DNA of 64,000 nucleotides from Planctomycetota bacterium (GTDB lineage Bacteria; Planctomycetota; UBA1135; GCA-002686595), in NCBI GenBank assembly GCA_002686945.1, contig NYYZ01000039.1, positions 106,555 to 170,554 of the forward strand, written 5' to 3'. Below the pieces are notes generated by a model. It did no database searches, was not told the DNA's origin, and saw only the letters and a list, made by a program, of their open reading frames with translations. The translations under genes were made by a program, and so were the position numbers. Positions 1 to 64,000 of this stretch are shown in pieces (the stretch's first letter is position 1; the number at the start of each line of letters is the position of its first letter).

Positions 1-1143
1 AGCGCAGGCGGCAACCTGGGCTATGCCTATCTGCCCAGCGGCGGCGGCGTTGTCGGAACAAACTATGATGGGGTCCGCATCTTCTACCAGGCCTTTGGCC
101 GAAACTCTGGCTATGCGCCCTACGACCAAGGTCGCACGGCAACCCATGAAGTTGGCCACTACTTGGGGCTCTACCACACATTCCAGGGAGGCTGTCATAG
201 CGGTAGCTGCTCAAGCAATGGTGATCTGATTTGTGATACCAACAGCGAGTCCAGCCCGTTCTATGGCTGCGGTACTCGGACTACTTGCGGCAGCCAGGAC
301 CCGACTACGAACTACATGGACTACAGCGAAGACTTGTGCATGTACCAATTCACTCCGATTCAGGTAAACCGAATGAGGTGCACGATCCTGAATTTTCGCC
401 CCGACCTGGTAGCTGGAGGCGGCGGCGGAACCAATCCCCCCGATGCAGCAACTGGACCCTCCCCCGCGCACGGAGCGACTGGGATCTCTACCACGCCCAG
501 CTTGAGCTGGCAGGCCGCGGGAGGTGCTGACACCTATGACGTGTACTTCGGCACCAGTAGCAGCCTGAGCGCCTCTGATCTGGTGGGGAGCCAATCTCAG
601 ACCAGCTACAGCCCAGGGTTGCTTTCCAAAGCCTCCACCTATTTCTGGCGTGTGGATTCAGTTGGCCCAGGGGGCACGACCAACGGTTCTACCTGGTCCT
701 TCACGACTGATGCTGGCAGCGGAGGTTCAAATGACCTCCTTAGTGACGGCTTCGAATCAGGGACCTTGAGCACGGGTTGGAACACGACGGGCAATATTCA
801 AGTCCACGGAAATGCGGCCAATACGGGATCCTATGGCGTTCGCATGCGACGCACGTCGAGCCTTGAACACGCCATCGACGCATCGGGGAGGACCAACATT
901 GTCCTCTCATATGCCCGTGGTACGAGCGGCTACGACGGAGGAGAGTTCCTCACAGTTGATTGGTTCGACGGATCGAGTTGGACTGTCCTTGAGGCCACCA
1001 ACGCCACGGGATACGCGACTCGCTCATTCAGCCTGGGTGCTGTAGCTGACGGCAATCCCAACCTACGCATTCGCTTCAGCGGCAACGCCAACCGGAACAA
1101 CGAACTTAGCCTGCTGGACGATGTTGTTGTGAGCGGAGATTAG
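1..1143 (+). CDS. Secreted zinc metalloprotease, M43 pappalysin-like, partial at 5' end, with C-terminal Fn3-like and MAM-like regions
   Basis: Frame 1 is open from base 1 ([16 protein letters not shown]...) through [15 protein letters not shown] (HExxHxxGLxH zinc motif) and [24 protein letters not shown] (Met-turn region). The ORF track starts it at an internal Met (163). Confidence 0.85.
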
Positions 1144-1160
1144 GTGCTGGTAAGCCTGGC

Positions 1161-3419
1161 TTACTCAGTCATGCGCGCGGCCACAGGGGCCGGATCAAAA
1201 CGATCAGCCCCTCCGCCGCGCGCATGCACATCTTCGCGAGAGTGAAGTTCGGCCATGCGGGCACAGACCGCCTCTAGCCCTATTCGCTGTGCATGACTCC
1301 AAAGGCCCCCACGGAAAGGGGCAAAGCCAGTGCCGAAGACCGAAGCCAGATCCAGAGTGGATTCGTCCTTGACCACTTTCTCTTCCAGGCAACGGGCCGC
1401 CTCGCCGACCATGGCATAGACCAGGCGATCGGTAATCTCCGCATCGGGGAGACTGCTGGCCCACGATTCGGTCTGAAAGTTGGCCAGATCCTGCGCCACC
1501 GTACGCTTGCCCTTACGGTCTCCCGGCTTTGGATGATCGTAGAAGCCCTTGCCAGTCTTGCGACCAAGGCGCCGATCATCGCCCATCCCTGACAAACCGG
1601 GGCATGGTTCCATGCGATCGCCGTAGCCCGCATGCAGGCTCGCAGCCGCGTGCTGGGCAATGTCAAAGCCCACCTCATCGAGCAACACAAAGGGCCCCAT
1701 GGGCATGCCGAAGTTCAGCATCAAGCTGTCTACGCGCTCCACATCCGCACCACCAACGAAAAGTCGCACGGCTTCGTCCAAGTAAGGCCCAAGGATGCGA
1801 TTGACCAGGAAGCCCGGCACATCACGGGTCACAACGGGCGTCTTGCCAAGAGCAATCGCCAAGGCGCAAGTACGGGTGATTGTTTCATCACTTGTCTCTT
1901 CTCCACGCACAACCTCCACCAGAGGCATGGCTTTGACAGGGTTGAAGAAATGCATGCCCACCACACGCTCAGGGTGAGGCAAGTCCTTGGCTATGGCTGT
2001 TACACTCAGACTAGAAGTGTTAGTTGCCAGGATCGCATCATCAGCCAGTTGCTCGGCGAGTTCACCAAAGACGCTGGCCTTTACATGCAATACCTCGGCC
2101 ACCGCCTCGATAGCGATTTCCGATCGTGCCATTCCCAGCAGTCCTTCAACCCCCACCAGATGATCGATGGCTGCGTTGGCCGCGTGGGGTTGCAGACGCT
2201 TGCGCCGGCGGCGTTTCTCAACCTCCTTGCGGTGACTTGAGATGGCCGTAGCCAGGGCCTTGCTGGAGAGATCCCCCAAGCGCACGTTGACCCGGGCCAG
2301 AGCCAGGCTGGACGCGATGCCCGCGCCCATGACACCAGCGCCCACCACGGTCGCATGTTCCGGGCGCGCGGGCTCACTGCCGTCGGCGCGCTTACCGAGC
2401 TTCTTCGCCGCCTCAGAAGCGAAGAAGATGCCCACCAGGCTCTTGCAGACGCGTCCCGTGGCCAATGTCCCGATCGCCTTGGCCTCACGCGCGGCCCAGG
2501 TGGAGCGTACCGCACCAGGAGCCGAGAGAACCAGGTCCAGAGCCGCATAGGGTGCCGGATACTTGCCGTTGGCCTTGGAATCAACTCCCGCCAGAGCCTT
2601 GCTGCGAATAACACTCGTGGCCAGAGGATTGCGATCGATCAGCCACTTCCAGATCCCACGGGAGAAACGGCGGCAGTTCTTGCGCCCCATGGCGATGTCA
2701 CTGGCCACACGCGCAAGGTCCTCCGCATGTACCAGGCGATCCACCAGACCTCTCTTCTTGGCGGGTTTCGCGGGCAACATTCGACCAGTCAAGATGCAAT
2801 CAAGGGCTCCAGGAATTCCAATGCGCCGAGGAAGGCGATGGGAGCCGCCCCACCCGGGCAGGATCCCCAACATGGTCTCGGGCAAGCCGATGCGGGAAGA
2901 CTTGTCGTCTACCAACAAGATGCGGTCGCAGGCCATGGAAAACTCGAAAGCCCCTCCAGGAACCGGGCCCCCAACTGCCGCAACGGTGCGCGGCTTGAGC
3001 CGCTCCACTCGATCAAACAGGGCGTGTACAGCGATCACCGCCTGCTCCACCAGGAGAGGGTCGGTGATTTCTTGAATCGCTTCTACATCCGCGCCCGCCA
3101 AGAACTGTCCAGGGTGACGGCCGGTAAACACGATTCCTTTGAGAGTCACATCGTTTTCGAGCTCAGTCAGAACCGTGTCCAAGTCTCGCAGCAAGGGCGC
3201 GTCGAAAATCGGAAAGGAGCGATGGGGTGAATCGAATGTCACCACCGCCAGGCCCGATTCAGGTCGCTCGACCCGAATGCAGGTCCCGGGGTCGGGAGCG
3301 TCGTCTGGCATGGGAAAGCCAATGGCTGAAGGTGTTGCTTCGAACTCACTCAGCTCTTGCTCGGTGATCAACACGGTTTCCTCGGATTGCGGGGCCTCTT
3401 GCATGTTTGACTCTTCCAT
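1161..3419 (-). CDS. fadJ: Fatty oxidation complex alpha subunit: enoyl-CoA hydratase / 3-hydroxyacyl-CoA dehydrogenase
   Basis: 752 aa. N-terminal crotonase part (FLAGADVEAIQEI, VPGGAFEFSMACDRILL). C-terminal NAD-binding HCDH (VVGAGVMGAGIASSLA; MHFFNPVKAMPLVEVVRG). Confidence 0.92.
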   Translation of the reverse strand: MEESNMQEAPQSEETVLITEQELSEFEATPSAIGFPMPDDAPDPGTCIRVERPESGLAVVTFDSPHRSFPIFDAPLLRDLDTVLTELENDVTLKGIVFTGRHPGQFLAGADVEAIQEITDPLLVEQAVIAVHALFDRVERLKPRTVAAVGGPVPGGAFEFSMACDRILLVDDKSSRIGLPETMLGILPGWGGSHRLPRRIGIPGALDCILTGRMLPAKPAKKRGLVDRLVHAEDLARVASDIAMGRKNCRRFSRGIWKWLIDRNPLATSVIRSKALAGVDSKANGKYPAPYAALDLVLSAPGAVRSTWAAREAKAIGTLATGRVCKSLVGIFFASEAAKKLGKRADGSEPARPEHATVVGAGVMGAGIASSLALARVNVRLGDLSSKALATAISSHRKEVEKRRRRKRLQPHAANAAIDHLVGVEGLLGMARSEIAIEAVAEVLHVKASVFGELAEQLADDAILATNTSSLSVTAIAKDLPHPERVVGMHFFNPVKAMPLVEVVRGEETSDETITRTCALAIALGKTPVVTRDVPGFLVNRILGPYLDEAVRLFVGGADVERVDSLMLNFGMPMGPFVLLDEVGFDIAQHAAASLHAGYGDRMEPCPGLSGMGDDRRLGRKTGKGFYDHPKPGDRKGKRTVAQDLANFQTESWASSLPDAEITDRLVYAMVGEAARCLEEKVVKDESTLDLASVFGTGFAPFRGGLWSHAQRIGLEAVCARMAELHSREDVHARGGGADRFDPAPVAARMTE

Positions 3420-4741
3420 CAGGCGGCGCTCCCATTGATGCGTTCCAGTACCACGGCGCCACCCTGGCCACCGCCGATGCAGAGAGTTGCCAGGGCGAGG
3501 TTGTGATCGCCCGCCGCCAATTCGTGGGCTGCGGTCAGTAGCAAGCGCCCCCCGGTAGCCCCCACCGGGTGCCCCAAAGCAACCGCGCCACCGTTGGGAT
3601 TCAGCTTGACCGAGTCGATTTCGCCCATGGCCTCGTCCTGCCCAAGATGCTCCCGGGCAAATTTGTCGCTGGCGAAGGCCTGCTTGCAGGCCAGAACCTG
3701 AGCAGCAAAGGCTTCATTGATCTCGATCACGTCCATGTCCTCAAGGGTGCAGCCGGCCTGTTCCAGGGCCAGCTTGCTGGAGAACACAGGACCCAGCCCC
3801 ATGCGCGAAGGATCGAGTCCCGCCCAGGCGTAGGACCTTATGCGAGCCAAGGGCTGAAGGCCCAACTCACTCGCCTTTTCTTCTGTGGTGATCAAGAGAG
3901 CACAAGCGCCATCAGTGATACCGCAGGAGTTGCCAATCGTCACAACCCCATCGGGCTTTTCAAAATAAGGCCGCATGCGCATGAGAGCTTCCACGGTTTG
4001 ATCATCACGGATACCATCATCGTGACGCACAAGGTCCATGATGGGTTTGCGGCTCAAGGGAGCCATGGGCAGAATCTCCCTTTCAAATCGCCCCCTGTCC
4101 CGTGAGAGGCGAGCGCGATGATGGCTCTCCGTGGCGTAGGTGTCGCAATCCTCCCGAGTCAAGCCAAAGTCACGCACCAGCACTTCGGCGGTCTGGCCCA
4201 TCAGTAGGTTTGAGATTGGATCGCGTAGACCCTCCAGCAGAGCAACCCGGGGCGCCAGCATGGACGGCCTGAAGGATGCAAGCGTTGACAAGCGCGCGAG
4301 CAAGGAACGCGCCTTCATCATGCGTTCAAAAAACCCAGTCAACTTGCGACCCATGATCAATGGATAAGCGCTCATAACTTCCACGCCGAGGCACATGTAG
4401 AGCGAACCATTACCAGCACGGATTTCGGTCACTGCCTGGGTGACCGCCTCAATACCGCTTGCGCAGTTCCGGGCCACGGTGCGAGCAGGCACTTCCTGCG
4501 GAATCCCCGCGCGCAGAGCAACCACCCGAGAGAGGTTGGCCTGATCGTGGGGCGGCCCAACCGAACCAGTTATGACCTCATCGAGCTGCTCCCCCCGCAC
4601 TCCTGTGCGGGCCAGGAGTTCCCGGGTGACAGCGGCGCCCAGGTGCCCCGCGTCTTCCCCACGGAACTGGCCTCCAGCTTTGATCCAGGGGCTGCGCAGG
4701 CCAGCGGCGATAACAATGGAAGGAGCGCTTGGTGCAATCAT
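3419..4741 (-). CDS. Acetyl-CoA C-acyltransferase (thiolase, FadI/FadA type)
   Basis: 440 aa. NCASGIEAVTQA active-site Cys, NEAFAAQVLA, NPNGGAVALGHPVGATGGR, CIGGGQGGAVVLE. Abuts the fadJ-type gene. Confidence 0.92.
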   Translation of the reverse strand: MIAPSAPSIVIAAGLRSPWIKAGGQFRGEDAGHLGAAVTRELLARTGVRGEQLDEVITGSVGPPHDQANLSRVVALRAGIPQEVPARTVARNCASGIEAVTQAVTEIRAGNGSLYMCLGVEVMSAYPLIMGRKLTGFFERMMKARSLLARLSTLASFRPSMLAPRVALLEGLRDPISNLLMGQTAEVLVRDFGLTREDCDTYATESHHRARLSRDRGRFEREILPMAPLSRKPIMDLVRHDDGIRDDQTVEALMRMRPYFEKPDGVVTIGNSCGITDGACALLITTEEKASELGLQPLARIRSYAWAGLDPSRMGLGPVFSSKLALEQAGCTLEDMDVIEINEAFAAQVLACKQAFASDKFAREHLGQDEAMGEIDSVKLNPNGGAVALGHPVGATGGRLLLTAAHELAAGDHNLALATLCIGGGQGGAVVLERINGSAA

Positions 4742-4861
4742 CAGTGGAGGATCTTGTTGGGTGATGGAAGCCCGGGTGGACTCCTGACCGGATCGGGATT
4801 ATTCCTCAATCGGAGCCCCGAAACACCGATTCAGCTCAAGAGACCCACCAGAGGCCCTAAA

Positions 4862-4880
4862 CAGTGATAACTTAACACTG
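4862..4880. promoter_or_regulatory. Candidate operator dyad CAGTG-ATAACTTAA-CACTG
   Basis: Perfect 5-bp inverted repeat with 9-nt spacer in the intergenic region between the divergent thiolase (start 4741) and TetR gene (start 4939). Confidence 0.45.
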
Positions 4881-4938
4881 ATAACCTCTTCGGTCCAGCC
4901 TGCCGAAAGCCGAAGAGAACATTCGAGATTCACGCCCC

Positions 4939-5556
4939 ATGCCCCGTAACGGAACCGACCTCAAGCCCCGCATCCTGCGTGAGGCGCGCAATGTACTGCT
5001 GGAAGAGGGATACACGGCCCTCTCCACCCGCCGTATCGCCCGACGGGTGGGCTGCACCGCCGCATCGATCTATCTCTACTTCAAGAACAAGGATGCCCTC
5101 TTGCATGCCCTGATCGACGAGGGTTTTGAGATCCTGCACGCACAGCTTGAGGCCGCGTCCCAGGGTGAATCACCACAGGACCACCTAAAAAATCTCTGCG
5201 CCGAATATGTGAGCTTCGCCAACTCCAATAGCGAGTACTACGAGGTGATGTTCCATCTCCCTCCTAGCCAGATGGAGAGGTATCCCATCGACCGCTATCG
5301 AGTGCAAAGAAACTATCTGGCTTTGCTCGGTGAGGCAGTAATGAAGGGTCGTCAGGACTCTTCTCCTTCACCCGAAGCAACACTGCGCGCAGCAACCCTG
5401 GTCTGGTCAACATTACACGGTGCAATCTCCCTCCCCCTCGCCCGCCGCATCGACAAGTCCCTGCGCGGCCCCAACCACCTCGATGATGCGATTCGCCTGG
5501 CGATGCGCGCTGTCGAGGTCTGTTCCCTTCCCTCTCAGCCTAGGGTCTCCTCATGA
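4939..5556 (+). CDS. TetR/AcrR-family transcriptional regulator
   Basis: 205 aa. N-terminal HTH: ILREARNVLLEEGYTALSTRRIARRVGCTAASIYLYFKNKDALLHALIDEGF. Confidence 0.9.
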   Translation: MPRNGTDLKPRILREARNVLLEEGYTALSTRRIARRVGCTAASIYLYFKNKDALLHALIDEGFEILHAQLEAASQGESPQDHLKNLCAEYVSFANSNSEYYEVMFHLPPSQMERYPIDRYRVQRNYLALLGEAVMKGRQDSSPSPEATLRAATLVWSTLHGAISLPLARRIDKSLRGPNHLDDAIRLAMRAVEVCSLPSQPRVSS

Positions 5557-8018
5557 ATGGATTTTTCTGGTCCAATTGGCCACTTCTACTCCTCGTACCC
5601 ATCGCCTTTGTCACCCTTGGCTGGTTCGCCGCTCCGGCACCGGCATGGGCGATCTTTGGTTTGCTCGTGGCCGCTGGCATTCACACCGGCGTGTGGTGGC
5701 TAGGCATAGTCACCGCCGGCGCGGCTATATTGCTCTTGCCAACCCTGCGCACAATCCTGATCAGCGGCCCCCTGATGCGGATGATGAGCAAGCTCGGCTT
5801 CCTGCCCAAAGTATCGGCGACCGAGAAAGAAGCCCTTGAAGCGGGCACGACCTGGGCCGACGCAGAGCTCTTCAGCGGCAAGCCTGACTTCAAGCGCCTC
5901 TCCGAAGAGGACTATCCCGACCTGACGGAAACCGAGCAGGCATTCATCGACGGCCCAGTAGAAACCGTCTGCCGTATGACTGATGACTGGCAAGTGTGGC
6001 AGGACCGCGATCTCCCAGAGACGGTCTGGGACTATCTGGCCAAGCAGGGATTCTTCGGCCTGATCATTCCCAGCGAGTACGGCGGTCACGGTTTTAGCGC
6101 CTCGGCCAACAGCGCCATTGTGTCCAAACTCTCGTCCCGTTCCGGCACCCTAGGCATCACGGTCATGGTTCCCAACTCCCTGGGCCCCGCCGAGTTGCTG
6201 CACCACTACGGCACCAAAGAACAAAAAGACGAGCTCTTGCCACGTCTGGCCGATGGCCGAGAAATCCCGGCTTTTGCCCTGACCGAGCCCGGGGCGGGCT
6301 CCGACGCGGGCTCGATCACCGCCTCAGGCGAAGTCTTCCGAGGCGAAGACGACGAACTCTACCTGCGCTTCAATTGGCGCAAGCGCTACATCACCCTGGC
6401 AGCGGTCTCGACCCTTCTGGGCCTGGCCTTCAAGATGCGCGACCCGGGAAACCTCCTGGGCAAGGGTGAGGACCTGGGCATCACCTGCGCTTTGATTCCC
6501 ACCGATACCCCCGGCGTGGAGAAAGGCGAACGTCATGACCCAATGGGCGTGCCCTTCTACAACTGCCCCACCGAGGGCCACGACGTGGTCCTGCCTCTGA
6601 GTTGCGTGATCGGCGGTCACAATGGGATCGGCCGCGGTTGGATCATGTTGATGGAATGCCTTGCCGCAGGACGCGGAATATCCCTGCCCGCTTCGGCGGT
6701 GGCCACCTGCAAGGCCGCTGCCCGCCTGGCAGGTGGCTACTCAGCCATACGCAAGCAGTTCGGCGTTTCAATCGGACGCTTTGGAGGTGTACAGGAACCC
6801 CTGGCCCGCATCGGTGGCTTTGCCTATTTGACCGAAGCCGCACGACGCTACACATGCGGCGCCCTGGACAAGGGAGCCAAGCCAGCAGTGGTGACTGCAA
6901 TCATGAAGTACAACACCACCGAGCTTGCGCGCCAATCAATCAACGACGCTATGGATGTACTCGGAGGAGCCGCCATCAGCCGCGGACCGCGCAACCTCCT
7001 GGCCCATGCCTACATGGCAACTCCCATCAGCATCACGGTGGAAGGCGCCAATATCTTGACCCGCACTCTGGTGGTCTTCGGCCAGGGAGCGATCCGCTGT
7101 CACCCCCATGCCTGGTCGGAAGTAGAAGCCGCCGAGGCCGGTAACAGCCGGGCCTTCGACAAGGCCTTCTTCGGGCACATAGGGCATGTAGCGCGCAACT
7201 TCTGCCGTACTGTTGTCCTGGACTTGACGGGTGGCCGCTTAGGACGCTCTCCCGTCGACGGACCATGTGCTAGCTACTACAAGAAACTGGATTGGGCCTC
7301 GGCTCGCTTCGCCATCCTTTCAGACCTGTCCATGGCCATGATCGGGGGCGATCTCAAGCGCCGGGAAGAGATAACCGGTCGCTTCGCGGACATTGTCTCC
7401 TGGATGTACCTGTTGCAAGCCACCCTCAGGCGTTTTGAAGCCGAGGGACGCCCCGCAGAGGACTTGCCCTTCCTACGGTGGTCCGCTGAGTACGGCCTGG
7501 CCAGAATCCATAATGCCTTCGATGGGCTCTACGCCAACCTCAACCTGCCTCTGATCGGCTGGGCCCTGCGGGGCCCCTTACGAATCTGGTCGCATTTGGT
7601 GCCCATGGGATCAGCCCCTTCAGACCACCTGGGCAGCAAAGTCGCCATGGCCCTGCAAGCCCCTGGGCAGCAGCGGGACCGGATCACCTATGGCCTCTAC
7701 ATCCCTCAGGACACCACGGAAGCCGCCGGGCGCATGGAGCACACCCTGGACCTGATTACCCGCGCTGACGAGGTGGCCCGCAAGATCAAGGATGCCATCA
7801 AAAAGCGCCGTCTACCGCGCCAGAAGCCCATTTCCCTGCTGGAAGAGGCCCAGGCAGCGGGAATAATTTCTTCCGAAGAAGTGCAACTGGCCATTGAGGC
7901 CGAGGCTGCGAGGGACGATACGATAGAAGTCGATTCGTTCACCTTGGAGGAGTACCTGCGCACCTCAGCACGGGCACACTCCGAACCGGATCGACAACAG
8001 GTGCCTCTGGCCTCCTAG
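5553..8018 (+). CDS. fadE: Acyl-CoA dehydrogenase, long FadE type
   Basis: 821 aa. Membrane N-terminus, then GFFGLIIPSEYGGHGFSASANSAIVSKLSSRS, FALTEPGAGSDAGS, VQEPLARIGG and the long C-terminal FadE extension. ATGA overlap with the TetR gene. Confidence 0.92.
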   Translation: MNGFFWSNWPLLLLVPIAFVTLGWFAAPAPAWAIFGLLVAAGIHTGVWWLGIVTAGAAILLLPTLRTILISGPLMRMMSKLGFLPKVSATEKEALEAGTTWADAELFSGKPDFKRLSEEDYPDLTETEQAFIDGPVETVCRMTDDWQVWQDRDLPETVWDYLAKQGFFGLIIPSEYGGHGFSASANSAIVSKLSSRSGTLGITVMVPNSLGPAELLHHYGTKEQKDELLPRLADGREIPAFALTEPGAGSDAGSITASGEVFRGEDDELYLRFNWRKRYITLAAVSTLLGLAFKMRDPGNLLGKGEDLGITCALIPTDTPGVEKGERHDPMGVPFYNCPTEGHDVVLPLSCVIGGHNGIGRGWIMLMECLAAGRGISLPASAVATCKAAARLAGGYSAIRKQFGVSIGRFGGVQEPLARIGGFAYLTEAARRYTCGALDKGAKPAVVTAIMKYNTTELARQSINDAMDVLGGAAISRGPRNLLAHAYMATPISITVEGANILTRTLVVFGQGAIRCHPHAWSEVEAAEAGNSRAFDKAFFGHIGHVARNFCRTVVLDLTGGRLGRSPVDGPCASYYKKLDWASARFAILSDLSMAMIGGDLKRREEITGRFADIVSWMYLLQATLRRFEAEGRPAEDLPFLRWSAEYGLARIHNAFDGLYANLNLPLIGWALRGPLRIWSHLVPMGSAPSDHLGSKVAMALQAPGQQRDRITYGLYIPQDTTEAAGRMEHTLDLITRADEVARKIKDAIKKRRLPRQKPISLLEEAQAAGIISSEEVQLAIEAEAARDDTIEVDSFTLEEYLRTSARAHSEPDRQQVPLAS

Positions 8019-8466
8019 GCCCCCTACCAACCAGAGCCACTCACCACGTGCACCCAGGAATCCCTTCACGTGATCCCTGGGATGTCCTCTCTCTCTCGTG
8101 GGGCGGTTGTCCGAATGGACTGCCGCCCTGCACTCGTATGTGAGAATTGTGCCCCGCCGAGAAACCGAGGCACGAACCAGCCGCACACCATGACCTGCGG
8201 GCCAGCACCCGCAGAGATGCCAGCCCGCTGATCAGGTCAGGAATGCCCTGGGCGCTAGAGGTACCAGGTCAGGCCTCCGAAGATCACCAGACCCTCGGGC
8301 CAGACCACGCCTGTGGGGGTTGACAGAGGACGCGCGACAGGAAGGATTGTGAGGACTGGAGACATACTCCGCAAGCTCACCCCGCTCGTAGGCATCTGAA
8401 AGGAAGAAACCCGCCCTTCCCAGGATGAGCCCGGGAGTGATGCTGGTCACAGGGATCGCGGTGGGT

Positions 8467-10155
8467 TCAACCCTTGGCCTTTGCCATCTCCATGTCGCGC
8501 AACTCACGCCTCAGAACTTTCAGCACGCTGCTCTTGGGCAGTTCGTCAAGGAATTCAACTAGCCGAGGGACCTTGTACTTGGCCAAGTTTTCCCGACAGT
8601 ACTCCTGAGCTGCTTCAGCGCTCAAACTCATGCCCGGGTTCAATACGATGAAAGACTTGACGGTCTCGCCATACTCATCATCGGGGACGCCTATGGTCGC
8701 CGCCTCAAGGATCGCCTCGTGGGCCACCAAGACTCCATCTACTTCGTCGGGGAACACCTTGAAGCCAGAGCAGTTGATCATGTCCTTCTTGCGGCCAACG
8801 ATCTGGAAGTAGCCTTCCTCGTCCATGGTGGCCAGGTCGCCCGTATGCATCCACCCATCACGAATCGAATTGGCGGTCTCGTCCGGGCGGCCCCAATAAC
8901 CCTTCATCACCTGAGGCCCTTTGACGATCAGCTCGCCCTCTTCCCCCTGGGGCACATCTTGGACCCCAGTCTCGATATCCACAATCCGCGCGTCCGTGTC
9001 CGCCACGGGAATCCCCACAGAGCCCGGCTTGCGAACCCCGTTGAGCGGGTTGCAGTGGGTCACGGGCGAGGTCTCGCTCATGCCGAAGCCCTCGACAATC
9101 TTGGACCCCGTCATGCTCTCGAACTTCTGCATCACATCCGGCGGCAGAGGCGCAGAGCCACTGAAGCAGTACTTGATACTCGAGACGTCCGTCTGCTCGA
9201 TTCCGGGGTAGTTGTTCAGCCCGTTGAACAGAGCCGGCACACCGGGGAACAGGGTGATCTTGTGCTTGACGATCGCCTTCACCACAGAAGGAAGGTCCCG
9301 CGGATTGGGCAGTAGCACCATGCAGGCGCCAGAAGCCATGCCCCAGCCCATGCAAACACTCATGCCAAACACATGGAACAGCGGAAGCGCAGTCATCAAC
9401 ACCTCATGCCCGTACTCAACGCCTGTGAACCAGCCATCGATCTGCTGAATGTTGCTGCTCAGGTTCTTGTGGGTAAGCATGGCGCCCTTGGAAGGGCCGG
9501 TTGTTCCTCCCGTGTACTGCAGCGCAGCCACTTGATCCCAACCAAAGTCTGGGCGTGGAACAGGACCACTGGCATCCTTGATCATGTCTTTGAAGCGAAT
9601 CATATCCGCCTCAGGAGCAACCTTGGCCCAGCGAGGCGGGTCCTGCTTCTTGAGCTTCAATGGCGCAAGAAAGTTCAACGGAAAACGCAGATAACCTGGA
9701 ATGGAAGCCACCACCCACCTGGTCGGTGCAAGCTCCGCGCGCCGGTCCCTGATCATGTCGTCCCAAATAAAATCGGCGGTCACTGCCACTTCACAGCCAG
9801 AATCCTTCCACTGGTGCTCGACCTCACGAAAGGTGTAGAGCGGATTGGTCATCACAACCTCTGCCCCCAACTGCAGGGCAGCCAGATAGGAGATTGCCGC
9901 CTGGGGAATGTTCGGCAGCTGAATCGCAATCCGAGTCCCCATCTTGACTCCGAGCTTGGTAAACCCGATCGCGCACTTGTCCACTTCAGCACCAAGTTCC
10001 GCATAGGTCAGCGTGCAATTCAGGAACACCAGCGCGGGCCTGTCCCCAAAACTCTCTACTGTCCGCCGAAAAATCTGAGGGATGTTGAGCTTCGAATACT
10101 CGATCGCCGTCGAAACACCTTCGTCATAGTTCACATGCCAGCTTCGCTGTTCCAT
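8467..10155 (-). CDS. fadD: Long-chain fatty-acid--CoA ligase
   Basis: YTGGTTGPSKGAMLTHKNL, GFGMSETSPVTHCNP, GWMHTGDLATMDEEGYFQIVGRKKDMI. Likely start MEQRSWHVNYDEG at 10155; the ORF track extends to 10368 and would overlap the divergent gene. Confidence 0.9.
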   Translation of the reverse strand: MEQRSWHVNYDEGVSTAIEYSKLNIPQIFRRTVESFGDRPALVFLNCTLTYAELGAEVDKCAIGFTKLGVKMGTRIAIQLPNIPQAAISYLAALQLGAEVVMTNPLYTFREVEHQWKDSGCEVAVTADFIWDDMIRDRRAELAPTRWVVASIPGYLRFPLNFLAPLKLKKQDPPRWAKVAPEADMIRFKDMIKDASGPVPRPDFGWDQVAALQYTGGTTGPSKGAMLTHKNLSSNIQQIDGWFTGVEYGHEVLMTALPLFHVFGMSVCMGWGMASGACMVLLPNPRDLPSVVKAIVKHKITLFPGVPALFNGLNNYPGIEQTDVSSIKYCFSGSAPLPPDVMQKFESMTGSKIVEGFGMSETSPVTHCNPLNGVRKPGSVGIPVADTDARIVDIETGVQDVPQGEEGELIVKGPQVMKGYWGRPDETANSIRDGWMHTGDLATMDEEGYFQIVGRKKDMINCSGFKVFPDEVDGVLVAHEAILEAATIGVPDDEYGETVKSFIVLNPGMSLSAEAAQEYCRENLAKYKVPRLVEFLDELPKSSVLKVLRRELRDMEMAKAKG

Positions 10156-10254
10156 AGTTCTCTGGTCGCCTCCGTAGTGGTAGCTGTCAAGCATAGGGTC
10201 AGGAACCCCCTGGGGAAAGAGCCACCCCCCCCGGGGCATGCTCACAATCCTCCC

Positions 10255-11562
10255 ATGTACGCGCTGATCAAGTTCTACGGTCAGGCCCTGATCCGGTCCT
10301 TCTACCAGGTCCACTCCACGGGACCTGCGATCAAGGACCAGGGGGCAATGATACTTGTGAGCAATCACTCAGGAGGCCTGGTTGACGGCGGCTTGATCTG
10401 GTTTGTCTGCCAGCGCAACCCCCGGTTCATCGGCAAGTACACCCTCTTCAAGATGCCCATCCTGGGGCACATTGTGAAAGCCACCGGCGCGATCCCGATC
10501 TACCGGAAAAAGGACAAGGTGGACACCAGCAAGAACAGGGGCTCCTTCGACGCGATTCATGCGGAACTGGGGCAGGGAGGTACCATCGGCATGTTCCCTG
10601 AAGGCGAGGGTGGCAGTTCCTCGTTTCTGCGTCCATTCAAGACCGGAGCCGCGCGCATGGGTCTCGGCGCCATGGCGGTGAAGGACTGGAGCCTGGACCT
10701 GCTCATCCAACCGGTGGGCATCTACTATGCCGACAGGGATCGCTACCGCAGCAATCTATTTGCCTGGAGAGGAGATCCCATAGGCTTCGACCACCTGCGC
10801 GATCTCTACGAGCAGAGCCCCATCGAGGCGGCGAAGAGGGCTACCGAAGAAATCCGCGCGGCGCTGACCAAGTGCGTGGTGCAGTACGAATCCCCTGAAG
10901 AGGCTCCAGCCATGGTCATGGCTGCGGAACTCATTCCGCACAAGGGTCGCCTCCTGCCCGAACGCGTCCATTCCTGCGTTGCCGGCATGCGACGCCTGAA
11001 CAAGGTTGCACCAAGTCGGGCAAGAACACTCAGGGATGGCCTCGACAAGCTGTCGACTGAACTCCAACAAGTCGGTATTCACGCCCGGGATCTGGACAAC
11101 CGCCCGGGGCTGGGCGCAACCGCCCGTGCAGGCGTGTTGCTGGCATCGTCCTTCTTGCTGCGTTGGCTGATCTGGGCTGCCTGGTTACCAGTGATCGTGC
11201 CTGCACAAGTCATATCCCGCCGTAACGCTCCAGCAGACAAGGTGGTCACCTTCACGATTATGGGAGCATCTTTCGTCTCACCGCTGTGGCTGCTCGGCAG
11301 TGCCCTCTGGATGGGTTCGAAATATGGGGCAGCAACCAGCCTGATCACGGTGCTGGTCCTGCTCTTGGCCGCATTCTCCGCAGGCCCGATACACGATGTC
11401 TTTCAGCGCAATCTGGACACCCTGAACGCACGCTTCGAAGGCGGGGCTCGAGGAGAGCGCAACCTGCGATTGCTGGCCCTGCGTGACCACCTCAAGAGGA
11501 TCCTGACCCGCCGCTCCGGTGCTTTCGACCGGCTCAACCTCCAGCAAGACCCTCCAGCCTGA
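10255..11562 (+). CDS. 1-acyl-glycerol-3-phosphate acyltransferase-like protein (PlsC family), membrane C-terminus
   Basis: Likely start MYALIKFYGQALIRSFYQVHSTG at 10255. VSNHSGGLVDGG (NHx4D-like), IGMFPEGEGGSSSFLRPFKTGAARMG; two TM segments near the C-terminus. Confidence 0.82.
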   Translation: MYALIKFYGQALIRSFYQVHSTGPAIKDQGAMILVSNHSGGLVDGGLIWFVCQRNPRFIGKYTLFKMPILGHIVKATGAIPIYRKKDKVDTSKNRGSFDAIHAELGQGGTIGMFPEGEGGSSSFLRPFKTGAARMGLGAMAVKDWSLDLLIQPVGIYYADRDRYRSNLFAWRGDPIGFDHLRDLYEQSPIEAAKRATEEIRAALTKCVVQYESPEEAPAMVMAAELIPHKGRLLPERVHSCVAGMRRLNKVAPSRARTLRDGLDKLSTELQQVGIHARDLDNRPGLGATARAGVLLASSFLLRWLIWAAWLPVIVPAQVISRRNAPADKVVTFTIMGASFVSPLWLLGSALWMGSKYGAATSLITVLVLLLAAFSAGPIHDVFQRNLDTLNARFEGGARGERNLRLLALRDHLKRILTRRSGAFDRLNLQQDPPA

Positions 11563-13034
11563 TGGAGTTCCCAGGCCCTGGCCAGCACAAGTCCCTCGGG
11601 GCCTTCGAAACCCACCTGCAGGGCTGCGCACGGGAACTGCAAGAGGAAATTGCCCTGGACAGAACCCTGGCTGGACAGGCAGGCCCCTTCGGCTGGCCCC
11701 TGACCCTGCAGGGGCATGAATTGGACAACCGTTTCGCAATGCATCCCATGGAGGGCTGGGATGGAACCACATCGGGTCGACCCAGCGAATTGACCCTGCG
11801 TCGCTGGCGAGCCTTTGGGAGGAGCGGCGCCGCCATGATCTGGGGAGGCGAGGCTTTTGCTGTGACCCCCGATGGTCGGGCCAATCCCAGGCAACTCGCC
11901 TTGCTCAATGAAGCCCACACGGCTCAAGATCTGAGCCTCTTGATCGAGGCGATTCACCAAGGCCGAGCCGACTCAGGACTCGATCCTGAAGGTGCATTCA
12001 TCGGTCTGCAAATGACCCACTCCGGCCGCCATGCGCAACCCACCAAGGAGCCTCGGCCGATCATCGCCGCCCACGCCACCTGGCTGGATGCATACACCGA
12101 CGTCCCACTGTCCACAGCACTGATCAGAGACGATGAACTTGAGGCCTTGATCCAATCCTATGTCCGCCTCGCGACCCTCGCGCAAGCAGCTGGCTTTGAC
12201 TTCGTCGACATCAAGGCCTGCCACGGTTATCTGGTACATGAGTTGCTCGGAGCTCGCTCGCGCCCGGGACCGTTCGGGGGTGATTACGCCGGACGCACGC
12301 GATTCCTGATGGAGACCGTCGCAGCCATCCAACGCGCATGCCCTGATCTGGGTATCGGTGTACGGCTCTGCGCAGGAGACGTCTTTCCCCACAAGAACAA
12401 TGCCGATGGCAGCCCCGGCCAGCCACTCGATCCAACGCCCTACTTGCCCCTCAACCACGGCTGGGGCATGGACCTTGAAAATCCCACCGAACCAGATTCC
12501 AGCGAAGCGCAACAACTGACTCGAGACCTCTACGCCTGCGGTGTGAAGCTGATCAATGTGACTCTGGGATCGCCGTATTCATGCCCGCACTTGCAGCGCC
12601 CATCCAGCTATCCGCCCGTGGATGGCTACCCACCCCCTGAAGATCCCCTGCTCTCGGTATTGCGCCAGGTGCAGATCACGCGCCAGATCAAGGCCGCCTG
12701 CCCCCAGGCGGTCGTGGTGGGGACCGGCTACACCTACCTGCAGGAATGGTTTCCGTACCTGGCCCAGGCTGAATTGCGGCGGGGATCCATCGACCTGGTA
12801 GGCCTAGGCAGAATGGTCCTTTCATACCCCGAATTCCCTCTGGATCTTCTTGCAGGGAAGGATATTCAACGAACTCGCATTTGCAGAACTTTCAGCGACT
12901 GCACCAATGGGCCACGCCTGGACCTCGTCTCCGGTTGCTACCCGCTAGACAGAGAATACCGACAAAGCGAGGATGGGCGGCGTCTGAGAGAGCTCAAAGC
13001 TCAACAAGCTGCCAGTCAGCCCCGCAAGCCCTGA
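11562..13034 (+). CDS. NADH:flavin oxidoreductase, old yellow enzyme / 2,4-dienoyl-CoA reductase type
   Basis: 490 aa. NRFAMHPMEGWDGTTSGRPSELTLRRWRAFGRSGAAMIWGGEAFAV, QMTHSGRHAQ, GFDFVDIKACHGYLVHELLGARSRPGPFGGDYAGRTRFLMETVAAI. TGATG overlap with the upstream gene. Confidence 0.88.
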   Translation: MEFPGPGQHKSLGAFETHLQGCARELQEEIALDRTLAGQAGPFGWPLTLQGHELDNRFAMHPMEGWDGTTSGRPSELTLRRWRAFGRSGAAMIWGGEAFAVTPDGRANPRQLALLNEAHTAQDLSLLIEAIHQGRADSGLDPEGAFIGLQMTHSGRHAQPTKEPRPIIAAHATWLDAYTDVPLSTALIRDDELEALIQSYVRLATLAQAAGFDFVDIKACHGYLVHELLGARSRPGPFGGDYAGRTRFLMETVAAIQRACPDLGIGVRLCAGDVFPHKNNADGSPGQPLDPTPYLPLNHGWGMDLENPTEPDSSEAQQLTRDLYACGVKLINVTLGSPYSCPHLQRPSSYPPVDGYPPPEDPLLSVLRQVQITRQIKAACPQAVVVGTGYTYLQEWFPYLAQAELRRGSIDLVGLGRMVLSYPEFPLDLLAGKDIQRTRICRTFSDCTNGPRLDLVSGCYPLDREYRQSEDGRRLRELKAQQAASQPRKP

Positions 13035-13056
13035 CCCCAAACCACCCCCTGATCCT

Positions 13057-13812
13057 ATGCACCGAATTGCCGCCGCCCTTATTTCCTGTTCACTTCTGGC
13101 CTGTGCTTCCCCCACTCTCGATGTGGGTGTGAACTATGGCCAGTACTCCCTCGACGGCAACCTGGGATTCGGGTCGGGTGGTGTAAGCGGCGTGACCCCC
13201 TTGGACGGAATAGGGCTAGGAGAAGACTCCAACCCGACAGGGGTCACGGCAACAATCGGACTTGGAAGTCCCACGCTGGTGTTTTCCGCCACGACGCCAT
13301 CATTTGAAGGGGATGGGACCCTGGATGCCGACATCGACATTGCCGGAACTACTATCAGCGCAGGGGCCAATGTGCACTCCCAACTGGAAGTAGGCATGCT
13401 CCAAGGACTCCTGCTCTTTGAGATGGTTCCTGGTTCGACGGTCGATTTTGCCCTTGGCCTGGGCGTCAACATGCTCGATCTGTCCGGGAACTTTACCGAG
13501 GACGGGACAGGTGAAGAGGTACTGCTGGACCAGGCACTGCCAATTCCTGTTCTGGCCGGGCGCGCTGGAGTCGAGGTGGGACCGGTTGGGGTCTCGGCCC
13601 TGGTTACCTGGATCGGCGTCTCCTACGAAGACAACGACCTGGATGCCATGGACTTGGATCTGCGGGCAGAAATGGGGCTCTTTGGGCCCATGGTCGGCTA
13701 CGCCGGGTACCGCAACACCTCCCTGGACATCTTCTATCAAGACGATGCTGATTTCGGCAAATTTGACGTGACCATCAGCGGCATGTATTTCGGTATTGGA
13801 GCGTCCTTCTAG
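13057..13812 (+). CDS. Hypothetical secreted/outer-membrane beta-rich protein
   Basis: Signal-peptide-like N-terminus MHRIAAALISCSLLACASP (possible lipobox LLAC). Alternating beta-strand-like composition, terminal aromatic (GIGASF). Confidence 0.65.
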   Translation: MHRIAAALISCSLLACASPTLDVGVNYGQYSLDGNLGFGSGGVSGVTPLDGIGLGEDSNPTGVTATIGLGSPTLVFSATTPSFEGDGTLDADIDIAGTTISAGANVHSQLEVGMLQGLLLFEMVPGSTVDFALGLGVNMLDLSGNFTEDGTGEEVLLDQALPIPVLAGRAGVEVGPVGVSALVTWIGVSYEDNDLDAMDLDLRAEMGLFGPMVGYAGYRNTSLDIFYQDDADFGKFDVTISGMYFGIGASF

Positions 13813-13942
13813 AAACCGAGACCAAGCCCTTTCAAGAGCTAGACAGAGATAGAGGCAATGATGCAGCCTCAGGGATGCGCCCAATACACGCGGAAGGACT
13901 CTGTGAACGCTTCCATCACTGAACTACTGGGGCAGCCTGGCC

Positions 13943-15637
13943 TCAGGACCGGCGCAGAGTCGCCAAGACCGCAATTGCCATGGCCGCCAGCCCGGCCAAT
14001 CCCCAAGGGCCTAACTTCATGTGCACGGTCCAGGCACTTGCGTAACTAGCCACCAGAGCGGTGGGCACCAGCAAACTGTTCCAGATCAATCGCGTGCGGC
14101 CTTTGGGGACATCATCGCCCAGGACTCGTCGACTGTTCATCAAGAGCACAAAACTCCAATAGGCCAGAGGCAGCAAGATCATGCCGAAATTGGAGGTTGG
14201 CACAGCCAACCAGGCACGCGCCTTGCCAGTCCAAACAAAAGGACCCAGTGCTCCCAGGCCAGCCACAATAGTGCCCCAGCGGAATGCAACTCCTCCAGGC
14301 TGCTGACGGAAGGCCACAGCGAAGGCCAGCCCGCTGATCAACATCAATACGATGACCGTGGAAACGGCCATTGCCAACACGCCAAGACCAAAAATCATGT
14401 GTGCAGTGGCGTGGCCGGTCAGGGGTTCAAGAGCTCGGGCCAGGGCAAAGGTGTCACGCTTCTCCAACATGGAAGCCAGTCGCCGATCGGGCTCGGGCAC
14501 CAAGTTCATGGCCAACCCAACGCGGGTGAGAAGTTCCGCTTCGCTCAGGCCAGCACGCGCTCTGCCATTGATGCTGTGTTCTTCATACTGGACGGTGCCT
14601 GCTCCAAACCCTTCCTTGATCGCGTTGTCCAAGCGATCGAGATACGCGCCTCGCCCCACGGCAACGCTCACGTCCGAAACCAGCTCCTGATCCACGCGAG
14701 CGTGAAAGCGATCCGCCGAGGCCACCACGATACAGCCAGTGGCGAACACAAAGGGGATCAGCAGGCCGGTGGCAAGATCAAAGACCGCCAGGTTGCGAAA
14801 AGAACGATTCCATCCACGCCTCAACAAAGAACAGGGCATCAGAAAGGTCATGTTGATGCCCACAGCGGTTGCGGCGGCAGCGATCAAGACCTCTTGCTGC
14901 TGACGCACGATAATTCCGCTCCATAGATCAGGAAATCGGGCCGCCGCCAATTCGGCAGCGTAGGCGGGAGCCGGCTGGCTAAGAAGGTCCAAGTTGGGAA
15001 TAAACCCGGCAAGAACTTGGCTCAAAGACATTCCGTCACTACGCGAGAGCAAGACCCAAGCGACTCCAAAGAAGGCCAGCACGATCAAGCCCACCAATGC
15101 CCGCAGGCCTAACTCAACAATTCGCACACCACGGCCTCCGCGGCCATAAGCCCAGACCACGGTCAGTGCGAGACTCAAGACAGCCAGGCAAGTGATCACA
15201 GTCAGGGCATCGCCCTTCAGACTGGGCAGCAGGTTCTGCTCTACTGCCGCTGTGGCAAGAGAGAACTGGGGCAGGGCCCAAACCACATTAGCCAGCATGA
15301 CCGCGCCGAGCCAGCCCCAAGCCAGGACCGGGCTGACCCGGTCCTTGAGCAAAGTGAACGGGTTCTCGCCCGTAGTCAGCGTGATCCAAGAAATCGCGCC
15401 CAGGGCGATGACGCCGAGGGCCATGGCGAATACCTGCACCCAAAGGAAGTTGGTGCCGGTCAGCACGCCCAAGTAAAGGGCCGCAGCCAGTGATCCTCCC
15501 CCCAGGGTGATGGCGCTCTGCAGCCAACCTGGACCCGAGAGGCGGATGAAAGCGCCCAGCAGGGGCAGGCTGCCGCGATCGCGTGCGTCATCGAGCAACG
15601 CCTCTTCACGGGCAACATTGGGGGATCGATTCGTCAT
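13943..15637 (-). CDS. Nramp-like divalent metal transporter family membrane protein
   Basis: GPGWLQSAITLGGGSLAAALYLGVLTGTNFLWVQVFAMALGVI resembles Nramp TM1 region; about 11 hydrophobic segments. Start MTNRSPNVAREEALL at 15637 avoids overlap with the divergent gene. Confidence 0.7.
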   Translation of the reverse strand: MTNRSPNVAREEALLDDARDRGSLPLLGAFIRLSGPGWLQSAITLGGGSLAAALYLGVLTGTNFLWVQVFAMALGVIALGAISWITLTTGENPFTLLKDRVSPVLAWGWLGAVMLANVVWALPQFSLATAAVEQNLLPSLKGDALTVITCLAVLSLALTVVWAYGRGGRGVRIVELGLRALVGLIVLAFFGVAWVLLSRSDGMSLSQVLAGFIPNLDLLSQPAPAYAAELAAARFPDLWSGIIVRQQQEVLIAAAATAVGINMTFLMPCSLLRRGWNRSFRNLAVFDLATGLLIPFVFATGCIVVASADRFHARVDQELVSDVSVAVGRGAYLDRLDNAIKEGFGAGTVQYEEHSINGRARAGLSEAELLTRVGLAMNLVPEPDRRLASMLEKRDTFALARALEPLTGHATAHMIFGLGVLAMAVSTVIVLMLISGLAFAVAFRQQPGGVAFRWGTIVAGLGALGPFVWTGKARAWLAVPTSNFGMILLPLAYWSFVLLMNSRRVLGDDVPKGRTRLIWNSLLVPTALVASYASAWTVHMKLGPWGLAGLAAMAIAVLATLRRS

Positions 15638-15672
15638 TGGAGGAGCTCTCATCCTATCCTTAGCAGCACGCG

Positions 15673-16788
15673 ATGAACTCCAATCCCTCCGATCCTTCCT
15701 CGCCCGCCGTAAATCCTCTGACCGCATTCGGCGACCCGAAGGGCTCTGCTGCCCCTGCGCGCATCGCCCTGGCCGCGGCTCACGTGGCCATGAGCGAAGG
15801 CTACAGCAAGGTTGACGGCGACCCAACTCCACACATCGATTGGGCCCAGACCATGACCCTGCGACGGCAACTGGATGCTCTGGGGTTTGGTATCGCGGAG
15901 GCCATGGACACAGCTCAACGCTATGAATTGGGCTGGGATGTGGCGCAACGATTGATCGAAGAGACCGGGCAACTGGAGTTGAGCAACGGTTTCGTAGCAG
16001 GCGCAGGCGTTGATCATCTTGTGAATCCCAAGAGCCCAGATGAGATCGCCGAAGGTTGGACCTTTCAATGCGGGCGTATCCAAGAAGCCGGGGGCATGCC
16101 AGTGCTTCTCTGTATCCCCGAACTCTCCTCCCTGGCGCGCAACGAAGCCGAATTTGTGAACGCCTACGCCAAGGTCATCGAAGCCCACCCAGGTCCGCTC
16201 CTGATCCACTGGCTGGGCCCGGCCTTTCATCCGGGGCTCGCCGATTACTTTCCGGGAGACACCTTCCTGCGCATCATGGCCCTCGATCCCAAGAAAGCGC
16301 TCGGTTGCAAGCTCTCCCTGCTCGACGCAGACTTCGAACGCCAAGTCCGTCAGACCCTGCTCGCCTCGGGTCAGATCGTCCTCACCGGTGACGACCTCAA
16401 CTACCCCGAACTGATCCTCGGAGAATCCCAGGAGCCTTTGGGCGAGATCGATTTTCTCCATCGCAGTTATCCCATTGGCGACTTTTCCCACGCCCTTCTC
16501 GGCGTCTTCAATGCAATCGCCCGGCCGGCATCACGTGCCCTCGCCTTCCTCGCCGAAGGAGACACCACTCGCGCTTATCAAATCCTCAAGGCAACCGAAC
16601 CCCTCGCACACATGCTGTTCGAACCCCCCACCTCCAACTACAAGACCGGCCTGGCCCACCTTGCGTGGCTCGACGGCCGCCAATCCAACTCCATGCTCCC
16701 TTTCCATGTGGAACGGCTGCGACCCAGGGAACACTTGAAACGCATCGCCAGGGCAGCTGCAGGGTGCGGGGCCCTTGTGGACAGCTAA
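15673..16788 (+). CDS. DUF993 / dihydrodipicolinate synthase-like aldolase family protein
   Basis: 371 aa. HIDWAQTMTLRRQLDALGFGIAEAMDTAQRYELGWDVAQRLIEETG ... VDHLVNPKSPDEIAEGWTFQCGRIQEAGGMPVLLCIPELS resembles DUF993 proteins (TIM-barrel, DHDPS-like). Confidence 0.7.
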   Translation: MNSNPSDPSSPAVNPLTAFGDPKGSAAPARIALAAAHVAMSEGYSKVDGDPTPHIDWAQTMTLRRQLDALGFGIAEAMDTAQRYELGWDVAQRLIEETGQLELSNGFVAGAGVDHLVNPKSPDEIAEGWTFQCGRIQEAGGMPVLLCIPELSSLARNEAEFVNAYAKVIEAHPGPLLIHWLGPAFHPGLADYFPGDTFLRIMALDPKKALGCKLSLLDADFERQVRQTLLASGQIVLTGDDLNYPELILGESQEPLGEIDFLHRSYPIGDFSHALLGVFNAIARPASRALAFLAEGDTTRAYQILKATEPLAHMLFEPPTSNYKTGLAHLAWLDGRQSNSMLPFHVERLRPREHLKRIARAAAGCGALVDS

Positions 16789-16791
16789 CAA

Positions 16792-16816
16792 CCGGATTCG
16801 CATTTGCCAAATCCGG
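16792..16816. terminator. Short inverted repeat CCGGATT...AATCCGG
   Basis: 7-bp perfect stem immediately 3' of the DUF993 stop codon; no clear U-tract on the plus strand. Confidence 0.3.
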
Positions 16817-16839
16817 AAAAACACTGCATAAGGTAGTCC

Positions 16840-17829
16840 ATGAAGACCCAAATGCCCCTCCTCTTCATGGCCGTCCTGATGGGCATGGCCTCCGTTCCCA
16901 GCAATGACGATCCCATGTCCCTGGCGGCGATGCAATTCAAGCAGAGCCTGACCGCAGAACAACAAGGCAAACTCTGCTTCCCCTATCTCGACGAGGAGCG
17001 GGCCAATTGGCAGGTACTTCCCAATGGGGTAGCAGGGGTGCGCATGGAAACCCTAGGAAAAGAATCTCGCGAGGCTCTGAATGGGCTGCTCGCAACTGTG
17101 CTTTCCACCAAAGGACTCGAGACCATCGCCAAGGTGCGCCTGCTGGAGAGCATCCTGGCTGAACAAGAAACTGCAGCGGGCAGGCCCAACTCATTCCATG
17201 GTGCCGAGCGCTATTTCGTCACGTTCTTTGGTGACCCCGAGGGGAGGAAGGCCTGGGGCTGGCGCTTCGAGGGACATCACCTATCCCTGAATGTGACCCA
17301 CAAGAACGATTCCTGGACAAGCGTTGCACCCTTCTATGTAGGAAGCCAACCAGCACATGTGCGAGAGGGAGAACATGCGGGTCTACGCTTGATGGGAACT
17401 GAAGACGATCTGGCCCGCATCCTGTACACCAGCCTGAATACTGAACAGCAAGAACAGGCAACGCTCTCAGGATCCCAACCAACCAATGTAGTCATGGTTC
17501 CCAGGCGCAAGACCATCGATGATCGTGGCGGCATCCCCTGGTCAAGACTCAACAAGAAGCAGCGACAGATCCTGACTTCCATCCTCGACCTCTGGCTCAC
17601 CCGGCGTACTGATGACCTCGCCACGGTTCGCAACAAGCGCCTGCGCGCAAGCCAACTCGACCAACTCTCCTTCGGCTGGATCGGTTCTCCCGAACCCGAT
17701 GCTGGTCACTACTGGCGCATTTTTGGCGCAGGCCTGACGATTGAACACAGTGCACCCGTCTCCGACCCAGATCACGTGCACACACTCTGGCGGGACGAGC
17801 GAGGCGATCTGGGTCAGGGTCAAGAGTGA
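16840..17829 (+). CDS. DUF3500 domain protein, secreted
   Basis: Signal peptide MKTQMPLLFMAVLMGMASVP. GWRFEGHHLSLNVTHKNDSWTSVAPFYVGSQPAHVREGEHAGLRLMGTEDD is characteristic of DUF3500. Confidence 0.75.
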   Translation: MKTQMPLLFMAVLMGMASVPSNDDPMSLAAMQFKQSLTAEQQGKLCFPYLDEERANWQVLPNGVAGVRMETLGKESREALNGLLATVLSTKGLETIAKVRLLESILAEQETAAGRPNSFHGAERYFVTFFGDPEGRKAWGWRFEGHHLSLNVTHKNDSWTSVAPFYVGSQPAHVREGEHAGLRLMGTEDDLARILYTSLNTEQQEQATLSGSQPTNVVMVPRRKTIDDRGGIPWSRLNKKQRQILTSILDLWLTRRTDDLATVRNKRLRASQLDQLSFGWIGSPEPDAGHYWRIFGAGLTIEHSAPVSDPDHVHTLWRDERGDLGQGQE

Positions 17830-17830
17830 A

Positions 17831-18157
17831 TCACAGAGTGATCACCTTCTCCGCCCGTTCCAGTTCGCGCACGATCGTGTCCATGTCCGAGAGCCGGCCT
17901 ACCGCGAGATCCACGCCAAGAGCATCTACGCAGGTTCCACAGGGAAGCAACTCCACGCCCCGCTCCTCCAATGCGCTCAGTTCTCCGAGCAAGGCACTCG
18001 ACCGGTCCAATAGTCGAGTCCCCGTGTTGTAGAACAGAATCGCGTCAAGGTCTTGGATCACGATGATCTTGCGCAGGAAGGTGCCAAGGATTTTGCGGCC
18101 CAGGGTTTGATCCCCGTGGCCCATCTGGTCTTGATTGAGCAGGATGATGGTCTTCAT
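17831..18157 (-). CDS. DsrE-domain protein resembling the C-terminal domain of YedF-type selenium metabolism proteins
   Basis: 108 aa. MKTIILLNQDQMGHGDQTLGRKILGTFLRKI...DAILFYNTGTRLLDRSSALLGELSALEERGVELLPCGTCVDALGVD matches the YedF C-terminal pattern (FYNxGV..., LexGVEixxCGTCLdxxg). Confidence 0.75.
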   Translation of the reverse strand: MKTIILLNQDQMGHGDQTLGRKILGTFLRKIIVIQDLDAILFYNTGTRLLDRSSALLGELSALEERGVELLPCGTCVDALGVDLAVGRLSDMDTIVRELERAEKVITL

Positions 18158-18238
18158 GGTCGCTGTCTGGCTGGAGGAGGTCCCTGGCCGACGAAATCAT
18201 AGCCCGAGGGCTCCCCATGCAGCCGCTACTGTCTTCAC

Positions 18239-19078
18239 ATGCGGATAGATGCCCACCAGCACTTTTGGTCCTATGACCCGGTCGCTTACGACTGGATCGG
18301 TCCGGGGATGGAGGTATTGGCCAGGGACTACCTTCCAGAGCAGCTCGTGCCTGAGCTGAAGGCCTGTGCCATTGACGGTGCAATCAGCGTGCAAGCGCGG
18401 CAAGACGAGACTGAAACGAGTTGGTTGCTGGAGTTGGCAAGATCCTCACCTCAGTTACTGGGCGTGGTTGGCTGGACCGACCTCTGCGCGCCAGACATTG
18501 AAGAACGCCTCAGCGACCTGGCCAGGAATCCTCTGCTCGTAGGGTTGCGCCATGTACTGCAAGACGAACCAGATGATCGCTTCATGTTGCTGCCCGAGTT
18601 CCAGGCGGGAATAGCTTGCCTCGCGCAGCACAACCTCGTGTACGACCTGCTCTTGTATCCGCGTCACCTGGCTCCTGCAATTGAACTGGTAGATCTCGCC
18701 CCGCATCAATCGTTCGTGCTGGACCACCTGGGCAAGCCCTGCATAAAAGTGGGAACGGTCGAGCCCTGGTCCAACGACCTTGAACAACTCGCCCGGCGCC
18801 CCAATGTGACCTGCAAACTTTCTGGTCTTGTGACGGAAGCAGACTGGGCGGCCTGGACCCTGAGCGACCTCACCCCCTACCTCGACAAAGCCCTCGCAGC
18901 CTTCGGCCCAGAACGCCTGATGTTCGGCTCTGACTGGCCCGTATGTACCCTCGCGGGCACCTATCAAAGGGTCTGGGACGCCGTGACCACCTGGGCTGAA
19001 ACCCTTTCCCCCTCCGAACAAGCCGCAATTTTTGGCGGAACCGCCGAACGCGTATATTTAAGCCAAGCCCAATGCTGA
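18239..19078 (+). CDS. Amidohydrolase family 2, L-fuconolactonase-like
   Basis: 279 aa. MRIDAHQHFWSYDPVAYDWIG, SVQARQDETETSWLLELA, LLVGLRHVLQDE, FVLDHLGKPCIK, RLMFGSDWPVCTLAGTYQRVWD. Confidence 0.82.
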   Translation: MRIDAHQHFWSYDPVAYDWIGPGMEVLARDYLPEQLVPELKACAIDGAISVQARQDETETSWLLELARSSPQLLGVVGWTDLCAPDIEERLSDLARNPLLVGLRHVLQDEPDDRFMLLPEFQAGIACLAQHNLVYDLLLYPRHLAPAIELVDLAPHQSFVLDHLGKPCIKVGTVEPWSNDLEQLARRPNVTCKLSGLVTEADWAAWTLSDLTPYLDKALAAFGPERLMFGSDWPVCTLAGTYQRVWDAVTTWAETLSPSEQAAIFGGTAERVYLSQAQC

Positions 19079-20586
19079 ATCTCTCCTGCAGTTCTCTCAT
19101 TTTCTTGGGCGCGCTCTCCACGGCCCAAGACTCCACGCCCCAAGACCGAGAGCAGCGCACTCCTCGCGCGTTGATGGTCTTCATCGACGGCTTCGTTCCC
19201 GCGGCCATCGCCAGCACGGACACTCCAACCCTGGACCGCCTGATGCAGAAAGGCGCCTGGAGCCTGCGGGCCAGAGCCGAAAGCACGACCATCAGCGGAT
19301 CCGGTTGGAGCACCTTTCACACGGGCGTGCATTGGGACAAGCACGGCATCCCTGACAACAACTTTGCCACACCCAAGACGGACAAATACCCTTCGATCCT
19401 CAAGCTGCTGAAGCAAAAACAACCCGATGCGGTCACCGCCTGTGCCCAGTCCTGGAAGCCCATCCAGAAATTTCTTGTCGCACCCGCCGAACCAAGTCAC
19501 AGCGGCTTCTACGACTATTATCAATTCAACAAGGACTACTTCGACGAACGTAGTTGCGATGAACTCTGCGTCACCTACTTGCAACCCCTACTGGCCCGCG
19601 AACCCATTGACCTGACCATCATGATGTTTGGCGAACTTGACGGTGTGGGACATCTTGACGGGAACCGCCACTACCACGCAGGAGATCCGGACTACCAACG
19701 CATGCTGCACATGGTCGACACGCGTCTTGGCCGCTTGATCGCCAGTATCGAGAGCCGCCCCAGTTATGCCTCTGAGGACTGGCTGATCGCAATCACCTCG
19801 GATCATGCCGGGTCCCAGAGAGGGGGCCACGGACGCAACATCCCCGAACACCGGGAAATGCCGATTATCATCAGCGGGGGAACCATCGTCCCCGGCGAAA
19901 TCTGGCCGCCCCCCAGCGCTGTGGATCTGGTTCCCACGGTCCTTTCCCATCTCGGCATCAAACAGGATCCTGCCTGGGACCTCGACGGCCGCACGCTCGC
20001 CACATCAGCAACCAAGAAGCCGAGCGCCGCAATTGGAGTCAACCTGATCTACAACGGCGGCGGCGAAGAAGACCGCCCCTTCAATGGTTTCGTCGGACAA
20101 CCAGACGCATCCATCGCTGGTTGGGAAGATCCGGGCTGGATGTCCCTGATTGCGTACGGTTCCGAAGGATTCCTGCCCGTATTCAATCATCCATATGCAT
20201 CCATAGGCCGCGGATTCTTCGCCGCGAACGACACCAAGAACGGGGCACGCATGGAACAGACCATCGATTTGACTCCAATCAAGGATTCATTCATTCAAGG
20301 CTGCAACTTCAAGCTCTCGGCCTTACTTGGAAACCGCGGCCCGGATGGCGACAGCCTGCGCGTACATCTGACCTTTCTCAACGACAAGGAGGAACGCCTT
20401 GAGACCGCCGAATTGCAAACCCTCACAAAGGGGCAGCGCAGAGGAGCCACGTGCATGCGCTACGCTCAAGCCCTGGGGCTCGTCCCTCCTGATGCTGTCA
20501 GCGTAAGGGTAACCGTCGAAACCCCACGCCGCGGCGGAAACCACGGGGGCTTTGCCGACAACATCGAACTGATTCTGCAGGACTGA
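19072..20586 (+). CDS. Alkaline phosphatase / type I phosphodiesterase superfamily protein
   Basis: 504 aa, signal peptide. FIDGFVPAAIASTDTPTLDRLMQKGAWSLRARAESTTISGSGWSTFHTG; MMFGELDGVGHLDG; ITSDHAGSQRGGHGRNIPEHREMPIIISG. Overlaps the upstream CDS by 7 nt. Confidence 0.82.
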   Translation: MLNLSCSSLIFLGALSTAQDSTPQDREQRTPRALMVFIDGFVPAAIASTDTPTLDRLMQKGAWSLRARAESTTISGSGWSTFHTGVHWDKHGIPDNNFATPKTDKYPSILKLLKQKQPDAVTACAQSWKPIQKFLVAPAEPSHSGFYDYYQFNKDYFDERSCDELCVTYLQPLLAREPIDLTIMMFGELDGVGHLDGNRHYHAGDPDYQRMLHMVDTRLGRLIASIESRPSYASEDWLIAITSDHAGSQRGGHGRNIPEHREMPIIISGGTIVPGEIWPPPSAVDLVPTVLSHLGIKQDPAWDLDGRTLATSATKKPSAAIGVNLIYNGGGEEDRPFNGFVGQPDASIAGWEDPGWMSLIAYGSEGFLPVFNHPYASIGRGFFAANDTKNGARMEQTIDLTPIKDSFIQGCNFKLSALLGNRGPDGDSLRVHLTFLNDKEERLETAELQTLTKGQRRGATCMRYAQALGLVPPDAVSVRVTVETPRRGGNHGGFADNIELILQD

Positions 20587-20648
20587 GAGGTCGTTCGCAG
20601 GGTGAAGAGAGCAGGCCAGGTGCCCTCTAGAGAGCCTCGTGATCTCTC

Positions 20649-21599
20649 TTACGCCCCGCCACCTTTGAACATCTCGCGCAGGCTGCCAAGGCTGCCCAAA
20701 GCGGCGCTGGATTCGAAGGGTAGGAAGACTGTCTTGTCGCCACCACTACCAACACCAATCTCGGAGAGAGTAGAAAGATACTTCATGGCAATCAGATAGT
20801 CTGCGGGATTCATCTGCTCCCGTTCGAGGGCACCCGACACAACAGCGAGCGACTCTGCTTCCCCCTCTGCTCGCAGAATGCGGCCCTGACGAGCCCCCTC
20901 AGCCTCTGCAATCAGCGCGCCCCGTTCACCCTCAGCCCGCAAGATCTTTGACTGCTTGACGCCTTCAGCTTCGAGGATCGCAGCGCGGCGCTCGCGCTCG
21001 GCCCGCATCTGCATTTCCATGGCTTCACGCACTGTGACCGGGGGATCAATATCCTGCACCTCGACGCGATTCACCTTGACACCCCACTTGTCGGTTGCAT
21101 CATCCAATACCGTGCGCATCTTGCCGTTGATTTCATCCCGTGATGTCAAAGTCGCATCGAGGGCCAACTCACCAATGATGTTCCGGAGAGTGGTCTGCGC
21201 CAGCTTTTCAATGGCATTGGGCAGGTTGTTGACCTCGTAGACAGCGCGCCGGGGGTCGGTGACCTGATAGTACAAGAGCCCGTTGATCTCGATTACCACA
21301 TTGTCCGCGGTGATCACCGACTGCTTGGGAAAATCAAAAACCTGCTCGCGCATATCCACGGTGCGTGAGTGCTGCTCGCGCACGATGTCAATACCCTTCA
21401 AATTGGTGACCCGGGTGCGCCACAGAATGGAGCGGGGTTTGTCGATCAAAGGAAAGATCAGGTTCAAGCCGGGATCCAGAATCCGTAGGTACTTACCCAA
21501 GCGCTCGACAACCATGGCCTGGGACTGATTGATGATCTTGAGGCCAAGAGCGGCTCCAACAAGGACGACAGTGACAAAGGCAATGACAACATAAAGCAT
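20649..21599 (-). CDS. SPFH/Band-7 domain protein (stomatin/QmcA-like)
   Basis: 316 aa. VVERLGKYLRILDPGLNLIFPLIDKPR, QVFDFPKQSVITADNVVIEINGLLYYQVTDPRRAVYEV, MQMRAERERRAAILEAEG. Confidence 0.9.
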   Translation of the reverse strand: MLYVVIAFVTVVLVGAALGLKIINQSQAMVVERLGKYLRILDPGLNLIFPLIDKPRSILWRTRVTNLKGIDIVREQHSRTVDMREQVFDFPKQSVITADNVVIEINGLLYYQVTDPRRAVYEVNNLPNAIEKLAQTTLRNIIGELALDATLTSRDEINGKMRTVLDDATDKWGVKVNRVEVQDIDPPVTVREAMEMQMRAERERRAAILEAEGVKQSKILRAEGERGALIAEAEGARQGRILRAEGEAESLAVVSGALEREQMNPADYLIAMKYLSTLSEIGVGSGGDKTVFLPFESSAALGSLGSLREMFKGGGA

Positions 21600-21677
21600 G
21601 GGATTCTCCGGTTAGCTCGTTGAGGTGAAGACTGTAGCCGCGCCGGCTGGGCCGGCCGCTGAGTGCGTTGATCTGGA

Positions 21678-22175
21678 TCAGTTCTGGGCTTGTACATGAA
21701 TCGTGCTGCCTTCAATGGCCACGATTCTGACCTCTGCGCCTGATTCAAGGCCCTCTTCTGCGGAAGCCCGCCACTCCTCCCCGCGGACCTTGATCCTGCC
21801 GAAGGATGTCGCGCTGATCGCCTCGGTCACTATCGCTGGCTGGCCTATGAGAGCCTCCACATTGGACGGCACGCCTCCCAATCTGGCACGACGAACGACG
21901 ATTGGGCGCAAGACGATCAAGCCAACCATTGTGCCTAGAATGAAACCCCACAATTGCCCACTCATCCCCACCCCAAATGCGGCCAGAAGGGCAGACAGCA
22001 GAGTACCAGGAATAAACGCACCCAGCAGGAAGCCTGCGGTGAGGAACTCTGCCACAACCAGGATCGCACTGGCCACGATCCAGAATTCCCAAGACATGAG
22101 GGTCTCCGGCTGAAGGAGTTCGATTAGTTGCTCAAAGAATCCCGGGGATTCCGAGGCTTGAAAGTCGATGGCCAT
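21678..22175 (-). CDS. NfeD-like membrane protein
   Basis: Likely start MAIDFQASESPGFFEQL at 22175. TM segments plus C-terminal OB-like part LIGQPAIVTEAISATSFGRIKVRGEEWRASAEEGLESGAEVRIVAIEGSTIHV. Adjacent to the SPFH gene. Confidence 0.82.
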   Translation of the reverse strand: MAIDFQASESPGFFEQLIELLQPETLMSWEFWIVASAILVVAEFLTAGFLLGAFIPGTLLSALLAAFGVGMSGQLWGFILGTMVGLIVLRPIVVRRARLGGVPSNVEALIGQPAIVTEAISATSFGRIKVRGEEWRASAEEGLESGAEVRIVAIEGSTIHVQAQN

Positions 22176-22413
22176 GGTTGTTGTTGCTGAATCAGGAATC
22201 GGGGCCGAATCATGCCGACCCGGCGACGGCGTATCATAAGCTGCAAGGAGGGCATCCCCCCTGGATACAGCCCGATGCCACCCAAGGTACACCTGCAAGC
22301 CCCTGGTACGCATGCAGATTGCCCTTATTGCAGTTCCCTCTGCGAAAATCCCACCTGTAGCGCGGCAGGCCTGGGACCCCCGGCCGCCACGCCCCAAGGC
22401 GCCATCTGTTAGG

Positions 22414-24018
22414 GTGCACAAGCCACCCCCCGAATCTCCTTTGAAGCACTCGCAAACCGATTTGCCCCTGCCCCTCGCGGATTGCGCTATCCAAGTCCAT
22501 GGAAAAGACCATGTGGCGGTGGCGCGGCGTGGCCTCGAGGCAGGCCAGCAGATCAACCTCCCAGACAATCGCACGATTCAGCTGACGATCGACGTTCCAC
22601 CAGGTCATCGCTTTGCCCTGCTTGAACTACCCACCGACACCAGCGTCCTGCAATACGGATCGCCCATTGGAATCAGCACCGGAATCGCCGAAGGGGAATG
22701 CTTGACCCGAGAAAGCCTGCGCCATGAGGTCCCGCTCGTGCGCGCAATTCCCAGCGACCTCTCGAACCCCGCTCCCACTCCTCTTTCACCCCAAGAGGCT
22801 GGCACATTCCAGGGTTTCAGACGGCCCAACAGTACCGTTGGCCTACGCAACTTCGTTCTCGTTGTACCAACCAGCATGTGCGCCAGTCACGAAGCACGCG
22901 AGATAGCAACCCGCGCGGAATACACCCTGCTGGATCGCGAGCGCCACCCGGGCATAGATGGAGTGATCTCCCTGCCCCATGGACGAGGTTGCGGCAACAA
23001 CGATGGAGATCCCACGGAGTACCTGCTCCGTGTATTGCGCAACTACGCCGCACATCCCAATGTGGGCGCGGTCCTGTTCATTGGCCTTGGCTGTGAAAAA
23101 ACGGGCCTTGGCGCATTTGAGACCTATCTCAAGCGTCACGGTGGCCTTGGTTGGGACAAGCCCAGCGCGAGTTTCTCGATTCAAGAGGTAGGTGGCACAA
23201 GGCCTGCGATTGAGCGAGGCCTGAGAGAAGTCGAGATCCTGCTCGAATCAATCAAGGGCGCAACTCGAGAGGCAGTGCCTCTGGGCGAACTCACTCTCGG
23301 GGTCAAGTGCGGGGGATCTGACGGATTCAGCGGGCTCTCCGCCAATCCAGCCCTGGGCGAGGCCGTGGACCTCTTGATCCGGGCCGGTGGCACAGTACTG
23401 ATAACGGAAGTACCCGAATTTTGCGGCGCCGAGCACCTCTTTGCCTCCCGCGCCAAGAACGCAAGCGTGGCTAATGATATTCACAACGCAGTAGATTGGT
23501 ATCGCGAACATGCCGCCAGCGTGGGCGCGCGTCTGGACGAAAATCCAAGCCCCGGGAACATTGCAGGCGGGCTGCTCAATATCACGATCAAGGCTCTTGG
23601 TGCAATGGCCAAGAGCGGCAGTACCCGCGTGGAAGGAGTCACGGACTATGCGATCCCACCCACAGGCAAGGGCCTTTGGTTGATGCAGGGGCCAGGCTAT
23701 GACCAAGAGAGCACCCCGGGTCTGGTGGCCGCTGGTGCGCAGGCCGTCATTTTTACTACCGGCCGCGGTACCACCATCGGAAACGCGATTGCCCCGGTGC
23801 TCAAGCTGGCATCCAACACGCCTGTGTTCGAAAAAATGGGCGAGGACCTGGACCTCTCTGCCGGAGGCATCATCGATGGCACCGAAACCGCGCCCGAAGT
23901 GGGGCTGCGAATTTTGGAACACCTGCGCCAGACCGCATCAGGCGAGGTCCTCGCCCGAGCTGAAGAAAGCGGGCACCGCGAGTTTGGTTTTTGGGGCGGC
24001 GCAGCGGTCAGCCTCTAA
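22414..24018 (+). CDS. UxaA-family hydrolase (altronate/galactarate dehydratase-like)
   Basis: SAF-like N-terminus (DHVAVARRGLEAGQQI), LPHGRGCGNNDGDPTEYLLRVLRNYAAHPNVGAVLFIGLGCEKTG, LTLGVKCGGSDGFSGLSANPALGEAVD, TEVPEFCGAEHLF, TTGRGTTIGNAIAPVLKLASN. Exact start uncertain (GTG 22414 assumed; track gives 22312). Confidence 0.88.
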   Translation: MHKPPPESPLKHSQTDLPLPLADCAIQVHGKDHVAVARRGLEAGQQINLPDNRTIQLTIDVPPGHRFALLELPTDTSVLQYGSPIGISTGIAEGECLTRESLRHEVPLVRAIPSDLSNPAPTPLSPQEAGTFQGFRRPNSTVGLRNFVLVVPTSMCASHEAREIATRAEYTLLDRERHPGIDGVISLPHGRGCGNNDGDPTEYLLRVLRNYAAHPNVGAVLFIGLGCEKTGLGAFETYLKRHGGLGWDKPSASFSIQEVGGTRPAIERGLREVEILLESIKGATREAVPLGELTLGVKCGGSDGFSGLSANPALGEAVDLLIRAGGTVLITEVPEFCGAEHLFASRAKNASVANDIHNAVDWYREHAASVGARLDENPSPGNIAGGLLNITIKALGAMAKSGSTRVEGVTDYAIPPTGKGLWLMQGPGYDQESTPGLVAAGAQAVIFTTGRGTTIGNAIAPVLKLASNTPVFEKMGEDLDLSAGGIIDGTETAPEVGLRILEHLRQTASGEVLARAEESGHREFGFWGGAAVSL

Positions 24019-24031
24019 CAGAACAAATTCG

Positions 24032-25192
24032 ATGAGCAATTCGACCCGCGCCTGCGCCTTGGTGGCCCCTCACTCGTTCAAGGTGATCGAGATCCCCTTG
24101 CCCCCCATGGGGCCCAAAGATGTACGCGTGACTCCCCAGGCGGTCGGCGTCTGCGGCACAGACTTTCACATCGCGGACGGCGCAGGAAACTACAACCTGA
24201 CCCCGAGCGGCGAACCAATTCCCTTGGCCCAAGAGGCTCAGATCCTGGGCCATGAAATCGTGGGCAAGGTTGTCGAAATCGGCTCTGCAGTCCACGACAT
24301 CCAGGTAGGTCAATCGGTGGTTCTGGACCAGGGCCTATCCTGTATCAGCCACTACCGCACGGACCTCTGCGAATACTGCTCAAGCGGAGCCAGCCACCAG
24401 TGCGAGACTTACACCGAATACGGTATCACCGGTTTGGCAGGAGGTTTTTCCGAAGAGTTGATAGTGCCCGCCATCAATGTCCTGGAGACCAGCGGCGCAC
24501 GCAGCCCGTCAGAATGCGCCCTGACCGAACCCTTGGCCTGCATGCTGCACACGACTGGCATGCTGAACGATGCCCGCCAGCGCTACACCCTCAAGAGCAA
24601 GGACGCGGCCAGCCGTGTGCACACAATCCTGATTATGGGCGCGGGTCCCGCCGGCTTGCTCATGACCCAGGTACTGCGCGGAGCCCTCGGCTTCGAGGGT
24701 ACGCTGCTGGTCAGCGAGCCAAACCCTTACAAGCGGACTCTGGTCGCATCCTTTGGCGCCGAGGTCTGGGACGCAAATGAGCCTGGTATCGAGGACTGGA
24801 TCCAGGAAAAGTCAGACGGCCGAATGTTGGAGTGGGCTTTTGAGGCTTCTGGCGCTGGCCCGGCATTCGCCAGCATGCCACGGCTCCTGCGCAAGCAAGC
24901 TACTGTGATCAAGTACGGCATCGGCCACCAGGGCCAGGGCCTCGAGTTGCTCAACGATTTCCATTGGAAGGAGCCCACTTTTCTCATGCCCGTAGGTGCC
25001 TCCAGTCCATTTGACCAAGATGGCCGCGCCACCTACTACCGCCAGGCACTTGAGTGGATCGAGTCCGGAAAGGTGCAAGTAGAGCCCCTGATAACCCATC
25101 GCTACGCTGGACTCGAACAAGTCCCGCAAGCTCTAGGGGATGATCACAAGGATGCAAATTACGTCAAGGGCATCGTCGAGTTCCAGGTCTGA
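24032..25192 (+). CDS. Zinc-binding medium-chain alcohol/sugar dehydrogenase
   Basis: Start MSNSTRACALVAPHSFKVIEIPLPPMGPKDVRVTPQAVGVCGTDFHIADG. GHEIVGKVVEIGSAV, LCEYCSSGASHQCETYTEYGITGLAGGFSEELIVPA, MGAGPAGLLMTQVL. Confidence 0.88.
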   Translation: MSNSTRACALVAPHSFKVIEIPLPPMGPKDVRVTPQAVGVCGTDFHIADGAGNYNLTPSGEPIPLAQEAQILGHEIVGKVVEIGSAVHDIQVGQSVVLDQGLSCISHYRTDLCEYCSSGASHQCETYTEYGITGLAGGFSEELIVPAINVLETSGARSPSECALTEPLACMLHTTGMLNDARQRYTLKSKDAASRVHTILIMGAGPAGLLMTQVLRGALGFEGTLLVSEPNPYKRTLVASFGAEVWDANEPGIEDWIQEKSDGRMLEWAFEASGAGPAFASMPRLLRKQATVIKYGIGHQGQGLELLNDFHWKEPTFLMPVGASSPFDQDGRATYYRQALEWIESGKVQVEPLITHRYAGLEQVPQALGDDHKDANYVKGIVEFQV

Positions 25193-25195
25193 TTC

Positions 25196-25909
25196 ATGCA
25201 CCTCTCACTCTTCGTCACCTGCGTAATCGATCAACTGTGTCCGAAGGTGGGCGAAGCAACACTGACCCTGCTCGAACAAACGGGTTGCACTGTGGATTTC
25301 AACCCGCGCCAGACCTGCTGTGGCCAACCTGCCTGCAATGCTGGATATGAAAACGAAGCGCAGCAGGTTGCGCGACACACTCTCGATGTACTTGAAGGTG
25401 ACAATCCTATCGTGGTTCCATCCGGCTCCTGCGCGGCCCAATTGAAACACTATGACCAATTGTTTCCCGCTGATGATCCCGATCACGAACGAGCCTTGGC
25501 CCTTGCGCCCCGGATACATGAACTCTCGGAGTTCCTGGTAGATCACCTGCAATACGACGCGAGCCGTTCAGGTTTCAAGGGAATCCTCACCTGGCACGAT
25601 GCCTGCCACTCCCTGCGCGAGCTTGGCATCAAGAACCAACCACGACAATTACTGGCCCAAGTCCCGGGCGTGGAGCTGATTGAAGCTTCTGAGTGCGAAA
25701 CCTGCTGCGGATTTGGAGGCACATTCGCAATCAAGCTGCCAGACCTTTCTGTAGCCATGACCGATCGTAAGCTGGACGAGATCGAAACCCTCGGTGTTGA
25801 TGGCATCGTGTCCACCGATGCATCGTGCCTCATGCAACTGGGCAGCCGACTTGCCAACCGCGGCTCCAAGATCCGCGCCCTGCATCTGGCGGAGATTCTG
25901 ACCCAATGA
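25196..25909 (+). CDS. lutA: Lactate utilisation protein A, (Fe-S) CCG-domain oxidoreductase
   Basis: 237 aa. MHLSLFVTCVIDQLCPKVGEATLTLLEQTGCTVDFNPRQTCCGQPACNAGY; WHDACHSLRELGI; ECETCCGFGGTFAIKLPDLSVAMTDRKLD. Confidence 0.93.
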   Translation: MHLSLFVTCVIDQLCPKVGEATLTLLEQTGCTVDFNPRQTCCGQPACNAGYENEAQQVARHTLDVLEGDNPIVVPSGSCAAQLKHYDQLFPADDPDHERALALAPRIHELSEFLVDHLQYDASRSGFKGILTWHDACHSLRELGIKNQPRQLLAQVPGVELIEASECETCCGFGGTFAIKLPDLSVAMTDRKLDEIETLGVDGIVSTDASCLMQLGSRLANRGSKIRALHLAEILTQ

Positions 25910-27372
25910 GTTCGCCCAATCGCAGAACAAGTCAGCACAACGCTCCCATCGCCCACCTCAAGGCTAACGACTTCAAGAACGCCTCCCAAGCTGCCCTACA
26001 AGACGCGCCCCTGCGACGAGCCCTTTCCAGGGCCACCGACACCTTCAAGCAGCGGCGGCTGGGAGCTCTGGAAGAAGTCGATGACTGGGAAGCCTTGCGT
26101 ACCCACGGGCGCGCCATCAAGGACGAAACACTCAGCCGCCTTGACCATCATCTCTTACGGTTTGTTGATCAGGCAACAGCCCGTGGCACGCAGGTTCACT
26201 TTGCGGCAACGCGCGAAGAAGCCTGCACCTGGATCGCTGATCTGGCAGAGCGACTGGATGTCAAGACCGTGGTCAAGAGCAAGAGCATGACGACCGAGGA
26301 AATCGGTTTGAACGCGGCCCTGGAAGAGCGGGACCTGCATCCAGTAGAAACCGATCTGGGGGAATGGATCATCCAACTCGCCGATGAGACCCCATCCCAC
26401 ATTATCGTGCCAGCAATCCACAAGTCCCGGGAAAGCGTGGCCAAGCTCTTCGAAGAACGCCTGGGCGCAGAGCCCGATCTGGATGCAATCCGGCTGACCC
26501 AACTAGCCCGGGAAATCCTACGGGGCAGCTATCTGGAGGCAGAACTCGGGGTAAGTGGCATCAACTTCGCCATTGCCGAGACAGGCTCATTCCTGGTGCT
26601 CGAAAACGAAGGCAATGCGCGCCTGACCACTAGCTTGCCCCGAGTTCATGTGGCGATCATGGGCATTGAGAAACTCCTGCCTCGCTGGGCGGATCTGGAA
26701 ACTTTTCTACGCCTTCTGCCTCGCTCCGGTACGGGGCAGCACCTGACCAGTTACCAATCGATCTTCACCGGACCAAAACGCAACCCTGAGGATGAGGGGC
26801 CCGAAGAGGTTCATGTGCTGATCCTCGACAACGGCCGCAGCAAAATCCTGGATGACGATGTTACGCGTGAGACTCTAGCCTGCATCCGCTGCGGTGCATG
26901 CCTCAATGCGTGCCCCGTTTATGCCCAAGTAGGCGGCCACGCCTACGGTTCAGTCTACCCGGGCCCCATCGGTGCGATCCTCACGCCACAACTCGCAGGA
27001 AGCAAGGAGGCAGTGCCCCTTCCTGGGGCCTCAAGCCTTTGCGGTGCCTGCAGGGATGTGTGCCCGGTCAAGATCGATATCCCCCGTATCCTTCTGCACC
27101 AACGCAACGAGGTCACGCGCAAACTACCCATGCACGCCCCCTTCGAACGTCTGGCCATGAAGGCCTTCGCCCGCATGGCCTGCGCTCCCGGACTCTGGCA
27201 TCGATCTCTCGCCCTGGCACGCCCCTTCCTACGCTTCGCCGCAGGGTCGTCTCTACCCAGCCGCGCCCTGCGCTGCATGATCCCGCCACTCGCCGCATGG
27301 TCCAAGAAGCGAAGCCTGCCAGGCCCCGCGAGACATTCCTTCAGACAGCGATATCAAAGGAAGAACTCATGA
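25906..27372 (+). CDS. lutB: Lactate utilisation protein B (LUD domain + 4Fe-4S ferredoxin)
   Basis: 489 codons from ATG 25906 overlapping the lutA stop. KSMTTEEIGLNAALEE, GINFAIAETGSFLVLENEGNARLTTSLPRVHVAIMGIEKL, CIRCGACLNACPVYAQVGGHAYGSVYPGPIGAILTP, CGACRDVCPVKIDIP. Confidence 0.93.
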   Translation: MSSPNRRTSQHNAPIAHLKANDFKNASQAALQDAPLRRALSRATDTFKQRRLGALEEVDDWEALRTHGRAIKDETLSRLDHHLLRFVDQATARGTQVHFAATREEACTWIADLAERLDVKTVVKSKSMTTEEIGLNAALEERDLHPVETDLGEWIIQLADETPSHIIVPAIHKSRESVAKLFEERLGAEPDLDAIRLTQLAREILRGSYLEAELGVSGINFAIAETGSFLVLENEGNARLTTSLPRVHVAIMGIEKLLPRWADLETFLRLLPRSGTGQHLTSYQSIFTGPKRNPEDEGPEEVHVLILDNGRSKILDDDVTRETLACIRCGACLNACPVYAQVGGHAYGSVYPGPIGAILTPQLAGSKEAVPLPGASSLCGACRDVCPVKIDIPRILLHQRNEVTRKLPMHAPFERLAMKAFARMACAPGLWHRSLALARPFLRFAAGSSLPSRALRCMIPPLAAWSKKRSLPGPARHSFRQRYQRKNS

Positions 27373-28040
27373 ATCACGAGGCTGCAAACAAGGCACGGGC
27401 CACAGTGATGGACTCCATCAAGCAGGCCCTGCGCAACGTCCGCGCCACCCAATCGGCACCGCCCCAGATTCCCGGGCGACCGAAACCCATGGATTCGGTC
27501 AAAGATCTCACCCACGCCTTCCGCACGCGCCTGGAATCCGTAGGTGGTCAAGTACATCTGGTTCCCGATGCATGCGGCGCCAGGAACCTCTTGCGCACTC
27601 TTGTGGAAGAAAATGATTGGCAAGAGATTGCCGTGACGGATGGCCCTTTGGTCGCCCAAGCAACAGACGAGCTCGACGCCACGACCTTTGAAGGGTCCAA
27701 GGACCTCGATCGCTTGGCGTGCTGCAGCATGGGCATCACGGGAGTCCAACATGCAATTGCCGAGACTGGAACCCTCGTGCTCTTCTCCCATGCTGAGGCT
27801 CACCGCCTTACAAGCCTGCTGCCGCCGGTGCACATCGCTCTTGTGGATCAATCACAGATCGTGCTGGACTTAGGTGAAGCACTCTCAATCGCGCACAAGG
27901 TCGACGGTGGGGAGCCACCGCCCCTGGTCACATTCATCACCGGCCCCTCGCGCACTGCAGACATCGAGCTGACCATGGTCACTGGAGTCCACGGTCCGCG
28001 CGAATTGATCGTGATCCTGATCGCCCCCGACAGCCTCTGA
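27369..28040 (+). CDS. lutC: Lactate utilisation protein C (LUD domain)
   Basis: Start MNHEAANKARATVMDSIKQALRNVR at 27369 (ATGA overlap with lutB). GITGVQHAIAETGTLVLFSHAEAHRLTSLLPPVHIALV; ITGPSRTADIELTMVTGVHGPRELIVILI. Confidence 0.92.
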   Translation: MNHEAANKARATVMDSIKQALRNVRATQSAPPQIPGRPKPMDSVKDLTHAFRTRLESVGGQVHLVPDACGARNLLRTLVEENDWQEIAVTDGPLVAQATDELDATTFEGSKDLDRLACCSMGITGVQHAIAETGTLVLFSHAEAHRLTSLLPPVHIALVDQSQIVLDLGEALSIAHKVDGGEPPPLVTFITGPSRTADIELTMVTGVHGPRELIVILIAPDSL

Positions 28041-29164
28041 TGACCAGACAACCCAGAACTCTGGCGCTCTTGATCGGAGCGCTGCTGGCCATCGGAGGCG
28101 CAGAGTTCATTGCTCGCCGAAGCACATCCACCACGCGTCACCTGCCCCGCACGCCGAACCTCACGGTGACCCTGCACCCTGAACAGGGTGATCTGTTCGG
28201 CATCAGCGGACCGTCCAGGCACACCACATCATCCCTCGGCTTGCGCGGACCTGAACCTGCTCCCACAGATGAACTACACATTCTCTGCGTGGGCGGCAGC
28301 ACCACCGCTTGCGAATACCTGGACGATGACGAGACATGGCCGCAACTCTTGAGCGCCACTTTCAAAGACACGCCGACTTGGGTGGGCAATGCAGGCCTAT
28401 CGGGGCACCGAGCCCTCGACCATGTGACCCTACTTGGCAAATTGCTCAACGAACTTGAAGACCTGGATGTGGTTGTTGTTCTGGCAGGAGTCAACGACCT
28501 TGCGATAGCCGCCGAGGGCCGAGACCTTCAAGACCCAATGCCCTTGTCCACCGCCCAGCTCCAGCGGGTCTTTCACGCCCAACCGAGGGATTTCTCCCTC
28601 TGGCCTCCGCAAGAAACTGCCATCAGCGGTTGGCTCCAATCAATGCGCGCCGAACGCTGGGAAGTTGCGGCCCTGGAGGACCCCGCCGCAGGTTCCTATC
28701 AAACAAGACGGATGGTCCGCGCGGATCATCTACCCGCCAGTGCATCCATGCCGTCCCTTGACTCAGCATTGCGATCCTATGAAAAACACCTGACCTGGAT
28801 CTGCCGGGCAGTAACGCGCCGGGGGATTCAGCCGTTGCTGCTCACCCACCCGGTGCTTTGGGGGGCACAGCAAGAAGTCCTCGACGAACGTTGTTGGTTC
28901 GGCTGGTCTGGCGCGCCTCCCTGGAAGAGCCCGACCGCCTACATTCCCCTCGCCAGAATGGCCGAGGGCATGCACGCGTTCAATCGCAGCACTCGAGCTG
29001 TGGCCGCGCAGGAGAATGTTATCTTGGTTGACCTGGACCACCTCAACTCCGACCCCGCCCTCTTCTACGATGACTGCCACTTCAACGAAGCAGGGGCGAG
29101 GGCTGTGGCCGAGGCCTTGGCCGAAACCATGCTCAACAGCGCACCGGCTCTCTTTGAACATTGA
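28040..29164 (+). CDS. SGNH/GDSL hydrolase-like protein, membrane-anchored
   Basis: 374 aa. ILCVGGSTTACEYLDDDETWPQLL, VGNAGLSGHRALDHV, VVLAGVNDLA, DDCHFNEAGARAVAEAL (blocks I/II/III/V of SGNH). Confidence 0.8.
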   Translation: MTRQPRTLALLIGALLAIGGAEFIARRSTSTTRHLPRTPNLTVTLHPEQGDLFGISGPSRHTTSSLGLRGPEPAPTDELHILCVGGSTTACEYLDDDETWPQLLSATFKDTPTWVGNAGLSGHRALDHVTLLGKLLNELEDLDVVVVLAGVNDLAIAAEGRDLQDPMPLSTAQLQRVFHAQPRDFSLWPPQETAISGWLQSMRAERWEVAALEDPAAGSYQTRRMVRADHLPASASMPSLDSALRSYEKHLTWICRAVTRRGIQPLLLTHPVLWGAQQEVLDERCWFGWSGAPPWKSPTAYIPLARMAEGMHAFNRSTRAVAAQENVILVDLDHLNSDPALFYDDCHFNEAGARAVAEALAETMLNSAPALFEH

Positions 29165-29171
29165 TGGCGTC

Positions 29172-29732
29172 CTAAGGAGCCACCCATTCCGCGGCTGCGT
29201 CCACGGCCAACTCCAATGCTTGAGCCATGGCTAATGCAGTGGCCTCGATCATGGGACTGGTAATTGCAACGGTCTTTGTGATGGTCTTGGACCGGATCAG
29301 ACGGAACTGGGAAGAAAGCTCAAGGTGCAGGACCACGCGAGCTACAGGGGCACTGCGACGGTCCTCTTCCAATGAAACCAATTCACAGGTGAGGACCAGA
29401 TCATCTCCGAGAAAGTCAGAAACTAATCCACGCTCTTCAAACAAAGCCCGGCGCAGACTCCGCTCCAAGACACGCACCGGAGCCTCAACCCAATGGGTGT
29501 CTTCGTGCACAGTGAACTCTACGTCAGAGATGCGACGCACCAACCGATCAGACAAGTGCCTGGCGGCCTCCACCGACTCCAAGTGTACGCTGACTGTGCT
29601 TGGCCTTGCGCTTACGCTCTGAACCACACGGGTACGATCCAAACTGAACCAATGGACCGCTGGCGCAGGCGGAGGAACCAGATCACTCACACAGCCAACC
29701 AACAGGAAACCCAAGATCACAGAACTTCGCAT
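29172..29732 (-). CDS. ABC-type transport auxiliary lipoprotein (PqiC/MCE-associated type)
   Basis: 186 aa. Lipobox MRSSVILGFLLVGCVSD. Last gene in an operon with MCE (MlaD), ATPase and permease. Confidence 0.7.
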   Translation of the reverse strand: MRSSVILGFLLVGCVSDLVPPPAPAVHWFSLDRTRVVQSVSARPSTVSVHLESVEAARHLSDRLVRRISDVEFTVHEDTHWVEAPVRVLERSLRRALFEERGLVSDFLGDDLVLTCELVSLEEDRRSAPVARVVLHLELSSQFRLIRSKTITKTVAITSPMIEATALAMAQALELAVDAAAEWVAP

Positions 29733-30772
29733 CAGTCATCACTCCCTTCAAATGGGTTGGTTTGGGTCCGGCCGCGGACAAGAGCAGCGGGATCATGTTC
29801 TAGTTGCCGCAACAAGCTGGTCCAAGCAGCGAGAGAATGCTGTAAGCCGCGCAGAGCGCCCCGAGTATCTCCAAGCAGGACACGCGCCTCTGGGCCCAGA
29901 CCATCAAGACCATCTGCCACTTTCGTCAGAGCGGCCACCAATCGAGGCAGATCGGCATCCGTCAGGGCAATTCTGGCAGACTCCGCCAGTTGATCGACCG
30001 AAACCATGGCGCCACCAATCGCACCCTCCCCCCGTTGGGCCTCATTGGCAGCGGCCTCAATCGCCTCAGCAGTGCGACTCAGATCAGCCAGGGTTTCACT
30101 GAACCCACGTTGCGCTGCGCCAAGATCCAACGCCTCAGCCGCGACCCGCCAGGCATTCAAGAGTCCGCGTGTATCCGCAGCAGTCTGAGGCAAGTCCATC
30201 TCGTCCAGATTCGTTTCGATATTGATCAAGAGGCTCTCCAGACGCTCCATCACTACTGGAATCGAACTCGCGAGAGCCACGACACTCTGCTCCAGGCCTC
30301 GAAGTGTCGAAGGGCGGGCGGGCAGGTGATTGGCGGGCAGATCGAACAGCAACACCGGATCCAATCCGTCGGAGGGGTCCACCGAATCCACCTCAAGGTA
30401 CCGCACCCCTGTGATGCCGGTCACCGCGAGTTGCACGCGCAGGTCATCGGGCAGCATCTGGAAAAGATCTGCGTCTGTAGCAAAATCCGTCAAGCCAATA
30501 CCCTTGAGCACATCCAAGTAGATCTGTGAAGTAACCTTGACTACCCGGCGGTCTGGTGCAAATGCGATGTCGGTCACCTTGCCGATCGCCACGCCCCGCA
30601 TCTTGAGGGAAGCCCCCGTGTCCAAACCCTGCACCGACTCATCAAAAAACGAAATCACCTCCACCGAGGGCCGGATCAAGCGCCTCGCCCCAAGGTAGAA
30701 CGCAGCCCCCACCAAGAGGATCATACCTGCCAGGACAAAGAGGCCCAGCTTCCAGGATTCGTGACGTTTCAT
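29732..30772 (-). CDS. mlaD: MCE-domain substrate-binding protein (MlaD-like)
   Basis: 346 aa. TM then GARRLIRPSVEVISFFDESVQGLDTGASLKMRGVAIGKVTDIAFAPDRR (MCE domain). Confidence 0.88.
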   Translation of the reverse strand: MKRHESWKLGLFVLAGMILLVGAAFYLGARRLIRPSVEVISFFDESVQGLDTGASLKMRGVAIGKVTDIAFAPDRRVVKVTSQIYLDVLKGIGLTDFATDADLFQMLPDDLRVQLAVTGITGVRYLEVDSVDPSDGLDPVLLFDLPANHLPARPSTLRGLEQSVVALASSIPVVMERLESLLINIETNLDEMDLPQTAADTRGLLNAWRVAAEALDLGAAQRGFSETLADLSRTAEAIEAAANEAQRGEGAIGGAMVSVDQLAESARIALTDADLPRLVAALTKVADGLDGLGPEARVLLGDTRGALRGLQHSLAAWTSLLRQLEHDPAALVRGRTQTNPFEGSDD

Positions 30773-31515
30773 GTCTTGGCTCTCATTTCACGCCGAAAAA
30801 AGGCGTTTACAGCGGGATGGGTTGAGTCGCCCTGCAGTTCACCGGGGAATCCATCTGCAATCAGAGTGCCTGCCTCAGCATCCAACATCAAGCAACGAGC
30901 ATTGAGATGTAGGATGCTATCCAATTCGTGGGTTACCAGCACAATCGTGGTCCCCAGGCCTTCACGCAGGGAGATGATCAACTCATCGAGCCCGGCGGAG
31001 GTACTGGGGTCCAAGCCTGCAGAAGGCTCGTCCAGGAACAGGAGGGGAGGATCCAAGGCCATGGCTCTTGCGATAGCGGCCCGCTTGTTCATACCCCCAG
31101 AGATTTCGGCCGGAGACAAGCCGCCCTGCCCATCGAGTCCCACCAAGGCCAATTTGGCCCGAGCAATCTCTAGAATCGTATCCTTGTCCAGGTCAGTCCA
31201 TGCCTCCAGGGGCAGACTCACGTTTTGTTCCAGAGTCATGGAGCTGAACAGCGCACCCATCTGGAACATGACACCGAACGGGGGCTGCCCCATATCGTTA
31301 GCAGGGTTGTTCGACCCTGCCACCCGCATAGATCCCGAAATCACGGGGAGCAGGCCCACCAGGGTGCGCAGCAAGGTGGTCTTGCCACAACCCGAACCCC
31401 CAAGAATCGCTACCAGCTCGCCCTGGGGAATCTCAAAAGTCAACTTGCTCTGCACCGCGTGGCCGTCATAGCCGATCGCAAGTTCGTGTACTTCAATCAT
31501 GATCAAATGCCCCAC
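30769..31515 (-). CDS. mlaF: ABC transporter ATP-binding protein (MlaF-like)
   Basis: 248 aa. GGSGCGKTTLLRTLVGL (Walker A), LSPAEISGGMNKRAAIARAMALDPPLLFLDEPSAGLDP. Confidence 0.92.
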   Translation of the reverse strand: MGHLIMIEVHELAIGYDGHAVQSKLTFEIPQGELVAILGGSGCGKTTLLRTLVGLLPVISGSMRVAGSNNPANDMGQPPFGVMFQMGALFSSMTLEQNVSLPLEAWTDLDKDTILEIARAKLALVGLDGQGGLSPAEISGGMNKRAAIARAMALDPPLLFLDEPSAGLDPSTSAGLDELIISLREGLGTTIVLVTHELDSILHLNARCLMLDAEAGTLIADGFPGELQGDSTHPAVNAFFRREMRAKT

Positions 31516-32597
31516 ATGTTGAATAGGATCGCGAAGAGGGCATCGGCCACGATCAATGCGAACAGAGTGGTCACAACCGCTGCGGTAGTGGAGCGCCCCA
31601 CTCCCTCTGCTCCTCCACGGGTGGCCAATCCTCGCTGGGACGCAATCATGGCCACGATGATGCCGAAGACCAGGCTCTTGCCGATGCCCGTGAACACATC
31701 GGCGAAGCCCAGGGCTTCTTCAAGGGAGTTGATAAAGGCGCTGAAGGGAATCCCCAACAGGCCGTCAGCGATCAGCATGCCCCCTGAGATTCCAGCCAGC
31801 GTGCTCATGATGCTCAAGATTGGCGCCACAAAGGTAACTGCAATCATTCGCGGCAAAACCAGAAACCGCACGGGGTCCAGGCCCATCACTCGCAAAGCAT
31901 CCACCTCTTCGCCTACCTTCATTGTGCCCAACTCTGCACTGATGGCCGCACCTGAGCGGCCAGCCAACACAATCGCCATCATCAGAGGTCCGAGTTCCCG
32001 CGTCAGCGAAAGCCCCACCAAATCCGCCACAAACACGTCCGCGCCGAACTTGCGCAATTGCACCGCCGCTTGAAAGGCCGTGATCAAACCCATCAGGAAA
32101 CCAATCAGAGCATTGATCGGCAGTCCATCACTTCCGTGCCGCGCAAGGAGGCTGGTTACATCCTGCCAGCGAACGGTGCTCGGCCGACGAATCGCCTGAA
32201 CTGTAGACCGCCCAAGTTCTCCCAAGAATGCAAGCATGCCCATGCTGCGCTCGCGATACTCATTGGCAGCCTCCCCCAGCCAGGGAATCAGGTCCATGGG
32301 AGGTATGGCCTGACGTTCTGGCTCCGCCGCACGTTCCAGATACAAGTCCAACACCGAAGAGACTCCTTCGGGCACATTCAAGACCCGGACCGCGCCCGCC
32401 TTGACCCTCGGCGCTACCACCGCCGCCGCACCGCCAACAAACCCTCCCACTCCTGCGAGGTCCAATTCCACAGCCCCATGCACAGAAGCTTCGTCCAACC
32501 GCTCCCGCAGGTCCGACAGGGATTCGAGCCCTACGGAACCCCCGAGAACCAGACGCCTCGCGGTTCCGGGTGCTCCTTCCACAGTCTTGATTTCCAT
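31503..32597 (-). CDS. mlaE: MlaE-family lipid ABC permease with N-terminal STAS-like domain
   Basis: C-terminal ELGPLMMAIVLAGRSGAAISAELGTMKVGEEVDALRVMGLDPVRFLVLPRMIAV. N-terminal about 120 aa STAS-like (VLGGSVGLESLSDLRERLDEASVHGAVELDLAGVGGF). Confidence 0.88.
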   Translation of the reverse strand: MEIKTVEGAPGTARRLVLGGSVGLESLSDLRERLDEASVHGAVELDLAGVGGFVGGAAAVVAPRVKAGAVRVLNVPEGVSSVLDLYLERAAEPERQAIPPMDLIPWLGEAANEYRERSMGMLAFLGELGRSTVQAIRRPSTVRWQDVTSLLARHGSDGLPINALIGFLMGLITAFQAAVQLRKFGADVFVADLVGLSLTRELGPLMMAIVLAGRSGAAISAELGTMKVGEEVDALRVMGLDPVRFLVLPRMIAVTFVAPILSIMSTLAGISGGMLIADGLLGIPFSAFINSLEEALGFADVFTGIGKSLVFGIIVAMIASQRGLATRGGAEGVGRSTTAAVVTTLFALIVADALFAILFNMWGI

Positions 32598-32659
32598 TGG
32601 GGGTGGCGACACGAGTCGCAGAGTGGCAGATTGGCGGGCCCGGTTCAATCTGCAGCGTC

Positions 32660-33775
32660 ATGAATCAATTCCCCAAGGAACTCATGGAGGGCCTGCCCTC
32701 CCCGGCTCTGGTCATCTTGATGAAGCATGTGCGCAGTAATATCGCGCGGATAATTGAACTCTGCGGCGCTGCCGATTGTTGGCGACCCCATGTGAAAACC
32801 ACAAAGATCCCCGAGGTCTGGGAGTTGTTGTTGGATGCGGGAGTACGACGGTTCAAGTGTGCCACGCCGCGGGAGTTGGAGCACCTGGGACGACTGGTGC
32901 GAGAGCGGGAAATCAGCGGGGTCAGCATATTGGTGGCCTTTCCCCATGTGGGGCCGACGCTTGAATTGCTCGATAGAGTTGCTGGTTCCTTTCGGGAACT
33001 ACGAGTGGGAATGTTGGTGGAGGATCCTGAAAGTGCGGCGAACTTGCCAGAGACACTTGAGCCTTGGATCGACTTGAATCCAGGCATGGATCGCACTGGG
33101 ATTCCGTTGGATGACAGAGACCGCGTTCTGGCTACTGCGCTGGCGGCAGGAAGACGGCTAGTGGGCATCTCGGTCTATGACGGACACCTGCACATGGCCG
33201 ATCAGGAACAGCGCCGATCTGCGGTGCACGACTGCTATCAACGCACGGTGAATCTGTTGAAAGAAATTCGCGAACGGGCACCCAATATGAAGGAAGTGGT
33301 CAGCGCGGGAACGCCGACCTTTCAAGCGGCCTTGAGTTTTGAGGGGTTCATGAAGGAAGGTCTCCTCCACACGGTCTCCCCGGGCACGGTGGTCTTTCAC
33401 GACCTTCGGTCGAAGGAGGAGAATCCGGGACTGGAATTATTGCCCGCAGCCCTGGTTTTGACACGCGTAATCAGCCACCCGCGCGAGAATCACTTCACTT
33501 GCGACGCTGGTTCCAAGGCTCTGGCCGCAGAAGCCGGAGATCCCTGCGCAACGGTCCAGGGGCAAGCTCAATATCAGGCCATGAGCCCCAGCGAAGAGCA
33601 CCTCCCCTTTGTGGTCAACGAAGGCGCGACACCCGAACGAGGTCAAGCTCTACTGCTCGTGCCCCGCCATGTGTGCCCAACGGTCAACCTGCACGAAGAA
33701 GCGGTCTTGGTGGAGGCCGATGGGAGCATGCGCACGGTTCCAGTAGCAGCCCGGGCACATGCCCCCTGGAGCTAG
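32660..33775 (+). CDS. PLP-dependent D-threonine aldolase / alanine racemase N-terminal family
   Basis: Start MNQFPKELMEGLPSPALVILMKHVRSNIARIIELCGAADCWRPHVKTTKIPEV (PLP-Lys motif HVKTTK); LNPGMDRTGIP; CDAGSKALAAEAG; NEGATPERGQALLLVPRHVCPTVNLHEEAVLV. Confidence 0.87.
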   Translation: MNQFPKELMEGLPSPALVILMKHVRSNIARIIELCGAADCWRPHVKTTKIPEVWELLLDAGVRRFKCATPRELEHLGRLVREREISGVSILVAFPHVGPTLELLDRVAGSFRELRVGMLVEDPESAANLPETLEPWIDLNPGMDRTGIPLDDRDRVLATALAAGRRLVGISVYDGHLHMADQEQRRSAVHDCYQRTVNLLKEIRERAPNMKEVVSAGTPTFQAALSFEGFMKEGLLHTVSPGTVVFHDLRSKEENPGLELLPAALVLTRVISHPRENHFTCDAGSKALAAEAGDPCATVQGQAQYQAMSPSEEHLPFVVNEGATPERGQALLLVPRHVCPTVNLHEEAVLVEADGSMRTVPVAARAHAPWS

Positions 33776-33784
33776 CACTTCGCG

Positions 33785-35158
33785 CTAATCCTCAGGCTCC
33801 AGCCCACGCACCAACAGGGATTCAATGTCAGTGTTTTCAGGACTGTTGACCTGGGCCAGGCGCAACTCCTGCAGGACTGCGGCAACGGGACCCAGTTCGT
33901 GATCTTCCGATTCCGGCGGAAGGCCATCCACAGCCTCCACCACATCAAGCAAGTGCACAGCAGCAGGATCCCGGGCCAGCACCAACGCGCCTCCGTTGTC
34001 CTGACCGTCTTCGACCACGCTCAAGATTCCGGCGCTCTCAAGCCCAGAAGTCACCTCATTCACCAGGCGCTCGGGCATCTTGATCTGTTCAGCGATAAGG
34101 CCTGGAGCAAGGGGTGCATCCCCACCACGAAAAGCACCTGCCACCTGCAAGACTACCTTGAGAGCCACAATTCGCCGGGCTGCGGGTCCCAGAGCCAGAG
34201 CCTTGAAGCTGCGCCGAAACACCGGTTCCGTCGCATGGGCAGATGCAAGTTCCGCACCTATCAACAGAATGGTCCAGGACACAAACAACCAGACCAGGAA
34301 CACGGGCAAGGCCGCAAAAGTAGAATAGACCGCGTTGTAACGAGCGACTCCCACTTGAAACGCCACGTGGGCGAGTTGGGCCAGGTGCCAGAGACCGCCG
34401 GCCAGTAAGCCGCCAAGCAATGCGGACGAAAAACGAACCTTGACGTTGGGAGTGAATCGATAAATGAAGGTGAAACCTATCACCGTGGCTGCAATGGCCA
34501 CGAACTTGGGCCAGAGTTCGCTCAGGCCCTCGGGCAGATAATCTGCATGCAATGCCGTGGTCACCGTGGTGGCCGCCATCAACAACACCGGAACCACCAC
34601 CACCAAGGAAAGATAGTCCGCAAACTTGCGCGCAAGAGTGCGCGAACGTCGCACGCCCCAGATATCGTTCAACGTGTGCTCCACCGCGCTCAGAAGTTTG
34701 ACGCCAGTCCACAGCAGCACCAATAGGCCAATCGCTCCCAAACTTCCAAAATCCGTACGCTCCACAAAGTGAAAGATCTTGTCGATGGCTGAACGCAAGT
34801 CGGATGCTGCTCCATCGACACCATTGGCGCCAAAGGTTCGATCCAGAAATGGATTCACGACCTCAGCGCGCAGGCGTTCATAAGCTCCGAGCCCCTTGGC
34901 AACGGAAAACGCCATAGCAAGCAGCGGCACGATCGACAGCACTGTCACATAGGTCAGACCCGAGGCATGAGTCGAACAGCGGTGATCACGAAAGCCCCGC
35001 ATGGCGAGATACCCGATGCGCGCCACTCGATACGCCGTGCGACGCAGAAACGAGAAACCGTCCAGGTCCGCATCCCACACGCGCTCCACCAAGAATGCCT
35101 CCACACGCTGACGCAAACGTCCTATGACCCCCCTTCGTTGCTCTGGTCGCCCGCCCAT
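33785..35158 (-). CDS. YihY/BrkB-family inner membrane protein
   Basis: Start MGGRPEQRRGVIGRLRQ at 35158. ASGLTYVTVLSIVPLLAMAFSVAKGLGAYERLR, WTGVKLLSAVEHTLNDIWGVRRSRTLARKFADYLSLVVVVPVLL, YSTFAALPVFLVWLFVSWTILLIGAELASAH. Confidence 0.9.
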   Translation of the reverse strand: MGGRPEQRRGVIGRLRQRVEAFLVERVWDADLDGFSFLRRTAYRVARIGYLAMRGFRDHRCSTHASGLTYVTVLSIVPLLAMAFSVAKGLGAYERLRAEVVNPFLDRTFGANGVDGAASDLRSAIDKIFHFVERTDFGSLGAIGLLVLLWTGVKLLSAVEHTLNDIWGVRRSRTLARKFADYLSLVVVVPVLLMAATTVTTALHADYLPEGLSELWPKFVAIAATVIGFTFIYRFTPNVKVRFSSALLGGLLAGGLWHLAQLAHVAFQVGVARYNAVYSTFAALPVFLVWLFVSWTILLIGAELASAHATEPVFRRSFKALALGPAARRIVALKVVLQVAGAFRGGDAPLAPGLIAEQIKMPERLVNEVTSGLESAGILSVVEDGQDNGGALVLARDPAAVHLLDVVEAVDGLPPESEDHELGPVAAVLQELRLAQVNSPENTDIESLLVRGLEPED

Positions 35159-35267
35159 GGAGCGCATCCTACGACAGGTCACCCTGGGCGCGGGTCGGGA
35201 CACCATGCAAGCCGCCCAGGGGCATCTGGAGGCCCCGCATCCGACTGCCATGCTATAGCATGGGGCC

Positions 35268-38200
35268 ATGACCTGTCCCCAGGCCAGCCTCCTCTGGACA
35301 CTTGCGCTTCTGATCCCTCCAACAGCAGCCCAAGAAAGCCCATCCTTCCGCGACCAGATCCAGCCAATTCTGAGCAAGAACTGCTTCACCTGCCATGGGC
35401 CAGATCAAGCAACACGCAAGGCGGGTCTACGCCTGGACACCGAGGAGGGTGCCCTGGCGGCCTTGAAAGAGGGAGGACACGCGCTGGTCCCTGGCAACCT
35501 CGAAGACAGTCAGCTCTGGCAGCGAATCAGTTCCAGTGATCCGGATGTGCGCATGCCTCCGGCAGATAGCAAGCAACAGCTCTCCAGTGAAGAGATCAAT
35601 CTGCTGCGCACATGGATCACCGACGGTGCGAAATGGCAAGATCACTGGGCCTGGGTCGCGCCGATCAAGGCCGACCTACCAGAGGTGCAAGACACAAACT
35701 GGACACGCAATCCTATCGACCACTTCATTTTGGCAAGGCTCGAACAAGAAGGCCTTGCCCCAGCTAAGGAAGCTGATCGCGCAGCGCTTCTACGCCGCCT
35801 GTCCCTGGATCTGACCGGCATGCCTCCCAGTCTTGAAGAACTTCAGAACTTCTTGGACGACGAAGACCCTGGAGCCTACGAACGAGTTGTCGATCGCCTC
35901 TTGTCCTCGTCCCGTTACGGAGAACACCTGGCGCGAACCTGGCTCGACGCCGCACGCTATGGGGACACCCACGGCCTGCACCTTGATAATCTCCGCAGTA
36001 TGTGGCCCTGGCGCGATTGGGTAATTGGTGCCTACAACGAGAACATGTCCTTTGATCGGTTCGCCACCGAGCAACTGGCAGGAGACCTCTTGCCCGAAGC
36101 AACCCAAGCACAGAAAGTCGCATCGGGCTTCAACCGCTGCAATCCAACCAGCGCCGAAGGAGGCATGATCGCCGAAGAATACCTCTCAATCTACGCCAAG
36201 GACCGCACGGATACCACGGCGGTGGTCATGTTGGGGGTATCCATGGGCTGCGCTCAGTGCCATGACCACAAGTACGATCCCTTCTCCATGAAGGACTACT
36301 ACTCCATGCTGGGGTTCTTCAACTCCATCTCGGATACAGCTAGCGACCAGAATATTCCTAACCCCGCGCCGTTTATTCGAGTAGGAAATGAGGAACAGAC
36401 CAAAGAACTCGCTCGGCTCGAAGCTTTGGAACTCAGCCTGGGAGAACAACTCAATGCCCCCATGCCCGAGACCGATGCCCAACAGGCCAAATGGGAACAG
36501 GGATGGAATGATGAGCTGGCAACTCGCTGGCTGATCTTGAGCCCTACTGCCGCCAGCGCACAGAACGGCGCGGTACTACAAATCGAAGACGATCAAGCAA
36601 TTCTCGCAAGCGGACCGAACCCAGCAACGGATGTCTACCTTGTGGAGAGCATTTGTAGAGAAGATCAAATCACTGGCCTGCGGCTCGAAGCCCTGACCCA
36701 TGAGACTCAAGTGGGTGATCTTCCCGGTCGCGCGAAGAACGGGAACTACGTCCTCACGGATTTGAGTTTGGAGATCGCCGAATGCGGCGTCAATGATCCC
36801 GACTGGCGAGAAGTGGAACTCATCAACCCAAACGCTCAGTTCTCACAGGTCAACTACCCCATCGCCCACGTCCTCGACGCTGACCCCAAGACAGGCTGGG
36901 CTAGCCTAGGTCGAACGGGCCCTCGCGATGCGAGCTTCAACGCCAAGCAGCCTTTTGGCTTCGAAGGAGGGACACGGCTGCGGGTTCGGCTGGCTTTTGA
37001 GTCCCAGTTTCCCCAACATGCCATAGGGCATTTACGTCTCGCGATTTCAGAGGACCCCGACCTTCTGGCCCCGGTGAGCGGAACCTGGTTCGTGAGTTCG
37101 CGCCAGACACTCTCCGCCGCCATCACCGAGCCAGACGCGCCCCATCCCTTCTCAAAGGAATTGGATCTCGCTGCCCTCGATGAGGAAGGCAGACCTATCT
37201 GGACTGAGCGCCCTGAACTCCTGGACGGTAAGCCCCACGGCCTGCCCTCTGGATTGGGCTCGTTCTATCTGGCCCGCACCCTGTCTCTGCCCAGTACCCG
37301 CAGACTGCGTTTCGGTTTGGGGAGCGATGACGGCGTGCGAGTCTTCCTGGACAACACAAGAGTCTTTGCCAGGCATGTGATGCGCGGGCACGCGGTCGAC
37401 CAAGACTTCTTGGAGTTGGAAGTCGAGGCTGGCGAACACCAGTTGCTCCTGGAGATCAACAACCATGGAGGAGCATCCGGCTTCGCCTGGCGTCAGGTGG
37501 AACAGTCCCCATCAGAACTTTCCCCTGCCACGGCCTTGACCCTGGCTTCCCCCGCATCGGAACGGAGGCCCGAGGAACAGGCCGAGTTGCGCGAGTTGTT
37601 TCGCCGTAAGCACGCCCCGGAATGGATCGCCCTGAGGGACAAACGAGACGCCGCCCGCGCCGATGGAGAAAAACTACGTACAGCCCTGCCCACTTCCCTG
37701 GTCAGCGTAGAGCTTGCCAAGGCCCGCCCGGCCCGTATCCTCATGCGTGGTGCATATGATCGGCCGGGTGACACCGTGCAACCGAACACGCCGACATCCT
37801 TGCCGCCACTGCCAACGGGCGCGCCCCAGAACCGCCTGGGTCTGGCCCAGTGGCTTGTAGCTGACAACAATCCCCTGGCTGCTCGCGTGGTGGTCAACCG
37901 TCACTGGCAGAGAATCTTTGGAATCGGCATCGTCAAGACTTCTGAAGACTTTGGCACCCAGGGAGAGCGGCCTGTTCACCCAGAATTACTCGACTGGCTG
38001 GCAGTTGAATTACGCGAACACGACTGGAACCTGCAACACTTGCAGCGCCTGATCGTAACCTCAGCGACCTACCGCCAGTCCTCCAAGTCCGGGCGAGAGA
38101 AACTGGCTCAAGACCCGAACAACCGGCTGATCTCCCGCGGAGCGCGCTTCCGCTTGGACGGGGAGATATTGCGAGATCAAGCCTTGATGGTTAGCGGCCT

Positions 38201-38780
38201 CCTGGTGGAAGAAATCGGCGGACCACCGGTCAAACCCTACCAGCCGAAGGGACTTTGGAAAGCCGTCGGCTACAGCCGTAGCAATACGGTGAACTTCACC
38301 CAGGACAAGGGCGAGGCCAACTATCGCCGCAGCCTGTACACCTTCTGGAAGCGCACATCGGCCCCGCCCAATTTGACGATCTTCGACGCGCCCAGTCGCG
38401 AGTCCACCTGCGTCCGACGAGAACGAACTAACACGCCAATGCAGGCACTGGCACTGCTCAACGACCCTCAGTACGTGGAGTTCTCACGAGAATTCGCCAA
38501 CCGTATTCTCGCCCAGGGAGGCGATGATGATCTGGAAAGGCTGCACTTCGCCTTCAAGTGCCTGACCTCGCGTCTGCCCAATCAATCTGAAAGTACCTTG
38601 CTACTGCAGTTGCTCGTTGAGGCGCGGGAACACTTCCTTACCGACGCCGAGGGCGCAGCCGCCCTGCTGGCCGTGGGCGCGACACCCCTGGCCAACTCAG
38701 ACCAAGCCCCAGAAATCGCAGCCTGGACAGTTCTTGCCAGTACCCTCTTCAGCCTAGACGAAGTCATCACCCGCGGCTAA
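35268..38780 (+). CDS. Planctomycete cytochrome c (PSCyt1) / DUF1549 / DUF1553 protein
   Basis: 1170 aa. [141 protein letters not shown]. Confidence 0.95.
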
Positions 38781-38785
38781 ACCCC

Positions 38786-40237
38786 ATGCAGCCTCACGAT
38801 CCAGAGCCCATTCGACAACTGCGCCAGGACCTGACTCGGCGCTTGTTCTTGCGCTCCACCAGCGCCGGTCTTGGAACCGCTGCCCTGACATCAGTTCTTG
38901 GCTCCGATGCCAGAGCCGCAGACGGTCTGCGCACGACCCACCATACCCCCCAGGCCCGCTCGATCATCTATCTGTTCATGTCCGGCGCGCCGAGCCAGTT
39001 CGAGACTCTTGACTGGAAGCCCAAGCTGCGCGAGATGTACGACCAGGACCTGCCCGAATCGGTGATTCAAGGTCAACGCTTCACCACCATGACCTCAGGT
39101 CAGACGCGCTTCCCCATCGCTCCTTCGATCTACGACTTCAAACGCTGCGGAGAGAACGGCACAGAGATCAGCAGCCTCTTGCCCTATCACCAAAAAATGG
39201 CGGACGACATAGCGGTAATCCGCTCCATGCACACGGACGCCATCAACCATGATCCGGCGATCACCTTCTTGCAGACCGGCTCGGAACAACCTGGCCGCCC
39301 GTCGCTGGGTTCATGGCTCTCCTATGGGCTCGGGTCCCCGAACCGGGACCTGCCGGGGTTTGTGGTCATGACCCCGCGCTGGTCAGGGCGCGCGGAGGCT
39401 CAGGCACTCTACAACCGTCTTTGGAGTTCGGGCTTCATGCCCTCGGAGCACTCAGGCATCGCCCTGCGGAGCGCCGGAGACCCCGTGCTCTATCTCTCGA
39501 ACCCACCCGGCGTCGACGGCAAGCTGCGGCGTTCAATGCTCGATTCCCTGGCGGAACTCAACCAAGCGACCCACGACCGTCATGGAGATCCCGAAATTCT
39601 TTCGCGAATCGAGCAATACGAGATGGCCTTCCGCATGCAGACTTCCGTGCCTGATCTGGTTGACTTGAAGAAAGAGTCCCGAGCGGTCCTCGACATGTAT
39701 GGCCCGGATGTAGAGGACCCCGGAACCTACGCTCACTCCTGCATCATGGCCCGCCGGTTGGTGGAGCGAGGCGTACCGTGCATACAAATCTTCATTCGCG
39801 GCTGGGATCAGCACGGTAATCTGACCGGTGATCTGCCCAATGCATGCAGGGACATTGATCAGCCAAGTCACGGCCTGATCCAAGACCTCAAACAGCGCGG
39901 GTTGCTGGACCAGACCCTGGTGGTCTGGGGCGGTGAATTTGGGCGCACAACCTACTGCCAGGGCCCTCTCAGCAAGACCAACTATGGCCGGGACCATCAC
40001 CCACGCTGTTTCTCGATCTGGATGGCCGGCGGCGGGATACAAGGAGGTATCACCCACGGGGAAACCGACGATTTTTCCTACAACATCGTAAAGGATGGAG
40101 TAAGCGTGCACGATCTGAACGCTACCATCTTGCACCAGCTGGGATTCGACCATGAGCGCCTGACCCTCAGCTTCCAGGGCCGCGATTTCCGCTTGACTGA
40201 TGTACACGGTCGAGTGGTCGACCAAGTCCTTGCCTGA
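38786..40237 (+). CDS. DUF1501 domain protein
   Basis: 483 aa. Tat-like [65 protein letters not shown]...[21 protein letters not shown]. Confidence 0.95.
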
Positions 40238-40242
40238 ATGCA

Positions 40243-42786
40243 ATGCTGGTAACTGTCCTCACCATTCTCCTGCTACATGGGCTCGGCCGAGATGAGCTGG
40301 CATGGGAGTTCAATGCCGAGTCATTGAACCAGAACACGTTCGCTCCGAGCATGGGCGCGATCTCCCTCAAGGCCGACGGAGCGCTGGAGTTCCTCGCCGG
40401 GGGCGAGGGGCTTCTTCGAAATGGCAAGCAACCCGCCCTCACTCAACTCATCAATACACCCAATGGCACCTTTCCCAAGCGCAAGGTTTCCCTCGAAGCC
40501 TGGGTCGTGGTGGACAGACCCCAGGCATGGGGTGGGATAGTTGGTGCATTTGAAGACAACGGCGACTTCGAACGGGGCTGGTTGCTGGGCATCCACAACA
40601 AGCGCTTCTGTTTTGCGATTGCCACCGAAGAGCAGGGCCGACTGGAGTACCTGACCGCTCCCCAGCCTTTGCGTAAAGGAGAGTGGGCTCACGTCGTAGG
40701 CACCTATGACGGAAAGACAAGCCGCCTCTATGTCAACGGAGAAGAGGCGGCCTTCAGCGATGCTCCCGGCGGCGATGTGATCTACGCACCTGATCACATC
40801 CTGACGGTGGGCGCCTACAAGGATACGAACGAAGACCATCCCCTGACCGGCACCCTGCTGCGCGCCAGGATGCACGACAATCAGATCAAGCCTGGGGAGA
40901 TCAAGCGTCGCTACAACAAGGAGAGCCGCGAGTTGCCAGCGCTGCCAGCTCCAGCTCTGCGGGGAATCCCCTCCCGCTGGCCCACGGACTACCAGAGCAG
41001 GATAAACGCCGCCATCGACCGAGGTGTCACGCGCCTGATGGAAGAACAGGCGCGAGACGGTTCCTGGAGCCAGCACCATCAAAAGTACCGCGCGGGCATG
41101 ACGACCTTGGCGGTCTATGCGCTCTTGAAGAGCGGGATCTCGGTAACCCACCCCTCGGTGCAGGCAGCCCTGCGCTTCATCTACCGAGAAGAACCACATC
41201 ACACCTATACAGCAGGCGTGGCCATGATGCTCATGCGCCATCTGATCGAGCATGGGGATCCAGACAACAAACCCATCTACATGGAACGGGCGGAGCGCAT
41301 CATCGACCGGGTCCTGGAGTGGGAGCGGCGAGACCCTGACACCGGTTGGGCCTACCCGGAAGGCAACCATGACCTCTCCTGCACCCAATACGCAGCCCTG
41401 GCTCTTTGGTCGGCACATGAGTTGGAGATCAAGACGCCCCGCAATGTGTACATCCGCATGGTCAATGCTCTTCACCATCACTACGGAGGCCTCGAGGGCG
41501 AATTTCCCGCCGCTCCCGGCAGCGGACTCAAGCCTCACCTCACAAAGGGCTACCGCTATCGTGGAGACCGCAACGACTCACGCTCCATGAGCACCGCCGC
41601 CATCACGATTTGTCGTGTAGCGGAAATCTGCGCAGGCAAGCACTTGGGTTCGACGACCCGCAAGTTTGCGCAACAACAACTCACCCAAGCGATCAACTGG
41701 CTTGACCACAATTGGTCGATGACCTCGGATCCCAACGGGTACGACTTCTACTACTACCTCTACGGAGTCGAGCGCGCGGCTGGACTGCCTGGCATGGAGG
41801 ATTCCATTCGCCCCGACTGGTACTTTGAAGGAGCAGAATTCCTCCTAGGCCAACAGACTGACAGCGGGGGCTGGCACAACCAGTCAAACACGGCATTTGC
41901 GCTGCTGTTCCTGGTCAAGGCCACAGCGGCCATGACTGGCAAAAAGGCTACGGTCCTGGGACACACTGCGGGAAAAACCAGTGGGCCCCTTCACTATAGA
42001 GTGCACGGGAACATGGAGTTGACACTCTTCCTGACTGGAATCGATCAAGGCGTGCTCGCCAGCTATGCCGCCCAACCCGCTCCCAAGACTGGACTGCGCG
42101 TGGTGAAGGTCGAGTACCTGATCAATGGCAAGCGCCGCGCGCGAGTCAATGCGGATCCCCTCAAGCCCTGGGACCATCAACGCTTCCCCAGCAAGATTCG
42201 CTTCAAGCATCCACAAACGGTGCAAATCGAAGTGCTGGCCACGGTGGTGGCCCTTGATGAATACCCCGACAACTACAACAAGACGACCGAGTTGCGCTCG
42301 CAACCCATGAGCTACAAGATCGAGCGCAATCAAGAGGAGCTGCTACGGGATGCAAAGCCCTACTTGGGGAAGAACATCCTTCGCCAGCAGCCCACCACCC
42401 TGCACGCATCCAGCGAAGACTCCGGTCGCGGCATAGGCTTCCTGCTGGACAACATCCACTCCACATATTGGAAACCCAGTCCCAATGACGCCCGCCCGTG
42501 GGTGCGTATCGACCTGCAGAAGCCAACTCGCTGCACAAACCTGGTTCTTAGCCAGGCAGTTGCTTCACGCTCCCAGATCAACCACTGGAACCCGATCAAG
42601 GACATCAAAGTGACAATCAACGGCCGCTACGAAGTTCTGGCCACCTTGCACTCGGACGCAATTATCCCCACGCGTCTGGAGCTGAATGTCAAGAAACCGA
42701 TCCAGTCACTCACGATTCAGATTCTCTCCCGTTGGAATGGCCAGGCTGGCAATGTGGGTTGGGCGGAAATCGCTCTTGAACGCTAA
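40243..42786 (+). CDS. LamG-like + terpenoid-cyclase-like (alpha/alpha toroid) + F5/8 type C-like secreted protein
   Basis: 847 aa. LamG: KRKVSLEAWVVVDRPQAWGGIVGAFEDNG...GTYDGKTSRLYVNGEEAAF. Cyclase-like repeats: RLMEEQARDGSWSQHHQ...TTLAVYALLKSG. C-terminal discoidin-like: WVRIDLQKPTRCTNLVLSQAV. Confidence 0.82.
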   Translation: MLVTVLTILLLHGLGRDELAWEFNAESLNQNTFAPSMGAISLKADGALEFLAGGEGLLRNGKQPALTQLINTPNGTFPKRKVSLEAWVVVDRPQAWGGIVGAFEDNGDFERGWLLGIHNKRFCFAIATEEQGRLEYLTAPQPLRKGEWAHVVGTYDGKTSRLYVNGEEAAFSDAPGGDVIYAPDHILTVGAYKDTNEDHPLTGTLLRARMHDNQIKPGEIKRRYNKESRELPALPAPALRGIPSRWPTDYQSRINAAIDRGVTRLMEEQARDGSWSQHHQKYRAGMTTLAVYALLKSGISVTHPSVQAALRFIYREEPHHTYTAGVAMMLMRHLIEHGDPDNKPIYMERAERIIDRVLEWERRDPDTGWAYPEGNHDLSCTQYAALALWSAHELEIKTPRNVYIRMVNALHHHYGGLEGEFPAAPGSGLKPHLTKGYRYRGDRNDSRSMSTAAITICRVAEICAGKHLGSTTRKFAQQQLTQAINWLDHNWSMTSDPNGYDFYYYLYGVERAAGLPGMEDSIRPDWYFEGAEFLLGQQTDSGGWHNQSNTAFALLFLVKATAAMTGKKATVLGHTAGKTSGPLHYRVHGNMELTLFLTGIDQGVLASYAAQPAPKTGLRVVKVEYLINGKRRARVNADPLKPWDHQRFPSKIRFKHPQTVQIEVLATVVALDEYPDNYNKTTELRSQPMSYKIERNQEELLRDAKPYLGKNILRQQPTTLHASSEDSGRGIGFLLDNIHSTYWKPSPNDARPWVRIDLQKPTRCTNLVLSQAVASRSQINHWNPIKDIKVTINGRYEVLATLHSDAIIPTRLELNVKKPIQSLTIQILSRWNGQAGNVGWAEIALER

Positions 42787-42813
42787 GGACAGCGGCGCCC
42801 GCTTCAAAAGAAA

Positions 42814-42849
42814 GAGCCCACGCCCCATGGGGGAAATGGGCGCGGGCTC
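42814..42849. terminator. Bidirectional terminator-like hairpin between convergent genes
   Basis: GAGCCCaCGCCCCAT...ATGGGCGCGGGCTC inverted repeat in the 82-nt gap between the convergent CDSs ending at 42786 and 42869. Confidence 0.6.
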
Positions 42850-42868
42850 ACAGGAAAAGACAGGTAAT

Positions 42869-44533
42869 CTAGAAAAGCGTCAAGTGCACAACGGGCGAAC
42901 GGGCCACGCCATTCTGCGCGCCGGTGTCCCTCACACGAAACTGCAACCAAAGCTCCAAGCCAATCAGGCCCGAGTCATCAGGCATGCTTCGGTGCCAGGT
43001 TGTGTAGCCCTGACCAGGCCCCGATCCATTCAAGGTCATTGCGGAGCCAACCACGCTGAAACCTGGAATTGGTGCACCGAGTGGGTTGTGAGATACGGTG
43101 GCCACCGCCTTGGCTCCGCCCAGCCCATCATAGAGACCCAGCTTCCAATCGAAGTTGCCCACATGGGGAGGACTAAGAGCGACAACCTGCGGGACAAAGC
43201 CACCAGTGCCTGCCCGCGCGCCTTGCTGGATGATCTCAATCGGCTCCGGCGTACGTTCGCTGGAGAGGCTGGGCCGGTCAAAGGGAGGCAGTTCAGCTGC
43301 AACCCTTGGATCGGTAAGACCATTGACCATGAAATCCGTCAGAGCAGGGCGCACCTGCGGCGGGACATTGAGGTTGTTCAGAATCGGGTCCTTGTTGTCA
43401 CCGAAGGGCCCCCCATCCGCGTCATACAAAGCCAAGAGGGCATTCAGGTTTGTTGTGTTTGGGGAACCGTTGTGAAAGAGAGCTCCGCCCCGCAAGCCAA
43501 TGTTGCGCAGACTTGGCGTCTTGAAGCGCCCACGATCTGCAAAATTCCCGGTGATTGCCTGTCGGCCTGAATCCTCAGCGATCGGGCGCAACCCAAGGTT
43601 GTGGTACTGATTGTCCGCAAAAAGGTTGCCTCCATGACATGCGTTGCAACGTGAACCTTGGCTCGTGAAAGCGCCCAAGCCCGCCTGTTGCCCCTGGGTC
43701 AAAGCGCCCTGATTTCCAGCGGTAAAAGCATCCCACGGGGTCTGGTTTGGAACCAACGTCCGCTGGTATGAGGCCAGCGCAAACCCAATTCGCACCGGTG
43801 TGATCTCATCTGTTCCAAATGCCGCCTGAAACAGATCTGGATAGGTCGCCCCACCAGCCAAGGCAGCATTGAGGTCACCAGGGAGGTTGAAAGCGACTGC
43901 AAGAGGCTCGACCTGCTCCAACTTGGAGGTTACATCGACCCATGTACGGCCTTCAGAGGCCATCTCTGCACTAGACATGATCGGACCCAGGGACTGACTC
44001 TCGAGGGAACCTCCAAAGGGAATCACTACGTTGCCCGTAAGCGGGTCCAGAAACTGCGGAGTGGCACGACCATCCCAGAAGTTTTCAATGAAGTAAGCCC
44101 CCATCAGATTGCTCGGTGCAGAGCGGCCAGTCACCTGCATGCCATGCCCAAAAACAGGATCCGGAACATAATCGCCATTCGAATCAGTGCGAGCCACGCC
44201 CAGTGATCCAAGCACGTCATCAGGAGTGCCCAGGATTCCGTCTGCTCCAGGGTTGCGCATATCAGCCTGATTGCGCGGGTCCCCACCACCGGCAGCGGGT
44301 TGATGACAGGTACCGCACGCAACGGTGCTGTCAGAGCTCAGCTGCTCATCCCAAAACAGTGCCTTGCCCAGGATTACCTTGGCGGGAGTAAGTTGATTTT
44401 GGGGCGGCACAGGCGGCGGGCCCAAAGGTGGAGGTGGGCCTTGAGCCCACACGCTTGCAGTCAAGACTGCCAGGCACCCAAGGGAGGGAAACGAGGAACC
44501 GAAGAACGGTCTATTTGTCAGCAGTTTCTTCAT
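42869..44533 (-). CDS. Di-heme cytochrome c peroxidase / MauG-like
   Basis: Start MKKLLTNRPFFGSSFPSLGCL at 44533. LGKALFWDEQLSSDSTVACGTCHQPAAGG, RSAPSNLMGAYFIENFWDGRATPQFLDPL, GSRCNACHGGNLFADNQYHNLG, FKTPSLRNIGLRGGALFHNGS. Two CxxCH motifs. Confidence 0.92.
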   Translation of the reverse strand: MKKLLTNRPFFGSSFPSLGCLAVLTASVWAQGPPPPLGPPPVPPQNQLTPAKVILGKALFWDEQLSSDSTVACGTCHQPAAGGGDPRNQADMRNPGADGILGTPDDVLGSLGVARTDSNGDYVPDPVFGHGMQVTGRSAPSNLMGAYFIENFWDGRATPQFLDPLTGNVVIPFGGSLESQSLGPIMSSAEMASEGRTWVDVTSKLEQVEPLAVAFNLPGDLNAALAGGATYPDLFQAAFGTDEITPVRIGFALASYQRTLVPNQTPWDAFTAGNQGALTQGQQAGLGAFTSQGSRCNACHGGNLFADNQYHNLGLRPIAEDSGRQAITGNFADRGRFKTPSLRNIGLRGGALFHNGSPNTTNLNALLALYDADGGPFGDNKDPILNNLNVPPQVRPALTDFMVNGLTDPRVAAELPPFDRPSLSSERTPEPIEIIQQGARAGTGGFVPQVVALSPPHVGNFDWKLGLYDGLGGAKAVATVSHNPLGAPIPGFSVVGSAMTLNGSGPGQGYTTWHRSMPDDSGLIGLELWLQFRVRDTGAQNGVARSPVVHLTLF

Positions 44534-44708
44534 CTGTGGTCGACAGGGATTGGTTGGGTCAAGTCCTGGGAGGGTCCCAAGGTGTCGGTGGATGCCCCGT
44601 CCCAGACAGGGACAGCCACAAGAGTCTGAAACCCATTTCAAGCGAAGTGGTTTCGCGCCAACCTAGAATAGCCGCAAGGATTGCAGAGCATCCTGGTAAG
44701 AGCCGAAA

Positions 44709-44747
44709 GACACACCAAAAGGAGCGAATGACACACGAAAAGGAGCG
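44709..44747. repeat. Tandem pair of imperfect 18-bp direct repeats GACACACnAAAAGGAGCG, 21-bp period
   Basis: gacacaccaaaaggagcg (44709) and gacacacgaaaaggagcg (44730) differ at one base. Located between the divergent cytochrome c peroxidase and the 45020 gene. Confidence 0.6.
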
Positions 44748-45019
44748 GGGACCAGGATCTGTACAGAGAAAACCAACATGCTTGACAAAAGTCGAACATC
44801 CTCGCTCATCGAAGCACCTCCTCTGTACGCTGGTTGAGCACTCACCATGCATCTGCTCCTGATCAGAGATGACCAGGCGCTGGGCAGGAAGTGGATCTGA
44901 GCATCACTGTGGATAATCGGTTGACATCCCTGCATTGAGAGATTTCTTGTAACCTTGAGGCCTCTTGATCGTCCTTGTCATTGCAGACACCAGACCATAG
45001 CCTCTGCAGAGAAACTCCC

Positions 45020-45556
45020 ATGCTCCCCGTCCGTCCAGCCAGATCCAGGTTCTCCAGTACGCACACCGCCGAGACTGCCTTGGCGCAGCACAATGCCCAG
45101 CGCAGCGCCTCGTTCCTGCTACTACTCAATGGTGAGGACCGCTTGGACTGGATCGAGGGGCATCTGGTACCGATTGCACTTGTTCCATTGGTACGTAACG
45201 TCCTCAAGCGCCGCTACCTGCTGTACGAGATAGCGGACCTGCTCAGCGTGTTGCCCCAGCACATCAGCGAAGCCTTCGCCCCCATCGAGGCTGGCTCGGA
45301 CCCAGACACCTGTTCCAGTAAAGCTCTCAAGCGTGCGATCAATTGTGCCATCAAGGATCTCAGTGAGCGCGATCAGAAGGCCTTGCTGCTAAGCAAGCCA
45401 CCCCTGATCACTCCTCGTGTGCTGGCCGTGATGCAAGATCTCAAGCTCGACGAACGCGCCGCCCTTATGTTCTGCACCCAGCACAACGCCTCAGCCCTGC
45501 CCTACCGCAAGGCCTACATGGCGCGCATCAACAACTGGGAACCTCGCTTCGGATAG
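45020..45556 (+). CDS. Hypothetical protein, helical
   Basis: 178 aa from MLPVRPARSRFSS (track start 44975 also possible). No recognisable family. Confidence 0.6.
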   Translation: MLPVRPARSRFSSTHTAETALAQHNAQRSASFLLLLNGEDRLDWIEGHLVPIALVPLVRNVLKRRYLLYEIADLLSVLPQHISEAFAPIEAGSDPDTCSSKALKRAINCAIKDLSERDQKALLLSKPPLITPRVLAVMQDLKLDERAALMFCTQHNASALPYRKAYMARINNWEPRFG

Positions 45557-45586
45557 GGACCCAAGAAAGACGATCGCCCTCCGAGC

Positions 45587-45982
45587 TCAATCCTGCCAGG
45601 CCTTCGTCACGACTCCATCCACGAGAGTCACATAGGTTCTGTGCTCAACGGTGGTCTTGGTACTGGATGAGATCAACAAGAAGACTCCACCCCTGCTCTT
45701 GGTGGCCATCGAGTAGTCCCAACGCCAGATCAGGGAACCGTCGGCCCGCTGGAGCCGTACGGTAGGCTCTCCAAGAATCTCCAAGACAAATGTTTCGGTC
45801 TCGCCAGGTCCAACAAGGGCCAGCGTCTCGGCAGTGACTCGGGATCCCGTGTAGGAAATGTCACTGTTCCCGGAAACAAGGCATGCAGGCAGGAAGAGCA
45901 GAGAGGAAAGTGCCAGGGCGGTGGCCAATCGAGGCCTGACGAGAAAGGGGTTGGCTTGGGTGGAACTCATTGTATTGGTCAT
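45587..45982 (-). CDS. Small lipoprotein, SmpA/OmlA-like fold possible
   Basis: 131 aa. Lipobox ALSSLLFLPAC. VGPGETETFVLEILGEPTVRLQRADGSLIWRWDYS resembles 'Lipoprotein SmpA/OmlA-type' repeats. Confidence 0.65.
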   Translation of the reverse strand: MTNTMSSTQANPFLVRPRLATALALSSLLFLPACLVSGNSDISYTGSRVTAETLALVGPGETETFVLEILGEPTVRLQRADGSLIWRWDYSMATKSRGGVFLLISSSTKTTVEHRTYVTLVDGVVTKAWQD

Positions 45983-46137
45983 TGCTGGTACAGAACAGAA
46001 ACTCGGCCCCCTCGCTGAACAGGTACGTTCAGGAGAGCCACCTACGAGACAGGGGCTCGGTTATTTGGGCCATCTTCAACGAATTCCTAGGCCCTCGCCA
46101 CCTTTCGCTCCCGCGCACAAGGTGACGGCATAAGTAA

Positions 46138-46165
46138 AGCGCCCCGGCGATGAAACCGGGGCGCT
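46138..46165 (-). terminator. Hairpin AGCGCCCCGG-N8-CCGGGGCGCT downstream of the secreted protein gene
   Basis: Perfect 10-bp stem, 8-nt loop, 27 nt past the stop codon of CDS 46192..47919(-). Confidence 0.6.
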
Positions 46166-46191
46166 GAAGACAAGTCCTCTTTCGACGCGAA

Positions 46192-47919
46192 TCAGAAATC
46201 AACCGAGATCGCGTCCGAGAAGTTGGACGCACCCCCCAGGTCCCTGTACCACAACTGGAAGTCCCAGGTGGACCCGGGCAGAATGGTGCCGCCCGGAGGT
46301 GCGGGCAAGGTCGCAGGCACATCAAAGCCAGCCCCGGTACTTGAAGTCCCTACCAGGTTCTGCATGACCCCATTTGCGTCAAAGCGTCCCAAGGAGTTGA
46401 GCCCGGGACCGGCAGTCGAGGTATACCGGCCAAAGGGAGGAGAAAGGCAGAGCATGCCCTGGCTCACGGAAATCCCGGGTTCAGCACCGGTCGCCGCCAC
46501 CAGGAAATAGCCAAACTGATCAATGGGTCCCTGGGTCGCATCCAGGTGGAAGACCCCGGGGCCGCTCATACTGGAAGTCCCAAGCGTTGCTGACAGACCC
46601 GACGAATTCGGGTTCGCTGGGCTGCAGTACAGGTTCGGACCAACCGCACCGGTTCCGCTCAAAGTCAGGTCGTAACTTGAACAACCAGAAGCAACGTTAT
46701 CCGGCCAGATGGAGATTCGCAGGAGACAGGTCATCCCAGAACCGGTGGCATTCGTCCAAGTCAGGATCTCGTTATCGGCACAGGTCCAGGCAGAGGCCAG
46801 TTCGCCCGAATTGATCGGATCAATGGTCGGATCATCATTACAACTGCCGGCAGAGGCATCATAAAGAAACATGTCAATGTCCTCTCCAGTACAGTTGTTC
46901 GACGTGGTGTGCATCAAGTCAGCAACAAAAACAGCCCCATCAGGGATGGTGACTCGGAACATGTCCAAGTCAGTATGCGCGAAGAGGGCCAGACCCAGAT
47001 AGGTACCATCGCCTATGTCCGCGGCGGTTGCGCAGGTGTCGTTGTCCTCAAAAGCATCATCCTGCAGATTGAAGCAGGGATCCGGACCGATCACGATCGT
47101 CATGTCGTACTGACCACAAGCGAAACCATTGCCGGGATCCTCGTAGACCTCGAAGACCACGGTCTCCACGCCGTTGCTCAAGTTGATGTACTCAGGATCG
47201 GGGCCTTCCACATCTGCCAACAGCGTGCCGGAAGAATCATAGATCCGGAAATCGATGTCGCCCATACTCGAAGCCAGCGTCGTAATCATGTCAACGCGTT
47301 CGCCCGATTGCAGGGTGAAGCTGTAGAAGTCCGGGTCCCCGGAGGTGGTCAGGAGGTTTGTCCAGGTTCCGGGAGCAAGGGGCAGGGCTGTGGCAAAGGT
47401 ATCGTTGTCCTCGAGACCATCATCGATCAAGGTGTCGCAGGGATCCAAGAGAATCTCAAAGGCGCCAAACCCAGCGGTGAAGGGCTGGCGCGCGCCGAGG
47501 CGCAGCAGATACTGCTGCCCAGCGACCGCACTCCAGGTCACCCTGGCTCCGGAAATACCGCTAACCTCACAAGATTCCTGTGCACAGTCCAACTGCACAA
47601 AGCTGGAGCAGCTGAGGCCGTCATAGATCACAATCTTCGTATCAAAGGTCGCCCCTGCTCCAGTGAGGTTGTTACTACAAGAAGACATGATGTACAGGCC
47701 AGTGGTGGTAGCAGTCCAGGCATACCACATGTCCTTGCGAACAGGTGAACCATTGCAATCTGCAGGGCCGTCGATGGTGTAGCCCGTGTTGTCAAAAGAG
47801 TAGACGCCAACGCCTGTGATGGCTGTCGCAGAGGCGCAGTCATCCGCGCCGTTCTGGGAGCTAGCAAAGGAAACGAGAAGTAGGGCCACAGACAGCCCGA
47901 TGCCAGATAGTTTTAGCAT
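46192..47919 (-). CDS. Large secreted protein with pre-peptidase-like domains and C-terminal 'WYRD' domain
   Basis: 575 aa, signal peptide. Repeated D-(A/G)-x-EDNDT-type units (GLEDNDTFATALPLAPGTWTNL; AFEDNDTCATAADIGDGTYLGL). C-terminus GSTWDFQLWYRDLGGASNFSDAISVDF. Confidence 0.8.
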   Translation of the reverse strand: MLKLSGIGLSVALLLVSFASSQNGADDCASATAITGVGVYSFDNTGYTIDGPADCNGSPVRKDMWYAWTATTTGLYIMSSCSNNLTGAGATFDTKIVIYDGLSCSSFVQLDCAQESCEVSGISGARVTWSAVAGQQYLLRLGARQPFTAGFGAFEILLDPCDTLIDDGLEDNDTFATALPLAPGTWTNLLTTSGDPDFYSFTLQSGERVDMITTLASSMGDIDFRIYDSSGTLLADVEGPDPEYINLSNGVETVVFEVYEDPGNGFACGQYDMTIVIGPDPCFNLQDDAFEDNDTCATAADIGDGTYLGLALFAHTDLDMFRVTIPDGAVFVADLMHTTSNNCTGEDIDMFLYDASAGSCNDDPTIDPINSGELASAWTCADNEILTWTNATGSGMTCLLRISIWPDNVASGCSSYDLTLSGTGAVGPNLYCSPANPNSSGLSATLGTSSMSGPGVFHLDATQGPIDQFGYFLVAATGAEPGISVSQGMLCLSPPFGRYTSTAGPGLNSLGRFDANGVMQNLVGTSSTGAGFDVPATLPAPPGGTILPGSTWDFQLWYRDLGGASNFSDAISVDF

Positions 47920-48100
47920 GAGAACAAGAGGGGTAGAAAGGAGTCAGAGAGGAAGCTCGAAGCCGAGGGGTCCAGCTTGAACGAGTGTATCTCATGAGAG
48001 AAGATTCGGGGCTGAAAGCGCTCTCAGGACTATTGAACGGCACCTGATCCCGTGTGGCAGCTCTCTGGGCCCCTGACCACTCATACCCGGGGCCAATACG

Positions 48101-48143
48101 AAACCGGTGGTCCGGGGCGCGAGGCGCCCCGGACCACCGGTTT
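48101..48143. repeat. Perfect 20-bp-stem inverted repeat, 3-nt loop
   Basis: AAACCGGTGGTCCGGGGCGC-GAG-GCGCCCCGGACCACCGGTTT, checked base by base. Starts 43 nt downstream of the Sec-peroxiredoxin stop (minus strand). Confidence 0.85.
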
Positions 48144-48185
48144 GTCTAGGTCCGCATGCAACACCCGAAGGTGTCGCCTCCAACT

Positions 48186-48647
48186 TCAGCCAAGCTCCTT
48201 GCACTTGCCGAGCAGATCGCCCGGGTTGCGCTCGCCACCGACGCCAGCGGACTCGGCCCACTTGACCGTACCATCCTTGCCAATCAGCACCGTGGCGCGA
48301 TCGGTGATGCCCATATCATCGAGCATCAAGCCATAGGCATTCGCCACGGCGCCTTTGGGATGGAAGTCCGCCAAAAGGGGATAGGTGATGCCGTCAAACG
48401 ACCCCGCCCATGCCTTGTGACAATACTTGCTATCAACGCTGATACCCAAGACCTGGGTATCACAGGCCTCGAATTGCTCCTTGAGCGCTTCGAGTCCCGG
48501 GATTTCAATGCTTCATGTAGGGGTGAAATCCAATGGATAAAACACAAGCAGAACATTCTTGGAACCATTGAAGCTCGAGAGCTTCACCGTGGTGTCCAGA
48601 TGGCTGTCCAGCTCGAAATCGGGGGCCGGGGCTCCTGTATCGATCAT
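48186..48647 (-). CDS. Peroxiredoxin (AhpC/TSA family) with in-frame TGA at the peroxidatic Cys position: predicted selenoprotein
   Basis: Minus-strand reading MIDTGAPAPDFELDSHLDTTVKLSSFNGSKNVLLVFYPLDFTPT[TGA 48515-48513]SIEIPGLEALKEQFEACDTQVLGISVDSKYCHKAWAGSFDGITYPLLADFHPKGAVANAYGLMLDDMGITDRATVLIGKDGTVKWAESAGVGGERNPGDLLGKCKELG*. Both halves are in one frame and together make a full-length Prx; TGA replaces Cys in the FTPxC motif. Confidence 0.85.
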
Positions 48648-48894
48648 GACTCTTGGGGGGTGAAGGTTGTTGAATGAAGTGCCGTCCCTCGTGGGGCGGC
48701 CGCACAGTTTAGGACAAGGAGGCGGCCTGAAAAGGCCCTGCGCCTGGAATTCTCTCACGGACGCGTATGACTGCCTCCTCGCCGGTGTGGTCATTACTGG
48801 AAATCGCCTCCCTCCTCAGTACCCCTGCGACTCCTCGCACGGAACGGCAGGGGGCAAGTGAACCCCTGGGATGTTTCCAATAAGCTGAGGGTCC

Positions 48895-51132
48895 GTGATC
48901 CACGCCCGATCCAGTCCCCCCACCCAGCCCCGGACCCTTGGTCGCCTTGCCCCACTGGCAGCGATGTTCATGCTGCCTGTCGGGGAAATCACTCTTGTCG
49001 CCTCATATACCCGTGGCGAACCGCTCAGCCTATGCGTTGCCTCTGACGAGAAGTCCCTGTTCGTGGCCGAGGGTTCGCAGTTGGTGGAACTTGCCCTCAA
49101 GCCGGACGCCTCCCTCGTGGAACGCCGCAGTTGTCGGCTTGACGCCAGCCCTCTTGACCTTGAGTGGACTGATGAATGCATCTGGATGGCTGGAGGCGCC
49201 GGGGGTCTTTGGCGCATCCCCTCTGGGGCAGCTCAACTGAGACCCGAGCCGATAGCCATGGTTGCGGGTCAACTGTGCGTGGGAGTCGCAAGTCATGGAC
49301 AGCTCTTGGTGGCAGCCTTTGCCTGCCAGGACGCCAGCACAATTCGAAGCTACCGTGCGGACACGGGCAAAGAACTCGCCTCACTGGAACTCAAGGGGGT
49401 CCGGGCGGAGGGCATCGACTTGCACAAGGGGCAGGTGATGCTGGCCCTCGGTACCCACGGCGCTCGTAGCTTGGACATCAGGCCTGACGGTCAATTCAGC
49501 CTCCATGGAAATTCGCAGCCCCTGAGCCTGGATCCGAAGAATGACCTCGCCCATGTGGCCTCGGTAGCGCTCACCTCCGACCTCGCCTGCGCCGCCACAG
49601 GCTCTTGGCTAGCGGCAGGCGCCGCCGTGTTTCCTCGCGAGAATTCTCAGGCCCTCGCCAGCATGGGCGTCCACCACGGCGTCGCGGTTGATGCCCGAGG
49701 AGATCGCTGGGTCATGGCGACCATGCGGGCTCCGGCCTGGGTCCTGGATTGGGCACCCTTTGGTCAATTGGGTTGCATGGGCGTTGATCTCACCCCAGGG
49801 GGCGGCGCAGACCAGAAGTTCATCCAGGGTGCTACGGGAAAGCGCCCCGATCGGCTGATTCTGGGAAAACTGGGGTCAGACGAGCCCATCGCCAGCGCCA
49901 TCCTGCAACCCACAGGCTGGCGCGACCTGGTCCTTGGTCGTCAAAAGATCTACACCCTGCGTCTTCTGCACGGCCTTGAGATCTGGCAGACAAGCGACGA
50001 CAAGATCAAGCGCATCGCCCAGCGCAAACCCCGAGGTGCTTTTGCCACGGATGCGCTGGTAAGCCCCATCGATCCAAGCGTGATCTTCAGCGGGCGAGAT
50101 GCGGGAGCGGTTCTACCCACGGGACCTCTGCATCTTGCCGGCAAGCAACTGCAACCCGTCGCCGATTCCTGGGATTGCCCGCCCCTGGGCATTTGCATGG
50201 GCACGGCATTTTTTGACGATCAGGGCACAGCTTGGCTCCTCGCGGGACAGGAGTTTCAGCCGCGCCTCATGCGTTTGGATTTCGAGCAAGGGACCAGCTG
50301 CCTTCATTGGTGGAATTTGCAGTTGCCCCCATCAGGCCAGGGCAACGGACACACCTACTTCCACAGCACACCCATTGGCGAACGCCTAGCGTTGTTACGT
50401 GCCGGAACCGACCAGGGCCTGCTCTGGTTCGACCCCGCCGCGCTCACGCAAGCCGCCCGGAGCGCCGAGCCCAGGAGTACCCTCAAAGTCGCGCCCATCG
50501 CTACGAACAGAACACATCTTGAGGGAAGCGCCGAACTTCCGGTCAGCTTGCGAGGTGCGGAGCTGAAGCGGGCAGACGCTCCCCCCCTATTCGTTATCGC
50601 GGCTGGAGCCGCCAGCAACAATCTGGAATCCCCCGCCCGCGCTCAGTTGGTAGTAGTGGATCCAGGCTGCGAACCGCCCCGGGTGCTTGCCCGCCAACTC
50701 CTGGGAGATCAAGCGGGCCTGGCCTTCGCCATCGATACGGCGCTTATCGGGGACCTGCCCCTGGCACTGGTCGGCGACCTCAACGGCCGCATCACAGCCC
50801 TCGACCTGAGCGATCCATTGAAACCCAGAGACATGGCCCACTGGACCGCCCCCCCAAACGATTGGGATGGCACCCACCACTCGATCATCGACCTCGCTGT
50901 GCTGCGCCAGGACGAAAGTGGTGTCGACCTGGTAGCCGCCGCCGGGCGTATGGGGATGGTCTGGCTGCGCTTTGATCGCACAGGGAGCACCCTGCAACTG
51001 GTTCAGACCCTCGACACCCCCGGCTGGGCCACGGGCGTCTTCGTGGACCGTGAGGGCTGCATGGAAAACCAGCGGCGAGTCCTGCTCAGCGACCAGCGCT
51101 GCGGGCTGCGAGTCTTGCGACTGGAACTTTGA
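48895..51132 (+). CDS. Hypothetical secreted beta-propeller-like protein
   Basis: 745 aa. Repeated propeller-like blades (SLCVASDEKSLFVAEGSQLVELAL; GLAFAIDTALIGDLPLALVGDLNGRITALDLSDPLKPRDMAHW). Confidence 0.7.
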   Translation: MIHARSSPPTQPRTLGRLAPLAAMFMLPVGEITLVASYTRGEPLSLCVASDEKSLFVAEGSQLVELALKPDASLVERRSCRLDASPLDLEWTDECIWMAGGAGGLWRIPSGAAQLRPEPIAMVAGQLCVGVASHGQLLVAAFACQDASTIRSYRADTGKELASLELKGVRAEGIDLHKGQVMLALGTHGARSLDIRPDGQFSLHGNSQPLSLDPKNDLAHVASVALTSDLACAATGSWLAAGAAVFPRENSQALASMGVHHGVAVDARGDRWVMATMRAPAWVLDWAPFGQLGCMGVDLTPGGGADQKFIQGATGKRPDRLILGKLGSDEPIASAILQPTGWRDLVLGRQKIYTLRLLHGLEIWQTSDDKIKRIAQRKPRGAFATDALVSPIDPSVIFSGRDAGAVLPTGPLHLAGKQLQPVADSWDCPPLGICMGTAFFDDQGTAWLLAGQEFQPRLMRLDFEQGTSCLHWWNLQLPPSGQGNGHTYFHSTPIGERLALLRAGTDQGLLWFDPAALTQAARSAEPRSTLKVAPIATNRTHLEGSAELPVSLRGAELKRADAPPLFVIAAGAASNNLESPARAQLVVVDPGCEPPRVLARQLLGDQAGLAFAIDTALIGDLPLALVGDLNGRITALDLSDPLKPRDMAHWTAPPNDWDGTHHSIIDLAVLRQDESGVDLVAAAGRMGMVWLRFDRTGSTLQLVQTLDTPGWATGVFVDREGCMENQRRVLLSDQRCGLRVLRLEL

Positions 51133-51169
51133 GCGGCCTCGGGACCGGTCCACCGGCGCCCCCTCCGGA

Positions 51170-52060
51170 TCAGCCCAGTATCCGTCGCCGCACTTCGTCC
51201 AGGTGCGCGGGCCCAGTGTGGCAGCAGCCACCAACGAGGGTCGCGCCGGCTGCAACCCAGACCTCGACCCGATCCGCATAGGCCACGGGATCGAGCGGCA
51301 CAGAGTCGAATCCTTCGGGATCAAGAGGATCAAAGTCGCCGGGCAGGGCATCGGCTGCGTTGGCATACCCTCCCACCGGCCGATCGGTCAACTGGGTCAG
51401 ACGCGGGATGGCATCGCTGATGAGATTCGCTGCACAGCAGTTCACCAGATAGGCATGCACGGGCAGATGGGCAACGAGGGCAAAGACCTCGGCAAGAGTC
51501 TCGCCGCTTGGAAGGATCCCGGCTCGGTTACCTTGCAGGGTCCAACTGAGCCAGACCTCGCGGCCGGTCTCCAGGGCCACCTCGGCCGTCACCAACGCCT
51601 CACGGCCCAAGGACATGGTCTCGCACAAGATCAAGTCCACTCGAGGAGCGATGAGTTGAGCGAGTTGCGTGCACTCGGCCCTCAGGCATCGTTCCTCGGG
51701 CACAAGATCCGCCCGATAGCTCGTGTCCAGAGGCGGCAAGGAGGCAGCGATGCGCACCTCCTGGCCTGACTCTTCCCGAGCACGCTCCGCCAGGTCGAGC
51801 GCCAGCAGGGTCAATTCCTCCACTCGCTGACGCATGCCTTCGCGCTCAAGCAGGGTCGGTGTCACAGCGTAGTTGCAGGCGGTGATCACCTCGGCCCCCG
51901 CCTCGATGAACGCACGGTGCACGGCGACCACTTCATCGGGCGCTGCCACCAGAGCCTGCGCAGACCAGATCGAAGTACGATGGCAGGGAATCTCCACGCC
52001 CCGCTCACGCAGTTCAGTGCCAGTGCCTCCGTCCAAGAGGATCAGATCATGGGGCTTCAT
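51170..52060 (-). CDS. Homocysteine S-methyltransferase family protein
   Basis: Start MKPHDLILLDGGTGTELRERGVEIPCHRTSIWSAQAL. LVNCCAANLISDAI and C-terminal VGGCCHTGPAHLDEVRRRI (zinc-ligand cysteines). Confidence 0.88.
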   Translation of the reverse strand: MKPHDLILLDGGTGTELRERGVEIPCHRTSIWSAQALVAAPDEVVAVHRAFIEAGAEVITACNYAVTPTLLEREGMRQRVEELTLLALDLAERAREESGQEVRIAASLPPLDTSYRADLVPEERCLRAECTQLAQLIAPRVDLILCETMSLGREALVTAEVALETGREVWLSWTLQGNRAGILPSGETLAEVFALVAHLPVHAYLVNCCAANLISDAIPRLTQLTDRPVGGYANAADALPGDFDPLDPEGFDSVPLDPVAYADRVEVWVAAGATLVGGCCHTGPAHLDEVRRRILG

Positions 52061-52618
52061 GGAAGCCTGAGGGTACCCCAGGAGGTGCATGCCCAGCAGA
52101 CTGCGGCGGTCCCCGCGGAGGGCGCGAGATGAGTTGTCCACACTGCACCAAGGCCCCCGGAGCCAACATGAAGGTTCTCAGCACCCTCAAGAAGTGCGAT
52201 TCCTGGGGATCCAGGGAGAGTGAGCTTCGTGCCCCAGAAAACTTGTGTCTTCCATAAGCCACTTGCCAACAAGGGGTTACAGCACCCGGATGCGCACTCA
52301 AAGGCCACGGCAGCAGGAGGACACCCATATCGGACAGCATCAGGCATAGAGTCAGGGTGTGCCCAGCGGGGCGCTTGTGAGATGACCTGCTCCCTCTTGA
52401 CCCGATCCCAGATACACACCCCCGGCCTCGGCCACGGTGTGTCCCTGCTATTGAGCCGGACAATGGCCACCTCAATGCTCATCTGCAGCGCCCAAGCCAC
52501 CTTCCAGGAAACTGGATCTGGATTGGCCGGCGACCAGCAAGCGCAAGTCTCCGTTCGAGCTCACTTACCCATGCCGACAACCCCCGGCAGGACGGACCTC
52601 CATGAACCTAGGAATCAG

Positions 52619-53236
52619 ATGAAGCATCCAGATCCGGGAGTTGCTCGACTTGTCGAGCGGTTCCCAAACTCGCGATTTGTGCTCAATACGCTGCCAACGC
52701 TGCCTGACATTCAAGACGCAGGCCCGGCAACTATTGTGAAGTTACTCACCGAGGGTGAGGAGTGGCATGAGGCCGTTGGCCATCATTGTCGCGACCTCGC
52801 CCTGCTACTCAACCACCACGAGGTGGCGGATGAGGGGGCAATTGCATTGGCGTTGGGCATGGCAGAACTTGAGGAGGCCAAGAGCCTGCTTGAGTGGAGC
52901 CGGGCCCATCTCACCTGTGCAACCAGCCTGATCATCTGGCGTGACGAGGAACGCTTGGGACAAGGGAGCAATATCATTGTCCACGACAAGCAGCACTTGC
53001 GCATGACAGCTGTCCTAGGTGTTCCAACGGCCTCCGGCCCCGACCTGTGCTGCGCCTTCAACGGCCTGCCCATGCCCCTCAGACAGCCCCTCTACCGGGT
53101 TGCCTTCGACGGACAGTCGGTGACCGAACTGGCTGAGGAATCCGGTTGGGATCCAGCTCACATCCGGTCTGCGATCAGCAGCGCGCTGCGCAGCCTCCAA
53201 AAACAGTGCCTGGTGCACGAGGAGGTAGCATCATGA
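52619..53236 (+). CDS. Sigma-70 region-4-like DNA-binding protein (degenerate ECF-like)
   Basis: 205 aa. C-terminal LPMPLRQPLYRVAFDGQSVTELAEESGWDPAHIRSAISSALRSLQKQCL resembles sigma region 4 HTH; the region-2 equivalent is weak. Confidence 0.55.
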   Translation: MKHPDPGVARLVERFPNSRFVLNTLPTLPDIQDAGPATIVKLLTEGEEWHEAVGHHCRDLALLLNHHEVADEGAIALALGMAELEEAKSLLEWSRAHLTCATSLIIWRDEERLGQGSNIIVHDKQHLRMTAVLGVPTASGPDLCCAFNGLPMPLRQPLYRVAFDGQSVTELAEESGWDPAHIRSAISSALRSLQKQCLVHEEVAS

Positions 53237-54090
53237 ATGTGCAACCGAATTGGACGAAAGATCCGGAACTGAAGGATCTGGTTGAAGGAATCTCAGGAGA
53301 AGGAACAACCATGTTCACCCAGGATATTGCCGATGGCGAGAACTGGGTTTCCTCGGACGATGGGTTGAAAGCGTCGACGGATACGGAGATGGAGCAGCGT
53401 GTGCTGGAATTCCAGGGCGATGAATTGGCCCGGGCAATTCGTGTGGCCGTCGCTTATCGACTACTGGATCGAGAAAGTCAGAACCGTATCGTAGATCGGG
53501 GTGAAAACGACCCGCGCAACGCCCCCAAAGGGCGTCATGTGGCACGAATCGTGGATGCGATAATTGAGACCTACTCTTCAAACGGTGCCGATGAAACTCA
53601 AGGACTGCTTTCCGCACTGGAAATCAGTCGCCGTCTCGCGCCGTGTTCGAAAGTCGAAGCTCTACTCGCAACAGTCTATTGCAACACGAACCGTCCCCTA
53701 CAAGGGATGATCCATGCAAAGAATGCGATCGAGACCGCAAATGAACCATTCCGCAAAGCAATGGCTTGGACCTGGCTGGCCGTGGCCCAGCGAATGGCAG
53801 GTGTAGAATGTCCGGTCACTTCAGCACGGAAAGCTGCAGCCCTATCACCTGAGTTCTTGTTCCCATGGACTGAACTCCTGCGATCTGGCTGCTATGCAGA
53901 AGATCTCGAATCGGTCAAGGATGCGGTGGCGGCCATGCGCAACCACCCGCAACTGTGCTCAAGAGAGGCGTTCGACAAGCCGGCCACCCCGCCTGACCTG
54001 AGCTACCTACCGGCTGACATTTTGGAGGCCATCCCTGAGGGCCTGCATCGATTTGTCGAATCCGAAGGCAACGAAGGAGGTCAATCATGA
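53233..54090 (+). CDS. Hypothetical TPR-like protein
   Basis: 285 aa from ATG 53233 overlapping the upstream stop. Helical repeats (LLSALEISRRLAPCSKVEALLATVYCNTNRPLQGMIHAKNAIETANEPFRKAMAWTWLAVAQRM). Confidence 0.65.
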   Translation: MNVQPNWTKDPELKDLVEGISGEGTTMFTQDIADGENWVSSDDGLKASTDTEMEQRVLEFQGDELARAIRVAVAYRLLDRESQNRIVDRGENDPRNAPKGRHVARIVDAIIETYSSNGADETQGLLSALEISRRLAPCSKVEALLATVYCNTNRPLQGMIHAKNAIETANEPFRKAMAWTWLAVAQRMAGVECPVTSARKAAALSPEFLFPWTELLRSGCYAEDLESVKDAVAAMRNHPQLCSREAFDKPATPPDLSYLPADILEAIPEGLHRFVESEGNEGGQS

Positions 54091-54362
54091 ACTTCTCCAA
54101 GCTAATGATTCTTCTTGGTGCGCTGCTCCTCCTGGCGGTCTTGTCCGTTCCCCAAGCAACTGCAGACAACTCGACATACATGGGTAACTCCTACAACGGA
54201 GGCGGCCCAGTTGAGCCAGATGCTGTTCACGTACCAAACGCCCAACCCCCTCCGCCCCTGCCCCCTCCCCCCACCACAGACAACGGTGGAACGAGGACCC
54301 GCACCAAGCGGAGCATTCGATCCCGATCCGTCAGGACAACCCCACCCCCCCCGGGCGGTTGA
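54087..54362 (+). CDS. Small secreted proline/arginine-rich protein
   Basis: 91 aa. Signal peptide MNFSKLMILLGALLLLAVLSVPQATA, then PPPLPPPPTTDNGGTRTRTKRSIRSRSVRTTPPPPGG. ATGA overlap with the upstream gene. Confidence 0.7.
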   Translation: MNFSKLMILLGALLLLAVLSVPQATADNSTYMGNSYNGGGPVEPDAVHVPNAQPPPPLPPPPTTDNGGTRTRTKRSIRSRSVRTTPPPPGG

Positions 54363-54394
54363 TCCGAACTGATCAATAAGTATCGAAACCTATC

Positions 54395-54421
54395 CCCGCC
54401 AGGCCTCAAGAGCCTGGCGGG
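54395..54421 (+). terminator. Intra-operon hairpin CCCGCCAGGC-CTCAAGA-GCCTGGCGGG
   Basis: Perfect 10-bp stem, 7-nt loop, ending 6 nt before ATG 54428 of the next gene; could be terminator/attenuator. Confidence 0.55.
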
Positions 54422-54427
54422 TCGCTA

Positions 54428-57400
54428 ATGAGAAAAGATGTCACTGCCCTCCTAGCCCTCGCGCTGATCTTGGTCGGTAGCGTTTGGCTTTGGACCTGGT
54501 CAACGGACCGGGGCCCCATCGATCAGGAAGGCTCACGAACGACTCCGGTGACTCCAAGGCACACGGGCACAGAACAGACAAGCTCAACAAAGCCCCAAGG
54601 CAAGGAGAACAGCACCCAGGGACCAACGACCAGTGCCCCGCGCACCGGTCTTGAGTCCGCCCCCAGCGCTCCCGGCCAACTCACACTCATGGCCCTCTGG
54701 GCATGCGCGGTGCCCCAACCCCACGCCACTTGCCTTGGCACTGCCTGGGAGCAGGTCGAAAACCAACAAGGGGCACCCCTTCAAGTCCTCACGGATCGCC
54801 CCACCCAAGCGCCGGGCCTCGCCTGCCAGACCATCAGGGGCCCCTTCCTGGTCCCAATCACCCCCGGCTTTGCCGCGACGCCCCAGTCCCTCGCGCCGGG
54901 AAGCACGAGCTTGGTCCCCAAGCCGAACGCAGCCGATCCACTGCGTGTGCAAGTCATCCCCGCCAAGGGCACGGCACTCGCAGCCTGTGACCTGGAAATG
55001 CGTTGCTTGAGCGACACCGACCAAGCTGGCCAACGGGTTGGTTTTGTCATGCGCCGTACTGTCAACGCCAATCAGCCTCTTGAGCTACCGGCCTTCCAAG
55101 GCATCGCCCAAATCATCGCCCGCTCGGGGGACTTGGCTGGCAGCTGGGCCGGGTCAGTGCGCCTGACCCACAACAAGGAAATAGAGATCCACCTGGGTCC
55201 CTCTTTTCACCTCGCCGGCTACATCAATCAAGTTCCGCAAGAGGAGGACCTGTCCAGCTATCGTGTCAGTGTGCGCCCCAAGGGCTCCCTGCCGAACGCA
55301 GCCATCGCCGAGTGCCATGTGGACAAGAACGGCTTTTGGGACCTGAAAGAAATCCACGCTGCCGCGGGAGCAGAGTTGTTGGTGGCAGTCAGCGGCGGGA
55401 TCATGCTGCCCCAAACCAAACAGATCATGGCGCCCCCCGGGGGCACATTGATGACAGTCAACTTCAATTGGAAAGCTGGCTTGCCCGGGAGCGTGATTGT
55501 GACAGACACGCAAGGCTCGCTCTTGGGCGGAGTAGAAGTACAGGGCTTTTGGTACGACAACGAAGAATCTGCCTACACCATGGTCAGCGCTCGCACCAGC
55601 TCCCAGGGCCTCGCGAAGTTCGCGGCTTTGGCGGTTGGCGAGATATCCTTTGCCCTGCGCGAACCGGGCTGGTCCGGCACCCAGTACGACTACATCCATC
55701 CCAAGCAGAACCGCGAACCCTATGTGCTGAAGGTCTCTCCTTCGACGATTCTGCAAGGAACAGTTCGCCGCAAAGGCCTACCAGTCCCCAATTTTCAACT
55801 GGCCTTCAATGACGAGCGAGGGCATGTAGCCTGGAAGTGGTTTCGGGACCGTACAGACGGGAGCTACCTCATCAACGATGCACCCTCGGGTCCAGTGAGC
55901 GTGATCGTCTACTCGCTTGACTGGGAAGAGACTGGAAACACCCACGACCTGAATATTCCGCCCGGCACGACCAAGACCTTGGACCTGGAACTGGAATCCA
56001 ACACCCTGGCCCGGGGTCAAGTGGTCAGCGCCAGCACGGGCCAGCCCATCGAAGGTGCCTGGCTGACCAGCAAGGAACCCCTGGGCACGACCCTGATCGA
56101 TGTGGAGCGCGAGTACACCATCAGTGATGCAGAGGGACGGTTTGAGGGTCTGGCCCTCGCGCCCTCTTCGTCCTGGGTTTATGTGGCAGCCCACGGCTAC
56201 CAACCAACGACCTTGGCAGCGGGGGGCGACAAGCTCGATCCCGATCTGGGCAGGATCGTGCTCAACGCGGCGGGGACCTTGACCCTGCGATTGGAACCAC
56301 CTCCGGGGAACGAGATCTGGACTCTGGTGGAAAGGGGTCGACCCCAATTCAGCCCCGACGGAGTGTTGGTCTTGCAGGACCGTGGCGCCGGATCTCAACG
56401 CTTGACCTTTGAACCACCCTGGGGGGCTTTTGTCGAATTCTATGTCACGCCTCGAGGCTCGCCACCCTGGGAAGTGGTGCTGCAGAGGCCCGTAGGACGC
56501 AAGATCATCTTTGTCTTGGAAGCGGAGGACGGGGGACCCTATGTACCCGGCAGCGCGCAGGGCCTGAGGTTGAGTTGGTCGGAGTCCGCCGGCGAAGCAG
56601 CGACTCTTCTGACCACCTATCTCAACCAAGAAACAGGCGAAGCAACCATTGAAGGAATCCCTCAGACCTGGATCTCGGCGGCGGTGATCTTGAACTCCAG
56701 AGACGCCTGTCATCTAGAACTGGACGCCAGAGCAGCTGGAGATCTGCGCCTCAAGGTCAGGCTCAAACCGGACTCCGGCCATGTGCGCTTCATCGACAGT
56801 AACTCACGTCCCATGTCCAACCTCGCCGCCTACTTCCAGATGACCCCCGGCGTACGCGCTCGCTTCGAGGCCACAAGCCGCAGTGGCATTGTCAACCTGG
56901 CGGGAGCCAGCGGCAAGGTGCGTTACCTGCTCAGCGGAAAGACCCAAGAGACTGTTTTCACAGGCACCATCCAGGTCACCAAAGGGAACACCGAAACCCT
57001 GACCGAGACAATCGATTCCAGCCACAACATGGGCATACACTTCACGGAACGAGGGAAGCCCGCCAGCTACCTGACCGCCATGATCACCCCTGTGGGCTGG
57101 GCGGGTTCCTACCAGGTCAAGATCACCAGCGATCACGGGGGCAACACCCCCGCTCACGCTTGTTCCCCAGGAGAATACAGGGTCACCCCGATCGACGGTG
57201 CCTACTGGCATGAGCCCTTGACCTTCCACTCCTCTGCTTCGGGGCCAGCAGTTCTCGAAGTGCGCCAGGTAGGAGACCTGGGAGTCCACGCTCTGTTCGG
57301 CGAAGATCCGCTGGTCGGCATAACCATCAGCTTGCACAACCAAGAACGTGGCACAGACGTTAGCACCTGGGTCACCGCCGGCCGCGTGGACCCCTTTGAG

Positions 57401-57547
57401 GTCACGGATCAAGACGGGCGCACATTGATCCGCGGCATCCCCAGCGGCCTCTACACAGTCCAGGCCCAGCTTCCGAGCGGCCTTGCGAGTGTGCAGGTCC
57501 AGGTGATCGGCGGAAGCGAAACCTGGGTCAGTCTGGGGAGCGAATAG
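54428..57547 (+). CDS. Large membrane-anchored/secreted protein with carboxypeptidase-regulatory-like (CarboxypepD_reg/Ig-like) repeats
   Basis: 1039 aa. N-terminal TM MRKDVTALLALALILVGSVWLWTW. Repeats such as GSVIVTDTQGSLLGGVEVQGFWYDNEES, LARGQVVSASTGQPIEGAWLTSKEP..YTISDAEGRFEGLAL, VTDQDGRTLIRGIPSGLYTVQAQL. Confidence 0.78.
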   Translation: MRKDVTALLALALILVGSVWLWTWSTDRGPIDQEGSRTTPVTPRHTGTEQTSSTKPQGKENSTQGPTTSAPRTGLESAPSAPGQLTLMALWACAVPQPHATCLGTAWEQVENQQGAPLQVLTDRPTQAPGLACQTIRGPFLVPITPGFAATPQSLAPGSTSLVPKPNAADPLRVQVIPAKGTALAACDLEMRCLSDTDQAGQRVGFVMRRTVNANQPLELPAFQGIAQIIARSGDLAGSWAGSVRLTHNKEIEIHLGPSFHLAGYINQVPQEEDLSSYRVSVRPKGSLPNAAIAECHVDKNGFWDLKEIHAAAGAELLVAVSGGIMLPQTKQIMAPPGGTLMTVNFNWKAGLPGSVIVTDTQGSLLGGVEVQGFWYDNEESAYTMVSARTSSQGLAKFAALAVGEISFALREPGWSGTQYDYIHPKQNREPYVLKVSPSTILQGTVRRKGLPVPNFQLAFNDERGHVAWKWFRDRTDGSYLINDAPSGPVSVIVYSLDWEETGNTHDLNIPPGTTKTLDLELESNTLARGQVVSASTGQPIEGAWLTSKEPLGTTLIDVEREYTISDAEGRFEGLALAPSSSWVYVAAHGYQPTTLAAGGDKLDPDLGRIVLNAAGTLTLRLEPPPGNEIWTLVERGRPQFSPDGVLVLQDRGAGSQRLTFEPPWGAFVEFYVTPRGSPPWEVVLQRPVGRKIIFVLEAEDGGPYVPGSAQGLRLSWSESAGEAATLLTTYLNQETGEATIEGIPQTWISAAVILNSRDACHLELDARAAGDLRLKVRLKPDSGHVRFIDSNSRPMSNLAAYFQMTPGVRARFEATSRSGIVNLAGASGKVRYLLSGKTQETVFTGTIQVTKGNTETLTETIDSSHNMGIHFTERGKPASYLTAMITPVGWAGSYQVKITSDHGGNTPAHACSPGEYRVTPIDGAYWHEPLTFHSSASGPAVLEVRQVGDLGVHALFGEDPLVGITISLHNQERGTDVSTWVTAGRVDPFEVTDQDGRTLIRGIPSGLYTVQAQLPSGLASVQVQVIGGSETWVSLGSE

Positions 57548-57633
57548 GCTTCTGCCTGGCACCGCCAGTGGAACCGCTCAAGAACTCTGAACTGCACTGC
57601 CTCCATCCACAAGAACGGGCGTAGAATCAGATC

Positions 57634-58290
57634 ATGTCCTTCCCTGAAATACGCGCATATCGTCTCCTCACGGAGCGCCTTGAGCTGACTTGTTATCAAC
57701 CTGAACATGCAGAAGAACTACAAGCACTTGCAGCAGACAACAAGGCGCATATTTCGCGATTCCTCAGTTGGGGATTGGACGAGCCACAGACACTCGATCA
57801 GAAACTGGAGTGGATTCGTCAGCAGCGCATCAAATTTGATCGCGGAGAAGACTTTGCCTATCGAGTCCAGAACCGCACAGACTCGCGGATGATCGGAGGA
57901 GCTGGATTACGACCCAAGGAGTCCAATCGACAAATGGAGATCGGCTACTGGGTAGCAGAGAGTGAATGCGGCCGCGGAATAGCAACTGAACTCACGGCTG
58001 CCCTCACTCGTTTCTCTCTGGAAACACAACAAGCTTCCCGTATCCTGATTCAGTGTCAGGTCGAGAACGAAGCCTCCAATAGAATTCCTGCAAAGCTCGG
58101 ATTCTGCAAGGAGGGAATCGCCCGCAGAATCAGAAGCTGGCCAGGTGAAGGGAATCGAGACCTGGTTGTCTGGACACTCCTACCTGAGGAACTAACGGGA
58201 AGCCCCTCGTCCGCCAGCATCTACGAAGCTTTTGATGAACTCGGACAACCGCTCAACAAGGACACGGCAACAAGACCCGGAGTGCTCTGA
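57634..58290 (+). CDS. GNAT N-acetyltransferase (RimJ-like)
   Basis: 218 aa. RLLTERLELTCYQPEHAEEL, IGGAGLRPKESNRQMEIGYWVAESECGRGIATELTAALTRFSLE. Confidence 0.88.
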   Translation: MSFPEIRAYRLLTERLELTCYQPEHAEELQALAADNKAHISRFLSWGLDEPQTLDQKLEWIRQQRIKFDRGEDFAYRVQNRTDSRMIGGAGLRPKESNRQMEIGYWVAESECGRGIATELTAALTRFSLETQQASRILIQCQVENEASNRIPAKLGFCKEGIARRIRSWPGEGNRDLVVWTLLPEELTGSPSSASIYEAFDELGQPLNKDTATRPGVL

Positions 58291-58487
58291 ACCCCTTAGT
58301 TCAATTGCCACGAAAGACGGTCCTCACTCCATAGCTCTGCGCTTCGTGCAGAGATCCAGCGCTTCTTACGCAGCAACGCATGCAGCAACGGATACTGATC
58401 CTGATTCAGAGTAACCGTACGCTGCTCGAACATCCCGTTTCCACACTCCGCCCAACGCACCGAACTGGTGGGGCCGACAAAAGGGCC

Positions 58488-59246
58488 TCAGCCAAACCCT
58501 GATCTGGCACGAAGCACCGACCGGTACATTCCGCTTTGAAAGCAGGCCTCCGATAAGCGTGCCTTCTCAATGACAAAGGCATGCTCTACTTCTCTCTTGA
58601 CGACCTCCAGGGTCGCCAGGTCTAGCGAGAGGAGTTGTCGCTCAAAGTCTGATTGATCATCTCCAGCCTCAACGGGCAGAGGCCCCAAGAATGGCGTCTG
58701 ATTGAGGTCACGAAGGTGGGCCGCTAGCCAAGCGCTTTCAGATGACAAGGCAGGAAGATCAGCCAACATCCGCCGCACCTGTGGGGCAATGTTGAACAAC
58801 GTCAGATCTTGGTCCTTGTGGGCATTCCCAAACTGCAAGAGCCTCCGCAAGCGAACTTGGTTGACTACAAGGTAGGAACGGGAACAGGCTCCATACCAGA
58901 CCATGTACTGCTCCTCAGTCGCATCGGCGTCCAGCAAGGGATTCACCGGCAGGGGCAAATCAATCAGGGGCAGAACCGGGTCCGGAAGTTCTTTCGGCGA
59001 GAGCAGTGTCTCCGGAGGAGCAACTACTGGTTCCAGGGGCGAAGGCCTAGGCTGCTGGACACTCTTCCGAACGACCTCTATGGGCTGCAATCCGACAAAG
59101 AGCTGTCCTTGGCCAGCGGTCTCTTGGCCAACATTCATTGTGGGACTCCTCATTGCCGAGACGGCCCTTGTTTCCGGAAGCAAGCTCAGCACGCCATACC
59201 CCACGGGACAAAGAACCAGGAGCAAGGTCGGGTTGAGCATTCTCAT
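58488..59246 (-). CDS. Hypothetical protein with N-terminal signal/anchor
   Basis: 252 aa. MRMLNPTLLLVLCPVGYGVLSLLPE, proline-rich linker, helical C-terminus. No family recognised. Confidence 0.6.
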   Translation of the reverse strand: MRMLNPTLLLVLCPVGYGVLSLLPETRAVSAMRSPTMNVGQETAGQGQLFVGLQPIEVVRKSVQQPRPSPLEPVVAPPETLLSPKELPDPVLPLIDLPLPVNPLLDADATEEQYMVWYGACSRSYLVVNQVRLRRLLQFGNAHKDQDLTLFNIAPQVRRMLADLPALSSESAWLAAHLRDLNQTPFLGPLPVEAGDDQSDFERQLLSLDLATLEVVKREVEHAFVIEKARLSEACFQSGMYRSVLRARSGFG

Positions 59247-59396
59247 GAGTGAATCTGAACAGGCGCCAGTATGGGTATTCGGTCTTGATTGTCTGGAGTC
59301 AAACCAAACCGGAACACACCTCTACGGACCAATCGGGAAGATGTGAGAAAAAAAGGGAAAGCCCTCCCCACAACAGAGCCGAGAGCTGACCCAGGG

Positions 59397-60395
59397 TCAA
59401 TCAGCAGCAGCCAGGGACGCCAACCATGCCTGACCAAATCGCTCGACAATATCCCCCGCAGGCAGAATCTCCTGCACCCCAGCAACGCTCTTGCCTGCCT
59501 GATAAGAATCTCGATAGGTCAGGCCTTGGATGCTTGAGCGCTTCAGCTGCCGTAGAGATCGCAGGGTGTAATAGGTCCTTACCCAGTGCTTGGTCTTACG
59601 GCCCCGCAACAGCCAACGGGCGATTGGACCGGCCCGATAGCCCACCTTGTCCAAGGCCGGGTTGCGCAGAATCGAGACATCGATACCTGAGAGCTTGTCG
59701 GTCAGGACCACGTCCTCCTCGCCTGCTGCAACAATCGCCTCACGGTAGGACTCATGCACGGCACACTCTGGCGTGGCGATGAAACGCGTACCCAACTGAC
59801 ACCCGTCAAAGCCCATTCCAAGGGCCTGCACAAACCCCGCTTCATCGCCGATTCCGCCAGCACAGATCACTGGCTTGTTCAACGGACCAATATCCGCCAG
59901 CACGGCTGCAGGGTCCAGTTTGCCTGCGTGTCCGCCAGCCCGATTATTGACTGCTATGAACCCATCAACCCCGGCCTCAAGCGCTTTCTCCGCCCAACGG
60001 CGCTCGGTCACATCGTGATAGACCTTTCCCCCAACCGAATGCACCAGATCGCAAACCCACTCAGGATTGCCCAAAGCAGTGATGAAGAAACGTACATCCC
60101 GGTCCAATGCCTCGGTGACCCAAGAGCGCATGCGCTTCTCATAGGCCTTGACGCTCTTCTCAACGATTGCATTGAAACCGACGGGCTTATCGGTCAACTC
60201 ACGCACCCGATCAAGCCCAGCACTGAAAGAGCCGTTATGCACATAGGCAAAAGACAGGGGCTGAATGACACCCAAGGCCCCAGCCCGGCTGACCGCAGCC
60301 ACCAGCTCTGGGTTCGAACATGGATACATTGCGCCACAGATCAGGGGATAGCGTACCCCCGCATCCCGGGTCAACGCCGTTGAAGGCTCACTCAC
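59397..60395 (-). CDS. Nitronate monooxygenase / 2-nitropropane dioxygenase-like flavoprotein
   Basis: 332 aa. RYPLICGAMYPCSNPELVAAVSRAGALGVIQPLS, VNNRAGGHAGKLDP, KPVICAGGIGDEAGFVQALGMGFDGCQLGTRFIATPE. Confidence 0.88.
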   Translation of the reverse strand: MSEPSTALTRDAGVRYPLICGAMYPCSNPELVAAVSRAGALGVIQPLSFAYVHNGSFSAGLDRVRELTDKPVGFNAIVEKSVKAYEKRMRSWVTEALDRDVRFFITALGNPEWVCDLVHSVGGKVYHDVTERRWAEKALEAGVDGFIAVNNRAGGHAGKLDPAAVLADIGPLNKPVICAGGIGDEAGFVQALGMGFDGCQLGTRFIATPECAVHESYREAIVAAGEEDVVLTDKLSGIDVSILRNPALDKVGYRAGPIARWLLRGRKTKHWVRTYYTLRSLRQLKRSSIQGLTYRDSYQAGKSVAGVQEILPAGDIVERFGQAWLASLAAAD

Positions 60396-60871
60396 GCTTG
60401 GACCTCAGGCTTGGGCCCCAACTGCCAGAGGATGCGTCCCACAGCGACTCGATCCCCACCAGCATCAAAAATCTCGGCCTCCACAGTGTGCTGCATGTCG
60501 CGATTGATCAATCCGGGAGCACGAGCTGTGCTGCGTGCGGTCAACATGCCACGAGCCTTCTTCTCGTATTCCATTTCAATATGTGTCACGATCCCCCTGG
60601 CAGTGGGCGGCAGTCCCGATAGCATCGCGAGACCGCTGGCAAGCTCCGCCAAATTGACCAAGGCTATCGCGTGAATAGAGTTCAGGTGATTGTGCACCCG
60701 ACGCCGATCTGGCAGCACGAGTTCACAGGTTCCCGGTGCAAGCTGCGTGACCCTTGCGCCAATCGAACCGGAATAGGGCACGCCCCAACCCAGCATCATG
60801 GAAAACAGCCGACGCCCCAACGCTGACCCCCCCAGACGACTCCAAACGGCCATGACTCGAGTCGGGTCCAT
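60392..60871 (-). CDS. DUF4442 / hotdog-fold thioesterase-like protein
   Basis: 159 aa. LVLPDRRRVHNHLNSIHAIALVNLAELASGLAMLSGLPPTARGIVTHIEMEYEKKARG. Overlaps the nitronate monooxygenase start (ATGA-type). Confidence 0.78.
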   Translation of the reverse strand: MDPTRVMAVWSRLGGSALGRRLFSMMLGWGVPYSGSIGARVTQLAPGTCELVLPDRRRVHNHLNSIHAIALVNLAELASGLAMLSGLPPTARGIVTHIEMEYEKKARGMLTARSTARAPGLINRDMQHTVEAEIFDAGGDRVAVGRILWQLGPKPEVQA

Positions 60872-60903
60872 GGGTTCAGCCTAGCGAACAACGCCAGGGG
60901 ACG

Positions 60904-61266
60904 CTACTCAGCAAATGACCCCACGAAGGGATAGCGACAGAACTCTCCACTCATCGCTTTGACCAGTCCATAGATCGGCAGACCGAGAGCGAGCAGGCCC
61001 AATATGATGCCACAGCCGATAGCGACTGGGATCAGGACGATAGTGAAGGAACTTATGACCAGCAGCAGCCCCATGATGAAAACAAAGACGTTGAGGGCCA
61101 GCGCCTGTTTTGCGGCACGCTCGGCCTGAGAACCATCATCTGCAGCGATCATCATCAGGATCGGCGCCACCACGCCTCCGAAGGGAACCACATAGCCGCC
61201 CAGACCAGAGATATGGGCCAGGGCAACGGTGCCACGATCTGATGCGTCGATTCTCTCCATGGTCAT
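60904..61266 (-). CDS. DUF4870-like small membrane protein
   Basis: Start MTMERIDASDRGTVALAHISGLGGYVVPFGGVVAPILMMI; three TM segments; C-terminal YPFVGSFAE. Confidence 0.75.
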   Translation of the reverse strand: MTMERIDASDRGTVALAHISGLGGYVVPFGGVVAPILMMIAADDGSQAERAAKQALALNVFVFIMGLLLVISSFTIVLIPVAIGCGIILGLLALGLPIYGLVKAMSGEFCRYPFVGSFAE

Positions 61267-61369
61267 TCTATTGGCTGGCTTTGGGTATGTGGGATTCTGG
61301 AGTGTTCGCAGGTGCGCTGAACGCACCCGCTGGAGCCTTATTGGGAGAGCCAACCTGTCACTTGCAGCC

Positions 61370-62473
61370 TCATCGTGATTTGTCTGGGCGCAGCAATGGC
61401 TCCAGCGCAGTTCCCAAGACTTCCGCCTGATGAGCGAAGCCCAGGTCAGAGGGGTGGGAACCGTCCACCGTGTCCCCATTCACCAACAAGTTCGTACCCT
61501 CCACCAGGGTCAGGCCTTTGACACCCTGCCCGCGCAAACGCTTCAGCCCCTCGCGCAGTGCCTTGCGGCTGGCTTCATGATGCCGCCGACGTTCGGAACG
61601 CAGAAAGGCATTGCCGAAGGTCCGATCTTCCACCAACACAATCGGTGTCAAGGGGTGCGCCTTACGCAGTTGGTGCACCAGGACCTCAAGCCGCTCAGTG
61701 ACCATTTCCCCGTTCATATTGGGCAGACAGTCAACCACAAAAACCGCTGGATCGAGTTCGCACAGAAACTGGCCTACGCTCGCTTCCATGCGTCCATTCC
61801 CTGACAGTCCCAAGTTGATCACCGGACGATCAAAGCGACGCCCAAGCAGAGCGGTGTGACAAGCGCCTGGTCGCGAGGCGCAAGCTCCATGGGTGATCGA
61901 AGTCCCGTAGAAGAGAATGGGCTTGCGCTGACCCTCAGGCCTCTCGGGTCCAGGTGTCAATTTTCTGCCACTCGGAACACCTATCTCACAATGACTGACC
62001 CCGTTGTACAGGGGCAGATACAACATGTACTCGCGCAAACCGGGATCAATGTCCGTTATCAACATCGCTTCCATCTCCTGCTTGTCCGGACGCGGGCAAG
62101 CGAGCCAAAGCCAGCGGCCCCCGCTGTCACGCACGAACAGATCGACTCCACTGACTCCAGTGGCAGGCATATGAGGCATGGCAAGTTCCGAAGAACGCAA
62201 CCCCCAACGACAGTGGATCTCTGTGGCATCAGTTGTAAAGCGAGCACAGATGCCTGCCGAATCCTGGGACAGTTCCCAGACCACTCCGCGCACAACACCC
62301 TTGGCCCTGGCTGGCAGACGGTCAAAGGGTGACTCCACATCACTCCATCCCTGGCCCTCCACCGTCAGATCATGCAGAGCAACCCATTGAATGCCATCGT
62401 CATCGTCTTGGGAAGACAGCGGAGACACGACCATGAGCAGCCACAAGAGGCGCAGCAGAAGTTGGTAGTTCAT
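61370..62473 (-). CDS. SGNH/GDSL hydrolase, secreted, two-domain type
   Basis: 367 aa, signal peptide. ILFYGTSITHGACASRPGACHTALLGRRFDRPVINLGLSGNGRMEASVGQFLCELDPAVFVVDCLPNM; DGSHPSDLGF. Confidence 0.85.
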   Translation of the reverse strand: MNYQLLLRLLWLLMVVSPLSSQDDDDGIQWVALHDLTVEGQGWSDVESPFDRLPARAKGVVRGVVWELSQDSAGICARFTTDATEIHCRWGLRSSELAMPHMPATGVSGVDLFVRDSGGRWLWLACPRPDKQEMEAMLITDIDPGLREYMLYLPLYNGVSHCEIGVPSGRKLTPGPERPEGQRKPILFYGTSITHGACASRPGACHTALLGRRFDRPVINLGLSGNGRMEASVGQFLCELDPAVFVVDCLPNMNGEMVTERLEVLVHQLRKAHPLTPIVLVEDRTFGNAFLRSERRRHHEASRKALREGLKRLRGQGVKGLTLVEGTNLLVNGDTVDGSHPSDLGFAHQAEVLGTALEPLLRPDKSR

Positions 62474-62600
62474 TGACCCAGGATGCCTTGTTGTGGAACC
62501 CGGGGTGGGACTATTCTTCCTGCGCCATTCTCCATGTGAGGGATTCGCCTAGCGGGGACCCCGGAAGAACCGCCCACGGCCCTTCAATAAGAGCCAGCCG

Positions 62601-63647
62601 TTACTGCTGGGCGCCCGCTTGGATCCAGTCGAAGACCAGGGCCAAGTCGCCTGAATAGGAAGCACCGAACGGCATCGATTGTCCACAGGTTTGAGTACCT
62701 GCTAGCTTCTGATACAGCAAGCTGTTCGTCGCATCTCCCGCGATCACACGAGTGTTGCCACTTCCGCAGTCGGCAGCTGCACCAACCAGATTGGCGTAGG
62801 CGACGGCTTCGGTTGACATGTCTAGGTCTCCAAACCCACCGACTCCGTGACAATCAACGCAAGACAAACCAACTGCAGGGTCAACCACGATGAAATCCGC
62901 CCACACCGAACCAAAGGTCGGGGGAGCCGCGGTCACCTCAATAACCATCAGATCGGCAGCCGAGCCAGCGGAGCCGGTTGTCATCAACTCGACAAGATAA
63001 GTACCCGCCGCCGCAAAGGTATGGCTCGGATTACTTGCAGTACTTGTCCCGCTGTCGCCAAAGTCCCAGGCAAACGAACTAGCCCCAACGGCCGCATTGG
63101 TGAACTGCACCGAAAGTGGCGCAGGACCACTGCTCACATCTGCACTAAAGTCGGCAGTGATACCAACATCACGGAAACCGATCGCGATCGCATCTGTGAA
63201 GTTGGAAACCTGACTTGGATTCAGGTCCCGGTACCAGGCCTGAAAGTGCCAGGTCTCACCACCGGCAATCGCAGCCACGGGATTGACCGGAAGGGCAAGC
63301 GTGTCAACGGTGGCCGAAATCGTACCCATGCCGCCGCTGTTCATGACCTGACCGTTGAAACGGCCCAAGCCGCCTCCGATGCAGATGGTCCCCTGAGAGC
63401 CTCCGGGGTTGGCCACGAGCCCTGTTGATGGACCTACGAGGAAGAACCCAAACTGATTGCTAGGCAGGCCATTCGCAACCAGAGTCAGGGCGTTCCCGCC
63501 CACGATGTCACTTCCGAGAGCAGAAATCACCGCGGGGCTTCCCGTGGAATTCGCTGCTGCTGGACAGTAATACTTCTCACCTATGCTTTGGGCCGATACA
63601 GAAGCTGAAAGAAGTGAAATCAGAAGAGTGCTCTGGAGAATGCGCAT
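62601..63647 (-). CDS. Secreted protein: N-terminal 'WYRD' domain + PKD domain + C-terminal single-heme cytochrome c-like domain
   Basis: Start MRILQSTLLISLLSASVSAQSIG at 63647. GGETWHFQAWYRDLNPSQVSNFTDAIAIGF; PKD VQFTNAAVGASSFAWDFGDSGTSTASNPSHTFAAAGTYLVEL; heme LSCVDCHGVGGFGD...QSMPFGASY. Confidence 0.82.
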   Translation of the reverse strand: MRILQSTLLISLLSASVSAQSIGEKYYCPAAANSTGSPAVISALGSDIVGGNALTLVANGLPSNQFGFFLVGPSTGLVANPGGSQGTICIGGGLGRFNGQVMNSGGMGTISATVDTLALPVNPVAAIAGGETWHFQAWYRDLNPSQVSNFTDAIAIGFRDVGITADFSADVSSGPAPLSVQFTNAAVGASSFAWDFGDSGTSTASNPSHTFAAAGTYLVELMTTGSAGSAADLMVIEVTAAPPTFGSVWADFIVVDPAVGLSCVDCHGVGGFGDLDMSTEAVAYANLVGAAADCGSGNTRVIAGDATNSLLYQKLAGTQTCGQSMPFGASYSGDLALVFDWIQAGAQQ

Positions 63648-63787
63648 GAGGCTGTCTGGGATGAAGTAGGTCCTTAGTGTCTGACATGTTGGCAATCTTG
63701 CCTAGCCCCCAAAATGCCACACACCCATTTGAGGAGCCAGCCAGTCGAGGAAGGCTCAAATTGGGGCCCAGCAGAAGGCCAAAATTA

Positions 63788-63824
63788 CCGCAGCCCCAGC
63801 TGTTAGAGACAGCTGAGACTGCGG
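63788..63824 (-). terminator. Rho-independent terminator-like hairpin
   Basis: CCGCAG..CAGCTGT-TAGAG-ACAGCTG..CTGCGG; on the minus strand followed by TAATTTT; 22 nt past the stop of CDS 63846..64000(-). Confidence 0.65.
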
Positions 63825-63845
63825 AGGGTCTGAGAAAAGAAGGGT

Positions 63846-64000
63846 CTAGAAGTCGACCTCTAGGCCGTTCGAGAAGTTCGAGTTGGTTCCATCGCGGTAC
63901 CAGAGCTGGAACATCCAGGTGGAGCCCCCGACAATGGTCCCTCCTGGGGGACTCGGCAGAGCCGCCGGCACATCATAACCAGTACCCACGGAAGAGGTTC
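63846..64000 (-). CDS. C-terminal fragment of a further 'WYRD'-domain secreted protein (continues beyond window)
   Basis: Minus-strand reading ...VGTGYDVPAALPSPPGGTIVGGSTWMFQLWYRDGTNSNFSNGLEVDF*; closely matches the C-terminus of CDS 46192..47919. Missed by the ORF track because the start lies outside the window. Confidence 0.8.
   Translation of the reverse strand, partial: TSSVGTGYDVPAALPSPPGGTIVGGSTWMFQLWYRDGTNSNFSNGLEVDF

Follow-up and report, generated by a model that had tools for sequence, protein, structure and literature searches.

The window analyzed here, the whole 64-kb stretch of DNA, carries on its minus strand a coding sequence of 153 amino acids (48186..48647) for an AhpE-like 1-Cys peroxiredoxin (Prx) with the active site TPTU, which is very likely a selenocysteine (Sec) peroxiredoxin. 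An AhpC-TSA Pfam domain is found in the translation (2.7e-33), and the closest solved structures are those of M. tuberculosis AhpE (Rv2238c, 7e-29), in which a cysteine occupies the position of the in-frame UGA. This codon (48515..48513, minus strand) specifies residue 45 at the peroxidatic position, in the context FYPLDFTPT-U-SIEIPG. The protein shares with the Sec-peroxiredoxin family (PMC1088965, PMC13188914) an AhpC/TSA fold and a TxxU motif at its peroxidatic position, and the PrxU model NF040737 returns 76.3 bits for this protein vs a curated cut-off of 270 bits, which places it outside PrxU. The TGA is kept in all close orthologues and in 80 of the 80 relatives listed by a scan of genome contigs; the UGA-bearing relatives listed belong to Planctomycetota, Krumholzibacteriota, Acidobacteriota, Myxococcota, Pseudomonadota, SAR324, and Binatota. 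The reading of this UGA as Sec is well founded, because SelA, a tRNA-Sec (73.7 bits, elsewhere in the genome), a SelB with a C-terminal SelB-wing (winged helix) domain (348 bits), and a selD with its own UGA are all encoded in the source genome, the assembly of which is fragmented and rated 79% complete. Within the 64-kb window, an Rfam scan gave no match and ARAGORN found no tRNA. Just 3' of the Prx stop codon (window 48101..48143), an inverted repeat of 20 bp without mismatches (AAACCGGTGGTCCGGGGCGC; its loop is CTC) is probably a transcript terminator, albeit with no clear T-run.

Positions in the mRNA are numbered from the first base after the UGA, so that nt 1 is 48512 and nt n is coordinate 48513-n. 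Fold prediction leaves nt 1 to 13 (48500..48512, minus strand) as an unpaired linker, followed by a first hairpin, H1, at nt 14 to 50 (48463..48499, minus strand), which is proposed below to act as a spacer. Its middle part (nt 19-45, 48468..48494) is the stem that a sequence-only reading of the locus had put forward as a candidate SECIS. The pairing described there, CUCGAA (nt 19-24) with UUCGAG (nt 40-45) and, inside it, GCUC (27-30) with GAGC (34-37) around an AAG loop, is borne out: the outer segments are exactly complementary, the inner stem is present, and both have pair probabilities of at least 0.97 in the ensemble, in which the alternative fold with an AGCGC loop is not populated. The helix also extends outward, with nt 14 to 17 paired to nt 47 to 50, so that the whole hairpin spans 37 nt at -17.9 kcal/mol, a stability that none of 200 dinucleotide shuffles equalled (z -3.97).

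The same reading had placed the apical loop at nt 31 to 33, inside the published range of 16 to 37 nt, and had remarked that this loop breaks the rule of a G within the first two loop bases; both points are right. It had suggested that the element may be divergent, while the reason appears to be that the wrong loop was considered, the rule-fitting loop being located in the next hairpin. Across 42 representatives (orthologues less than 80% identical over 84 nt), the H1 loop, AAG in this gene, varies in sequence and its start drifts over nt 24 to 36; a G is found in its first two bases in 12 of the 42, and the inner stem is complete in three. A hairpin at nt 14 to 50 is conserved among orthologues while its individual pairs are not, and because the pairs drift, column-wise covariation is not seen for H1 itself. 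It is not a general by-product of coding, because the window nt 13 to 54 gives the strongest folding peak beyond the synonymous-codon null in the whole gene. The original proposal is partly supported: H1 belongs to the Sec-insertion apparatus of the Prx mRNA, but a role as the SelB-binding SECIS is improbable, the apical loop being unconserved in orthologues that retain the UGA.

H1 is directly abutted, with no gap in this gene, by a second hairpin that the sequence-only reading had passed over. This hairpin, H2 (nt 51-73; 48440..48462, minus strand; UGAUACCC AGGUCUU GGGUAUCA), is proposed as the SelB-binding SECIS. Its apical loop core at nt 60 to 64 (R-G-U-Y-Y; 48449..48453, minus strand), with G61 and U62 at 48452..48451, has the consensus A-RGUYY-U, carries the GGUCY motif, and follows the bacterial SECIS pattern N1-G-U-N-N2, which the loop of H1 does not. 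A search for the loop ARGUNYU on stems of 6 bp or more gives H2 as the single site in the 64-kb window, against 0.2 expected. As in the consensus bacterial SECIS, the hairpin lies in the coding sequence downstream of the Sec UGA, and its minimum free energy (MFE) of -12.1 kcal/mol is below the cut-off of -7.5 kcal/mol; its loop core starts at nt 60 (G61), outside the consensus range of 16 to 37 nt from the UGA.

A close examination of the orthologues provides strong evidence that H2 is maintained as a structure. Its eight pairs (nt 53-60 with nt 64-71) are formed at 97.9% across the 42 representatives, five of the eight show two-sided changes, and 25 such cells are counted vs 6.7 in shuffles, a signal that is specific to the register and is abolished by sliding it. 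The pairs are held through amino-acid changes (Asp GAU/Ile AUC, Asp GAC/Val GUC, Glu GAG/Leu CUC); in two sequences a conserved Gly is replaced by Ser with U57-A67 in place of C-G, and in another group a Gln is replaced by Tyr with U58-A66 in place of C-G. Positions 60 and 64 covary as well (G-C, A-U, G-U) with the tip G-U-Y unchanged, which fits a loop N1-G-U-N-N2 with N1 and N2 paired, and they are paired in 69 of 75 sequences. H2 is absent from the Cys homologues. On the strength of its loop, H2 would be the hairpin bound by SelB.

Among 97 distinct UGA sequences, H2 stands alone in 75 and a different, proximal hairpin stands alone in 16; four carry both, and two carry neither. The proximal hairpin (20 of 97) lies at nt 14 to 30 with the loop UGGAR and is typically CAGCGC-UGGAA-GCGCUG, with compensated variants such as CAGGCG-UGGAG-CGCCUG and CUGCGC-UGGAA-GCGCAG; it has a G within the first two loop positions and a canonical distance from the UGA. 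H2 is lost in 16 of the 20 sequences of this type, often with the Val of GUN changed to Pro, Ala, Thr, or Ile. The four that retain both hairpins (L194, L197, L199, and L204) are apparent intermediates in a relocation of the SECIS, and L144, closely related to L199 and L204, keeps the proximal hairpin and has AU in place of GU in H2. Within the Sec clade of the protein tree, H2-type lineages are basal and the proximal type is nested, with at least three changes of type forced by well-supported branches. The two sequences with neither signal are L103, in which the H2 stem is intact but the loop has AU instead of GU, and L068, a divergent paralogue. The latter (genome G043, contig C51) and L069 (genome G002) represent a divergent second Sec-peroxiredoxin with the motif DFAPTUN, located in G043 approximately 2.6 kb from the main Prx copy, and the loop retained in the pair is AGGUCUU or AGGUCCU.

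Selection at the codon level was assessed by a synonymous null in which codons were resampled without changing the protein. In class A, the H2 type, which is assigned using H2 pairing itself and takes in 75 of the 77 sequences lacking a proximal hairpin, 5.95 of 6 H2 pairs are formed vs 4.03 expected; class B, the proximal-hairpin type, has 3.38 vs 3.48 expected, and the Cys homologues have 3.78 vs 3.52. Gly +23 is encoded by GGU in 36 of 41 representatives, as against 83 of 479 Gly codons at other positions of these genes (p 2e-20), and GGU occupies this position in one of 16 class B and none of 12 Cys forms. The closure of H1 (nt 13-20 with nt 44-52) behaves in the same manner, with 4.32 pairs vs 1.51 expected in class A and 0.13 vs 1.07 in class B, being absent in Prx sequences with the proximal hairpin only; by the strict measure it is also not seen in L143, L147, and L148. 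Like class B, the Cys homologues lack H1. The MFE of nt 10 to 51 is -19.4 vs -11.8 under the null in class A, -14.9 vs -13.2 in class B, and -10.2 vs -8.9 in the Cys forms. Sliding windows resolve two separate peaks, at nt 13 to 54 (mean z -2.17) and nt 49 to 90 (mean z -1.68), with z +0.14 for the window nt 25 to 66 that cuts both hairpins and a flat profile in Cys genes; these z-scores ignore the relatedness of the sequences and are upper bounds that overstate significance, so the argument is carried by the contrast between groups. Metagenome-assembled genomes supply most of the sequences. The conserved RNA fold predicted for H2 is under codon-level selection, and H1 is associated with it.

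The source genome provides its own calibration in two other selenoprotein genes. The third such gene found, fdhA (formate dehydrogenase alpha; L249, contig C9:38651-40687), has an E. coli-like SECIS, a direct hairpin GUGGCC-GGUCU-GGUCGC with the GU at nt 20 to 21, and the GGUCU loop is common to most of the 18 fdhA genes read. The selD gene (L010, contig C48, 8086..9150; also L172) is built like the Prx gene: an H1 at nt 10 to 24 (UUGCCC-AUG-GGGCAA) is abutted by an H2 at nt 25 to 45 (CUCG-A-GC-AGGUCCU-GC-G-CGAG) with the GU at nt 34 to 35. The selD genes of related genomes have the same layout with a shorter H1 (~13-17 nt), and in the tandem selD set both hairpins exceed the synonymous null (z -6.1 for H1 and -9.2 for H2, again as upper bounds), while in the direct selD set neither is selected. 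GGUCY loops thus recur within one genome as GGUCU in fdhA, AGGUCCU in selD, and AGGUCUU in Prx, and because the loops match, one SelB probably reads all three at raw distances from the UGA of 20, 34, and 61 nt. With H1 excised, the median position of the loop G, as taken from minimum-energy folds, becomes 21.5 in selD and 25 (IQR 24-26.5) in Prx. This convergence of effective distances is the main quantitative support for H1 as a spacer.

A different SelB specificity in genomes with the proximal type was considered and not adopted, given a tandem selD with the loop AGGUCUU in such a genome (L156); a tandem selD kept beside a proximal-type Prx (G470) also counts against the bipartite reading set out below. 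Separately, the selD genes L155, L162, and L163 have loops GGAUCU, GGUCCU, and GGCUCU starting with GG at nt 21 to 22 and no spacer hairpin, which suggests that SelB loop preferences differ between lineages.

Taken together, these observations make it probable that the Prx mRNA carries a bipartite Sec signal, with H2 as the SECIS proper and H1 as a spacer that would bring it closer to the UGA. With the UGA in the ribosomal A site, the linker of nt 1 to 13 is expected to lie within the mRNA channel. In the proposed mechanism, nt 1 to approximately 12 would occupy the channel and H1 would fold just outside, looping out some 37 nt and abutting H2; stacking of H1 on H2 is plausible because there is no gap between them in this gene. 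SelB with Sec-tRNA-Sec would then bind the GU tip of the RGUYY loop of H2 and, judging from loop identity and effective distance (~24-25 vs 20-21 nt), would be positioned at the distance that it has on fdhA, after which Sec would be inserted. The likely reason for such an arrangement is that the loop would need CAR-GUN-YUG codons (Gln-Val-Leu), which the Gln-Val-Leu-Gly strand of the protein itself at +20 to +23 could supply, the residues beside Sec being presumably constrained. Gln-Val-Leu-Gly is also present in some Cys homologues, for example L064, so a segment already there could have come to serve as SECIS.

The alternative that survives best, which we nevertheless regard as improbable, retains H2 as the SECIS and takes H1 as a UGA-proximal stimulator acting by pausing or anti-termination, like the eukaryotic Sec redefinition element, rather than as a spacer. 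The start of H1, nt 14, is where the entrance of the ribosome would encounter a hairpin, and a UGA-proximal hairpin besides a distal SECIS is possible in eukaryotic selenoprotein mRNAs (PMC4561486). However, the H1 of selD is so much shorter and still abuts H2, effective distances converge in the two genes despite unequal H1 lengths, fdhA of the same genome needs no H1, and H1 closure is missing where the SelB hairpin is proximal. A considerably less probable alternative is that H1 is itself a SECIS of divergent type and H2 is incidental. The position of its loop, its stability, and the selection on it would suit this role, but drift in loop sequence and register, with the low counts for the G rule and the inner stem, does not, and the loop of the fdhA and selD type in this genome sits in H2, which is under strong codon-level selection and missing in Cys homologues. 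That both hairpins are by-products of coding constraint or codon bias (self-complementary CUC/GAG Leu/Glu codons and the Thr-Gln-Val-Leu-Gly motif) is hardly credible, since the motif alone yields about four of the six H2 pairs in synonymous shuffles, short of the nearly complete pairing observed, and explains neither the two-sided changes nor a GGU enrichment absent in class B and Cys genes.

In a wider context, the bipartite signal of a SECIS with a spacer hairpin suggests, with somewhat less assurance than for the Prx mRNA itself, that the UGA-to-SECIS spacing in bacteria is three-dimensional and not linear, that it can accommodate an inserted free-form hairpin of 13 to 37 nt, that lineages have switched between signals via redundant intermediates, and that the layout occurs in the unrelated genes prx and selD. 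Already known are SECIS elements inside coding sequences, the GGUCU loop, and peroxiredoxins with Sec. A spacer hairpin or a far-downstream bacterial SECIS was not found in the literature searched, a scope that leaves most subscription papers outside, and within it a bacterial SECIS loop that lies approximately 60 nt from the UGA and is drawn closer by another hairpin is new. The consensus bacterial SECIS of bSECISearch has a stem of 4 to 16 bp, a small N1-G-U-N-N2 loop with N1 and N2 paired, and a spacing of 16 to 37 nt, and a minority of bacterial SECIS elements fall outside this accepted model (PMC13188914, PMC12013277); according to deep-Sep, bSECISearch misses at least 13% of known genes (PMC12013277). 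As the 16 to 37 nt rule is built into the bacterial selenoprotein finder, a SECIS with a spacer hairpin offers a concrete reason for such escapes and a new search model. The distance tolerance of SelB becomes a simple mutagenesis question, recombinant selenoprotein designs with the SECIS moved off the active site would be possible, and the switch between distal and proximal signals through two-hairpin intermediates makes the evolution of a recoding signal traceable codon by codon.

The SECIS of E. coli fdhF has a GGUCU apical loop with flanking A-U that lies approximately 20 nt from the UGA. H2 resembles it in the GGUCU loop with flanking A-U, the GU dinucleotide, and the location within the coding sequence 3' of the UGA, and differs in the distance of 61 nt, the second hairpin in between, and the lack of a bulged U in the 5' arm. 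With the bSECISearch consensus it shares the stem length, the small N1-G-U-N-N2 loop, and the MFE; its spacing of ~58-60 nt, which needs H1, fails the constraint and puts it outside the model as written, although it should still work like a SECIS. The protein has the TPTU active site and AhpC/TSA fold of known Sec-peroxiredoxins, but belongs to an AhpE-like subfamily and not PrxU, and its SECIS architecture departs from the published model. Like the eukaryotic Sec redefinition element with its distal SECIS, the Prx mRNA has two RNA elements, one beside the UGA and one farther away; unlike in that pair, the two hairpins abut within 75 nt of coding sequence and the distal one carries a SelB-type loop, not a kink-turn.
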